Source: a virus
Length of the DNA: 32,261 nucleotides
Virus record (IMG/VR): IMGVR_UViG_3300010151_000071
Location: 1-32,261 of that record
Reading direction: 5' to 3' (one strand)
Shown here: positions 1 to 32,261 of the stretch, one piece after another
Position numbering within the stretch: position 1 is the first letter of the stretch
How the letters are laid out: every line of letters starts with the position of its first letter
Made by a program: the position numbers and the translations under genes
The notes under the pieces: generated by a model
Seen by the model: the letters and a program-made list of their open reading frames with translations, nothing else
What the model was told of the DNA's origin: nothing
The model's database searches: none

Positions 1-8
1 GAACAATA

Positions 9-611
9 ATGTCGAATAAAATGGTCCTAACCGAATACTATGCTCTCTGCGATGGAGGAGTCTGCCAAGATCTTCTAACCGAAACAGAGAAATTGGACAT
101 GTCTGCTGGAAAGAAATTCTACATGACTGGCGTTATGCAAAGAGCAGATGCCCGTAACGGTAATGGTCGCATCTATGGCAAAGAGATCCTACAGAGAGAA
201 GTCGAGAACTACCATAAACTCGTCAAAGAAAGACGAGCGCTTGGAGAACTTGATCATCCGGACGATTCAGTCATTAATCTAAAGAATGCATCTCACCTCG
301 TCATTGATGTCTGGTGGGACGGAAATGATGTAATGGGCAAAGTAGAAGTGCTTGATACTCCTTCTGGAAGGGTGCTTAAGTCTTTGGCGCAGTCAGGCGT
401 CCAGCTTGGAATCTCTTCTCGCGGACTAGGCTCCGTGAAGGAGAGCAATGGAAACACTATCGTTGAGGATGATTTTGTCTTGATTTGTTTTGATTTTGTA
501 GCGGATCCATCAGTCAACGACGCATATATGATAAAAGAACATAAAGAGCCAAACATTTTCACAAAAGCAGATAAGGTTAATCGTTTGCTTAATGACATAT
601 TGAGAGACTAA
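9..611 (+). CDS. 21: Prohead maturation protease, T4 gp21-like
   Basis: Serine protease that matures the prohead by cutting scaffold and capsid proteins inside the shell before DNA packaging. The 200-residue protein shows the pattern of T4-type prohead proteases: an N-terminal N-G-N-G-R-I-Y stretch (about residues 50-56), a GELDHP motif with the probable catalytic histidine (His83), and a GISSRG motif with the probable catalytic serine (Ser136 or Ser137), followed by a VADPS stretch near residue 165. Length agrees with T4 gp21 (about 210 residues). The ATG lies only eight bases into the window, so its ribosome binding site is mostly out of view. The stop codon overlaps the next start (TAATG), indicating translational coupling. 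The gp22-like and gp23-like substrates lie downstream at 3876 and 4941. Family assignment is firm; the exact catalytic triad is inferred. Confidence 0.87.
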   Translation: MSNKMVLTEYYALCDGGVCQDLLTETEKLDMSAGKKFYMTGVMQRADARNGNGRIYGKEILQREVENYHKLVKERRALGELDHPDDSVINLKNASHLVIDVWWDGNDVMGKVEVLDTPSGRVLKSLAQSGVQLGISSRGLGSVKESNGNTIVEDDFVLICFDFVADPSVNDAYMIKEHKEPNIFTKADKVNRLLNDILRD

Positions 612-1027
612 TGAAAAGATCAGAATTAAAAAACATAATCAAACCACTCGTCAAAGAGTGTATTACAGAAACCCTAATCGAAGAAGGGCTTTTGTCCAGC
701 GTGGTTTCCGAAGTGGTAAAAGGAATGTCTCCAGTTATAACGGAATCATCTGCCGCACCCATTCAGGATAATTCGAGACAAATCCGCGAAACTCGGCGAC
801 GAATGACACAAGAGATGAAAGAGAATAGGAAGCAGCTTCTTGATGCTATTGGTAATGATGCCTATGGCGGCGTCGATCTGTTTGAGGGCACCAAGCCGGC
901 TGCCCCTGAAATGTCCGCAACTCAAGCCGCGAGCCCATTGGCAAACAAAGATCCAAGCGACGCCGGCGTGGATATTTCAAATATTGTTGCTTTGGGTGGA
1001 AAAAACTGGAAAGCTTTGATTGGCTAA
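611..1027 (+). CDS. Small head-region protein, unknown
   Basis: 138-residue hydrophilic protein of unknown function, coupled to the protease by a one-base TAATG overlap. Residues 1-40 are a predicted amphipathic helix rich in Lys and Glu; residues 55-80 form a second, highly charged helical stretch with many Arg and Glu. The rest is Ala/Pro-rich and low in complexity, ending in a short hydrophobic tail (IVALGGKNW). No catalytic motif or membrane segment is visible. Its place between protease and scaffold/capsid genes, its helical charged make-up and its lack of cysteine would suit a minor prohead core component (T4 has gp67 and gp68 in this area), but there is no recognisable sequence similarity to either. 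That role is inference only. Confidence 0.72.
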   Translation: MKRSELKNIIKPLVKECITETLIEEGLLSSVVSEVVKGMSPVITESSAAPIQDNSRQIRETRRRMTQEMKENRKQLLDAIGNDAYGGVDLFEGTKPAAPEMSATQAASPLANKDPSDAGVDISNIVALGGKNWKALIG

Positions 1028-1038
1028 ACTATTTATAG
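1028..1038 (+). promoter_or_regulatory. Candidate late promoter motif (ACTATTTATAG)
   Basis: ACTATTTATAG begins directly after the stop codon of the preceding gene and 18 bases before the ATG at 1056. The same motif recurs in front of several other genes here. It resembles a sigma -10-like element; the T4 late promoter is TATAAATA. Promoter function is inferred from recurrence and placement. Confidence 0.45.
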
Positions 1039-1055
1039 AAAGAGAGGAATAAATA

Positions 1056-1625
1056 ATGTCAGGTAATTTATACAAAAAAGATCATACCCCAACCACTCCC
1101 GGCTATGCGCATGCCTTCAACGCGCCAGGCTTAAGAAATGTTGGATCATATCAAGCTTCAGGCGTACCTTGGATTACTGGCTCTGATGATTTGGACAGCG
1201 GTGATGTTCATATGGTGCAATTTCCAAGAGTGCCAAAATCATTTACTGTGATAAACACTAGTGCCAATAGTGGCGAGAACATTCGTGTACACTTTCAAAG
1301 CGGATCCGGTGTCACCGCAGTAACGGTACCTGGCCATGTAGGCGCTCAAACCATCACAACGGCTGCTGATGTAATTAGGAACTTCCATTACATCACCGTT
1401 CCACCCGGCTATTCCAGCGCGACATTTGATGTTAAGTGCCGACAAGTTTATGTATCAAATTTATCTGGTGACAATGATCTTAGCTATGAGGTGTTGGCCG
1501 AATTGACAAATATTCCTCGTGAGCGCATGTATCATCTTACCGGTTCTGGTATCACTGAATGCAACATCCCAGTTTCTTTAAGCGCACCTAATTTTAATAC
1601 AGACGAAGATTCATCCGGATCATAG
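1056..1625 (+). CDS. Putative virion structural protein, beta-rich
   Basis: 189-residue protein not recognised as a named family. It is rich in Gly, Ser, Thr and Val, has alternating hydrophobic residues typical of beta-sheet, and lacks a signal peptide or membrane segment. The N-terminus (residues 1-45) is Gly/Pro/Tyr-rich and probably extended; residues 50-150 look like a beta-sandwich, including a GYSSATFDV stretch. The start has a good ribosome binding site (GAGGA, 9 bases upstream). It sits in the head gene block, preceded by a candidate late promoter and followed by another small beta-rich gene, so a capsid decoration or head-surface role is plausible. A tail-associated protein cannot be excluded. 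Confidence 0.72.
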   Translation: MSGNLYKKDHTPTTPGYAHAFNAPGLRNVGSYQASGVPWITGSDDLDSGDVHMVQFPRVPKSFTVINTSANSGENIRVHFQSGSGVTAVTVPGHVGAQTITTAADVIRNFHYITVPPGYSSATFDVKCRQVYVSNLSGDNDLSYEVLAELTNIPRERMYHLTGSGITECNIPVSLSAPNFNTDEDSSGS

Positions 1626-1641
1626 CTAGAGGGCAACAACA

Positions 1642-2214
1642 ATGGGTAAGTTTCAATCATCCAGTAACACATCGGCTGGACACCAAATATCAAGATTCGC
1701 GGCGCCATTTCCTACCGGAGCCGGCGCAGATGGATCCGACGGCGGAATAACTCAGTACATCCAAAAGATCAACGGCGAGTTTATAACAACTATATTGGTA
1801 GACATTCAAGATTTCTTGTGCTCTGGCACCGTAAAGGATATTATAGGAGAGGACGGCGCTGCTGCTGCGTACATAGGAAGAATCGTCACAGCAAAGAATG
1901 GAGTAGTTTATAAAGCTGAAATGGCGTGTATTGAGACTCCGGCAGGATCGAACACGACCGCCGATATTGATTTTGTTTCAAACGCGACATCTAGATCGGA
2001 AGACGAAACTTATGACGGCGCCGGCGCAAACCTAAGTCTAATCGCGGCAGGCGGAAATTGGACTAAAGGAATGTATAAAGTCAGTGCAGTCGATACAAAC
2101 TGGACCAATTTGAATGCTGACTACCTATACTTAGCCAACGGATCCGGCGCACACTCCGGCGGCACATACACGGCGGGCAAATTCATTATTAAATTGTACG
2201 GCGCCAGTTTCTAG
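1642..2214 (+). CDS. Putative virion structural/decoration protein
   Basis: 190-residue Gly/Ala/Ser/Thr-rich protein of unknown function. Residues 1-35 are disordered (SSSNTSAGHQ, then a Gly/Ala/Asp run); residues 40-190 alternate polar and hydrophobic residues in the manner of beta-sandwich phage proteins and end in IIKLYGASF. Two cysteines and no membrane segment. Ribosome binding site GAGGG about 10 bases before the ATG; only 16 bases separate it from the previous gene, so the two are probably co-transcribed. GGCGCC and GCCGGC hexamers are frequent in its DNA. Position and composition suggest a head decoration protein; no specific family is recognised. Confidence 0.7.
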   Translation: MGKFQSSSNTSAGHQISRFAAPFPTGAGADGSDGGITQYIQKINGEFITTILVDIQDFLCSGTVKDIIGEDGAAAAYIGRIVTAKNGVVYKAEMACIETPAGSNTTADIDFVSNATSRSEDETYDGAGANLSLIAAGGNWTKGMYKVSAVDTNWTNLNADYLYLANGSGAHSGGTYTAGKFIIKLYGASF

Positions 2215-2291
2215 GTTAAAGTTGTGATATAGACTGTAATGTTCTCGGATTGCTTATTATAAGAATAGTTGCTAGGATTAGTGTTGCGAAA

Positions 2292-2302
2292 ACTATTTAT
2301 GA
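2292..2302 (+). promoter_or_regulatory. Candidate late promoter motif (ACTATTTATGA)
   Basis: ACTATTTAT copy in the 109-base gap between 2214 and 2324, 21 bases before the next ATG. The rest of the gap holds no gene. Same element as at 1028, 7886 and 13192. Function inferred. Confidence 0.45.
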
Positions 2303-2323
2303 TATAAGTGGCGGATTTTAAGA

Positions 2324-3433
2324 ATGAAAGATTTCAGAAAAGAATTTTTAAAATATATAGACAAACTGATTCCGAGTGTCGCCCGTGCGATAGAAAAGCA
2401 CATCACAAACTTTAAAGTAAAAAATCTTTTTGCAAGGGGGACAATAGAAAGCAAGGGGGGTTTAACCGTTGTTGGCAACTCTGTAACAACCGCAAATGTT
2501 GTGAGCGCATCAGCCGATGCTCTCACAACAGGCGGTATCTTAAATCTTGTTTCTGATGCATCAGACAATTCTGCTAGATCTTTGGCAACCATACACAACG
2601 ACAACACAGGCGCGGTAGGAGCCACAGGCCTCCATGTCAAAAATGATGCAGTTGCCAGCACTGCCAAGCAAACAGTATTGATAGAGACAACCGTAGCTTC
2701 CGAGGATAACCCTCTTCTGAGACTCAAAAATTCCAACGCTGATGCAAGCGGCCCAATTCTTCGATTTGAAAACAGTGCAGGAGCAGATGGCTCGGATGAT
2801 GACTATGTTGGAACCATATCATTTTATGGCGAAGACGACGGAACGCCGTCAGATGTAGAATACGCGAAGATAGCAACACAAGCTACGGATGTTTCTTCTG
2901 GCGCCAAGAATGGAAGCGTTGTTTTCACAGCGATGGTTGCAAACGCAGCCAGAGAAGTTGCCCGTATGAATCCAGAATCTTCTACTGCTGATACATTTTG
3001 CGGTGGCTTTGGATATAGGCGTCCAGTTGTGGAGGTTACGGGCGCAACCTATGTATTGACAGCCGATCAAAGCGGTGTGGTGCTGGCTTTAAATAGACCT
3101 GCCGGCATTACTATAACCTTGCCAGCCGATACCAACACTGGCTTTCATTGCAAGATGGTTGTCTTGAACTCATTCTCCGGCACTTGGAAAGTTGCAACAG
3201 AGTCAGATGGCGATCTACTTTTGGGAGGAATTTCGATTGTTTCAAACTCTGCCAAGGCAGATTCATTTGGGACAAACGGATCAAGCCACGATACCATGAC
3301 TATGAGTAGCGCTGCAAAAGGTAGAGGCAAGGGTAGCTTTGTGGAATTTACTTCAGTTGCGGCTGATAAGTGGCTTGTGAGCGGAGTACTCCATTCCACC
3401 GGCATCCCGGTAACACCTTTTGCAGATTCATAA
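2324..3433 (+). CDS. Fibre-like virion structural protein
   Basis: 369-residue protein with fibre-like architecture. Residues 1-40 are a charged, mostly helical N-terminus that could anchor the protein to the virion. Residues 45-215 are repetitive Ala/Ser/Asp/Asn-rich beta sequence (for example NPLLRLKNSNAD, then GPILRFENS), as seen in trimeric phage fibres. Residues 235-369 form a separate beta domain with TITLPAD and DGDLLLGG motifs, whose plan matches the small protein encoded at 7989. No catalytic residues visible. The ribosome binding site is weak, so the start is chosen mainly because it opens the frame after a candidate promoter at 2292. It lies among head genes, so a head fibre is more likely than a tail fibre, but this is inference. 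Confidence 0.72.
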   Translation: MKDFRKEFLKYIDKLIPSVARAIEKHITNFKVKNLFARGTIESKGGLTVVGNSVTTANVVSASADALTTGGILNLVSDASDNSARSLATIHNDNTGAVGATGLHVKNDAVASTAKQTVLIETTVASEDNPLLRLKNSNADASGPILRFENSAGADGSDDDYVGTISFYGEDDGTPSDVEYAKIATQATDVSSGAKNGSVVFTAMVANAAREVARMNPESSTADTFCGGFGYRRPVVEVTGATYVLTADQSGVVLALNRPAGITITLPADTNTGFHCKMVVLNSFSGTWKVATESDGDLLLGGISIVSNSAKADSFGTNGSSHDTMTMSSAAKGRGKGSFVEFTSVAADKWLVSGVLHSTGIPVTPFADS

Positions 3434-3455
3434 TATTTTTAAAAATATTATTTTT
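3431..3455 (+). terminator. AT-only palindrome with T tract
   Basis: A perfect 20-base palindrome (TAATATTTTT/AAAAATATTA, 3431-3450), which includes the stop codon of the fibre-like gene, is followed by five T residues. It could act as a weak bidirectional terminator or an mRNA-stabilising hairpin. It contains no G or C, so the hairpin would be weak. Confidence 0.4.
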
Positions 3456-3457
3456 GA

Positions 3458-3468
3458 ACTATTTAATT
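3458..3468 (+). promoter_or_regulatory. Candidate late promoter motif (ACTATTTAATT)
   Basis: Variant of the recurring ACTATTTAT element, directly after the AT palindrome and 18 bases before the ATG of the bS21 gene. Suggests that the bS21 gene starts its own late transcript. Inferred. Confidence 0.4.
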
Positions 3469-3486
3469 ATTAGAACTGGAGTCACC

Positions 3487-3789
3487 ATGGGATATAAAGA
3501 AACGCGTCGTCACGCTGGGTACCCTCGCAAAAATAATCGCTATAATAAAACAAAAAGGCTAAATCTAAAAAGCAAGCGACCAAGCAATTGTACAGTGGTT
3601 TTAAAAGAGAATGAGCCCCCAGAGCGCGCAATTAAAAGATTTCTTAAGAAATGCAAAAAACTTAAGATAATCGAGAAATATAGAGAAAAGACGGATTTTT
3701 ATATAAAGCCTTCTGAAAAAAGAAGAAAAAAAGCAATTAGGAGACAAAGGGCGATCAAAAGAGATTTGAGTGAAAATCTCTCCCGATAG
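3487..3789 (+). CDS. rpsU: Phage-encoded ribosomal protein bS21
   Basis: 100-residue, extremely basic protein matching bacterial small-subunit protein bS21. Residues 37-95 carry the family signature: VVLKENEPPERAIKRFLKK (E. coli S21 has RENEPFDVALRRFKR), then a turn with EKYREKTDFYIKPSEKRR (E. coli has EVRRREFYEKPTTERKR) and a run of Lys/Arg. Bacterial bS21 sits on the 30S platform near the anti-Shine-Dalgarno end of 16S rRNA and helps initiation. Residues 1-36 are a basic extension absent from E. coli S21. The ATG at 3487 follows GGAGTCACC; the frame stays open upstream to 3370, but that would overlap the previous gene. It stands alone between the fibre-like and scaffold genes. Phage bS21 genes are known, mainly from aquatic phages. 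Incorporation into host ribosomes during late infection is inferred. Confidence 0.88.
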   Translation: MGYKETRRHAGYPRKNNRYNKTKRLNLKSKRPSNCTVVLKENEPPERAIKRFLKKCKKLKIIEKYREKTDFYIKPSEKRRKKAIRRQRAIKRDLSENLSR

Positions 3790-3827
3790 TGTACTTTCAA
3801 TAAAAGTGGTATTTGTGCGAGCCGGGT

Positions 3828-3838
3828 ACTACTTATTT
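3828..3838 (+). promoter_or_regulatory. Weak candidate promoter (ACTACTTATTT)
   Basis: Degenerate form of the recurring element in the 86-base gap before the scaffold gene, 37 bases before its ATG. Included because the placement matches the clearer copies; a chance match is quite possible. Confidence 0.25.
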
Positions 3839-3875
3839 GTGAGATTCTGAATTTATCTTTTTAAAGGAAATTACT

Positions 3876-4916
3876 ATGTCATCGATGTTGGAACAAGCTA
3901 TTATAGACGCCGAAGCACTCAAGGAAGCTGCTTTAAGAAATGCAGAAAGCGTGATCATGGAGAAATATGCATCTGAAATTAAAGAAGCCATGGATTCACT
4001 TTTGGAAGTGGAGGACGAATTTGGCCTAGGACTAGAGCCAGAGCCGGTACCAGAGCTAGTAGGCCCCGAGGATGACATCGCCCTCGCCGCGGCAGAAGAA
4101 GAAGAACTTTGTGGATGCCCCGAAGAAGGGGAAAAGCTATCAGTTGAGTTTAGTATTGAAGATTTAAAGGATATTGAAGCTTCTCTGCCGGCAGGAGAGC
4201 CATTGGAAGAGCCAATTATTCCGCCAACCGAAGAGGCGGAAGAGGAAGAGCTTGAGCTAGCAGGACTTCAAGAAGATATCGATATTGAAATTGACGAAGA
4301 ATTGCTGTTCGAGTATCCAGAAATCAACGAAGGACAGCCGGTTGAAGAAACTATTGATGTCGAAGAGCTAGAAGAAGCTCTCATCGTTGATTTGATGGGA
4401 GATGAGCTTACTGGCTGGGCAGGGCGCCCAGAGTCTGATAAACAATTTGCACGAGAAATCAGAGTTGCCAAGCTTGCAGCAACTGAAGCAAAAGAACAAA
4501 AAGAAGAATTTCAAGCTGCCATAGAAAATTTGGCAGAGACGAAAAAAGATTTAGAGAATGAAAATTATAAGCTAAAAGAGCTTATTTTTAAGTTGAAAGA
4601 TAAGCTTGAAGAAGTTAATCTATCAAATGCAAAACTACTTTACACGAATCGTACTTTGAATAGTACCTCCTTGAATGAGCGGCAAAAAAATAGAATTGCC
4701 GAATCTATCCAGCAATCCGATTCCGTAGAAGAGGCGAAGGTAATTTATGAGACACTTCAAAGTGCAGTGGGTGAGTCGCAAAAGTCAACTCCGAAATCAC
4801 TGAACGAAGCAATCAGAAAACCTTCACTAACCATGTCAAGGCGAAGAGGGGGGAGTTCACCACGCGACAGCGTTGTGAGGAATCGCTTCCAAACATTGGC
4901 AGGAATCAAAAAATAA
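3876..4916 (+). CDS. 22: Prohead core scaffold protein, T4 gp22-like
   Basis: Internal scaffold around which the capsid shell assembles; it is normally degraded by the gp21-type protease. The 346-residue protein is strikingly acidic: residues 45-170 contain dense Glu/Asp runs with Pro. Residues 195-270 form a long coiled coil (about LENENYKLKELIFKLKDKLEE) leading into the stretch LYTNRTLNSTSLNERQK, which is typical of gp22-like scaffolds of T4-related phages. The C-terminus (320-346) is basic and Ser/Arg-rich, suited to contact the shell or DNA. T4 gp22 is shorter (269 residues); the extra length is mostly the acidic segment. Ribosome binding site AAAGGAAA precedes the ATG. The capsid gene follows after 24 bases, the usual gp22-gp23 order. 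High confidence. Confidence 0.85.
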   Translation: MSSMLEQAIIDAEALKEAALRNAESVIMEKYASEIKEAMDSLLEVEDEFGLGLEPEPVPELVGPEDDIALAAAEEEELCGCPEEGEKLSVEFSIEDLKDIEASLPAGEPLEEPIIPPTEEAEEEELELAGLQEDIDIEIDEELLFEYPEINEGQPVEETIDVEELEEALIVDLMGDELTGWAGRPESDKQFAREIRVAKLAATEAKEQKEEFQAAIENLAETKKDLENENYKLKELIFKLKDKLEEVNLSNAKLLYTNRTLNSTSLNERQKNRIAESIQQSDSVEEAKVIYETLQSAVGESQKSTPKSLNEAIRKPSLTMSRRRGGSSPRDSVVRNRFQTLAGIKK

Positions 4917-4940
4917 AAATACTATAGGAGGTATTATAAA

Positions 4941-6791
4941 ATGTCAGTTTTAAATAAACTTACTGAAGGAATCGTCTCCCGCGATCTCCGAAAAGAAGGC
5001 GACGCCCTTCTAGAAAAATGGGAAAGAACAGGCCTTCTTGAAGGACTGGAGGGAGACTCCAGCCGTCAAGGCATGGCACGACTCCTCGAAAACCAAGCAT
5101 CACAGCTTCTTAAAGAGGCTTCCACAATGGCAGGTGGAAATGTCGAAGGATTTGCTTCCGTCGCTTTCCCGCTCGTCCGTCGTGTATTCGGTGGCCTTTT
5201 GGCCAATGATGTCGTCTCGGTTCAGCCGATGAGTTTGCCCTCGGGCCTCATCTTCTTCCTTGACTTCACTCACAATCAAAAGGGCGTTAATGTAAACGAA
5301 CCCGGCGATTCCGTATATGGCGGTGGAAAGATTGGTCAAGCGATCACCGGTGGTGTGAACTTGGGCTATGAGGGTGCCAAAGGCACTATTGGTCACAATG
5401 CGTCCTTGGACACTGGGTTCTATAACCTTGCTTCTGGATACTCAGCACCGACTGGCTCCAGCGTTCTAGGCAATGTCAACGAGTTGGATGCATATGCTCC
5501 TGCTAATGCAACAACGGCTGCGCAGATCGATCTTAACGCTCCCTCAGAGGTTCAGAAGAAGCTTCTTCGTTATGATCCAGATGTGCTGGGCTTGGGTGAT
5601 GGCTATGAAGCAATCACATATCGGGTTGCCTTAACCAATGTTGAGCTTACTGCTCTTAAGTTGAACAAGGATATGCTAACTGCCGTTTCTATGAGCATGA
5701 ATGACACTGAGAGCCTTGCGGATGACATTACTCAAGTTCGTCGTCTGAATGCTCTTGGTTCCTCTACTCTCCACCCATCTGAGGCTACTTGGGGCGGCGA
5801 AGAGACTCACCTGTATATGACTTTTGTCGGTGCAGATGCTGCCATTCCCAATGTTTCTGGTCAGGCAACTTCCGGTCACTTTCAGAATGTTCCAACCCTT
5901 CACTTCCCACTGATCGATAACTTCGGTGGAACGGCAACTGCCGATGACGGCGCACAAAACGCTGTCGGCGCAGTCGTGGCTACCAGCGAGTGGGGCTTAG
6001 AGAACGAAAATACCATCCCTGAGATTGACATCAAGGTGGATAGTATTGCTGTTACCGCTATCACTCGTAAGTTGAAAGCCAAGTGGACACCTGAATTGGG
6101 CCAAGACCTTAATGCATACCACAACTTGGATGCAGAGGTTGAGCTTACTTCAATTCTCTCTGAGCAAATTGCTCTAGAGATTGATCGCGAGATCCTTTCA
6201 GATCTTATTCAAGGTGCAACTGCTGGTACACTCTACTGGTCACGCTCTCCCGGTCTCTTCGTGAACCGCGAGACTGGTGCTGAAATCGGTGCATCTTCGG
6301 CTGCTCCTGACTTCACTGGTACTGTGAGTGAATGGTACGAGACTCTCATTGAAACCATCAATGATCTGTCTGCTAGAATCCATCGTAAGACTCTCCGTGG
6401 CGGCGCCAACTTCGTGATTTGTTCACCAGAAGTTGCTTCTGTCCTTGAGTTCACCGCTGGCTTCCGTGCGTCTGTCACTGTTGATTCCGATACGGGCTCA
6501 ATTGGTGCTGTCAAGACTGGCTCTCTCTCGAAGAAGTTCGATGTCTATGTCGATCCTTACTTCCCGCGTAATGTGATTCTCGCAGGCCGTAAGGGCGGTA
6601 GCTTCCTCGAAAGTGGATATGTCTACGCTCCGTATGTGCCACTGCAAGTCACTCCTACCATCTTTGGTATCGAAGACTTCGTGCCCCGCAAGGGCGTGAT
6701 GACTCGCTACGCTAAGAAGATGGTGCGTGGCGATATGTATGGACTCGTTATTGTCCGCGGTCTCGTTGGCGAAGCTGGCGCAACTAGCTAA
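4941..6791 (+). CDS. 23: Major capsid protein, T4 gp23-like
   Basis: Main hexamer-forming shell protein with the HK97-type fold. The 616-residue protein (T4 gp23 has 521) contains the conserved region FPLVRRVFGGLLANDVVSVQ (about 76-95) followed by PMSLPSGLIFFLDF, a signature of gp23 proteins. The N-terminal 60 residues are charged and helical with several L-x-E steps (for example LLE at 48-50); T4-type proteases cut after such sites, so a propeptide is likely. The C-terminal third carries the conserved YAPYVPLQVTPTIFG segment (about 557-571). It has the strongest ribosome binding site in the area (AGGAGG, 9 bases before the ATG), fitting the most abundant virion protein, and ends at a strong terminator. 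Codon use is visibly richer in C-ending codons than in neighbouring genes, as expected for very high expression. Confidence 0.92.
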   Translation: MSVLNKLTEGIVSRDLRKEGDALLEKWERTGLLEGLEGDSSRQGMARLLENQASQLLKEASTMAGGNVEGFASVAFPLVRRVFGGLLANDVVSVQPMSLPSGLIFFLDFTHNQKGVNVNEPGDSVYGGGKIGQAITGGVNLGYEGAKGTIGHNASLDTGFYNLASGYSAPTGSSVLGNVNELDAYAPANATTAAQIDLNAPSEVQKKLLRYDPDVLGLGDGYEAITYRVALTNVELTALKLNKDMLTAVSMSMNDTESLADDITQVRRLNALGSSTLHPSEATWGGEETHLYMTFVGADAAIPNVSGQATSGHFQNVPTLHFPLIDNFGGTATADDGAQNAVGAVVATSEWGLENENTIPEIDIKVDSIAVTAITRKLKAKWTPELGQDLNAYHNLDAEVELTSILSEQIALEIDREILSDLIQGATAGTLYWSRSPGLFVNRETGAEIGASSAAPDFTGTVSEWYETLIETINDLSARIHRKTLRGGANFVICSPEVASVLEFTAGFRASVTVDSDTGSIGAVKTGSLSKKFDVYVDPYFPRNVILAGRKGGSFLESGYVYAPYVPLQVTPTIFGIEDFVPRKGVMTRYAKKMVRGDMYGLVIVRGLVGEAGATS

Positions 6792-6814
6792 TCCATAGAG
6801 GTTGACAAACAAAC

Positions 6815-6854
6815 CTAACCCGCTCTCTTCGGAGGGCGGGTTTTTTATTTGTTT
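6815..6854 (+). terminator. Rho-independent terminator after capsid gene (repeat copy 1)
   Basis: Stem AACCCGCTCTC / GAGGGCGGGTT (11 pairs, one G-U) closed by a TTCG tetraloop and followed by TTTTATTTG. The 40 bases 6815-6854 recur exactly at 7822-7861. Very convincing intrinsic terminator. Confidence 0.92.
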
Positions 6855-6888
6855 TTTTTTGAAGGATAGTAGATATCACCAGTAGGAC

Positions 6889-6899
6889 ACTATATATAG
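6889..6899 (+). promoter_or_regulatory. Candidate late promoter (ACTATATATAG)
   Basis: Variant of the recurring element, just after the capsid terminator and 31 bases before the next ATG. Since the terminator should stop upstream transcripts, a promoter is needed here. Inferred. Confidence 0.42.
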
Positions 6900-6930
6900 A
6901 TGAAGCTTTTAAGCATAGGGAGAATTTAAA

Positions 6931-7206
6931 ATGGGTAAAAGAATGAGTCTCGGAAGACTACAAGCCATGATAGCCGGCGAGAAAACGAACGCATTCCCTC
7001 CAGCAGACAATGTTCATGATCTGGGTGGCGCGGCTAACAGGTGGCGTAATGTGTATACTGGAGATCTCCATTTAGAAAATGATAGAGGCTCTTACACTCT
7101 AGTCGAGGAACTTGAGTATTTAAGCATTCGCAATAACAAGACAGGTAAATTATATAAATTTGTCTTGGAAGAAATTGAAGAAGAAATTGAAGGAGGAAAT
7201 GAATAA
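6931..7206 (+). CDS. Small conserved virion protein (DLG-RWRNVYTGDLHL type)
   Basis: 91-residue protein. Residues 30-52 hold a pattern (HDLGGAANRWRNVYTGDLHL) common in phage fibre and virion proteins, where it forms a short beta motif after which a chaperone or coiled coil often follows. Here it is followed by NDRGSYTLVEELEYLSIRNN (residues 52-71) and an acidic helical tail. The N-terminus MGKRMSLGRLQAMI resembles that of the protein encoded at 7989 (MGTKRIGLARVEQLL). Ribosome binding site GGGAGA. The stop overlaps the next start (TAATG). Probably a minor virion protein or a stand-alone fibre tip module; exact role unknown. Confidence 0.72.
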   Translation: MGKRMSLGRLQAMIAGEKTNAFPPADNVHDLGGAANRWRNVYTGDLHLENDRGSYTLVEELEYLSIRNNKTGKLYKFVLEEIEEEIEGGNE

Positions 7207-7799
7207 TGGCTGTAATTGTATCAGGATCTGATGGATCCAGCGAAATTTCTGGCTCAGGAGCAACCTATACCGACTCGGGTTCTGTAGCCTCTTTTGCCGG
7301 CATGGGCGGCGCCAGATGTCAATGGCAACGGGGTCCATGTATCTTTGATCATGGCAATGTTGGGCAAGACTTTGTTCTGAGTGCTAGCGCACATAATTTC
7401 TTTTTTGCTTCCACAAACGATGCAAATGTTACATGTAGCATTGCGACACCGTTTTTCCCTACACCAGCACGCCATGGCGCGTACCTTACTATTGTCAATG
7501 CCGGCCCTAATCTTGGAGTCTCTGCCAACACATCGCCTTTTAATCTATCTGCTTCGTGTTCTCCGACATCTACCGGCGTAAAAACAACGGCATTTCTTTA
7601 TGGCTTAAGCTCAAGAAAACAGCAGCTTACTCTTAGTGCTTCGAGCATGGTTGAGTTGCAGTACTTTACAGCTAGTGCTACACAAAAGGCTAATGCAAAC
7701 CTATCAGGCATTGCAGGATATTATCTTGTTCATAAATATGTTACCCTCTCTGGTTCTAGTTTGATGCCAGCAGTCTTGGGGCTTAATAGCGTATCATAA
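7206..7799 (+). CDS. Putative virion structural protein, Ser/Ala-rich
   Basis: 197-residue protein of unknown function, translationally coupled to the preceding gene by TAATG, with a GGAGGA ribosome binding site inside it. It is rich in Ser, Ala, Gly and Thr (about half the residues) with alternating hydrophobic positions, typical of beta-structured phage surface proteins. Residues 1-35 are Ser/Gly-rich and likely flexible; four cysteines occur (Cys37, Cys45 and two further on). No signal peptide. It lies between two copies of the same terminator, forming a two-gene cassette with the preceding gene. A head decoration or receptor-facing role is possible but unsupported. Confidence 0.68.
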   Translation: MAVIVSGSDGSSEISGSGATYTDSGSVASFAGMGGARCQWQRGPCIFDHGNVGQDFVLSASAHNFFFASTNDANVTCSIATPFFPTPARHGAYLTIVNAGPNLGVSANTSPFNLSASCSPTSTGVKTTAFLYGLSSRKQQLTLSASSMVELQYFTASATQKANANLSGIAGYYLVHKYVTLSGSSLMPAVLGLNSVS

Positions 7800-7821
7800 A
7801 ACAGATTGCTCATATTGCAAG

Positions 7822-7861
7822 CTAACCCGCTCTCTTCGGAGGGCGGGTTTTTTATTTGTTT
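7822..7861 (+). terminator. Rho-independent terminator (repeat copy 2)
   Basis: Exact 40-base copy of the terminator at 6815-6854: 11-pair stem with TTCG loop and T-rich tail. The sequences outside the 40 bases differ, so the copy is limited to the terminator itself. Confidence 0.92.
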
Positions 7862-7885
7862 AGCGGAAGAATTGCCTGTCGAGGT

Positions 7886-7896
7886 ACTATTTATAA
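7886..7896 (+). promoter_or_regulatory. Candidate late promoter (ACTATTTATAA)
   Basis: Clear copy of the recurring motif, located 25 bases after a strong terminator and 92 bases before the ATG at 7989, giving an unusually long 5' leader compared with the other copies (usually 18-60 bases). Confidence 0.48.
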
Positions 7897-7923
7897 TTGA
7901 ACCATAAAGGTTCATACCAAGTT

Positions 7924-7951
7924 ATTGCGTGCTTGAAGGCACGGCCGCAAT
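7924..7951 (+). promoter_or_regulatory. Structured 5' leader hairpin
   Basis: ATTGCG (7924-7929) pairs with CGCAAT (7946-7951), and the inner TGC/GCA (or an alternative CGTGC/GCACG) extends the stem around a TTGAAG loop with a short bulge. It lies in the leader between the candidate promoter and the GGAGGG ribosome binding site of the gene at 7989. It might stabilise the mRNA or adjust translation; there is no T tract, so it is not a terminator. Confidence 0.4.
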
Positions 7952-7988
7952 TCAGCGGTGACACGATTATAAATGGAGGGTTTTTAAC

Positions 7989-8414
7989 ATGGGAACAAAA
8001 AGAATAGGGCTCGCGAGAGTTGAACAATTACTGAACGGCCTCAGTTATCCTGACGGACCGAGCAGGTTGTCAAATGCAGTTACGATTACTGGAGATACGA
8101 CTTTGACAGCAGCAACACATGGGTTTCATCCCGTTGTCATTACATCGACTGCTACGCTTACATTGCCGGCAGTAGCAGAAGGAGTTTCCTTTTGGCTTAT
8201 CAATGGCTGCGCAGACGGCACGCTGATGACCGTTTCGCCAAATGGGGACGATAAGTTCCTCTACAGTTCAGACGGCGCCGCCGGCGTAGACGACAAGGAT
8301 ATTGTTAATACGGCAGCGACAGCCAAGAAGGGAGACTTTGTTAAGCTTACTTACGGATCTGCCGTTGGCTGGACGATTCTTGAGTTAGGTGGCACTTGGG
8401 CAGACGAAGCATAA
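7989..8414 (+). CDS. Small virion protein with fibre C-terminal-type domain
   Basis: 141-residue protein. The N-terminus MGTKRIGLARVEQLLNG resembles the start of the protein at 6931. Residues 30-141 are beta-rich with TLTLPAVAEG, a GDDKFLY turn, KKGDFVKLTYG and a final GWTILELGGTW. The same plan (LPA, D-G-D-L turn, K-G-S-F-V-E-F, W-L-V-S-G) is found in the C-terminal domain of the fibre-like protein at 2324-3433, so the two probably share a fold. Ribosome binding site GGAGGG, strong. It is a single-gene unit between terminators. Likely a capsid or tail surface protein; partner unknown. Confidence 0.72.
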   Translation: MGTKRIGLARVEQLLNGLSYPDGPSRLSNAVTITGDTTLTAATHGFHPVVITSTATLTLPAVAEGVSFWLINGCADGTLMTVSPNGDDKFLYSSDGAAGVDDKDIVNTAATAKKGDFVKLTYGSAVGWTILELGGTWADEA

Positions 8415-8435
8415 TAGCTAAACGCTAGCCAAACA

Positions 8436-8471
8436 AAACCCCCTTCCATTCGGTTGGGGGTTTCTTTTTTT
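8436..8471 (+). terminator. Rho-independent terminator
   Basis: Stem AAACCCCC (8436-8443) / GGGGGTTT (8456-8463), loop with a further CC/GG pairing, then C and seven T residues. Ends the single-gene unit 7989-8414. Confidence 0.85.
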
Positions 8472-8475
8472 CGAA

Positions 8476-8486
8476 ACTATTTACTA
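8476..8486 (+). promoter_or_regulatory. Candidate late promoter (ACTATTTACTA)
   Basis: Copy of the recurring motif directly after the terminator and 18 bases before the GTG start at 8505. Would drive the H1-like/tubulin-like gene pair. Confidence 0.45.
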
Positions 8487-8504
8487 CAAACCACTGGAGG
8501 TATT

Positions 8505-8786
8505 GTGGGTAAGAAAAGAAGAGTGTTGAAAAATCCAAAGTTTGCTAAACTAAGGACGCATCCAAAGTATGCTGGAATGGTTGCCGTACATGAGCAAGAA
8601 AAAGAAGAACCTAGCGAAACTGTCATTGAGACTATAGAGCAAAAGCCAGAAATCATAGAAGAGCCAAAGGTTGTAAAGCTAGAAAAGCCAAAGCCCGCTC
8701 CTAAAAAGAAGGCTGCTCCAAAGACAAAAGCAAAGTCAAGAACAAAAAAGACTACAGTAAAAAAAACAACGAGGAAGAAGAAATGA
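8505..8786 (+). CDS. Lys-rich histone-H1-like basic protein
   Basis: 93-residue protein with a GTG start, chosen because GGAGGT lies 4 bases upstream; the frame is open further upstream but only through a terminator. Residues 1-30 (VGKKRRVLKNPKFAKLRTHP) are a basic conserved-looking head; residues 31-65 are acidic (EKEEPSETVIETIEQK); residues 66-93 are a Lys/Pro/Ala/Thr tail (KPAPKKKAAPKTKAK and on), resembling histone H1 tails and bacterial H1-like proteins. This suggests nucleic-acid binding or electrostatic contact with acidic proteins. The stop overlaps the ATG of the tubulin-like gene (ATGA), so the two are translationally coupled and may act together. It might bind phage DNA as a partner of the filament-forming protein, or be a packaged DNA-condensing protein; both are inference. 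Confidence 0.7.
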   Translation: MGKKRRVLKNPKFAKLRTHPKYAGMVAVHEQEKEEPSETVIETIEQKPEIIEEPKVVKLEKPKPAPKKKAAPKTKAKSRTKKTTVKKTTRKKK

Positions 8787-9817
8787 GTGATTTCGATTTC
8801 ATAGAACATTATGGTGATAGCGAGGAAGTAAAAGGAGAAGAGCAGCTTGATGAAAATGAAGTTATCTCCTCCCTAAACTGTGCCGTCATCGGCATCGGCG
8901 GAGGCGGAGGCAAGATGGCAAAAGCATTTCTTGACATCGGCTTCAACAAAACTTTACTTGTAAACACCACAGCCAAGGACATCCCAGAGGGTGTAGACGA
9001 GAAGCATGTCGTGTTGATCCCAGATGCAGATGGAATCGGAAAAGATGTGAATCTTGGTAAAACAATATTCGCAGACAACGGAGCAGTCGTCGAAGACGCT
9101 CTGAGAACAAAACTCGGGAATGTTGACTGGCTATTCGTACTCGCCGGCGGAGGTGGTGGCACTGGTAGTGCTGCGGCATCCTTACACGGTGTTTTTGAGC
9201 GTTATTTGAAGTCAGTCAGCGCTGGAGGCTCTATTGTATATGTTGTCTCACAGCCGTCCGCTCAGGAGGCTTTAAACTCAACTATTAGCAAGAACGCCGC
9301 TTCTCTCTTGGAGGATGTTTCTGAGCATGCTCACATCATTCTAGACAACGAGAGACAGGTGAAGCTGCTTAGAGGCAAGGTGGGCATGCTAGGCATGTTC
9401 CCGTTCGCTAATACGGCGTTTGCCAAGCTGATGGGGCAAGTCCTTAAACTATCTTCAGAACAATCATCCATTCAGTCGTTTGACTCAAAGGACTTGGAGA
9501 GGTGTTTGAATACAAAGAAGAGAATGTTCATCGGCTCTACTATCGTTGCAGACCCAAAAGATCCAAACTTGGGCGCAACAATCTTTCAGAACTGTTTGAA
9601 AAGATCACCCTGCCCTCTTCCTAAAGGCAAGCCATCTACTGGCTCTATGCTCTTGGTTGTGACAGAAGAGATGGCAAGCGATCCGGATATCAGTAAACAC
9701 CTAGATGCGGCGATATCATATGTCGGCGGAAGAACAGAGACACTGTTTGCTGGTGTGTATGTAAAAGAAGACTTGCCGGGATTAGTTGCTATACTGACAA
9801 TGAATGGCTTAGATTAA
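8783..9817 (+). CDS. Tubulin/FtsZ-family GTPase
   Basis: 344-residue protein with the main signatures of the tubulin/FtsZ superfamily. Residues 32-46 (CAVIGIGGGGGKMAKAF) match the nucleotide-binding T1 loop of FtsZ (VIGVGGGGGNAV). Residues 118-130 (FVLAGGGGGTGSA) are the classic GGGTGS tubulin signature (T4 loop). A stretch at 232-252 (SFDSKDLER...MFIGST) aligns with the FtsZ T7 loop NxDFAD...MG and keeps both acidic residues (Asp234, Asp237); Asn is replaced by Ser. It therefore looks competent to bind and hydrolyse GTP and to polymerise. It ends soon after the second domain, without an FtsZ-like C-terminal tail. Residues 1-30 are an acidic extension. Known phage relatives (PhuZ, TubZ) build spindles or segregate DNA; here the gene lies among virion genes, coupled to an H1-like protein. 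Fold is confident, role unknown. Confidence 0.88.
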   Translation: MSDFDFIEHYGDSEEVKGEEQLDENEVISSLNCAVIGIGGGGGKMAKAFLDIGFNKTLLVNTTAKDIPEGVDEKHVVLIPDADGIGKDVNLGKTIFADNGAVVEDALRTKLGNVDWLFVLAGGGGGTGSAAASLHGVFERYLKSVSAGGSIVYVVSQPSAQEALNSTISKNAASLLEDVSEHAHIILDNERQVKLLRGKVGMLGMFPFANTAFAKLMGQVLKLSSEQSSIQSFDSKDLERCLNTKKRMFIGSTIVADPKDPNLGATIFQNCLKRSPCPLPKGKPSTGSMLLVVTEEMASDPDISKHLDAAISYVGGRTETLFAGVYVKEDLPGLVAILTMNGLD

Positions 9818-9868
9818 AAAATCAAGCTTGCTAACCAGTCATAGTCTGGGGGTTTTGTCCTATGGGAG

Positions 9869-9879
9869 ACTATTTACTT
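9869..9879 (+). promoter_or_regulatory. Candidate late promoter (ACTATTTACTT)
   Basis: Copy of the recurring motif in the 82-base gap after the tubulin-like gene, 20 bases before the next ATG. A weak hairpin (CCAG/CTGG, about 9835-9849) lies upstream. Confidence 0.42.
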
Positions 9880-9899
9880 GTGAATAGGAGAACTAATGA

Positions 9900-10394
9900 A
9901 TGGCAAGTACAATTACAGCAGGCACACTAAAGGTAACGCTAACTGAGCAGATCATTCTGAATGGCAGAGATCAGGGTTCAAAAAATACACTAAGCATTAG
10001 CAGCATAAATGAAGTTGTAAAAAGAATAGTTACCATAACAACAACGGAAACAGGACTTCTTGGCTTTGCAACTGCTCCCTCTACTGACTTGGCAAAAAGC
10101 TATGTCGCCGGTCAATTTGATGAGGACACCACAAGATATATAAGAATAACAAATCTAGATGATACTAATCATATTACGCTATTATTCAAAAGTGAAGGAT
10201 CCGCAGAATTTGCTGTAAAACTAGACAAAGGTCAATCATTTATATATAATGGCGATTTGTCTGGTGGCGTCGTCGATACGATGGATGCATCAGCAAGTGC
10301 ATTAACAACTGTTACTTTTGAAGATTTAGTCGACATCACAGCACAGGCAGATACAGCTTCGTGCGATTTAGAAGTATTCGTGGCAAGCGCATAA
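9900..10394 (+). CDS. Putative virion structural protein
   Basis: 164-residue beta-rich protein without a recognised family. It is rich in Thr, Ser, Ile and Asp; residues 1-60 contain repeated beta patterns (TLKVTLTEQIILNG), residues 75-120 include RYIRITNLDDTNHITLLF, a Greek-key-like alternation. No cysteine except one near the C-terminus, no signal peptide. Ribosome binding site TAGGAGAA, 7 bases before the ATG. It precedes the gp13-like neck gene by only 10 bases and is probably co-translated with it. A head-surface or neck-associated protein is plausible from context. Confidence 0.68.
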   Translation: MASTITAGTLKVTLTEQIILNGRDQGSKNTLSISSINEVVKRIVTITTTETGLLGFATAPSTDLAKSYVAGQFDEDTTRYIRITNLDDTNHITLLFKSEGSAEFAVKLDKGQSFIYNGDLSGGVVDTMDASASALTTVTFEDLVDITAQADTASCDLEVFVASA

Positions 10395-10404
10395 GGAGAA
10401 ATGA

Positions 10405-11745
10405 ATGGCTAAACCAATACTATCCCCCTCTTCCACAACAAGCGCCACAGTTTTGGCTTCAACGGGAAGCGTTGCTACATCTGGAAACGGCGCATCAAAC
10501 CCATCACATTATCCGTTCGGCCTTTATGTCGATGTTGATTCTGATCTTTATGATGCAAATTTTGCTCAAGGAGCGGCAGATCAAGTTGCCTTCACCTACA
10601 AGAAGTTAGGGGGCGATATTCTTGATATTGAGCTTACTGCTGGAAATATATACGCTTCTTATGAAGAAGCGGTGTTAGAATATTCATATCAAATTAATAT
10701 CCATCAGGCTAAGAATGTTCTTTCCGATCTTCTCGGGATGACGACAGGAACTTTTGATCATGATGGTGAGATGATTGGAGGAAACCCACCAGGGGTGGCG
10801 CCAAACTTGGCATATCCAAGATATCAATTTTCTTATGCTCAGAGGATTGCAGATGGTTTCGCTGCTGAAGCCGGCGTAGGAGGGCACTTAACTGAGTATT
10901 CTGCTTCTTTTTCAGTCGTCGCTGGACAACAAGATTATGATCTACAATCTCTCATATCTGCATCCTCAACCAACGATTCGAATCCCTATGGCACCGGCAG
11001 CCTTGAGAAATCAGGCAATGCTTTAACTTTAAGCCAACAGGATAGAATGAACCGTAAATTTAGAATACGAAGAGTGTTCTACAAAACCCCAGCATCTGTG
11101 TGGAGATTTTATGGCTATTATGGTGGGCTTAATGTCGTTGGTAATCTAAACTATTATGGGCAATTCGCAGATGATACAACATTTGAATTAATTCCTGCTT
11201 GGCATAATAAATTGCAAGCCATGGCATTTGAGGATCACTTATATACGAGGCTGTCGCATTACTCTTACGAGATTGATAATAATAATTTAAGAATTTTTCC
11301 AACTCCTCAATCAAACGATTTTCCGTCGAAATTCTGGGTGACATTTACTATGCACCGCGATGGTTGGGAAGAAGATTCAGATAGAAAGGTTGGCATCGAT
11401 GGCATTAACAATGTGAACACTTTGCCTTTTCCAAATATTCCTTATAAATATATTAACTCCATAGGTAAGCAGTGGATTCGACGATATTCTCTTGCTTTGA
11501 CTAAAGAAGTTTTGGGACAAGTAAGAGGTAAGTTTGCCACCATACCCATTCCAGGAGAGACAGTTACATTAAATGCCAGCGATCTGCTTTCACAGGCAAA
11601 AGAGGAGCAGTCGTCTCTCAAGGAGGAGCTAAAGGCAGTCCTCGATGAGATGACATATAAAGCTCTCGCAGAACAAGATGCAGCTATGGTTACTGCTACA
11701 AAAACGGTGCAAAAAGAAGTTCCATTGTTAATTTATCAGGGGTAA
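10405..11745 (+). CDS. 13: Neck protein, T4 gp13-like
   Basis: Putative head-completion/neck protein that caps the portal after packaging and offers the tail-docking surface. The 446-residue protein (T4 gp13 has 309) has the features of the marine gp13-like family: an N-terminal segment LGGDILDIELTAGNIYASYEEA (about 68-89) in which a short folded helix pair follows, a central aromatic-rich beta region (about 215-300), and a C-terminal stretch KEVLGQVRGKFATIPIPGET followed by a Leu/Glu-rich helix LLSQAKEEQSSLKEELKAVL. Residues 1-35 are Ser/Thr-rich and probably disordered. Ribosome binding site AAGGAGAA. The gp14-like gene follows after 4 bases, the order also found in T4. Family call rests on pattern memory and synteny, without a search. 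Confidence 0.68.
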   Translation: MAKPILSPSSTTSATVLASTGSVATSGNGASNPSHYPFGLYVDVDSDLYDANFAQGAADQVAFTYKKLGGDILDIELTAGNIYASYEEAVLEYSYQINIHQAKNVLSDLLGMTTGTFDHDGEMIGGNPPGVAPNLAYPRYQFSYAQRIADGFAAEAGVGGHLTEYSASFSVVAGQQDYDLQSLISASSTNDSNPYGTGSLEKSGNALTLSQQDRMNRKFRIRRVFYKTPASVWRFYGYYGGLNVVGNLNYYGQFADDTTFELIPAWHNKLQAMAFEDHLYTRLSHYSYEIDNNNLRIFPTPQSNDFPSKFWVTFTMHRDGWEEDSDRKVGIDGINNVNTLPFPNIPYKYINSIGKQWIRRYSLALTKEVLGQVRGKFATIPIPGETVTLNASDLLSQAKEEQSSLKEELKAVLDEMTYKALAEQDAAMVTATKTVQKEVPLLIYQG

Positions 11746-11749
11746 TTGA

Positions 11750-12247
11750 ATGTCGGATAATGAAAATAAATGGAAACAACCAGCGCAGCCTCCGCCTCCT
11801 TTGTTTTTGGGAAAGAAAGAAAGAGATCTTGTTAAGCAGGTTAACGATGAGCTTATCGAGAGAGTAATAGGTCAACAAATAATCTATTATCCATTGGACT
11901 TGCAGAGGACAAACTACCACCAGCTTTATGGGGAGGCTATAGTTAAAACTTTTATGCCGCCCATTCGAGTATATGCTTTGGTGGACTATGAAGGAATCAA
12001 GACGAAATTTAATTCAAGCATAGGATTGGACAAGGAAGCAACAATTAGCGTCCACTTTCACAAGAGGAGACTGACAGAAGATCAAGATTTGTTTGTCAGG
12101 GAGGGTGATTTCGTCCTATACGGTGATATATATTATGAGATAGTTACTTTAGATGAGCCAAAGCAGATATTTGGACAAGTAGATCATAAAATAGAAATAG
12201 TTGCCAAATGTGTCCGCGCTCGCGAGGGGTTGTTCGATGCCAAGTAA
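11750..12247 (+). CDS. 14: Neck/connector protein, gp14-like
   Basis: 165-residue protein most likely part of the head-tail connector. After a Pro-rich N-terminus (residues 12-20) comes a helix KKERDLVKQVNDELIERVIG, then beta-rich sequence with LYGEAIVKTFMPPIRVYALV (about 60-79), an ISVHFHKRRLTEDQDLFVREG stretch (about 100-120) and GDFVLYGDIYYEIV. Similar modules occur in connector proteins of T4-related phages near gp13. It is shorter than T4 gp14 (256 residues). It overlaps the next gene by 11 bases, so the two products are probably made in similar amounts. Confidence 0.62.
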   Translation: MSDNENKWKQPAQPPPPLFLGKKERDLVKQVNDELIERVIGQQIIYYPLDLQRTNYHQLYGEAIVKTFMPPIRVYALVDYEGIKTKFNSSIGLDKEATISVHFHKRRLTEDQDLFVREGDFVLYGDIYYEIVTLDEPKQIFGQVDHKIEIVAKCVRAREGLFDAK

Positions 12248-13169
12248 GATTTATGACAGGGGATATACAGAAGTTAGGGATGCGGATGGAAAACTCCGCG
12301 AGATTTCTTTCATGCCATCAACTATTGAAACTATCGATCAGGCTTTCTATAACTGGATGGATGAAACTGTTAGTCCCTCAAGCGTCACCAACAAAGGCTT
12401 CAAAAAAGTTCCTATTATATGGGTGTCCGCTGAACGAGCATTTCAGATCAAACAAGATAAAGACATACGGGATTCCAAAGGAGTCCTTAAGTTGCCGCTC
12501 TTAACAGTCAACAGGGCGTCTATTAAAAAGGATCCTAGCTTTAAGGGGGTTGCCTGGGCACACATTCCGAACATGAATGACGGACTAAGAGGATCTAGGG
12601 GAGGCTCCCTGACTGTTGCAAGAAGAATCAACCAAGACAAGACTTCTAATTTTGTTAATGCTGACTCAAGAAGAAAGTTTGGTACACTTGGTTCTGCCAC
12701 TACAGGACATGGTCAGCAAAACTTTCCATTTACAAATCCGGGAAAAGTTGTCTATGAAACAATTACCATGCCCATGCCAACTTATATCTCAGTTATGTAC
12801 GAAGTTGTGATAAGAGCAGAGTATCAGCAGCAAATAAACGAAATATTAACACCTTTTATAACCAGAACTGGCCAAATCAATAACTTTTTTATTCAGAACG
12901 AAGGTCATAGATTTGAAGGCTTTGTGCAAGATGATTTTTCTCAGAGCAATAACCTGACAGACATGGGAGAAGATGAGCGCTCATATGAAACCAAGATAGA
13001 ATTTAAGATTCTTGGTTATCTTTTGGGGGCTGGAGTTAATGAGGAAAGACCTAAAATAGCCATAAGAGAAAATGCAGTTCAAATCCGCATGCCCAGAGAA
13101 AGAGTGATAGTGGGCGACATACCTTCCCATAATCCAAAACGCGGCATCAAGTCTTTTTATAAAGAGTAA
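12237..13169 (+). CDS. Putative tail terminator / sheath stabiliser
   Basis: 310-residue protein. The ATG at 12237 is chosen because GAGGGG lies 6 bases upstream; the frame is open to 12201 but without a good site. Visible stretches are KGFKKVPIIWVSAERAFQIK (about 53-72), VARRINQDKTSNF (about 128-140), PMPTYISVMYEVVIRAEYQQQ (about 176-196) and a C-terminal RENAVQIRMPRERVIVGD. The order neck-neck-this gene-sheath corresponds to the place of T4 gp15 (proximal sheath stabiliser) or gp3 (tube terminator), and a protein with this pattern is widespread in marine T4-like phages. The functional name is inferred from position only. No membrane segment or enzymatic motif. Confidence 0.6.
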   Translation: MPSKIYDRGYTEVRDADGKLREISFMPSTIETIDQAFYNWMDETVSPSSVTNKGFKKVPIIWVSAERAFQIKQDKDIRDSKGVLKLPLLTVNRASIKKDPSFKGVAWAHIPNMNDGLRGSRGGSLTVARRINQDKTSNFVNADSRRKFGTLGSATTGHGQQNFPFTNPGKVVYETITMPMPTYISVMYEVVIRAEYQQQINEILTPFITRTGQINNFFIQNEGHRFEGFVQDDFSQSNNLTDMGEDERSYETKIEFKILGYLLGAGVNEERPKIAIRENAVQIRMPRERVIVGDIPSHNPKRGIKSFYKE

Positions 13170-13191
13170 ATGGGCTTTCACATAATGAAAT

Positions 13192-13202
13192 ACTATTTAT
13201 AA
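13192..13202 (+). promoter_or_regulatory. Candidate late promoter (ACTATTTATAA)
   Basis: Clear copy of the recurring element in the 89-base gap before the first sheath gene, 56 bases before its ATG. The rest of the gap shows an AGGAG ribosome binding site and nothing else. Confidence 0.48.
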
Positions 13203-13258
13203 TAGCAGTATTTAAAGATATATCATGCATAGAAAAGAGAACAGGAGCACTATATTAA

Positions 13259-16200
13259 ATGTCATCATCAATAGCTAGAAAGTTTAGATTTGTATCGCCG
13301 GGCATATTCCTTAGAGAAGTTGACAACTCACAGCTTCCTAGACTACCTGATGCCATGGGTCCAACAATCATTGGTCGTTACCCGCAGGGCCCTGCAATGC
13401 GCCCCCACAAGGTTCGCTCGTTAGCAGAGTTTGTTGAAACATTTGGAAATCCTGTTCCCGGCGCCTCTTCCGGCGATGTCTGGAGAGAGGGCAACAAAAC
13501 GGGCCCAACCTATGCCGCATATGCCGCATTTGCTTGGTTGAACGCCGGCGTAGCGCCTGCAAACATCTTCCGTCTTCTTGGTGACGAGCACGATCAGAAT
13601 GATGGTACGGTTCTAGCTAGCGCAGGATGGACAACAACTAGTCCTTCAACAACATCAACCGCGGTAAATCCAGCAGCAGCATTAGCCAACAACGGCGGCG
13701 CCTACGGTCTTTGGCTTATCCCATCGAGTTCTGATATGCAAAATGTGAAAGGAACATCTTTGGGAACAGGCTCTCTTGCGGCTATTTGGTATGTACGCGA
13801 AGGCGCTGTTGTGCTTAAGGGCAAACAGACATCAAACCAGTTGCAGTCGGCTGTAACTGCCATAACTGGCAACGCCGTTATGATTCATTCCGAAGATAGC
13901 AGTTATACATATCAGGCACAGATACTTGATACATCATTCAACGCACTCTATACAACAAAATTCAACTTCGATAGAAATTCAGAAAACTATATTCGTAAAG
14001 TATTCAACACCGATCCCATTCTTACAAACACTAGCGTCGTCGACTCTACTACAGTTAAAGAAGGCAAGGGCAAGTATTGGCTTGGCGAGACATTTGAAAG
14101 CAATCTTTTCAATATTCTCGGCGCCTCCGGAGATTCTTATGGTGTAATTATGCCTATGAATTCTAGCTCTGCCGGACAGTATGCATCTGGGAGTGCCGTC
14201 ACCGTTGGATATGAAGATCATTTAGAAGGATTCCAAAACCCTGAATCCGGTTGGTTCTTCTCGCAGGATTTGAGCACCAACAATGCTGATTATGCAGCAG
14301 AGCGCATGACGAAGCTGTTCAAGTTTCACGGCATTGACTCCGGAGAGTGGATCCAAAACAATATTAAGATTTCTATTGCTGACATCAAGGCAGCAACCAA
14401 CTTATCAAACCCATATGGTACATTTACTGTTCAGATCCGACGAGCTTCGGATTCCGACAATGTACCAGTTATTCTTGAGCAATTCACAAATTGTAGCCTG
14501 AACCCTGCTTCTGCTGACTATGTTGCAGCGAAGATCGGTGATGTGTATATGTCATTTGATTATAGCACCAATCGTCTTAGAGAATATGGACATTATGCCA
14601 ACCAATCTCGTTTCGTTCGCATTGAGATGAACCCGTCTGTTGATAATGGCACAGCCGACACAGAGGTTCTTCCGTTCGGTGTCTTCGGCCCCATTCGTCC
14701 AACCAGTTGGATGGTAAGATCAAATGATGGCGATGATGGTACCGGCGGAACAGTTATGTTTAATCCGGTAACCTTTGCCGGCGTCGGCTACACAGCCCGG
14801 AAGGTTCGCCTGGCTGACACCTATTCTACCGGCAGAGGAGGCACATTTGTAACTCTTTCAGATGAAACCAAGAAACTGTGCGCCTCGCAGCATGATCCTT
14901 CTGGCCTTACCAACATTACCTTTGGGGAAGGACAGGTTTACAGCGACGGCACAACCGGCGCGTTATCTGCCGGCCAGTATCGATATACAGCATCCTATGA
15001 GTTTCCAAGGACTCTTTTCAGAATCTCAGCATCAGACGGTGGCATCGGTGATCCAAAAGATGCTTACTTCGGCTTGCAAACCGGCAAGACTCATACTGAT
15101 GTAACCTTTGACCCCGGTTATGTCGATTACATCCGGCGTTTACCTGCTGGATATGCTCAGACTGACACAATCACCGGCCCAGGCTCTGACAGGGAATACT
15201 CTTGGGTATTTTCTCTTGATGATGTGAGAACGACTATTGATGGAGACATTTCCAAGTCCGCATTCTTCAAGTCAGGCTCAAGAAGAGATGGCGATTCTTT
15301 GACTGCCATGAGTTCTTCCTACAAGCAAATTTTGGATGAGGGTTACGACAGATTTACATCGCCTCTATACGGCGGATTTGATGGCTGGGATGTCTATGAA
15401 GCCGAGCCGCTAGCTAACGCACGCATCTCTTCTACTGATACGCAATATACAAACTATGCCTATAACACTGTCAAGCGCGCCATTGATACTTGCTCCGATC
15501 CAGAATTTGTCGAAACTAACTTGATGGCTGTCCCTGGCTTAACTGCTAAGAACCTTACCAAGCATCTTGTCGACACATGTGAGGCACGCGCTGATGCCAT
15601 GGCTGTTATCGATATCGAAGATGTCTATACGCCATTCACAGAGAACACCAATTCGTTCCAAAGCAATGTTGGCACTGTAGCTTCCGCAATTAGCTCCCTA
15701 AGATCCAGAGACATCAACTCTAGCTACGCGGCAGCCTATTATCCTTGGGTTCAGATTAGAGATCCGAGTACTTCGAAACTTGTTTGGACACCCCCCTCTG
15801 TCGCCGCGCTTGGAACATACGCTTCTTCGGAGGCTAAGTCTGAGCTTTGGTTCGCTCCTGCTGGGTTCACCCGCGGCGGCCTCACCACAGGCGCCGGAGG
15901 AATTCCAGTTGTCAATGTGACAGAGAGAGTCGTGAGAAGTGATCGTGATAGTCTATATACCGCCAACATTAATCCAATTGCAGCATTTCCGGCAGAAGGA
16001 ATCGTCGTGTTTGGGCAAAAAACTCTTCAGGTAACGCCATCGGCTCTTGACAGAATCAATGTCCGTCGTTTGATGATTTACTTGAAGAAGGAAGTCTCCA
16101 GAATGGCAGCAACTATTCTATTTGATCAGAATGTCCAAGCTACTTGGACTAGGTTCAAGAATAAAGTTGAGCCATTTCTCGCTAGCGTACAAACTAGACT

Positions 16201-16366
16201 TGGTTTGACAGAATTTAAAGTTGTTCTTGATGAAACAACAACAACTGCTGACTTGATTGACAGAAATATTTTGTATGCTAAGATTTTCTTGAAGCCTGCA
16301 AGGGCAATTGAGTTCATCGCGATTGATTTTGTCATAACAAGAACAGGCGCCTCATTTGACGATTAA
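13259..16366 (+). CDS. 18: Tail sheath protein, T4 gp18-like (copy A)
   Basis: Contractile sheath subunit. The 1035-residue protein is much larger than T4 gp18 (659). Residues 9-30 (FVSPGIFLREVDNSQLP) are the usual sheath N-terminus, which links neighbouring subunits. The conserved core is at the C-terminal end: about 735-800 (SRDINSSYAAAYYPWVQIRDP near 817) and residues 925-1035, including RINVRRLMIYLKKEVSRMAA, then LFDQNVQATWTRF and FLKPARAIEFIAIDFVITRT. The middle third (about 150-620) is extra, poorly conserved beta-rich sequence, probably domains facing outward on the sheath. A nearly parallel gene follows after 23 bases. Ribosome binding site CAGGAG. Assignment is secure; which copy builds the main sheath is unknown. 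Confidence 0.9.
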   Translation: MSSSIARKFRFVSPGIFLREVDNSQLPRLPDAMGPTIIGRYPQGPAMRPHKVRSLAEFVETFGNPVPGASSGDVWREGNKTGPTYAAYAAFAWLNAGVAPANIFRLLGDEHDQNDGTVLASAGWTTTSPSTTSTAVNPAAALANNGGAYGLWLIPSSSDMQNVKGTSLGTGSLAAIWYVREGAVVLKGKQTSNQLQSAVTAITGNAVMIHSEDSSYTYQAQILDTSFNALYTTKFNFDRNSENYIRKVFNTDPILTNTSVVDSTTVKEGKGKYWLGETFESNLFNILGASGDSYGVIMPMNSSSAGQYASGSAVTVGYEDHLEGFQNPESGWFFSQDLSTNNADYAAERMTKLFKFHGIDSGEWIQNNIKISIADIKAATNLSNPYGTFTVQIRRASDSDNVPVILEQFTNCSLNPASADYVAAKIGDVYMSFDYSTNRLREYGHYANQSRFVRIEMNPSVDNGTADTEVLPFGVFGPIRPTSWMVRSNDGDDGTGGTVMFNPVTFAGVGYTARKVRLADTYSTGRGGTFVTLSDETKKLCASQHDPSGLTNITFGEGQVYSDGTTGALSAGQYRYTASYEFPRTLFRISASDGGIGDPKDAYFGLQTGKTHTDVTFDPGYVDYIRRLPAGYAQTDTITGPGSDREYSWVFSLDDVRTTIDGDISKSAFFKSGSRRDGDSLTAMSSSYKQILDEGYDRFTSPLYGGFDGWDVYEAEPLANARISSTDTQYTNYAYNTVKRAIDTCSDPEFVETNLMAVPGLTAKNLTKHLVDTCEARADAMAVIDIEDVYTPFTENTNSFQSNVGTVASAISSLRSRDINSSYAAAYYPWVQIRDPSTSKLVWTPPSVAALGTYASSEAKSELWFAPAGFTRGGLTTGAGGIPVVNVTERVVRSDRDSLYTANINPIAAFPAEGIVVFGQKTLQVTPSALDRINVRRLMIYLKKEVSRMAATILFDQNVQATWTRFKNKVEPFLASVQTRLGLTEFKVVLDETTTTADLIDRNILYAKIFLKPARAIEFIAIDFVITRTGASFDD

Positions 16367-16389
16367 GAAAAATAACAGGAGAGTCATGT

Positions 16390-19300
16390 ATGTCATCATC
16401 AATCGCTAGAAAATTTAGATTTGTATCGCCGGGGATATTTCTTCGTGAAATAGATAATTCCCATATACCTAGGCTGCCGGATGCTATGGGTCCAACAATT
16501 ATCGGGCGCTTTGCTCAGGGCCCTGCAATGCGTCCGCATAAAATCCGCTCGTTGGCTGAATTTGTTGAAACATTTGGCAATCCAATTCCTGGCGCCTCGT
16601 CTGGTGATGTCTGGCGCGAAGGCAATAAGACTGGCCCGACTTATGCTGCTTATGCTGCGTTTGCTTGGTTGAACGCTGGTGAAGCGCCTGTAAACATTAT
16701 GCGCCTTCTCGGCGACGAACATGATCAGAATGATGGTACGGTGCTCGGCAGTGCTGGGTGGACAACGACTAAGCCGGGCACACCGAGCACGGCAGTCAGC
16801 GCTATAGGTGCTAGCACCGACGCCGATATGGCTGGCACAAATGTCAACGGTGGCGCATATGGTCTTTGGATTATTCCATCGGGCTCTGATATGCAAAATA
16901 TTGCGGGATCATCTTTGGGAACAGGCTCTCTTGCGGCTATTTGGTATATCCGAGAAGGAGCGGTGGTTCTTAAAGGCAAGCAGACATCAAACCAGTTGCA
17001 GTCGGCTGTAACTGCTATAACTGGCAACGCCGTTATGATTCATTCTGAAGATTCAAGCTATACTTTCCAAGCGCAAATTTTGAACGGTACTTATAGTCCG
17101 CTTTACACGACAAAATTCAATTTCGATAGAACTTCTGATAACTATATCCGCAAAGTTTTCAATACCGACCCAATTATAACCAATACCAGTGTTGTTGATT
17201 CGACAACTGTGAAAGAGGGCAAAGGCAAATATTGGCTTGGCGAGACATATGAGAGCAATTTGTTTAATGTCGTTGGCTCGTCCGGCGATTCTTATGGTGT
17301 GATTCTGCCAATCCACTCCGGAACAATCAATGACGATGCTCATGGTTCCGGCTCGGCTGTTGTTGGATACGAAGATCACCTAGAGGGATTCAAAAACCCT
17401 GAATCTGGTTGGTTCTTCTCACAGGATTTGAGCACCAACAATGCTGACTACGCCGCGGAGCGTATGACCAAGGTATTTAAGTTCCATGGTATCGATGCTG
17501 GCGAGTGGCTCCAAAACAATATTAAGATTTCTATCGCAGATATTAAAGCATCTACGAGCCTTTCTAATCCATATGGAACTTTTACAGTACAACTGCGGAG
17601 AGCTTCGGATTCCGATAATGTTCCAGTCATCTTAGAACAGTACACCAATTGCAATTTAAATCCTGCTTCCGCGGACTATGTTGCGGCAAAGATTGGCGAC
17701 AAGTATATGTCATTTGATTATAGTACAAACAGGCTTCGCGAGTATGGGCAATATAATAATCAATCTAGTTTCATTCGTATTGAGATGAATCCTTCTGTTG
17801 AAAATGGAACAGCAGATCCAGAAGTTTTGCCATTCGGTGTCTTCGGCCCAATCCGGCCGTTTAGTTGGCGCGTCCGATCCTGTGACGGCGGCGACGGCGC
17901 CACTGGGACACCATTCCTGAAAATCGAGAAACATGCTAATGATGATGACTGCGTACGCAGAACTCCCGCAGATGGAAAATCCGAAGCAACAATTACTATT
18001 GCTGTAGGTACGGTTGATAACATCGGCGCCGGCGATGTTATCACTCTAGTGTCTACTGACGGAACAACAATCACTTGTACACTAAATGGAGTAGGGGGGA
18101 CAACAACTTCCGCAGCAACAGACGGGAATGTCGAAGGCGCTACTTATGCATCGAGCATGGCTGATGCTCTTCAAGCAACGGCTCAGGCAAGTACAATTGC
18201 GACAGCCATAAATTATAGTAACTACTTTACTGCAACTAATAGCGCCAATGTTGTTACTGTAACACAAGCAACCGGCGGCAGGACAGGCAATACGACAATT
18301 ACAATAACAGAACTTGGCGCCACAGGCATGGCTAAAACAGACTTTGTTGGCGGCGCCGATCTCATCGGCACATTCGTTACCGTTGACAAAGATCTTATTG
18401 CCAGTAATTACGACCGCGATGGCCTCACAAGCATTACCTTTGGAGAAGCACAGGTTAAAAGCGACGGCACAACCGGCGCCGGTTCAGCAGGCCAGTATCG
18501 TTATACAGCATCCTATGAGTTCCCTAGAACTTTGTTTAGAATTTCGGCTTCCGATGGCGGCATTGGTAATCCAAAAAATGCCTACTTCGGACTTCAGACG
18601 GGAGTAACGCATACCGATGTGTCTTTTGATACAGGCTATGGCGATTATCTCCGGAGATTGCCGGCAGGGTACGGACAAGTCGACACTATAACTGGCCCTC
18701 CAACAGATAGGGCTTATTCTTGGGTATTCTCACTTGATGATGTGAAGACTGTTAACTACGACGGATCCCTTTATTCAATTGCGAAGTCCGCATACTTCCG
18801 TTCTGGATCGCGAAGGGATGGTGATTCCTTGACAGCTTTGAGTTCTTCTTACAAACAGATTCTTACTGAAGGTTACGACCGTTTCACTACTCCGCTTTAT
18901 GGAGGCTTTGATGGCTGGGATGTCTACGAAGCCGAGCCTCTTGCCAATGCGCGTATCTCTTCTACGGACACACAGTACACCAATTACGCTTATAATACTG
19001 TTAAACGAGCAATTGACACATGCGCCGATCCAGAGTTTGTTGAAATGAATATGATGGCTGTTCCCGGCTTGACTGCTAAGAACCTTACCAAACATCTCAT
19101 TGAAACCTGCGAAGCACGGGCAGATGCCATGGCAGTCATTGACATTGAAGATGTTTATACTCCGTTCACCGAGAATACGAATTCATTCCAAAGCAATGTT
19201 GGCTCAGTGTCTTCGGCAATCTCTTCGCTGAGAAGCCGTGACATTAATTCAAGTTATGCAGCAGCTTATTATCCTTGGGTTCAGATTAGAGATCCGAATA

Positions 19301-19896
19301 CCTCCAAGCTTGTTTGGACACCACCTTCGGTTGTGGCTCTTGGAACTTATGCTTCCTCAGAGGCTAAGTCTGAGCTTTGGTTCGCACCTGCCGGATTTAC
19401 TAGGGGTGGACTGACAGATGGAGCAGGAGGCTTGCAAGCCGTAAAAGTGACAGAGAGAGTCGTGAGGAAAGATCGCGACAAGCTTTACACAGCTAATATT
19501 AACCCAATTGCGACATTCCCCACTGAAGGCATTGTTGTCTTCGGACAAAAGACTTTACAAGTCACTCCATCAGCGCTGGATAGAATCAATGTCCGTCGCT
19601 TGATGATATATCTGAAGAAGGAAGTTTCTCGCATGGCTGCAACGATTTTGTTTGATCAAAATGTCCAAGCTACTTGGACTAGGTTTAAGAATAAAGTTGA
19701 GCCGTTCCTTTCCAGTGTTCAAACTAGGCTTGGCTTGACAGAATTTAAAGTTCTGCTTGACGAAACAACGACGACTGATGATTTAATTGATAGAAATATT
19801 TTGTATGCTAAGATTTTCTTGAAGCCTGCAAGAGCTATCGAATTCATTGCTATCGACTTTGTCATATCAAGAACAGGGGCTTCATTTGACGATTGA
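16390..19896 (+). CDS. 18: Tail sheath protein, T4 gp18-like (copy B, with inserted domain)
   Basis: Second tandem sheath gene, 1168 residues. It aligns with copy A along its whole length: identical first 20 residues, same core motifs (YYPWVQIRDPNTSKLVW, RRLMIYLKKEVSRMAA, IFLKPARAIEFIAIDFV) and same end (RTGASFDD). The main difference is about 125 extra residues near 528-653, with a repeated Thr/Ala/Gly pattern (ATITIAVGTVDNIGAGDVIT, then TATNSANVVTVTQATGGRTG) like small beta domains found in many phage structural proteins. Copy A instead has a short unrelated stretch. The DNA is diverged at third positions but contains near-identical patches. Ribosome binding site ACAGGAGAG. Both copies look intact, so they may form a mixed sheath or serve alternative tails. 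Confidence 0.9.
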   Translation: MSSSIARKFRFVSPGIFLREIDNSHIPRLPDAMGPTIIGRFAQGPAMRPHKIRSLAEFVETFGNPIPGASSGDVWREGNKTGPTYAAYAAFAWLNAGEAPVNIMRLLGDEHDQNDGTVLGSAGWTTTKPGTPSTAVSAIGASTDADMAGTNVNGGAYGLWIIPSGSDMQNIAGSSLGTGSLAAIWYIREGAVVLKGKQTSNQLQSAVTAITGNAVMIHSEDSSYTFQAQILNGTYSPLYTTKFNFDRTSDNYIRKVFNTDPIITNTSVVDSTTVKEGKGKYWLGETYESNLFNVVGSSGDSYGVILPIHSGTINDDAHGSGSAVVGYEDHLEGFKNPESGWFFSQDLSTNNADYAAERMTKVFKFHGIDAGEWLQNNIKISIADIKASTSLSNPYGTFTVQLRRASDSDNVPVILEQYTNCNLNPASADYVAAKIGDKYMSFDYSTNRLREYGQYNNQSSFIRIEMNPSVENGTADPEVLPFGVFGPIRPFSWRVRSCDGGDGATGTPFLKIEKHANDDDCVRRTPADGKSEATITIAVGTVDNIGAGDVITLVSTDGTTITCTLNGVGGTTTSAATDGNVEGATYASSMADALQATAQASTIATAINYSNYFTATNSANVVTVTQATGGRTGNTTITITELGATGMAKTDFVGGADLIGTFVTVDKDLIASNYDRDGLTSITFGEAQVKSDGTTGAGSAGQYRYTASYEFPRTLFRISASDGGIGNPKNAYFGLQTGVTHTDVSFDTGYGDYLRRLPAGYGQVDTITGPPTDRAYSWVFSLDDVKTVNYDGSLYSIAKSAYFRSGSRRDGDSLTALSSSYKQILTEGYDRFTTPLYGGFDGWDVYEAEPLANARISSTDTQYTNYAYNTVKRAIDTCADPEFVEMNMMAVPGLTAKNLTKHLIETCEARADAMAVIDIEDVYTPFTENTNSFQSNVGSVSSAISSLRSRDINSSYAAAYYPWVQIRDPNTSKLVWTPPSVVALGTYASSEAKSELWFAPAGFTRGGLTDGAGGLQAVKVTERVVRKDRDKLYTANINPIATFPTEGIVVFGQKTLQVTPSALDRINVRRLMIYLKKEVSRMAATILFDQNVQATWTRFKNKVEPFLSSVQTRLGLTEFKVLLDETTTTDDLIDRNILYAKIFLKPARAIEFIAIDFVISRTGASFDD

Positions 19897-19929
19897 GAAA
19901 AAAAACAAGGGTATTTTAATACCAGCTTT

Positions 19930-19940
19930 ACTATATACTA
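19930..19940 (+). promoter_or_regulatory. Candidate late promoter (ACTATATACTA)
   Basis: Variant of the recurring element, 24 bases before the tube gene ATG. A short inverted repeat (GGTATT/AATACC, 19909-19923) precedes it and could end or attenuate the sheath transcript. Confidence 0.38.
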
Positions 19941-19964
19941 TGAGAAATTAGGAGAAAACAAGCT

Positions 19965-20540
19965 ATGGCATTTTGGACTGATTCAACCGGACAGGACCCG
20001 AAGAGACAATATAGATTTTTGGTAGTTATTGGTAACTATCCAGAAGGAGCGACTTGGTACGCCAAGAAGGTAGATAAGCCTGCTTTTGCAGTGACAGAAG
20101 CAAAACATAACTACCTGAACCATACTTTTTATTATCCCGGCAGAGTTGAGTGGCAGGAAGTTGGAGTAACGCTTGTTGATCCAGTCAGCCCAGACGCAGT
20201 GGCGAATACACTGGCAATTGTTCAGGCTTCAGGGTATAAGCCTCCTTCAAATTTCACTGAGACTACAACCATGTCTAAAGCAGCATCAATTGCTTCTCTT
20301 GGCGGCGTTGTCGTCCAAATGATTGATCATGCTGGAAATGCAATTGAGACTTGGACACTAAACGGCGCATGGATTAAGGATGCAAAGTTTGGAACACTTG
20401 ATTATTCTGGCGACGATTTGATTGAAATAGAGCTTAAGTTCAGATATGATTGGGCTGATTGCGTAACGGCAGCCAATGCTGAGGTGGCAGTCGCAGGCGC
20501 CCCACAGAATGATTTCTTTAAAATGGGCACAAGCTCTTAA
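19965..20540 (+). CDS. 19: Tail tube protein, T4 gp19-like
   Basis: Subunit of the inner tail tube through which DNA passes. 191 residues (T4 gp19 has 163). The N-terminal RQYRFLVVIG (about 14-23), the KKVDKPAFAVTEAKHNYLNH segment (about 34-53) and the following FYYPGRVEWQEVGVTLVDPV (about 55-74) are characteristic of gp19-type tubes, with the beta-sandwich that stacks into hexameric rings. The C-terminal half has ETWTLNGAWIKDAKFGTLDY and IEIELKFRYDWADC, both usual in the family. Directly downstream of the sheath genes and upstream of the chaperone/tape-measure genes, as expected. Ribosome binding site AGGAGA. Confidence 0.9.
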   Translation: MAFWTDSTGQDPKRQYRFLVVIGNYPEGATWYAKKVDKPAFAVTEAKHNYLNHTFYYPGRVEWQEVGVTLVDPVSPDAVANTLAIVQASGYKPPSNFTETTTMSKAASIASLGGVVVQMIDHAGNAIETWTLNGAWIKDAKFGTLDYSGDDLIEIELKFRYDWADCVTAANAEVAVAGAPQNDFFKMGTSS

Positions 20541-20565
20541 AAATTTATAAAACCTAGAGGTACAG

Positions 20566-21426
20566 ATGAGTAGAAATAATCAGGAGCGTCTCGGCGCTCG
20601 CCAGAGCGATGCAGGGATCCCGATTCCCGAAACCGCCGGCGAGAACTCAGAGTCGACTTTTTCTTTTACGACACCAACGGAATTCGTTGATTTGCCAACC
20701 GGCGGTCGTTTTTATCCCGAAGGGCATCCCCTTCATGGCAAAGAGCATATAGAAATACGCTATATGACTGCCAAAGACGAGGATATTTTATCTTCGAAAT
20801 CTCTCCTTAAAAAGGGAGTCGCCATCGACAGATTGTTGCAGAACATCATTGTTGATAAGTCGATTAACACTAACGATCTTTATATCGGCGATAAAAATGC
20901 AGTATTGGTTGCCGCCCGAATTACGGGATATGGCGAAGATTACGATGCAAGGATTACTTGTCCATCGTGCATGTCGTCAATTGAGCATACATTTGATTTG
21001 TCAAAAATTAAAAATACTGATGGTGCCAAATGGGAAGATTACAACATTAAAGCACTTCATAATGATAGGTTTTTAGTATCTCTCCCTATAAGCAAAGTAG
21101 AAGTAGAGGTTAAGCTTCTCAAGAGCAAAGATGAAAACTATTTGGTTAAGCTAGCAGAGAACAAAAAGAAGAAAAAATTGCCAGAATCGTCTTTGACGGA
21201 TCAAATTAGAGCAATAATCGTCTCTGTCAATGGCGACACTTCAGATAAGAAAGTTATATCTTTCATCGAGCACATGCCAGCTAGGGATTCTCGTTATCTT
21301 CGAACAGCGTATGATCTAGTGGTTCCCAATGTGAATATGAAACAAATATTCCCTTGTAACTCTTGTGAGTTTGAGCAGGAGGTGGCGGTACCGTTTACCG
21401 CCGGCTTTTTTTGGCCTAACCGATGA
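20566..21426 (+). CDS. 26: gp26-like baseplate hub / tail assembly chaperone
   Basis: 286-residue protein of the T4 gp26-like family. Residues 37-66 (PTEFVDLPTGGRFYPEGHPL and on) and 64-75 (EIRYMTAKDEDI) are the family signature. Two CxxC pairs (Cys132/Cys135 and Cys264/Cys267) probably bind zinc. In T4, gp26 is linked to baseplate hub formation; in this gene order (tube, this gene, overlapping ORF, tape measure) it holds the place of the tail assembly chaperone of lambda (gpG). Near the 3' end, a hairpin (21384-21402) precedes seven T residues (21406-21412), and the frame ends 12 bases later at TGA (21424). The downstream gp51-like frame lacks a convincing start and is in the +1 frame, so part of the product may be extended by frameshifting to about 360 residues. 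Ribosome binding site AGAGG. Confidence 0.8.
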   Translation: MSRNNQERLGARQSDAGIPIPETAGENSESTFSFTTPTEFVDLPTGGRFYPEGHPLHGKEHIEIRYMTAKDEDILSSKSLLKKGVAIDRLLQNIIVDKSINTNDLYIGDKNAVLVAARITGYGEDYDARITCPSCMSSIEHTFDLSKIKNTDGAKWEDYNIKALHNDRFLVSLPISKVEVEVKLLKSKDENYLVKLAENKKKKKLPESSLTDQIRAIIVSVNGDTSDKKVISFIEHMPARDSRYLRTAYDLVVPNVNMKQIFPCNSCEFEQEVAVPFTAGFFWPNR

Positions 21427-21649
21427 TTATATAGCTTCAGTATACGAAGAATTCTTTTTACTGAAGTATCATGGTGGCTGGAGCTTTGTAGAAGCCTATA
21501 ATTTGCCCGTTGTGATGAGACGATGGTTTTTGACCCGCTTGGCAGAACAGCTTACCAAAGAAAAAGAGCAGATGGAAAAAGCGAACAAGGGCAACAAGAG
21601 GACATACAATGTCGGAGAAGGTCCAGGCATTGGCCCAAGAAAAGGCTGA
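21365..21649 (+). CDS. 51: gp51-like ORF, probably reached by frameshift
   Basis: Overlaps the gp26-like gene by 62 bases in the +1 frame. The conserved part starts at GGC 21413: residues GLTDDYIASVYEEFFLLKYH, followed by GGWSFVEAYNLPVVMRRWF and a charged helix (AEQLTKEKEQMEKANKGNK), like gp51-type hub assembly proteins of T4-related phages. As a separate gene the only upstream start is GTG 21365, which has no Shine-Dalgarno and would add an Arg-rich peptide copied from the other frame; the next ATG in frame lies inside the conserved region. A +1 (or -2) shift on the T7 run at 21406-21412 would join it neatly to the gp26-like protein, giving a G-GT-type chaperone. The coordinates give the maximum open frame; the true expressed form is probably the fusion. 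Confidence 0.6.
   Translation: MSLSRRWRYRLPPAFFGLTDDYIASVYEEFFLLKYHGGWSFVEAYNLPVVMRRWFLTRLAEQLTKEKEQMEKANKGNKRTYNVGEGPGIGPRKG
21383..21412 (+). promoter_or_regulatory. Hairpin plus T7 run at the reading-frame junction
   Basis: GGCGGTA (21384-21390) pairs with TACCGCC (21396-21402) around a CCGTT loop, with an added T-G wobble (21383/21403), then GC and seven T residues. By shape it is an intrinsic terminator, but it lies inside the coding sequence upstream of essential-looking genes. It could act as an attenuator, or as a slippage site for ribosome or RNA polymerase that produces the gp26-gp51 fusion. Confidence 0.6.
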
Positions 21650-21677
21650 AAGTAGAAATGCTTTCAGCTTTCTTTTC
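21641..21677 (+). terminator. Rho-independent terminator after gp51-like ORF
   Basis: GCTGAAAG (21645-21652) pairs with CTTTCAGC (21661-21668) with an 8-base loop; AAA/TTT extend the stem past a one-base bulge; TTTCTTTTC follows. The stop codon TGA (21647-21649) lies inside the stem. A variant of the candidate promoter element (TACTAATTATTTAAT, 21685-21699) follows. Confidence 0.82.
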
Positions 21678-21716
21678 TATTGAATACTAATTATTTAATG
21701 AACAGGGAGGCCATAC

Positions 21717-22058
21717 ATGGAAACGATCAACGAAGACAAGATAAATTCAATTGTAATCGACCTTGACGAACTTAAGAGCGGGCACCTTAATGAGGGATAT
21801 TTCGATATTTTCGGATCTTGGATTAAGATTCTTCTGGGGCGCATGTTTAATATTTCTTTCGGTCCAGATATCACTGTCAAAGGCTCAGAAAGAGATGTTA
21901 GATCTTTTGCAAAGACACTGGGCAGAGAAAAGCGATATGCTCAGGCTGTTAAAGATTACGGCTTGGATAATCCCAGAACATATAAAAACCGAGCACTGCT
22001 TGATAAGGCTGTAAAGTCATTTGAGAAAATCACAAGCCTCAAATGGCCCTTCAGATAG
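21717..22058 (+). CDS. Small conserved tail-region protein, unknown
   Basis: 113-residue protein. Residues 1-25 are acidic and helical; residues 26-45 (GYFDIFGSWIKILLGRMFN) are amphipathic and could contact a membrane or a tail protein; residues 50-113 are basic, with GSERDVRSFAKTLGREKRYA, then YGLDNPRTYKNRALLDKAV and an end TSLKWPFR. Proteins with this pattern occur beside tape-measure genes in marine T4-like phages, but no function is known to me. Ribosome binding site CAGGGAGG, strong. Follows a terminator and a candidate promoter variant, so it probably begins the transcript that includes the tape measure, 12 bases downstream. Confidence 0.72.
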   Translation: METINEDKINSIVIDLDELKSGHLNEGYFDIFGSWIKILLGRMFNISFGPDITVKGSERDVRSFAKTLGREKRYAQAVKDYGLDNPRTYKNRALLDKAVKSFEKITSLKWPFR

Positions 22059-22070
22059 GGGGTTTTCTAG

Positions 22071-24341
22071 ATGGCACCAAAGGACCGCAAAAGTAGAGCA
22101 GAATCCCGCAGAAAAGATGCACAAGCTACAGTAGATGCCGCGCTAGCTACGGAGAGATTAGCTAAAGGTACCGAAAAGGAAGCGGCAGCAAAGACAGCGC
22201 TGATCAAGGCTAATATCAGCTTGCTTGAATCCCAGCGAGCGCTCTCCATTCTCAACAAAGAGAGCAAAGAAGATATCGACAACATCACCAAGTCGATCAA
22301 CAACGCCACAAAGTCGCTAGAAGACCACACAGACAAGCTCGAAGCTGCCAAAAAAGCTCAAGAAGATTACAATAAAGCCGCGGCAAACGCAGAAGATCAA
22401 TTTGACAACCTCATAACTGGCTTAACCGGAATAAACGATCAGTGGGATAAGTCTTTAATTGGCTCTTTGGCTGCCCAGGGTGGCATAGAAGGCTTCACCA
22501 GATCGATTAAGAAATTAATAAACCCTGTTAACATCGCTGGTTCCATTTTGAGAGGAATGGAAGAAGCCACTATAGAGTTGGCAAAAGCAACAGATTCCGC
22601 CTCTGTTGAGTTTAATAAGACAACTGGCATGGCAAGGGAGTTCCGGGGAGAAATTGAAGGCCTTGAGCCCGCCCTTCGTTCGGACGGCATTCTTATCGGG
22701 GACTTGTATGATGCTTATGGTGATTTGGCGACGACATATTCTGAATTTACTGAATTAACGAAGGTGCAAAGGGTAGAGATCGGCACCAACCTTGCTATTT
22801 TGGATAAATTTGGCGTTTCAGCCCAAGAAGCCGGAGTAAATCAAGAATTTATGACAAGAACAATGGGCATGAACGGAGTTGCTGCATCCAAAACACAGAT
22901 AGCTCTTTTTCAATTGGCACAAGAGCATCATATTTCAACACAGAGGATGTCCGCAGATTTCCAGTCTAATCAAGGAACTTTGTCAAAATTTGGAGACAAG
23001 GCTGTTGAGGTATATGCTGATTTGGCAATTGCTGCAAAGGCTAGCGGCATGGAAGTTTCTGCCCTTTTGGATATTGTTGAACAATTCGATAGATTTGACT
23101 CCGCCGCGAAATCAGTTGGCCAATTGAACGCACTATTGGGCGGCCCCTTCCTTAACAGCTTGGAAATGGTTACCGCAACTGATCCAATTGAAAGACTACA
23201 AATGTTGCAGGGCGCGTTGACAGATGCCGGCAAAGATTTTGACTCCATGACATATTATGAAAAGCAAGCAATTGCAGCAGGCATGGGTCTTAAAGATGTT
23301 GGAGAGCTAGCAAGATTGATGCGAGGAGATTTTGCTGGGATGAGTGGTGGTATGGATTTAACAGCCGCGCAGTTTGAAGAAATGCAAAAACAGTCGACAG
23401 ACTTTAACAGCGTAATGGATGAAATAAAACAAGTGATGATGCAATTTGCCATATCTATGGGCCCAGTGGTTCGAGGATTTAAAGACATGCTGGATTGGAT
23501 TCAAAAGCTTCTTGGCAACGACGGCATTCGGTACCTTGTTCTTGTTGTTGCGGGGTTTATCATGTTGCTTAAGTTACTTTACGGAGGAATGAAACTTGCC
23601 GCCATCTCACAAGTAGCCTTCGGCAGCGCCACCAGCGGAAGTGCTGGGGCGATAGCTGCGCAGGCTGCTGCTTTGCGAGCCTCGATACCAGTTCTTGTCA
23701 AAGCCATCCCTGTGATCGCCGCACTGGGAAAGGCAGCGCTTATGCTTGGGTTTAGTGTCCTTATGGCAGCGGGAGGTATCGCACTGCTTTTCTATTCACT
23801 AAGCTTAGTGTCGCCCAGTCAACTGATGGCAGGCGCTGCCGCCATGGCAGCCATGGCGCTCTCTATCTGGGCAATTAGTTTGGCTTTGGCTCCCCTTATT
23901 GGTTTGGTTGCCACAGGCGGTGGAGCAGCGGCATTCTGGATCGTAATCGCCGGCCTCGCCGCCCTAGGGGCGATTTTCTCCCTCATTGCTTTTTCTGCTG
24001 CTTTATTCGCTGAAGCAATGGCGCATGTTTTTGAGTCAATGGCTGGCGCTGGCTTGGGAACGATTGCAACAGATCTTGCAGCTATAAATAATGAATTGAA
24101 AAATGTGCCAAAAGCAAGTGCAGTAGTGCTTACCGCATTGTTCGCCGCCGGCGGGCCCGCCTTTGCGGCAGTCGCTGCGATTAAGGGCGCCACTTCCCCC
24201 GTCGCCACTTCCGGAGGTGGAGGCGCAGCAGCAGCAGCCGGAAATATCGTAGTTCAGGGCAACTTGATGATTAACGACAGAACTCTCGGACCATATATTT
24301 TTGATAAAATAGAAGAGTTCGAGAAAGGCAAGGCTAAATAA
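22071..24341 (+). CDS. Tail tape measure protein
   Basis: 756-residue protein that sets tail length and is probably ejected ahead of the DNA. Residues 1-115 are a long Ala/Lys/Glu coiled coil; residues 120-470 are mostly helical, with Met/Ala/Leu-rich stretches; hydrophobic segments lie near 486-505 (YLVLVVAGFIMLLKLLYGG), 555-580 and 593-650, which could form membrane-spanning helices during ejection. The C-terminus is short and charged after a Gly/Ala-rich linker (about 708-725). This layout is typical of tape measures, and its place after tube and chaperone genes is the standard one. At about 0.15 nm per residue, the general rule, it implies a tail near 110 nm. No lysozyme or peptidase domain is visible. 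No sequence similarity to T4 gp29 was recognised; the call rests on architecture and context. Confidence 0.78.
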   Translation: MAPKDRKSRAESRRKDAQATVDAALATERLAKGTEKEAAAKTALIKANISLLESQRALSILNKESKEDIDNITKSINNATKSLEDHTDKLEAAKKAQEDYNKAAANAEDQFDNLITGLTGINDQWDKSLIGSLAAQGGIEGFTRSIKKLINPVNIAGSILRGMEEATIELAKATDSASVEFNKTTGMAREFRGEIEGLEPALRSDGILIGDLYDAYGDLATTYSEFTELTKVQRVEIGTNLAILDKFGVSAQEAGVNQEFMTRTMGMNGVAASKTQIALFQLAQEHHISTQRMSADFQSNQGTLSKFGDKAVEVYADLAIAAKASGMEVSALLDIVEQFDRFDSAAKSVGQLNALLGGPFLNSLEMVTATDPIERLQMLQGALTDAGKDFDSMTYYEKQAIAAGMGLKDVGELARLMRGDFAGMSGGMDLTAAQFEEMQKQSTDFNSVMDEIKQVMMQFAISMGPVVRGFKDMLDWIQKLLGNDGIRYLVLVVAGFIMLLKLLYGGMKLAAISQVAFGSATSGSAGAIAAQAAALRASIPVLVKAIPVIAALGKAALMLGFSVLMAAGGIALLFYSLSLVSPSQLMAGAAAMAAMALSIWAISLALAPLIGLVATGGGAAAFWIVIAGLAALGAIFSLIAFSAALFAEAMAHVFESMAGAGLGTIATDLAAINNELKNVPKASAVVLTALFAAGGPAFAAVAAIKGATSPVATSGGGGAAAAAGNIVVQGNLMINDRTLGPYIFDKIEEFEKGKAK

Positions 24342-24371
24342 TAAAGCCCCACAACCGTCGAGATGCTTTAT
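24341..24371 (+). terminator. Possible weak terminator hairpin
   Basis: ATAAAGC (24341-24347) pairs with GCTTTAT (24365-24371) across a 17-base loop; an A/T-rich stretch (AAAATTTTTAAT) follows 10 bases later. Large loop and no immediate T run make it a poor intrinsic terminator; it may only stabilise the 3' end. Confidence 0.3.
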
Positions 24372-24396
24372 GTTAAGCAAAATTTTTAATATTCAT

Positions 24397-24407
24397 TCTA
24401 TTTATAG
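24397..24407 (+). promoter_or_regulatory. Candidate late promoter (TCTATTTATAG)
   Basis: Copy of the recurring element in the 81-base gap after the tape measure, 15 bases before the next ATG. The same string also occurs inside the hub gene (about 28054-28064), so chance cannot be excluded. Confidence 0.4.
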
Positions 24408-24422
24408 CAGAGGGAAACCACA

Positions 24423-25343
24423 ATGGGAAAAGTATCTGAGAAATTAGGCGATTGGTATGACAGCACCAAGGAATATGTTAAGGACTTACCTAACACCTTA
24501 GTTTCTGATGATCCTAGTGAACAGACAGCGCCGGCTGCCGTTGACATTACGGATGGATTAAGAAACAACAAGGGCTATGTTTTGATGTTCCATCATGTTC
24601 CGTCTGGGGCAAAGCTTTACTTCAAAGGGTTTCTGACGGGATATTCAGAGCAGTTTACTTCTAATTGGACAAATGAAACTGTCTATGGTAGGATGGACGA
24701 CATATACACCTTTCAGAACACTAAGCGGCAAATTAAAGTTAGCTTTGTGGTGCCTGCTTTTGACTATGACGATGCTAAGGATAATTTAACAAATGTTTCC
24801 GAGCTAACAAGGATGCTTTATCCCGCTTATACGGCGCAGGAAGATCACAAAGTGTCCAATGAGCCGAACAGAACGATCTATACTCTCAACAGCGCGCCGC
24901 TAATAAGGCTTCAGTTTGTCAACTTAATCCAAAGCAGCAACGGCAACTCCCTTCTGGGAAAGATGAATGGACTTTCTTACACGCCAAACTTGGATAATGG
25001 ATTCTTCGATAAGCCAATGGAGCTTTTGCCCAAAACAATAGATATTGATTTTACTTTTGATGTTTTGCACGAGCATGTGCTCGGGTGGTCTCCTAGCGCC
25101 TGGATGGGAACCTCAGTTTTTCCCTATATGCCTTCCTCCATAGAAACCGCCAAAGAAGATCTCGATACCGCCATCCAGGACTACATGGCTGCACCCGAAG
25201 GTGCCGAAAATGATGCCGCGTTCAAAGCCATGGCAGACGCTGCTTCCGCCCTCGAATTCGAGGAAGGATCCGCGGCAAGAAGAGATTGGGTGTCGCCAGA
25301 GGATGCCCAAGCCGACCAAGTCGGCATCATCAGCACCAGCTAG
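24423..25343 (+). CDS. Tail tube/baseplate-associated structural protein
   Basis: 306-residue protein. Residues 45-115 contain a beta pattern with KLYFKGFLTGYSEQFTSNW, VYGRMDDIYTFQNTKRQIKV and SFVVPAFDYDDAKDNL, reminiscent of LysM-associated and tube-initiator-like baseplate proteins of contractile systems. Residues 160-225 include APLIRLQFVNLIQ, LLGKMNGLSYTPNLDNGFF and IDIDFTFDVLHEHVLGW. The C-terminal 70 residues are Ala/Glu-rich and probably flexible. It is followed by a LysM protein and a large hub protein, a trio like that at the tail tip of XkdP/XkdQ-type phages. It might correspond to T4 gp48 or gp54 (tube initiators), but no specific similarity was seen. Ribosome binding site AGAGGGAAA. 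Confidence 0.62.
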   Translation: MGKVSEKLGDWYDSTKEYVKDLPNTLVSDDPSEQTAPAAVDITDGLRNNKGYVLMFHHVPSGAKLYFKGFLTGYSEQFTSNWTNETVYGRMDDIYTFQNTKRQIKVSFVVPAFDYDDAKDNLTNVSELTRMLYPAYTAQEDHKVSNEPNRTIYTLNSAPLIRLQFVNLIQSSNGNSLLGKMNGLSYTPNLDNGFFDKPMELLPKTIDIDFTFDVLHEHVLGWSPSAWMGTSVFPYMPSSIETAKEDLDTAIQDYMAAPEGAENDAAFKAMADAASALEFEEGSAARRDWVSPEDAQADQVGIISTS

Positions 25344-25372
25344 CATAAAACAACCAACAAAGGAGCCATTAA

Positions 25373-25714
25373 ATGTCATCTAGATACACAGGAAGAAGAA
25401 TCGTTATTAATGCAGACAAAACTTTCGAAAGAATTTTTCAAGATAGAAATGTTAATTTCGTTCGACAGTATAAAACTCCTAGGCTTAAGCATGCAACGGC
25501 GAAGCAGAGGGCAATGCTAACCAGAATACGACATATATGGAAACTTGGAGACAGGTATTGGAAACTTGCTGCGGAGCACTATGGTGACTCTGAAAAGTGG
25601 TGGGTAATTGCTTGGTATAATCAAAAGCCGACAGACTTTCATGTTAAGTCTGGAGATATCGTAATAATACCTCAACCTCTGGAGCGCGCTCTTCAGATGA
25701 TGAAGTATTTTTAA
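25373..25714 (+). CDS. LysM-domain baseplate protein, gp53-like
   Basis: 113-residue protein with a C-terminal LysM-like domain: GDRYWKLAAEHYGDSEKWWV (about 63-82), then IAWYNQKPTDFHVKSGDIVI and IPQP. The D-x-x-W-x-(I/L)-A-x-x-x-Y-G-D-x-x-x-W-W core followed by a hydrophobic G-D-x-(I/V)-x-I-P end is the pattern seen in T4 gp53 and in LysM tail proteins of other contractile phages, where it locks baseplate or hub parts to one another. Residues 1-60 are basic, with an N-terminal arm (SSRYTGRRIVINAD). Strong ribosome binding site AAAGGAG. Between two larger tail proteins with short gaps, so probably part of the same baseplate complex. Peptidoglycan binding is possible, but structural use is more usual at this position. 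Confidence 0.72.
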   Translation: MSSRYTGRRIVINADKTFERIFQDRNVNFVRQYKTPRLKHATAKQRAMLTRIRHIWKLGDRYWKLAAEHYGDSEKWWVIAWYNQKPTDFHVKSGDIVIIPQPLERALQMMKYF

Positions 25715-25724
25715 GGAGTTTTAA

Positions 25725-28700
25725 ATGTCCGGATTCGGCACATATAAAGATTTTCCGTATAAGCTGAGGAAATTTGATAGCGGCAATTTTTGGTATTATA
25801 CCGGGCTGACTCCTGATCAGGAGCTAATCAGGAAATCCAAGATCTCCATGAACATGGGCGAGCTTTATTGGGGCGAAACCGGCGACTCCCACACACAAAT
25901 TAATTACAATGATTTGTCCGAAGCCGATCAAGCTTCTATAGAAACAGAATATCAATTACAGGAAGATGGAAAAGCGCAGGGATTTGATGCGATAAAAGCC
26001 ATAGGCACTGTCGTTGAAGCCACAACGGCCGCCGTAATAGATGCGACTGGCGCCATACTAGTGGGAGAGGATCCTGCCGATGCTGCCGAAGATGCCGTCA
26101 AAGCCGAGATTGAAGAAGCAAAAGTAGAAGAAGACGCAGAGTCCGCGGAAGCCAAAATGGCGGCTTGTATGGACAGAGCCAATGGAGATCCTAAGGAAGA
26201 GGAAAAATGCCAACAATTACAATCCCCTGAATCAGTTTTAGATACGGCAAAGAACGCCGCAAGGTGGAGATTGGCAGAACAATGCTATCTGCTGTATAAC
26301 ATGACTGATTTAGCAATAATCCACGCAGCATCGATGGCAACAACAACGACAAATTATCAACCTACTGAGACAAACTTACCGCGTGTTGAATATAATAAAA
26401 CTCACATGCTTAATGGACATGGCGGAGAGATAATGAGCAAGCTCACAATGATACCGGGAACGACGGACATAATGCATGCCACGCCAGCCGAGCTATCATC
26501 ACTCCAGCCGCTAATCCGCTTGTTTAAGATAAATTATACCGACAACGGTGAAATAGACAATGAAATAGAGTTTGATTTTTTGACTCATCATCCATCGCCG
26601 TCAACAGCCGCTTCCTCTTATGCTAATCCTCCAGATCATAAAGCTTTCACACAAGATGGCAGACGCTCTGTTGGAATAAAGTCTTTCGATTGGCAATATA
26701 TTGCAACCAACCCAGATACGATTAGAAATGATATTGATGCGAAATTGGTATTGTATTTTCAAAGCTTTGATGAATTGATTGTGCAGAGGAATGCATATGA
26801 TTCCGATGGCAAAGTTGTCAAGTATAGATATTTAGACTTACTTATTCATGCGCCCAACCGCGCTGACGCCGGAACCGAGGGCACCATTGACGACAACGCT
26901 GGAGATACAGAGGGTTGCAGCGGCTACAAAACTGCTCAAGAATATGATTCAAGTTTTTATGAGGTACAGGTGCAAGTCGGCTGGGCACCGCCTGCTGGAT
27001 CGACTTTAGATTCAGAATTGTTAAAGTCGATTAAACACAACAGAACATCGATGTTTTTAAGCTTGATGGATCATGAGTTCGATATTAGAGAAGATGGCAC
27101 CTATACGCTTACCATCAACTACAAGGCGAGATTGGATGGGATCTTATCTAGTCCAAAGGCTGATGTGCTCTTGGTAAATGGACAAGCTGGAGATTGGAGG
27201 CACGCACTTCTACATCAGGAATGGATGGCTTTGGAAGAGAGAATAAAAGAATTAAAAGAATCAACAAGCTGTACAGACGGCGATAAAAAGGTAATTGCAG
27301 ACATTAAAGAAGAAGTCATACAAAAGAAAGATGAATTAAGAGCAGATACATATCGCTTGATGCTGGCGAGGCTTCAGAAGCCTGCAACAAACAATATGTA
27401 TAACTTGCGGCGCACAAACTCTGAGACTGGAGAGGAAGAGGAACGCAGTGTAATATATCAGCTTCCTGTTAAGCTGACAGACATACAATTGTTCGTTGAC
27501 AGGGGCGTCATGGGCGTGCCCGAGGAGTCGAGTATACCCCCTGACGCGCCCGAAAGCGCGCCCCAGAATGGTACTGAAGAAACCGAAAGCATCGAGAACG
27601 ATTCCACCGCGCCGACGGCTTTTGAAAAGAAAATGTCGGATTGGTTCGGCTGGGATGCACCGGCGGCTAGCATAACTCGTGCTGAACTTAATGACAATTT
27701 AGAGAATGTTACTATAAAAGACAATTATGATCCGCTCACTAGGCGCACCACCCCAGAGGGTGATCCTATACGAATGCTGAACTTTTTCTATCTGGGCGAA
27801 TTAATTGATACCTGCGCAACAGCCATATTGCGCAACACACCGGATAAGTATCAAATAAGTGATCCCGAGCGCCGCCCACACATCGTACCGGGCGCTGATG
27901 TGCCTGAACTCCTTCGCAGGGCAAAATTGGCAGCATTTAACCCAGCGGAAGTTGAAAATATTAGAATTCTTCTTGGCCCGCTGGAATATAGAGATGCATA
28001 TACTCAAAAAAATATGTCAATGAATTTAGCAGATGTTCCAATATCGCTAAATCTATTTATAGATTTCTTTCATAGAAAGGTGATTAAGCCGCAAAAAGAA
28101 AGTTATAGTTTTGTACATTTTATAAGGGATATTGTTAAAGAGTTGGTTATTGATGCGCTGGGCGATAAGTGCTTCTATGGGGTGGGGAAGCAAAGAAGTC
28201 AGGTGAGAATTGGGTATGCCCAAGGGACAAACGAATTTGGCTGCGATCCCGTAGTACAAAAAATTGGCTATCAGGCAGCGAATGCTTCTGAACGACAAAC
28301 CCGCGACTTGTCGGGCGCCTCCGGTTGCGGGGAGAACTATTATAATGCTCGATTAAATATGCATGAGATATCACTTTTAAACTCAGACAAGAGCCTCCAG
28401 TCCGTATTCGATTATGTTGAAGATAGTCGTTTGAAAGATACATATCAATATGTTGTTCTGTACACACAAGGCCCCGGCGGCTTGGAGTATCCAAAATCAG
28501 ACGACGACGGCGTCGCTGAGGAGAAAGACGCAGCAAGGGGAATTCATCACTTACATATTGGTAGAGACAGGGGAATTTTAAAAAAGATATCTTTCTCTAA
28601 AACAGATGCGCCTGCTTTGAGGGAGGCTAGAATGGAGCAAGAGAGAGCATATAATCCACTTGTACAGTTGTCAAATGTATATGAGGCAGAAGTAACTATG

Positions 28701-28985
28701 TTTGGAAATACTTTGTTTTATCCTGGTAGTTATGTATATCTGAATCCATTCGGGCTGGGCAATAAATTGGGGATCCCATCACAAAGAGGTACCTTTGCAA
28801 ATATTATGGGACTTGGAGGATATAATTTGATTACGGAAGTAAGCTCCTATATAGAGCCAGGCAAATATGAGACAAAATTAAAACTTCGGTTTGACACTAG
28901 CGGTGATGGGTGTCGGAGATTCAGCGGGAATGAAGACAGTATTTCAGATTGTCCGGATGAAGCAGTCACTCCGGTCAGCGTCTAA
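25725..28985 (+). CDS. Very large baseplate hub-like protein
   Basis: 1086-residue tail protein. The N-terminal 75 residues are Tyr/Trp-rich (FWYYTGLTPDQELI). Residues 80-170 are an Ala/Glu/Asp-rich, low-complexity helical insertion. Residues 220-500 look like a folded beta domain with VQVQVGWAPP and a TYTLTINYKARLDG strand pair. Residues 498-540 form a coiled coil (EERIKELKE and on); 604-630 are an acidic Pro/Ser linker. The C-terminal 380 residues contain LFIDFFHRKVIKPQKESYSF, a Cys-containing stretch (GASGCGENYY) and a final beta domain with LFYPGSYVYLNPFGLGNKLG and LITEVSSYIEPGKYETKLKL, typical of hub proteins (T4 gp27, P2 gpD, XkdQ). Position after the LysM protein fits. It is far longer than T4 gp27 (391 residues). 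No clear lysozyme active site was seen. Confidence 0.62.
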   Translation: MSGFGTYKDFPYKLRKFDSGNFWYYTGLTPDQELIRKSKISMNMGELYWGETGDSHTQINYNDLSEADQASIETEYQLQEDGKAQGFDAIKAIGTVVEATTAAVIDATGAILVGEDPADAAEDAVKAEIEEAKVEEDAESAEAKMAACMDRANGDPKEEEKCQQLQSPESVLDTAKNAARWRLAEQCYLLYNMTDLAIIHAASMATTTTNYQPTETNLPRVEYNKTHMLNGHGGEIMSKLTMIPGTTDIMHATPAELSSLQPLIRLFKINYTDNGEIDNEIEFDFLTHHPSPSTAASSYANPPDHKAFTQDGRRSVGIKSFDWQYIATNPDTIRNDIDAKLVLYFQSFDELIVQRNAYDSDGKVVKYRYLDLLIHAPNRADAGTEGTIDDNAGDTEGCSGYKTAQEYDSSFYEVQVQVGWAPPAGSTLDSELLKSIKHNRTSMFLSLMDHEFDIREDGTYTLTINYKARLDGILSSPKADVLLVNGQAGDWRHALLHQEWMALEERIKELKESTSCTDGDKKVIADIKEEVIQKKDELRADTYRLMLARLQKPATNNMYNLRRTNSETGEEEERSVIYQLPVKLTDIQLFVDRGVMGVPEESSIPPDAPESAPQNGTEETESIENDSTAPTAFEKKMSDWFGWDAPAASITRAELNDNLENVTIKDNYDPLTRRTTPEGDPIRMLNFFYLGELIDTCATAILRNTPDKYQISDPERRPHIVPGADVPELLRRAKLAAFNPAEVENIRILLGPLEYRDAYTQKNMSMNLADVPISLNLFIDFFHRKVIKPQKESYSFVHFIRDIVKELVIDALGDKCFYGVGKQRSQVRIGYAQGTNEFGCDPVVQKIGYQAANASERQTRDLSGASGCGENYYNARLNMHEISLLNSDKSLQSVFDYVEDSRLKDTYQYVVLYTQGPGGLEYPKSDDDGVAEEKDAARGIHHLHIGRDRGILKKISFSKTDAPALREARMEQERAYNPLVQLSNVYEAEVTMFGNTLFYPGSYVYLNPFGLGNKLGIPSQRGTFANIMGLGGYNLITEVSSYIEPGKYETKLKLRFDTSGDGCRRFSGNEDSISDCPDEAVTPVSV

Positions 28986-29013
28986 CCTAGACAAAAAGTG
29001 GGAGAAACTAAAG

Positions 29014-30348
29014 ATGCCAAAAAAGGATATAAAATTTGAAGCAAAAAACAAGATGGGTGCAAGAAAGCTTTTTCGCAGAAGAAAGCTTTATGATGCATTT
29101 TCTCACAATGAGATAAATCCTTTTGATGCGGACGGTAATTGGGTAGATCCTTCGACGCCCAGGTTTACGCCTGTAAATACTTATAATTTTTGGCGCCAAG
29201 AGCGGCTTTTATATGGCAGGATTGACACCATGGTGAATTATGAAGTTGTCGAGCCCGTAAGAAGACATCTTTCGTCCGTTCCGTTTTCCGGAGGTTCAAT
29301 CCGCGCTTTAAATTTTGTGGCAATTGCCTTTGGTAAGTTTTCGAAAGAGTATGCAGCAAGAATGAAGCAAGGATACCTAGACAGCAGCGCACCTTTCTTG
29401 GCGGATGTAAAGCCAAAAAAAGGATATGTTAACGCTCGCAAAGAGCATGCTGACTTGCAGAAAAGAATCTCTGATCTTTATGTGAAAAGCTTGCGTAAGC
29501 GCAAAAAAGATATAGATATTCTCTCAATAGATGACTTCATCGATGGATTCATGGATTTTTATCTTCGCTCAATCTCTCTTCCGCTAACTAGGGAGTACTG
29601 GATGTCTAGTAAATATGTTGGCACTTTGTCATCCGGACTGGCTGTGGAAGTAGCAGAAGAAAAGTATGGCTCAGACGAAGAAAAGGGAGAATTTATAAAC
29701 AGCGTGAATTATCAGGGGTTCAAAAACTTGGCAATTAAGCATGGATTCTTAATTGATAAGAACATACCATGGAGGCTTGTTGCTGATTTGTCATCTGAGA
29801 AGATGATTGGCTATGCTCAAGAAGTTAGTTCGATAGTTGAAACCACAGAGCACATCTTTTCCTATTTCTATGCGAAACCTGCTTATTATGATATGTCATT
29901 GTTGAAAACATTTATCCTTAAGAGCTACAATAGTTTTGTCAAAGATAATCAAAATTCTGTCCAAGTGACTCGGAATGATGGGTGTGTTACGAGAAGAACA
30001 ACTTCAAGACATGCTATGTCGACGAGCGATTTTGAGTCAAAATACTCAAATGATTATTGGCTTGAGAAATATATAATTATTAGAAATCACGAGACAGGGA
30101 TAAATCATTCCCCCCAATCATTGGCGCAGATCATTGAAATTGCCAGAGATATGAGAAATTCATTTGACATGGGCAGAGCTTTGAGTTATATTAAGTATAA
30201 GTTCTCTAGAAGGACATTTGTTACCAAAGAAGGATCTCATAATTATAGAATGGAGCAGATTAAGCAGGCCGATGCCGGCAATTCTACCGCCAGTGTAAAA
30301 GAGATAGTTACAGAAAGGTACAAGAAAAATACAAAGAAATTTTTTTAG
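29014..30348 (+). CDS. Large conserved protein, unknown
   Basis: 444-residue protein. The ATG at 29014 is chosen for its GGGAG site and because the longer frame (to 28891) would overlap the hub gene. The first 30 residues are very basic (KKDIKFEAKNKMGARKLFRR). The rest is mixed helix/strand with many Tyr, Phe and Trp: NTYNFWRQERLLYGRID, GGSIRALNFVAIAFGKF, DGFMDFYLRSISLPLTREYW, and HGFLIDKNIPWRLVADLSS. Near residues 325-340 is RNDGCVTRRTT. Similar proteins with the IPWRLVAD stretch occur in T4-like aquatic phages, without a known function. It links the tail genes to the polymerase/tubulin-like pair and is the last candidate virion protein here. No nuclease or ATPase motif was recognised. Confidence 0.7.
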   Translation: MPKKDIKFEAKNKMGARKLFRRRKLYDAFSHNEINPFDADGNWVDPSTPRFTPVNTYNFWRQERLLYGRIDTMVNYEVVEPVRRHLSSVPFSGGSIRALNFVAIAFGKFSKEYAARMKQGYLDSSAPFLADVKPKKGYVNARKEHADLQKRISDLYVKSLRKRKKDIDILSIDDFIDGFMDFYLRSISLPLTREYWMSSKYVGTLSSGLAVEVAEEKYGSDEEKGEFINSVNYQGFKNLAIKHGFLIDKNIPWRLVADLSSEKMIGYAQEVSSIVETTEHIFSYFYAKPAYYDMSLLKTFILKSYNSFVKDNQNSVQVTRNDGCVTRRTTSRHAMSTSDFESKYSNDYWLEKYIIIRNHETGINHSPQSLAQIIEIARDMRNSFDMGRALSYIKYKFSRRTFVTKEGSHNYRMEQIKQADAGNSTASVKEIVTERYKKNTKKFF

Positions 30349-30356
30349 GGGGAAAT

Positions 30357-31547
30357 TTGATATTCCAAACTCTCGACGACAAAGACGAGTGTGTCGGCAT
30401 ATATGCAGAAGGCAAGCTGGCTTTCGACGAACTACCTGATGGCTTGACAGCCTGCTGGGCACCAGTCCCTTATTTGGAAGATCACGATATAGAGTATGCC
30501 TCGCTTTATTGCGAAGGCAAGACTCCTGATCAAGTCTGCCCAGAAAACTTGAGGGATGACTGGGATGAGTGCAATGAGAAAATGAAGGCATTTTACCGCT
30601 CCTTTATGCTGGGGCAGGTAAATCTCGACGACAACTGCTTTTTCGATCTTGTCCCCGTTCGCTTTCTCGTGAAATACTGCGAATTGAGGACAAAAATCAC
30701 AAAGCATGTCCTAGACACCTACGAGAAGCCAAAAAACTACGATTATTTGCTCCAAATGACGAAATTGCTCACCAAGATCAGCCATAATAGGCTAAAAATC
30801 GACTTTTCTAGCCTAAATTCGACAATGCACCGCGAAAAGACACGCAGATTCCGAGAAAAGGCTCAAAACCTGCCAAAATATGTTCGTTATAACCTATTCG
30901 GCACTAAAACAGGGCGCTTAACGACAAAAAGAAGCAGTTTTCCTATTATGACGATGAACAAGGAATTCCGTTCTGTCGTGAAGCCAAATAACGACTATTT
31001 TCTGGAATTGGATTTCAATGCCGCAGAGATTCGCACATTATTGGCGTTAGCAGGGGCAAAACAGCCCCTAGAAGACATTCACGCGTGGAATCTGACTCAA
31101 GGTATGGGTGAAGGCGTAGAAACCCGTGAGGACGCCAAAAAAGCCTTCTTTTCGTGGCTTTACGACGAGAAGAAGAAAAACGAGAAACTGGAAGAGATCT
31201 ATAAGAGGGATGATGTGAGAAATAGCCACTTTAAAGACGGACAGGTAACCACGCCGTTTGGCAACACAATGCCGGCAGATCGTCATCATTCACTGTCCTA
31301 TCTCATTCAGGGCACAACAGCAGAGATGGTGCTGAGACAGGCAATCAAGATTGATGAGCTTCTGAAGGGCAATGAGAGCTTTATTGCCTTCACAATACAT
31401 GACTCAGTTATTATCGACATCTCGAAAGAGGAGACAAACTTGGTTTCAAAGCTGATAGGAGTGTTTGCAGACACTGAGCTTGGGTTCTTCAAGGTTAATG
31501 CCTCTTTTGGAAGTGACTTTGGAAGCTTGAGGGGAGTGACAAAATGA
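30357..31547 (+). CDS. Compact family A DNA polymerase, no exonuclease domain
   Basis: 396-residue protein with the polymerase motifs of family A (Pol I type). Residues 178-188 (YNLFGTKTGRL) match YNxxGTxTGRL; motif A is LDFNAAEIR (218-226) with metal-binding Asp219, followed by DIH (240-242); motif B keeps R257, K261, F265 and Y269 of RxxxKxxxFGxxYG, but the first Gly is Ser266 and the second Asp270; LIQGTTAEM (316-324) follows; motif C is IHDS (347-350) with Asp349. Residues 1-150 do not show the 3'-5' exonuclease motifs, and the length is that of a bare polymerase domain (Klenow has about 600). Start is TTG after GGGGGAAA, as no ATG is available upstream of the conserved part. The stop overlaps the next ATG (ATGA). 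T4 itself uses a family B polymerase; a Pol A-type enzyme beside tail genes is unusual. Probably active, accuracy unknown. Confidence 0.85.
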   Translation: MIFQTLDDKDECVGIYAEGKLAFDELPDGLTACWAPVPYLEDHDIEYASLYCEGKTPDQVCPENLRDDWDECNEKMKAFYRSFMLGQVNLDDNCFFDLVPVRFLVKYCELRTKITKHVLDTYEKPKNYDYLLQMTKLLTKISHNRLKIDFSSLNSTMHREKTRRFREKAQNLPKYVRYNLFGTKTGRLTTKRSSFPIMTMNKEFRSVVKPNNDYFLELDFNAAEIRTLLALAGAKQPLEDIHAWNLTQGMGEGVETREDAKKAFFSWLYDEKKKNEKLEEIYKRDDVRNSHFKDGQVTTPFGNTMPADRHHSLSYLIQGTTAEMVLRQAIKIDELLKGNESFIAFTIHDSVIIDISKEETNLVSKLIGVFADTELGFFKVNASFGSDFGSLRGVTK

Positions 31548-32261
31548 ATGTGATTGGCATAGGCAAGGCAGGCTGCAACATCGTAGATATGTTTTCGCAA
31601 TATCCGCAGTATAATATTTATAAAATTGATGTTAACATCAAGAACGATTTCGATTTTGCAGAACAATATGGAGAGTCAGAAGAGAAAAAGAAAATCTTTG
31701 AAATAAAGCCACAAGGTTCGGCAGAAGAATACGAGAAAAATGTTCCTTCAATGAAAACTTTCTTTAGAGGAATTAAAGACGAAACACTATTTATCGTCGG
31801 CGGTTCGGGACACATTTCTGCGATGTGCTTGAGAATAATGGAGCAAATAAAGGATAAATGCGAGCTAAGTGTGCTTTACATAAGGCCAGACACTTCTCTT
31901 CTTTCAAAAACAAAAGCACTTCACGAGAATGCGACTTACAACATTCTCCAGCAGTACGCTCGTTCGGGTCTGCTGAAGATGCTTTATCTCGTTTCGAACA
32001 CAAATTTAGAAAAAATACTTGGCAATGTTCCCATAATAGGTTATAATAGTAAGATAAATGAATTGCTTGTTTCAACAATTCACATGATAAATGTTTTTAG
32101 GAATGCAGAGCCAGTTATGGGCAAAATAGAGGATCCAGCAGAAGCAAGCCGAATAGCAACATTCGGCATTTCAGACATCGAAGGAAATGAAGAAAAATCG
32201 TTTTTTTCCCTTGACAGAACCAAGGAAAAGTGTTATATTTATAGTATCAATGAGGAAAGAC
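31544..32261 (+). CDS. Degenerate tubulin/FtsZ-like protein (partial, runs off window)
   Basis: Open frame of 239 residues to the window end, ATG overlapping the polymerase stop (ATGA), preceded by GAGGGGAGTG. The N-terminus (MNVIGIGKAGCNIVDMFSQY) closely resembles the FtsZ/tubulin T1 loop (VIGVGGGGGNAV), including the Asn12. Residues 83-96 (FIVGGSGHISAMCL) sit where the GGGTGSG T4 loop is expected and keep its strand-Gly-Gly-turn-helix form, but the Thr-Gly-Ser is replaced by Gly-His-Ile. Further on, LYIRPDTSLL and a Leu-rich helix (INELLVSTIHMINVF) fit the Rossmann-like domain. A catalytic T7 loop is not evident in the visible part. It is distinct from the intact homologue at 8783. GTP binding may remain, hydrolysis is doubtful. 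Partner or regulator of the first protein is an inference. Confidence 0.65.
   Translation, partial: MNVIGIGKAGCNIVDMFSQYPQYNIYKIDVNIKNDFDFAEQYGESEEKKKIFEIKPQGSAEEYEKNVPSMKTFFRGIKDETLFIVGGSGHISAMCLRIMEQIKDKCELSVLYIRPDTSLLSKTKALHENATYNILQQYARSGLLKMLYLVSNTNLEKILGNVPIIGYNSKINELLVSTIHMINVFRNAEPVMGKIEDPAEASRIATFGISDIEGNEEKSFFSLDRTKEKCYIYSINEER

What the first reader, a model, noticed from the sequence alone, without database searches (positions are those of the whole stretch)
21365..21649. Likely programmed +1/-2 frameshift (or transcriptional slippage) joining gp26-like and gp51-like tail chaperones
Seen: the gp51-like frame overlaps the gp26-like gene in the +1 frame and has no start codon with a Shine-Dalgarno; its conserved part begins exactly after a run of seven T (21406-21412), four codons before the upstream stop (TGA 21424). 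A stable hairpin (21384-21402) sits just upstream of the T run. Known: many tailed phages make a G/GT pair of tail assembly chaperones by frameshift between tube and tape-measure genes, with -1, -2 or +1 shifts depending on the phage. Here the gene order is tube - this pair - small gene - tape measure. Inference: T4-type gp26/gp51 are the cognates of G/GT, fused in this phage by slippage. T4 itself has separate genes, so this would be an intermediate form.
Basis: partly seen in the sequence, partly recalled or inferred. Interest (0 to 1): 0.82.

Follow-up and report, generated by a model that had tools for sequence, protein, structure and literature searches.

The report
Frameshifted tail chaperone pair, T4-type
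In this marine phage, and in about 140 relatives, one gene appears to make both a short and a long tail-assembly helper protein by having the ribosome skip one base near its end, and comparison suggests that the unusual two-gene arrangement of the classic phage T4 (genes 26 and 51) is a duplicated descendant of such a frameshifting gene.

Summary
The gp26-like gene (20566-21426, PF12322) is overlapped near its 3' end by a +1-frame ORF without a usable start. The shift site is UUU_UUU_UGG_CCU. Nearly all of 66 distinct window-clade loci and 72 of 74 loci of a sister clade carry the downstream domain in the +1 frame. Codons at the site depart far from background usage, and a small hairpin directly upstream is under selection. 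Eleven loci interrupt the T run but keep UUU_U or CUU_U, so +1 ribosomal slippage fits better than -2 shifting or transcriptional slippage.

T4 gp26 and gp51 are both PF12322 paralogues; gp51 is gp26 plus this extension. Cyanophages, HTVC008M, phiM12, KVP40 and PhiW-14 have one PF12322 gene, a -1 heptamer (U UUU UUY), and the same extension in the -1 frame. In the tree gp26 and gp51 form one clade beside the single-gene lineages. So T4, cited as the exception to G/GT frameshifting, most likely replaced frameshifting by gene duplication. Nothing has been shown at protein level.

The parts
19965..20540 (+). tail tube protein (gp19/PHROG 4542-like), upstream neighbour
   Evidence: phrog_4542 E=6e-21
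20566..21426 (+). G ORF: gp26-like PF12322 protein, 286 aa short form ending ...GFFWPNR*
   Evidence: PF12322 51.5 bits (cut-off 24.5), phrog_150 baseplate hub E=1e-16; AF2 pLDDT 85, Foldseek hits to gp26/gp51-type hub proteins
21377..21382 (+). Shine-Dalgarno-like AGGAGG, 26 nt before the P-site codon (54 of 66 relatives have such an element, at spacings 19, 25 or 26 nt)
   Evidence: all 30 Glu codons at position -8 are GAG (background 37%). Function unknown
21383..21403 (+). upstream stem-loop, 8 bp, 5-nt loop
21406..21417 (+). shift site UUU UUU UGG CCU; proposed +1 slip of the P-site Phe-tRNA from 21409-21411 to 21410-21412
21410..21649 (+). T ORF in the +1 frame (F-GLTDDYIASVYEEFFLLKYHGGWSF...); product join(20566..21411,21413..21649) = 360 aa
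   Evidence: weak DUF6760 hit E=9e-4
21642..21671 (+). terminator-like hairpin at the end of the T ORF
   Evidence: 13 pairs with T-rich tail; consensus match only
21717..22058 (+). small gene between T ORF and tape measure, 113 aa, no family
22071..24341 (+). tape measure protein, 756 aa
   Evidence: phrog_167 E=6e-6 and position

Best explanation
The gene encodes a G/GT-type tail chaperone pair. Most ribosomes stop at TGA 21424 and make the 286-aa PF12322 protein (G). A fraction slip +1 at UUU_UGG (P-site tRNA-Phe moves from 21409-21411 to 21410-21412, the A site then reads GGC) and make a 360-aa protein (GT) with a C-terminal T domain. Slow decoding of UGG (the nearly unique Trp codon of these genes), refolding of the adjacent 5' hairpin and possibly the upstream Shine-Dalgarno-like sequence would promote the slip. 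G and GT would bind the tape measure and recruit tube protein, as lambda gpG/gpGT do. In T4, gp26 (short) and gp51 (long) are the G and GT counterparts, made from two genes after a duplication. Shown: conservation of site, frames, codons and hairpin potential, homologies and gene order. Inferred: the slip itself, its direction and ratio, the stimulators, the chaperone role, and the evolutionary order.
For: +1 joining in nearly all of the window clade and in 72 of 74 distinct sister-clade loci; also in Microcystis, Flavobacterium, Listeria, Streptococcus and Bacillus SP-15 isolates and, less surely, Rhodothermus RM378. Site codons: second Phe codon TTT in 65/66 (background 77%); Trp at the site in 65/66 while TGG occurs only 16 times elsewhere in the same genes; CCT next in 64/66; preceding Asp is GAC 31/32 against a 33% background, p=3e-14, which avoids forming a -1 heptamer. 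T run interrupted in L017, L028, L031, L041, L051, L063, L077, L271, L297, L301 and phage immuto, always leaving UUU_U or CUU_U. No ATG/GTG/TTG at all for the T frame in 17 of 66, none with an SD in 55 of 66. Hairpin: 43 representatives, mean z -3.2 against synonymous shuffles, control windows -0.16 sd 0.19; still z -0.96, SE 0.16 against column-specific codon pools. Family link: T4 gp26 and gp51 both PF12322; cyanophage -1 domain vs gp51 C-terminus E=3e-12, window T vs cyanophage domain E=5e-7, no shuffle of 60 as high; gp26+gp51 clade 98/96, gp51 100/99.
Against: No protein, ribosome-profiling or mRNA data. RNAalifold finds no single consensus hairpin and covariation on one fixed register is weak (46 of 500 shuffles as high); the stem register varies between sequences. 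The SD-like spacing (19 or 26 nt) is not that known to stimulate +1 shifts. Direct comparison of window T with the T4 gp51 C-terminus is not significant; the link is transitive through cyanophages. Eleven of 66 have a possible start with SD in the T frame. L045 and L291 have T in the -1 frame; L045 also carries what looks like a 4-nt duplication. The compared sequences are related, so counts are not independent events.
Confidence: 0.86

Rival explanations
1. Stem-loop-mediated transcriptional slippage: the hairpin plus T7 acts on RNA polymerase, giving some mRNAs with one T fewer (or two more), which are then translated in one frame.
For: Hairpin followed at once by T7 is listed first among terminator-like sites of the region; most relatives keep T7.
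Against: Eleven loci in two clades interrupt the run (longest run 3-4 T in ten of them), yet keep the frames and, in the window clade, mostly the hairpin. Lengthening to T8 is avoided (preceding codon ends in T in 2 of 66), not expected if run length mattered.
Confidence: 0.07
2. Two separate genes: T is translated on its own by reinitiation or internal initiation.
For: Contractile-injection-system-like loci carry PF12322-like and DUF6760 genes with their own GTG/ATG starts; cyanophages have an ATG just after the G stop in 71 of 72; some relatives have SD plus ATG in the T frame.
Against: 17 of 66 lack any ATG/GTG/TTG; conserved residues FGL precede internal starts; shift-site codons are constrained far beyond protein need.
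Confidence: 0.05
3. -2 ribosomal frameshift as in phage Mu, giving one extra Phe.
For: Same final frame; possible on UUU_UUU_U.
Against: In TTC TTT TGG and TTT CTT TGG relatives a -2 move places the tRNA on UCU or UUC with mismatches, whereas +1 keeps pairing.
Confidence: 0.02

Closest known systems
Lambda gpG/gpGT and other G/GT tail assembly chaperones
   Same: [quoted passage not shown] directions -1, -2 and +1 are known (PMC5009743).
   Different: PF12322 family; the review states the frameshift is widely conserved 'except T4'. Here it lies in the T4 gp26/gp51 family itself.
T4 gp26 and gp51 (hub assembly chaperones)
   Same: Same G-domain family; gp51 = G domain + T extension.
   Different: T4 has two genes on opposite strands and no frameshift; the window phage has one such gene.
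Cyanophage and KVP40 gp26/'gp51'
   Same: One PF12322 gene with the T domain in another frame; annotated as separate genes.
   Different: -1 frame with heptamer U UUU UUC, and in cyanophages an ATG just after the stop.
Bacterial prfB (RF2) +1 frameshift
   Same: +1 re-pairing on CUU_U/UUU_U, upstream SD-like element (RF2 features from memory).
   Different: A-site codon is UGG (or UAC, UUC), not a stop; SD-like element is 19 or 26 nt away; hairpin between.
Stem-loop-mediated transcriptional slippage in bacterial IS elements
   Same: Hairpin directly before a homopolymer (recalled, not tested here).
   Different: Uninterrupted T run not needed in eleven relatives.

Membership tests
G/GT tail assembly chaperones | Overlapping ORF pair between tube and tape-measure genes | tested here: met
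   similar order in L082, L084, KVP40
G/GT tail assembly chaperones | Conserved frameshift site at the 3' end of G | tested here: met
   (comparative only)
G/GT tail assembly chaperones | Minor long product made; both bind the tape measure, absent from virion | not testable with these tools
   needs protein data
PF12322 T4_baseplate (gp26/gp51) | Profile match above gathering score | tested here: met
   51.5 bits vs 24.5
T4 gp51 | C-terminal extension homologous to the T domain | tested here: inconclusive
   direct comparison not significant; transitive via cyanophage -1 domain E=5e-7 and 3e-12
RF2-type +1 frameshift | P-site tRNA can re-pair +1 (CUU_U / UUU_U) | tested here: met
   65 UUU and 1 CUU of 66; immuto and L301 CUU_U
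RF2-type +1 frameshift | Stop codon in the A site and SD a few nt upstream | tested here: not met
   UGG in A site; SD spacing 19, 25 or 26
Canonical -1 heptamer frameshift | X XXY YYZ and product in -1 frame | tested here: not met
   product frame is +1; preceding base is not T in 64 of 66
Transcriptional slippage site | Conserved long homopolymer | tested here: not met
   run interrupted in eleven relatives

The most novel reading that the evidence does not exclude
T4-type contractile tails do use the G/GT chaperone pair: gp26 is G and gp51 is GT. Outside the T4 group both are made from one gene by frameshifting (-1 in cyanophages, Pelagibacter, Sinorhizobium, Delftia and KVP40 phages, +1 in the window's and Firmicutes lineages), and the T4 group replaced the frameshift by duplication. 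The +1 site, UUU_UGG with an adjacent 5' hairpin and an upstream SD-like element, would be a new stimulator layout.
Probability: 0.72. Interest if true: 0.82.

Novelty: new variant of a known kind. Interest (0 to 1): 0.74.

Why it matters
[quoted passage not shown] If gp26/gp51 are G and GT, the exception disappears, a function for gp51 becomes directly testable, and phages offer a natural series in which one product ratio is set by +1 slippage, -1 slippage or gene duplication. It also corrects annotations: the long protein is missing from isolates where only gp26 or a startless 'gp51' is called, and in the T4-like phage Moon a 'GT-like fusion' was placed on gp27/gp28 instead.

Tried and rejected
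DNA-level search of GenBank phages gave no match; protein search was needed. No solved structure matches either family by sequence. RNAalifold gave no consensus structure, so the hairpin was tested per sequence against synonymous shuffles and column codon pools. Downstream stimulatory structure: weak only (z -0.67, SE 0.25). Rfam: nothing credible. Bacterial genomes: one close relative, in an actinomycete MAG contig with the same TTT TTT TGG site. Four contractile-injection-system-like loci with DUF6760 look like separately started genes, so no frameshift is needed there. L183 has G and T fused in frame, a single contig, possibly an error. Literature searches (one call malformed) found no report of a gp26/gp51 frameshift or of gp26/gp51 as G/GT; the library holds open-access papers only, so absence is not proof.

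Full report
OBSERVATION. The window is a 32-kb IMG/VR virus record. The gp26-like ORF is 20566-21426; a second ORF in the +1 frame runs 21365-21649. The coordinates of the T run (21406-21412), stop (21424-21426) and hairpin (21383-21403) are as reported, within a base. In frame 0 the site reads GGC TTT TTT TGG CCT AAC CGA TGA; in the +1 frame it reads TTT GGC CTA ACC GAT GAT TAT, F-G-L-T-D-D-Y.

CONSERVATION. A scan of viral contigs returned 80 relatives. Nearly all show the same arrangement. In 66 distinct loci the second Phe codon is TTT in 65 and CTT in one, the next codon TGG in 65, and the following CCT in 64. Background codon use in the same genes is TTT 77% for Phe and CCT 25% for Pro; TGG occurs only 16 times outside the site region in all 66 genes. 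The codon before the two Phe codons is Asp in 32, of which 31 are GAC although GAC is only 33% of Asp codons (p=3e-14); GAT would create the -1 heptamer U UUU UUU. A second scan with a distant alignment gave 74 distinct loci related to Microcystis phage Mel-JY01; T lies in the +1 frame in 72, in the -1 frame in one (L291), and was not found in one. There the P-site codon is again TTT (CTT in L301), and the A-site codon TGG, TAC or TTC, always starting with T. These are related sequences, so counts are not independent events.

DIRECTION AND LEVEL. The T run is interrupted in L017, L028, L031, L041, L051 and L063 (TTC TTT TGG), L297 (TTC TTT TAC), L077, L301 and Flavobacterium phage immuto (TTT CTT TGG) and L271 (CTT TTT TGG, six T left). 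All keep UUU_U or CUU_U, on which the P-site tRNA can re-pair one base forward. Slippage of RNA polymerase on runs of 3-4 T, or a -2 tRNA move onto UCU, is implausible. Other isolates fit slippage on UUU_C: Streptococcus phage GXN1 TTT CGT, SP-15 TTT CAC, jumbo phage LR756508 TTT CTA.

NO INDEPENDENT START. Of 66 loci, 17 have no ATG, GTG or TTG in the T frame between the previous stop and the conserved part, 38 have one without a Shine-Dalgarno, 11 have one with it.

STIMULATORS. The 21 nt before the two Phe codons fold better than synonymous shuffles: 43 representatives below 65% identity, mean energy -5.6 against -1.3, mean z -3.2 (SE 0.3), while 42 control windows elsewhere in the gene average -0.16. 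With codons drawn only from the same alignment column the excess remains (z -0.96, SE 0.16), so pairing partners are coordinated. The hairpin 3' edge usually lies 0-3 nt before the first Phe codon. The register varies and no consensus helix results. A Shine-Dalgarno-like element is present in 54 of 66 at fixed spacings (19, 25 or 26 nt). I infer, without test, that hairpin refolding behind the ribosome pulls it forward, by analogy with the 5' hairpin of T4 gene 60 bypassing (from memory).

WHAT THE PROTEINS ARE. G is a PF12322 protein. T4 gp26 and gp51 are both PF12322, so they are paralogues; gp51 carries about 48 extra C-terminal residues. Searches of whole records find two PF12322 genes in T4 and in T4-type records, but one in P-SSM2, HTVC008M, phiM12, PhiW-14, KVP40 and in large contigs of the window clade. 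In those five named phages the gene ends at T TTT TTY and the -1 frame encodes a domain like the gp51 C-terminus. In 72 cyanophage-type loci the site is always TTT TTC preceded by AGT, AAT, TCT or GCT; in 32 representatives the chance that all preceding codons end in T given their amino acids is about 1e-8 if they were independent. KVP40 annotators had noted that the small ORF resembles the last 40 residues of T4 gp51. Profile comparison: cyanophage -1 domain vs gp51 C-terminus E=3e-12; window T vs cyanophage domain E=5e-7; SP-15-group T vs window T E=3e-7; no column shuffle of 60 reached these; window T vs gp51 directly is not significant. In the tree gp51 is one clade (100/99), gp26+gp51 together are a clade (98/96) apart from the single-gene -1 lineages, and the +1 lineages are separated by a long branch (100/100). 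The simplest reading is one duplication in the T4 group from a single-gene ancestor. The root is not known.

STRUCTURE. A T4-type gp51 folds with pLDDT 90; after the G domain it ends in helices at 208-221, 226-231 and 234-247, the T domain, and it finds gp26-type hub proteins in BFVD. The window G protein folds with pLDDT 85 and finds baseplate hub and hub-assembly proteins.

KNOWN. [quoted passage not shown] The T4 tail review lists gp26 and gp51 as hub assembly chaperones and calls gp51 essential and of unknown function (PMC3004832). I found no paper proposing gp26/gp51 as G/GT. In the T4-like phage Moon the submitters put a GT-like fusion on gp27/gp28.

VERDICT. All functional steps remain inferred.

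Noticed in passing
window 13259-16366 and 16390-19896: Two tandem, unusually large tail sheath proteins (1035 and 1168 aa), both with phrog_23/phrog_10581 matches.
   Followed up: no
L183 (about 1501-2367): A cyanophage-type contig of 236 kb in which G and T are fused in one frame at the shift site (TCT TTT TGG TTA GGA ATG); only one PF12322 gene was found in that record.
   Followed up: partly
L126-L129: Bacterial contractile-injection-system-like loci: a short PF12322-like protein followed by a DUF6760 gene with its own overlapping GTG/ATG start; DUF6760 looks like a free-standing T domain.
   Followed up: partly
L045 around 4853; L291 around 2247: T domain in the -1 rather than +1 frame; L045 has T8 (a -1 heptamer after GAT) and what looks like a 4-nt duplication, so a direction switch or an assembly error.
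   Followed up: partly
L318 11607-13245 (phage Moon): Submitters annotate a gp27-gp28 'GT-like fusion' tape measure chaperone, which conflicts with the gp26/gp51 assignment made here.
   Followed up: no
window gp26-like gene, about 40 codons upstream of the shift site: One 8-codon control window showed lower folding energy than its shuffles (mean z -1.75) across the 66 relatives in the first test but only weakly in the second (-0.6 near there).
   Followed up: no
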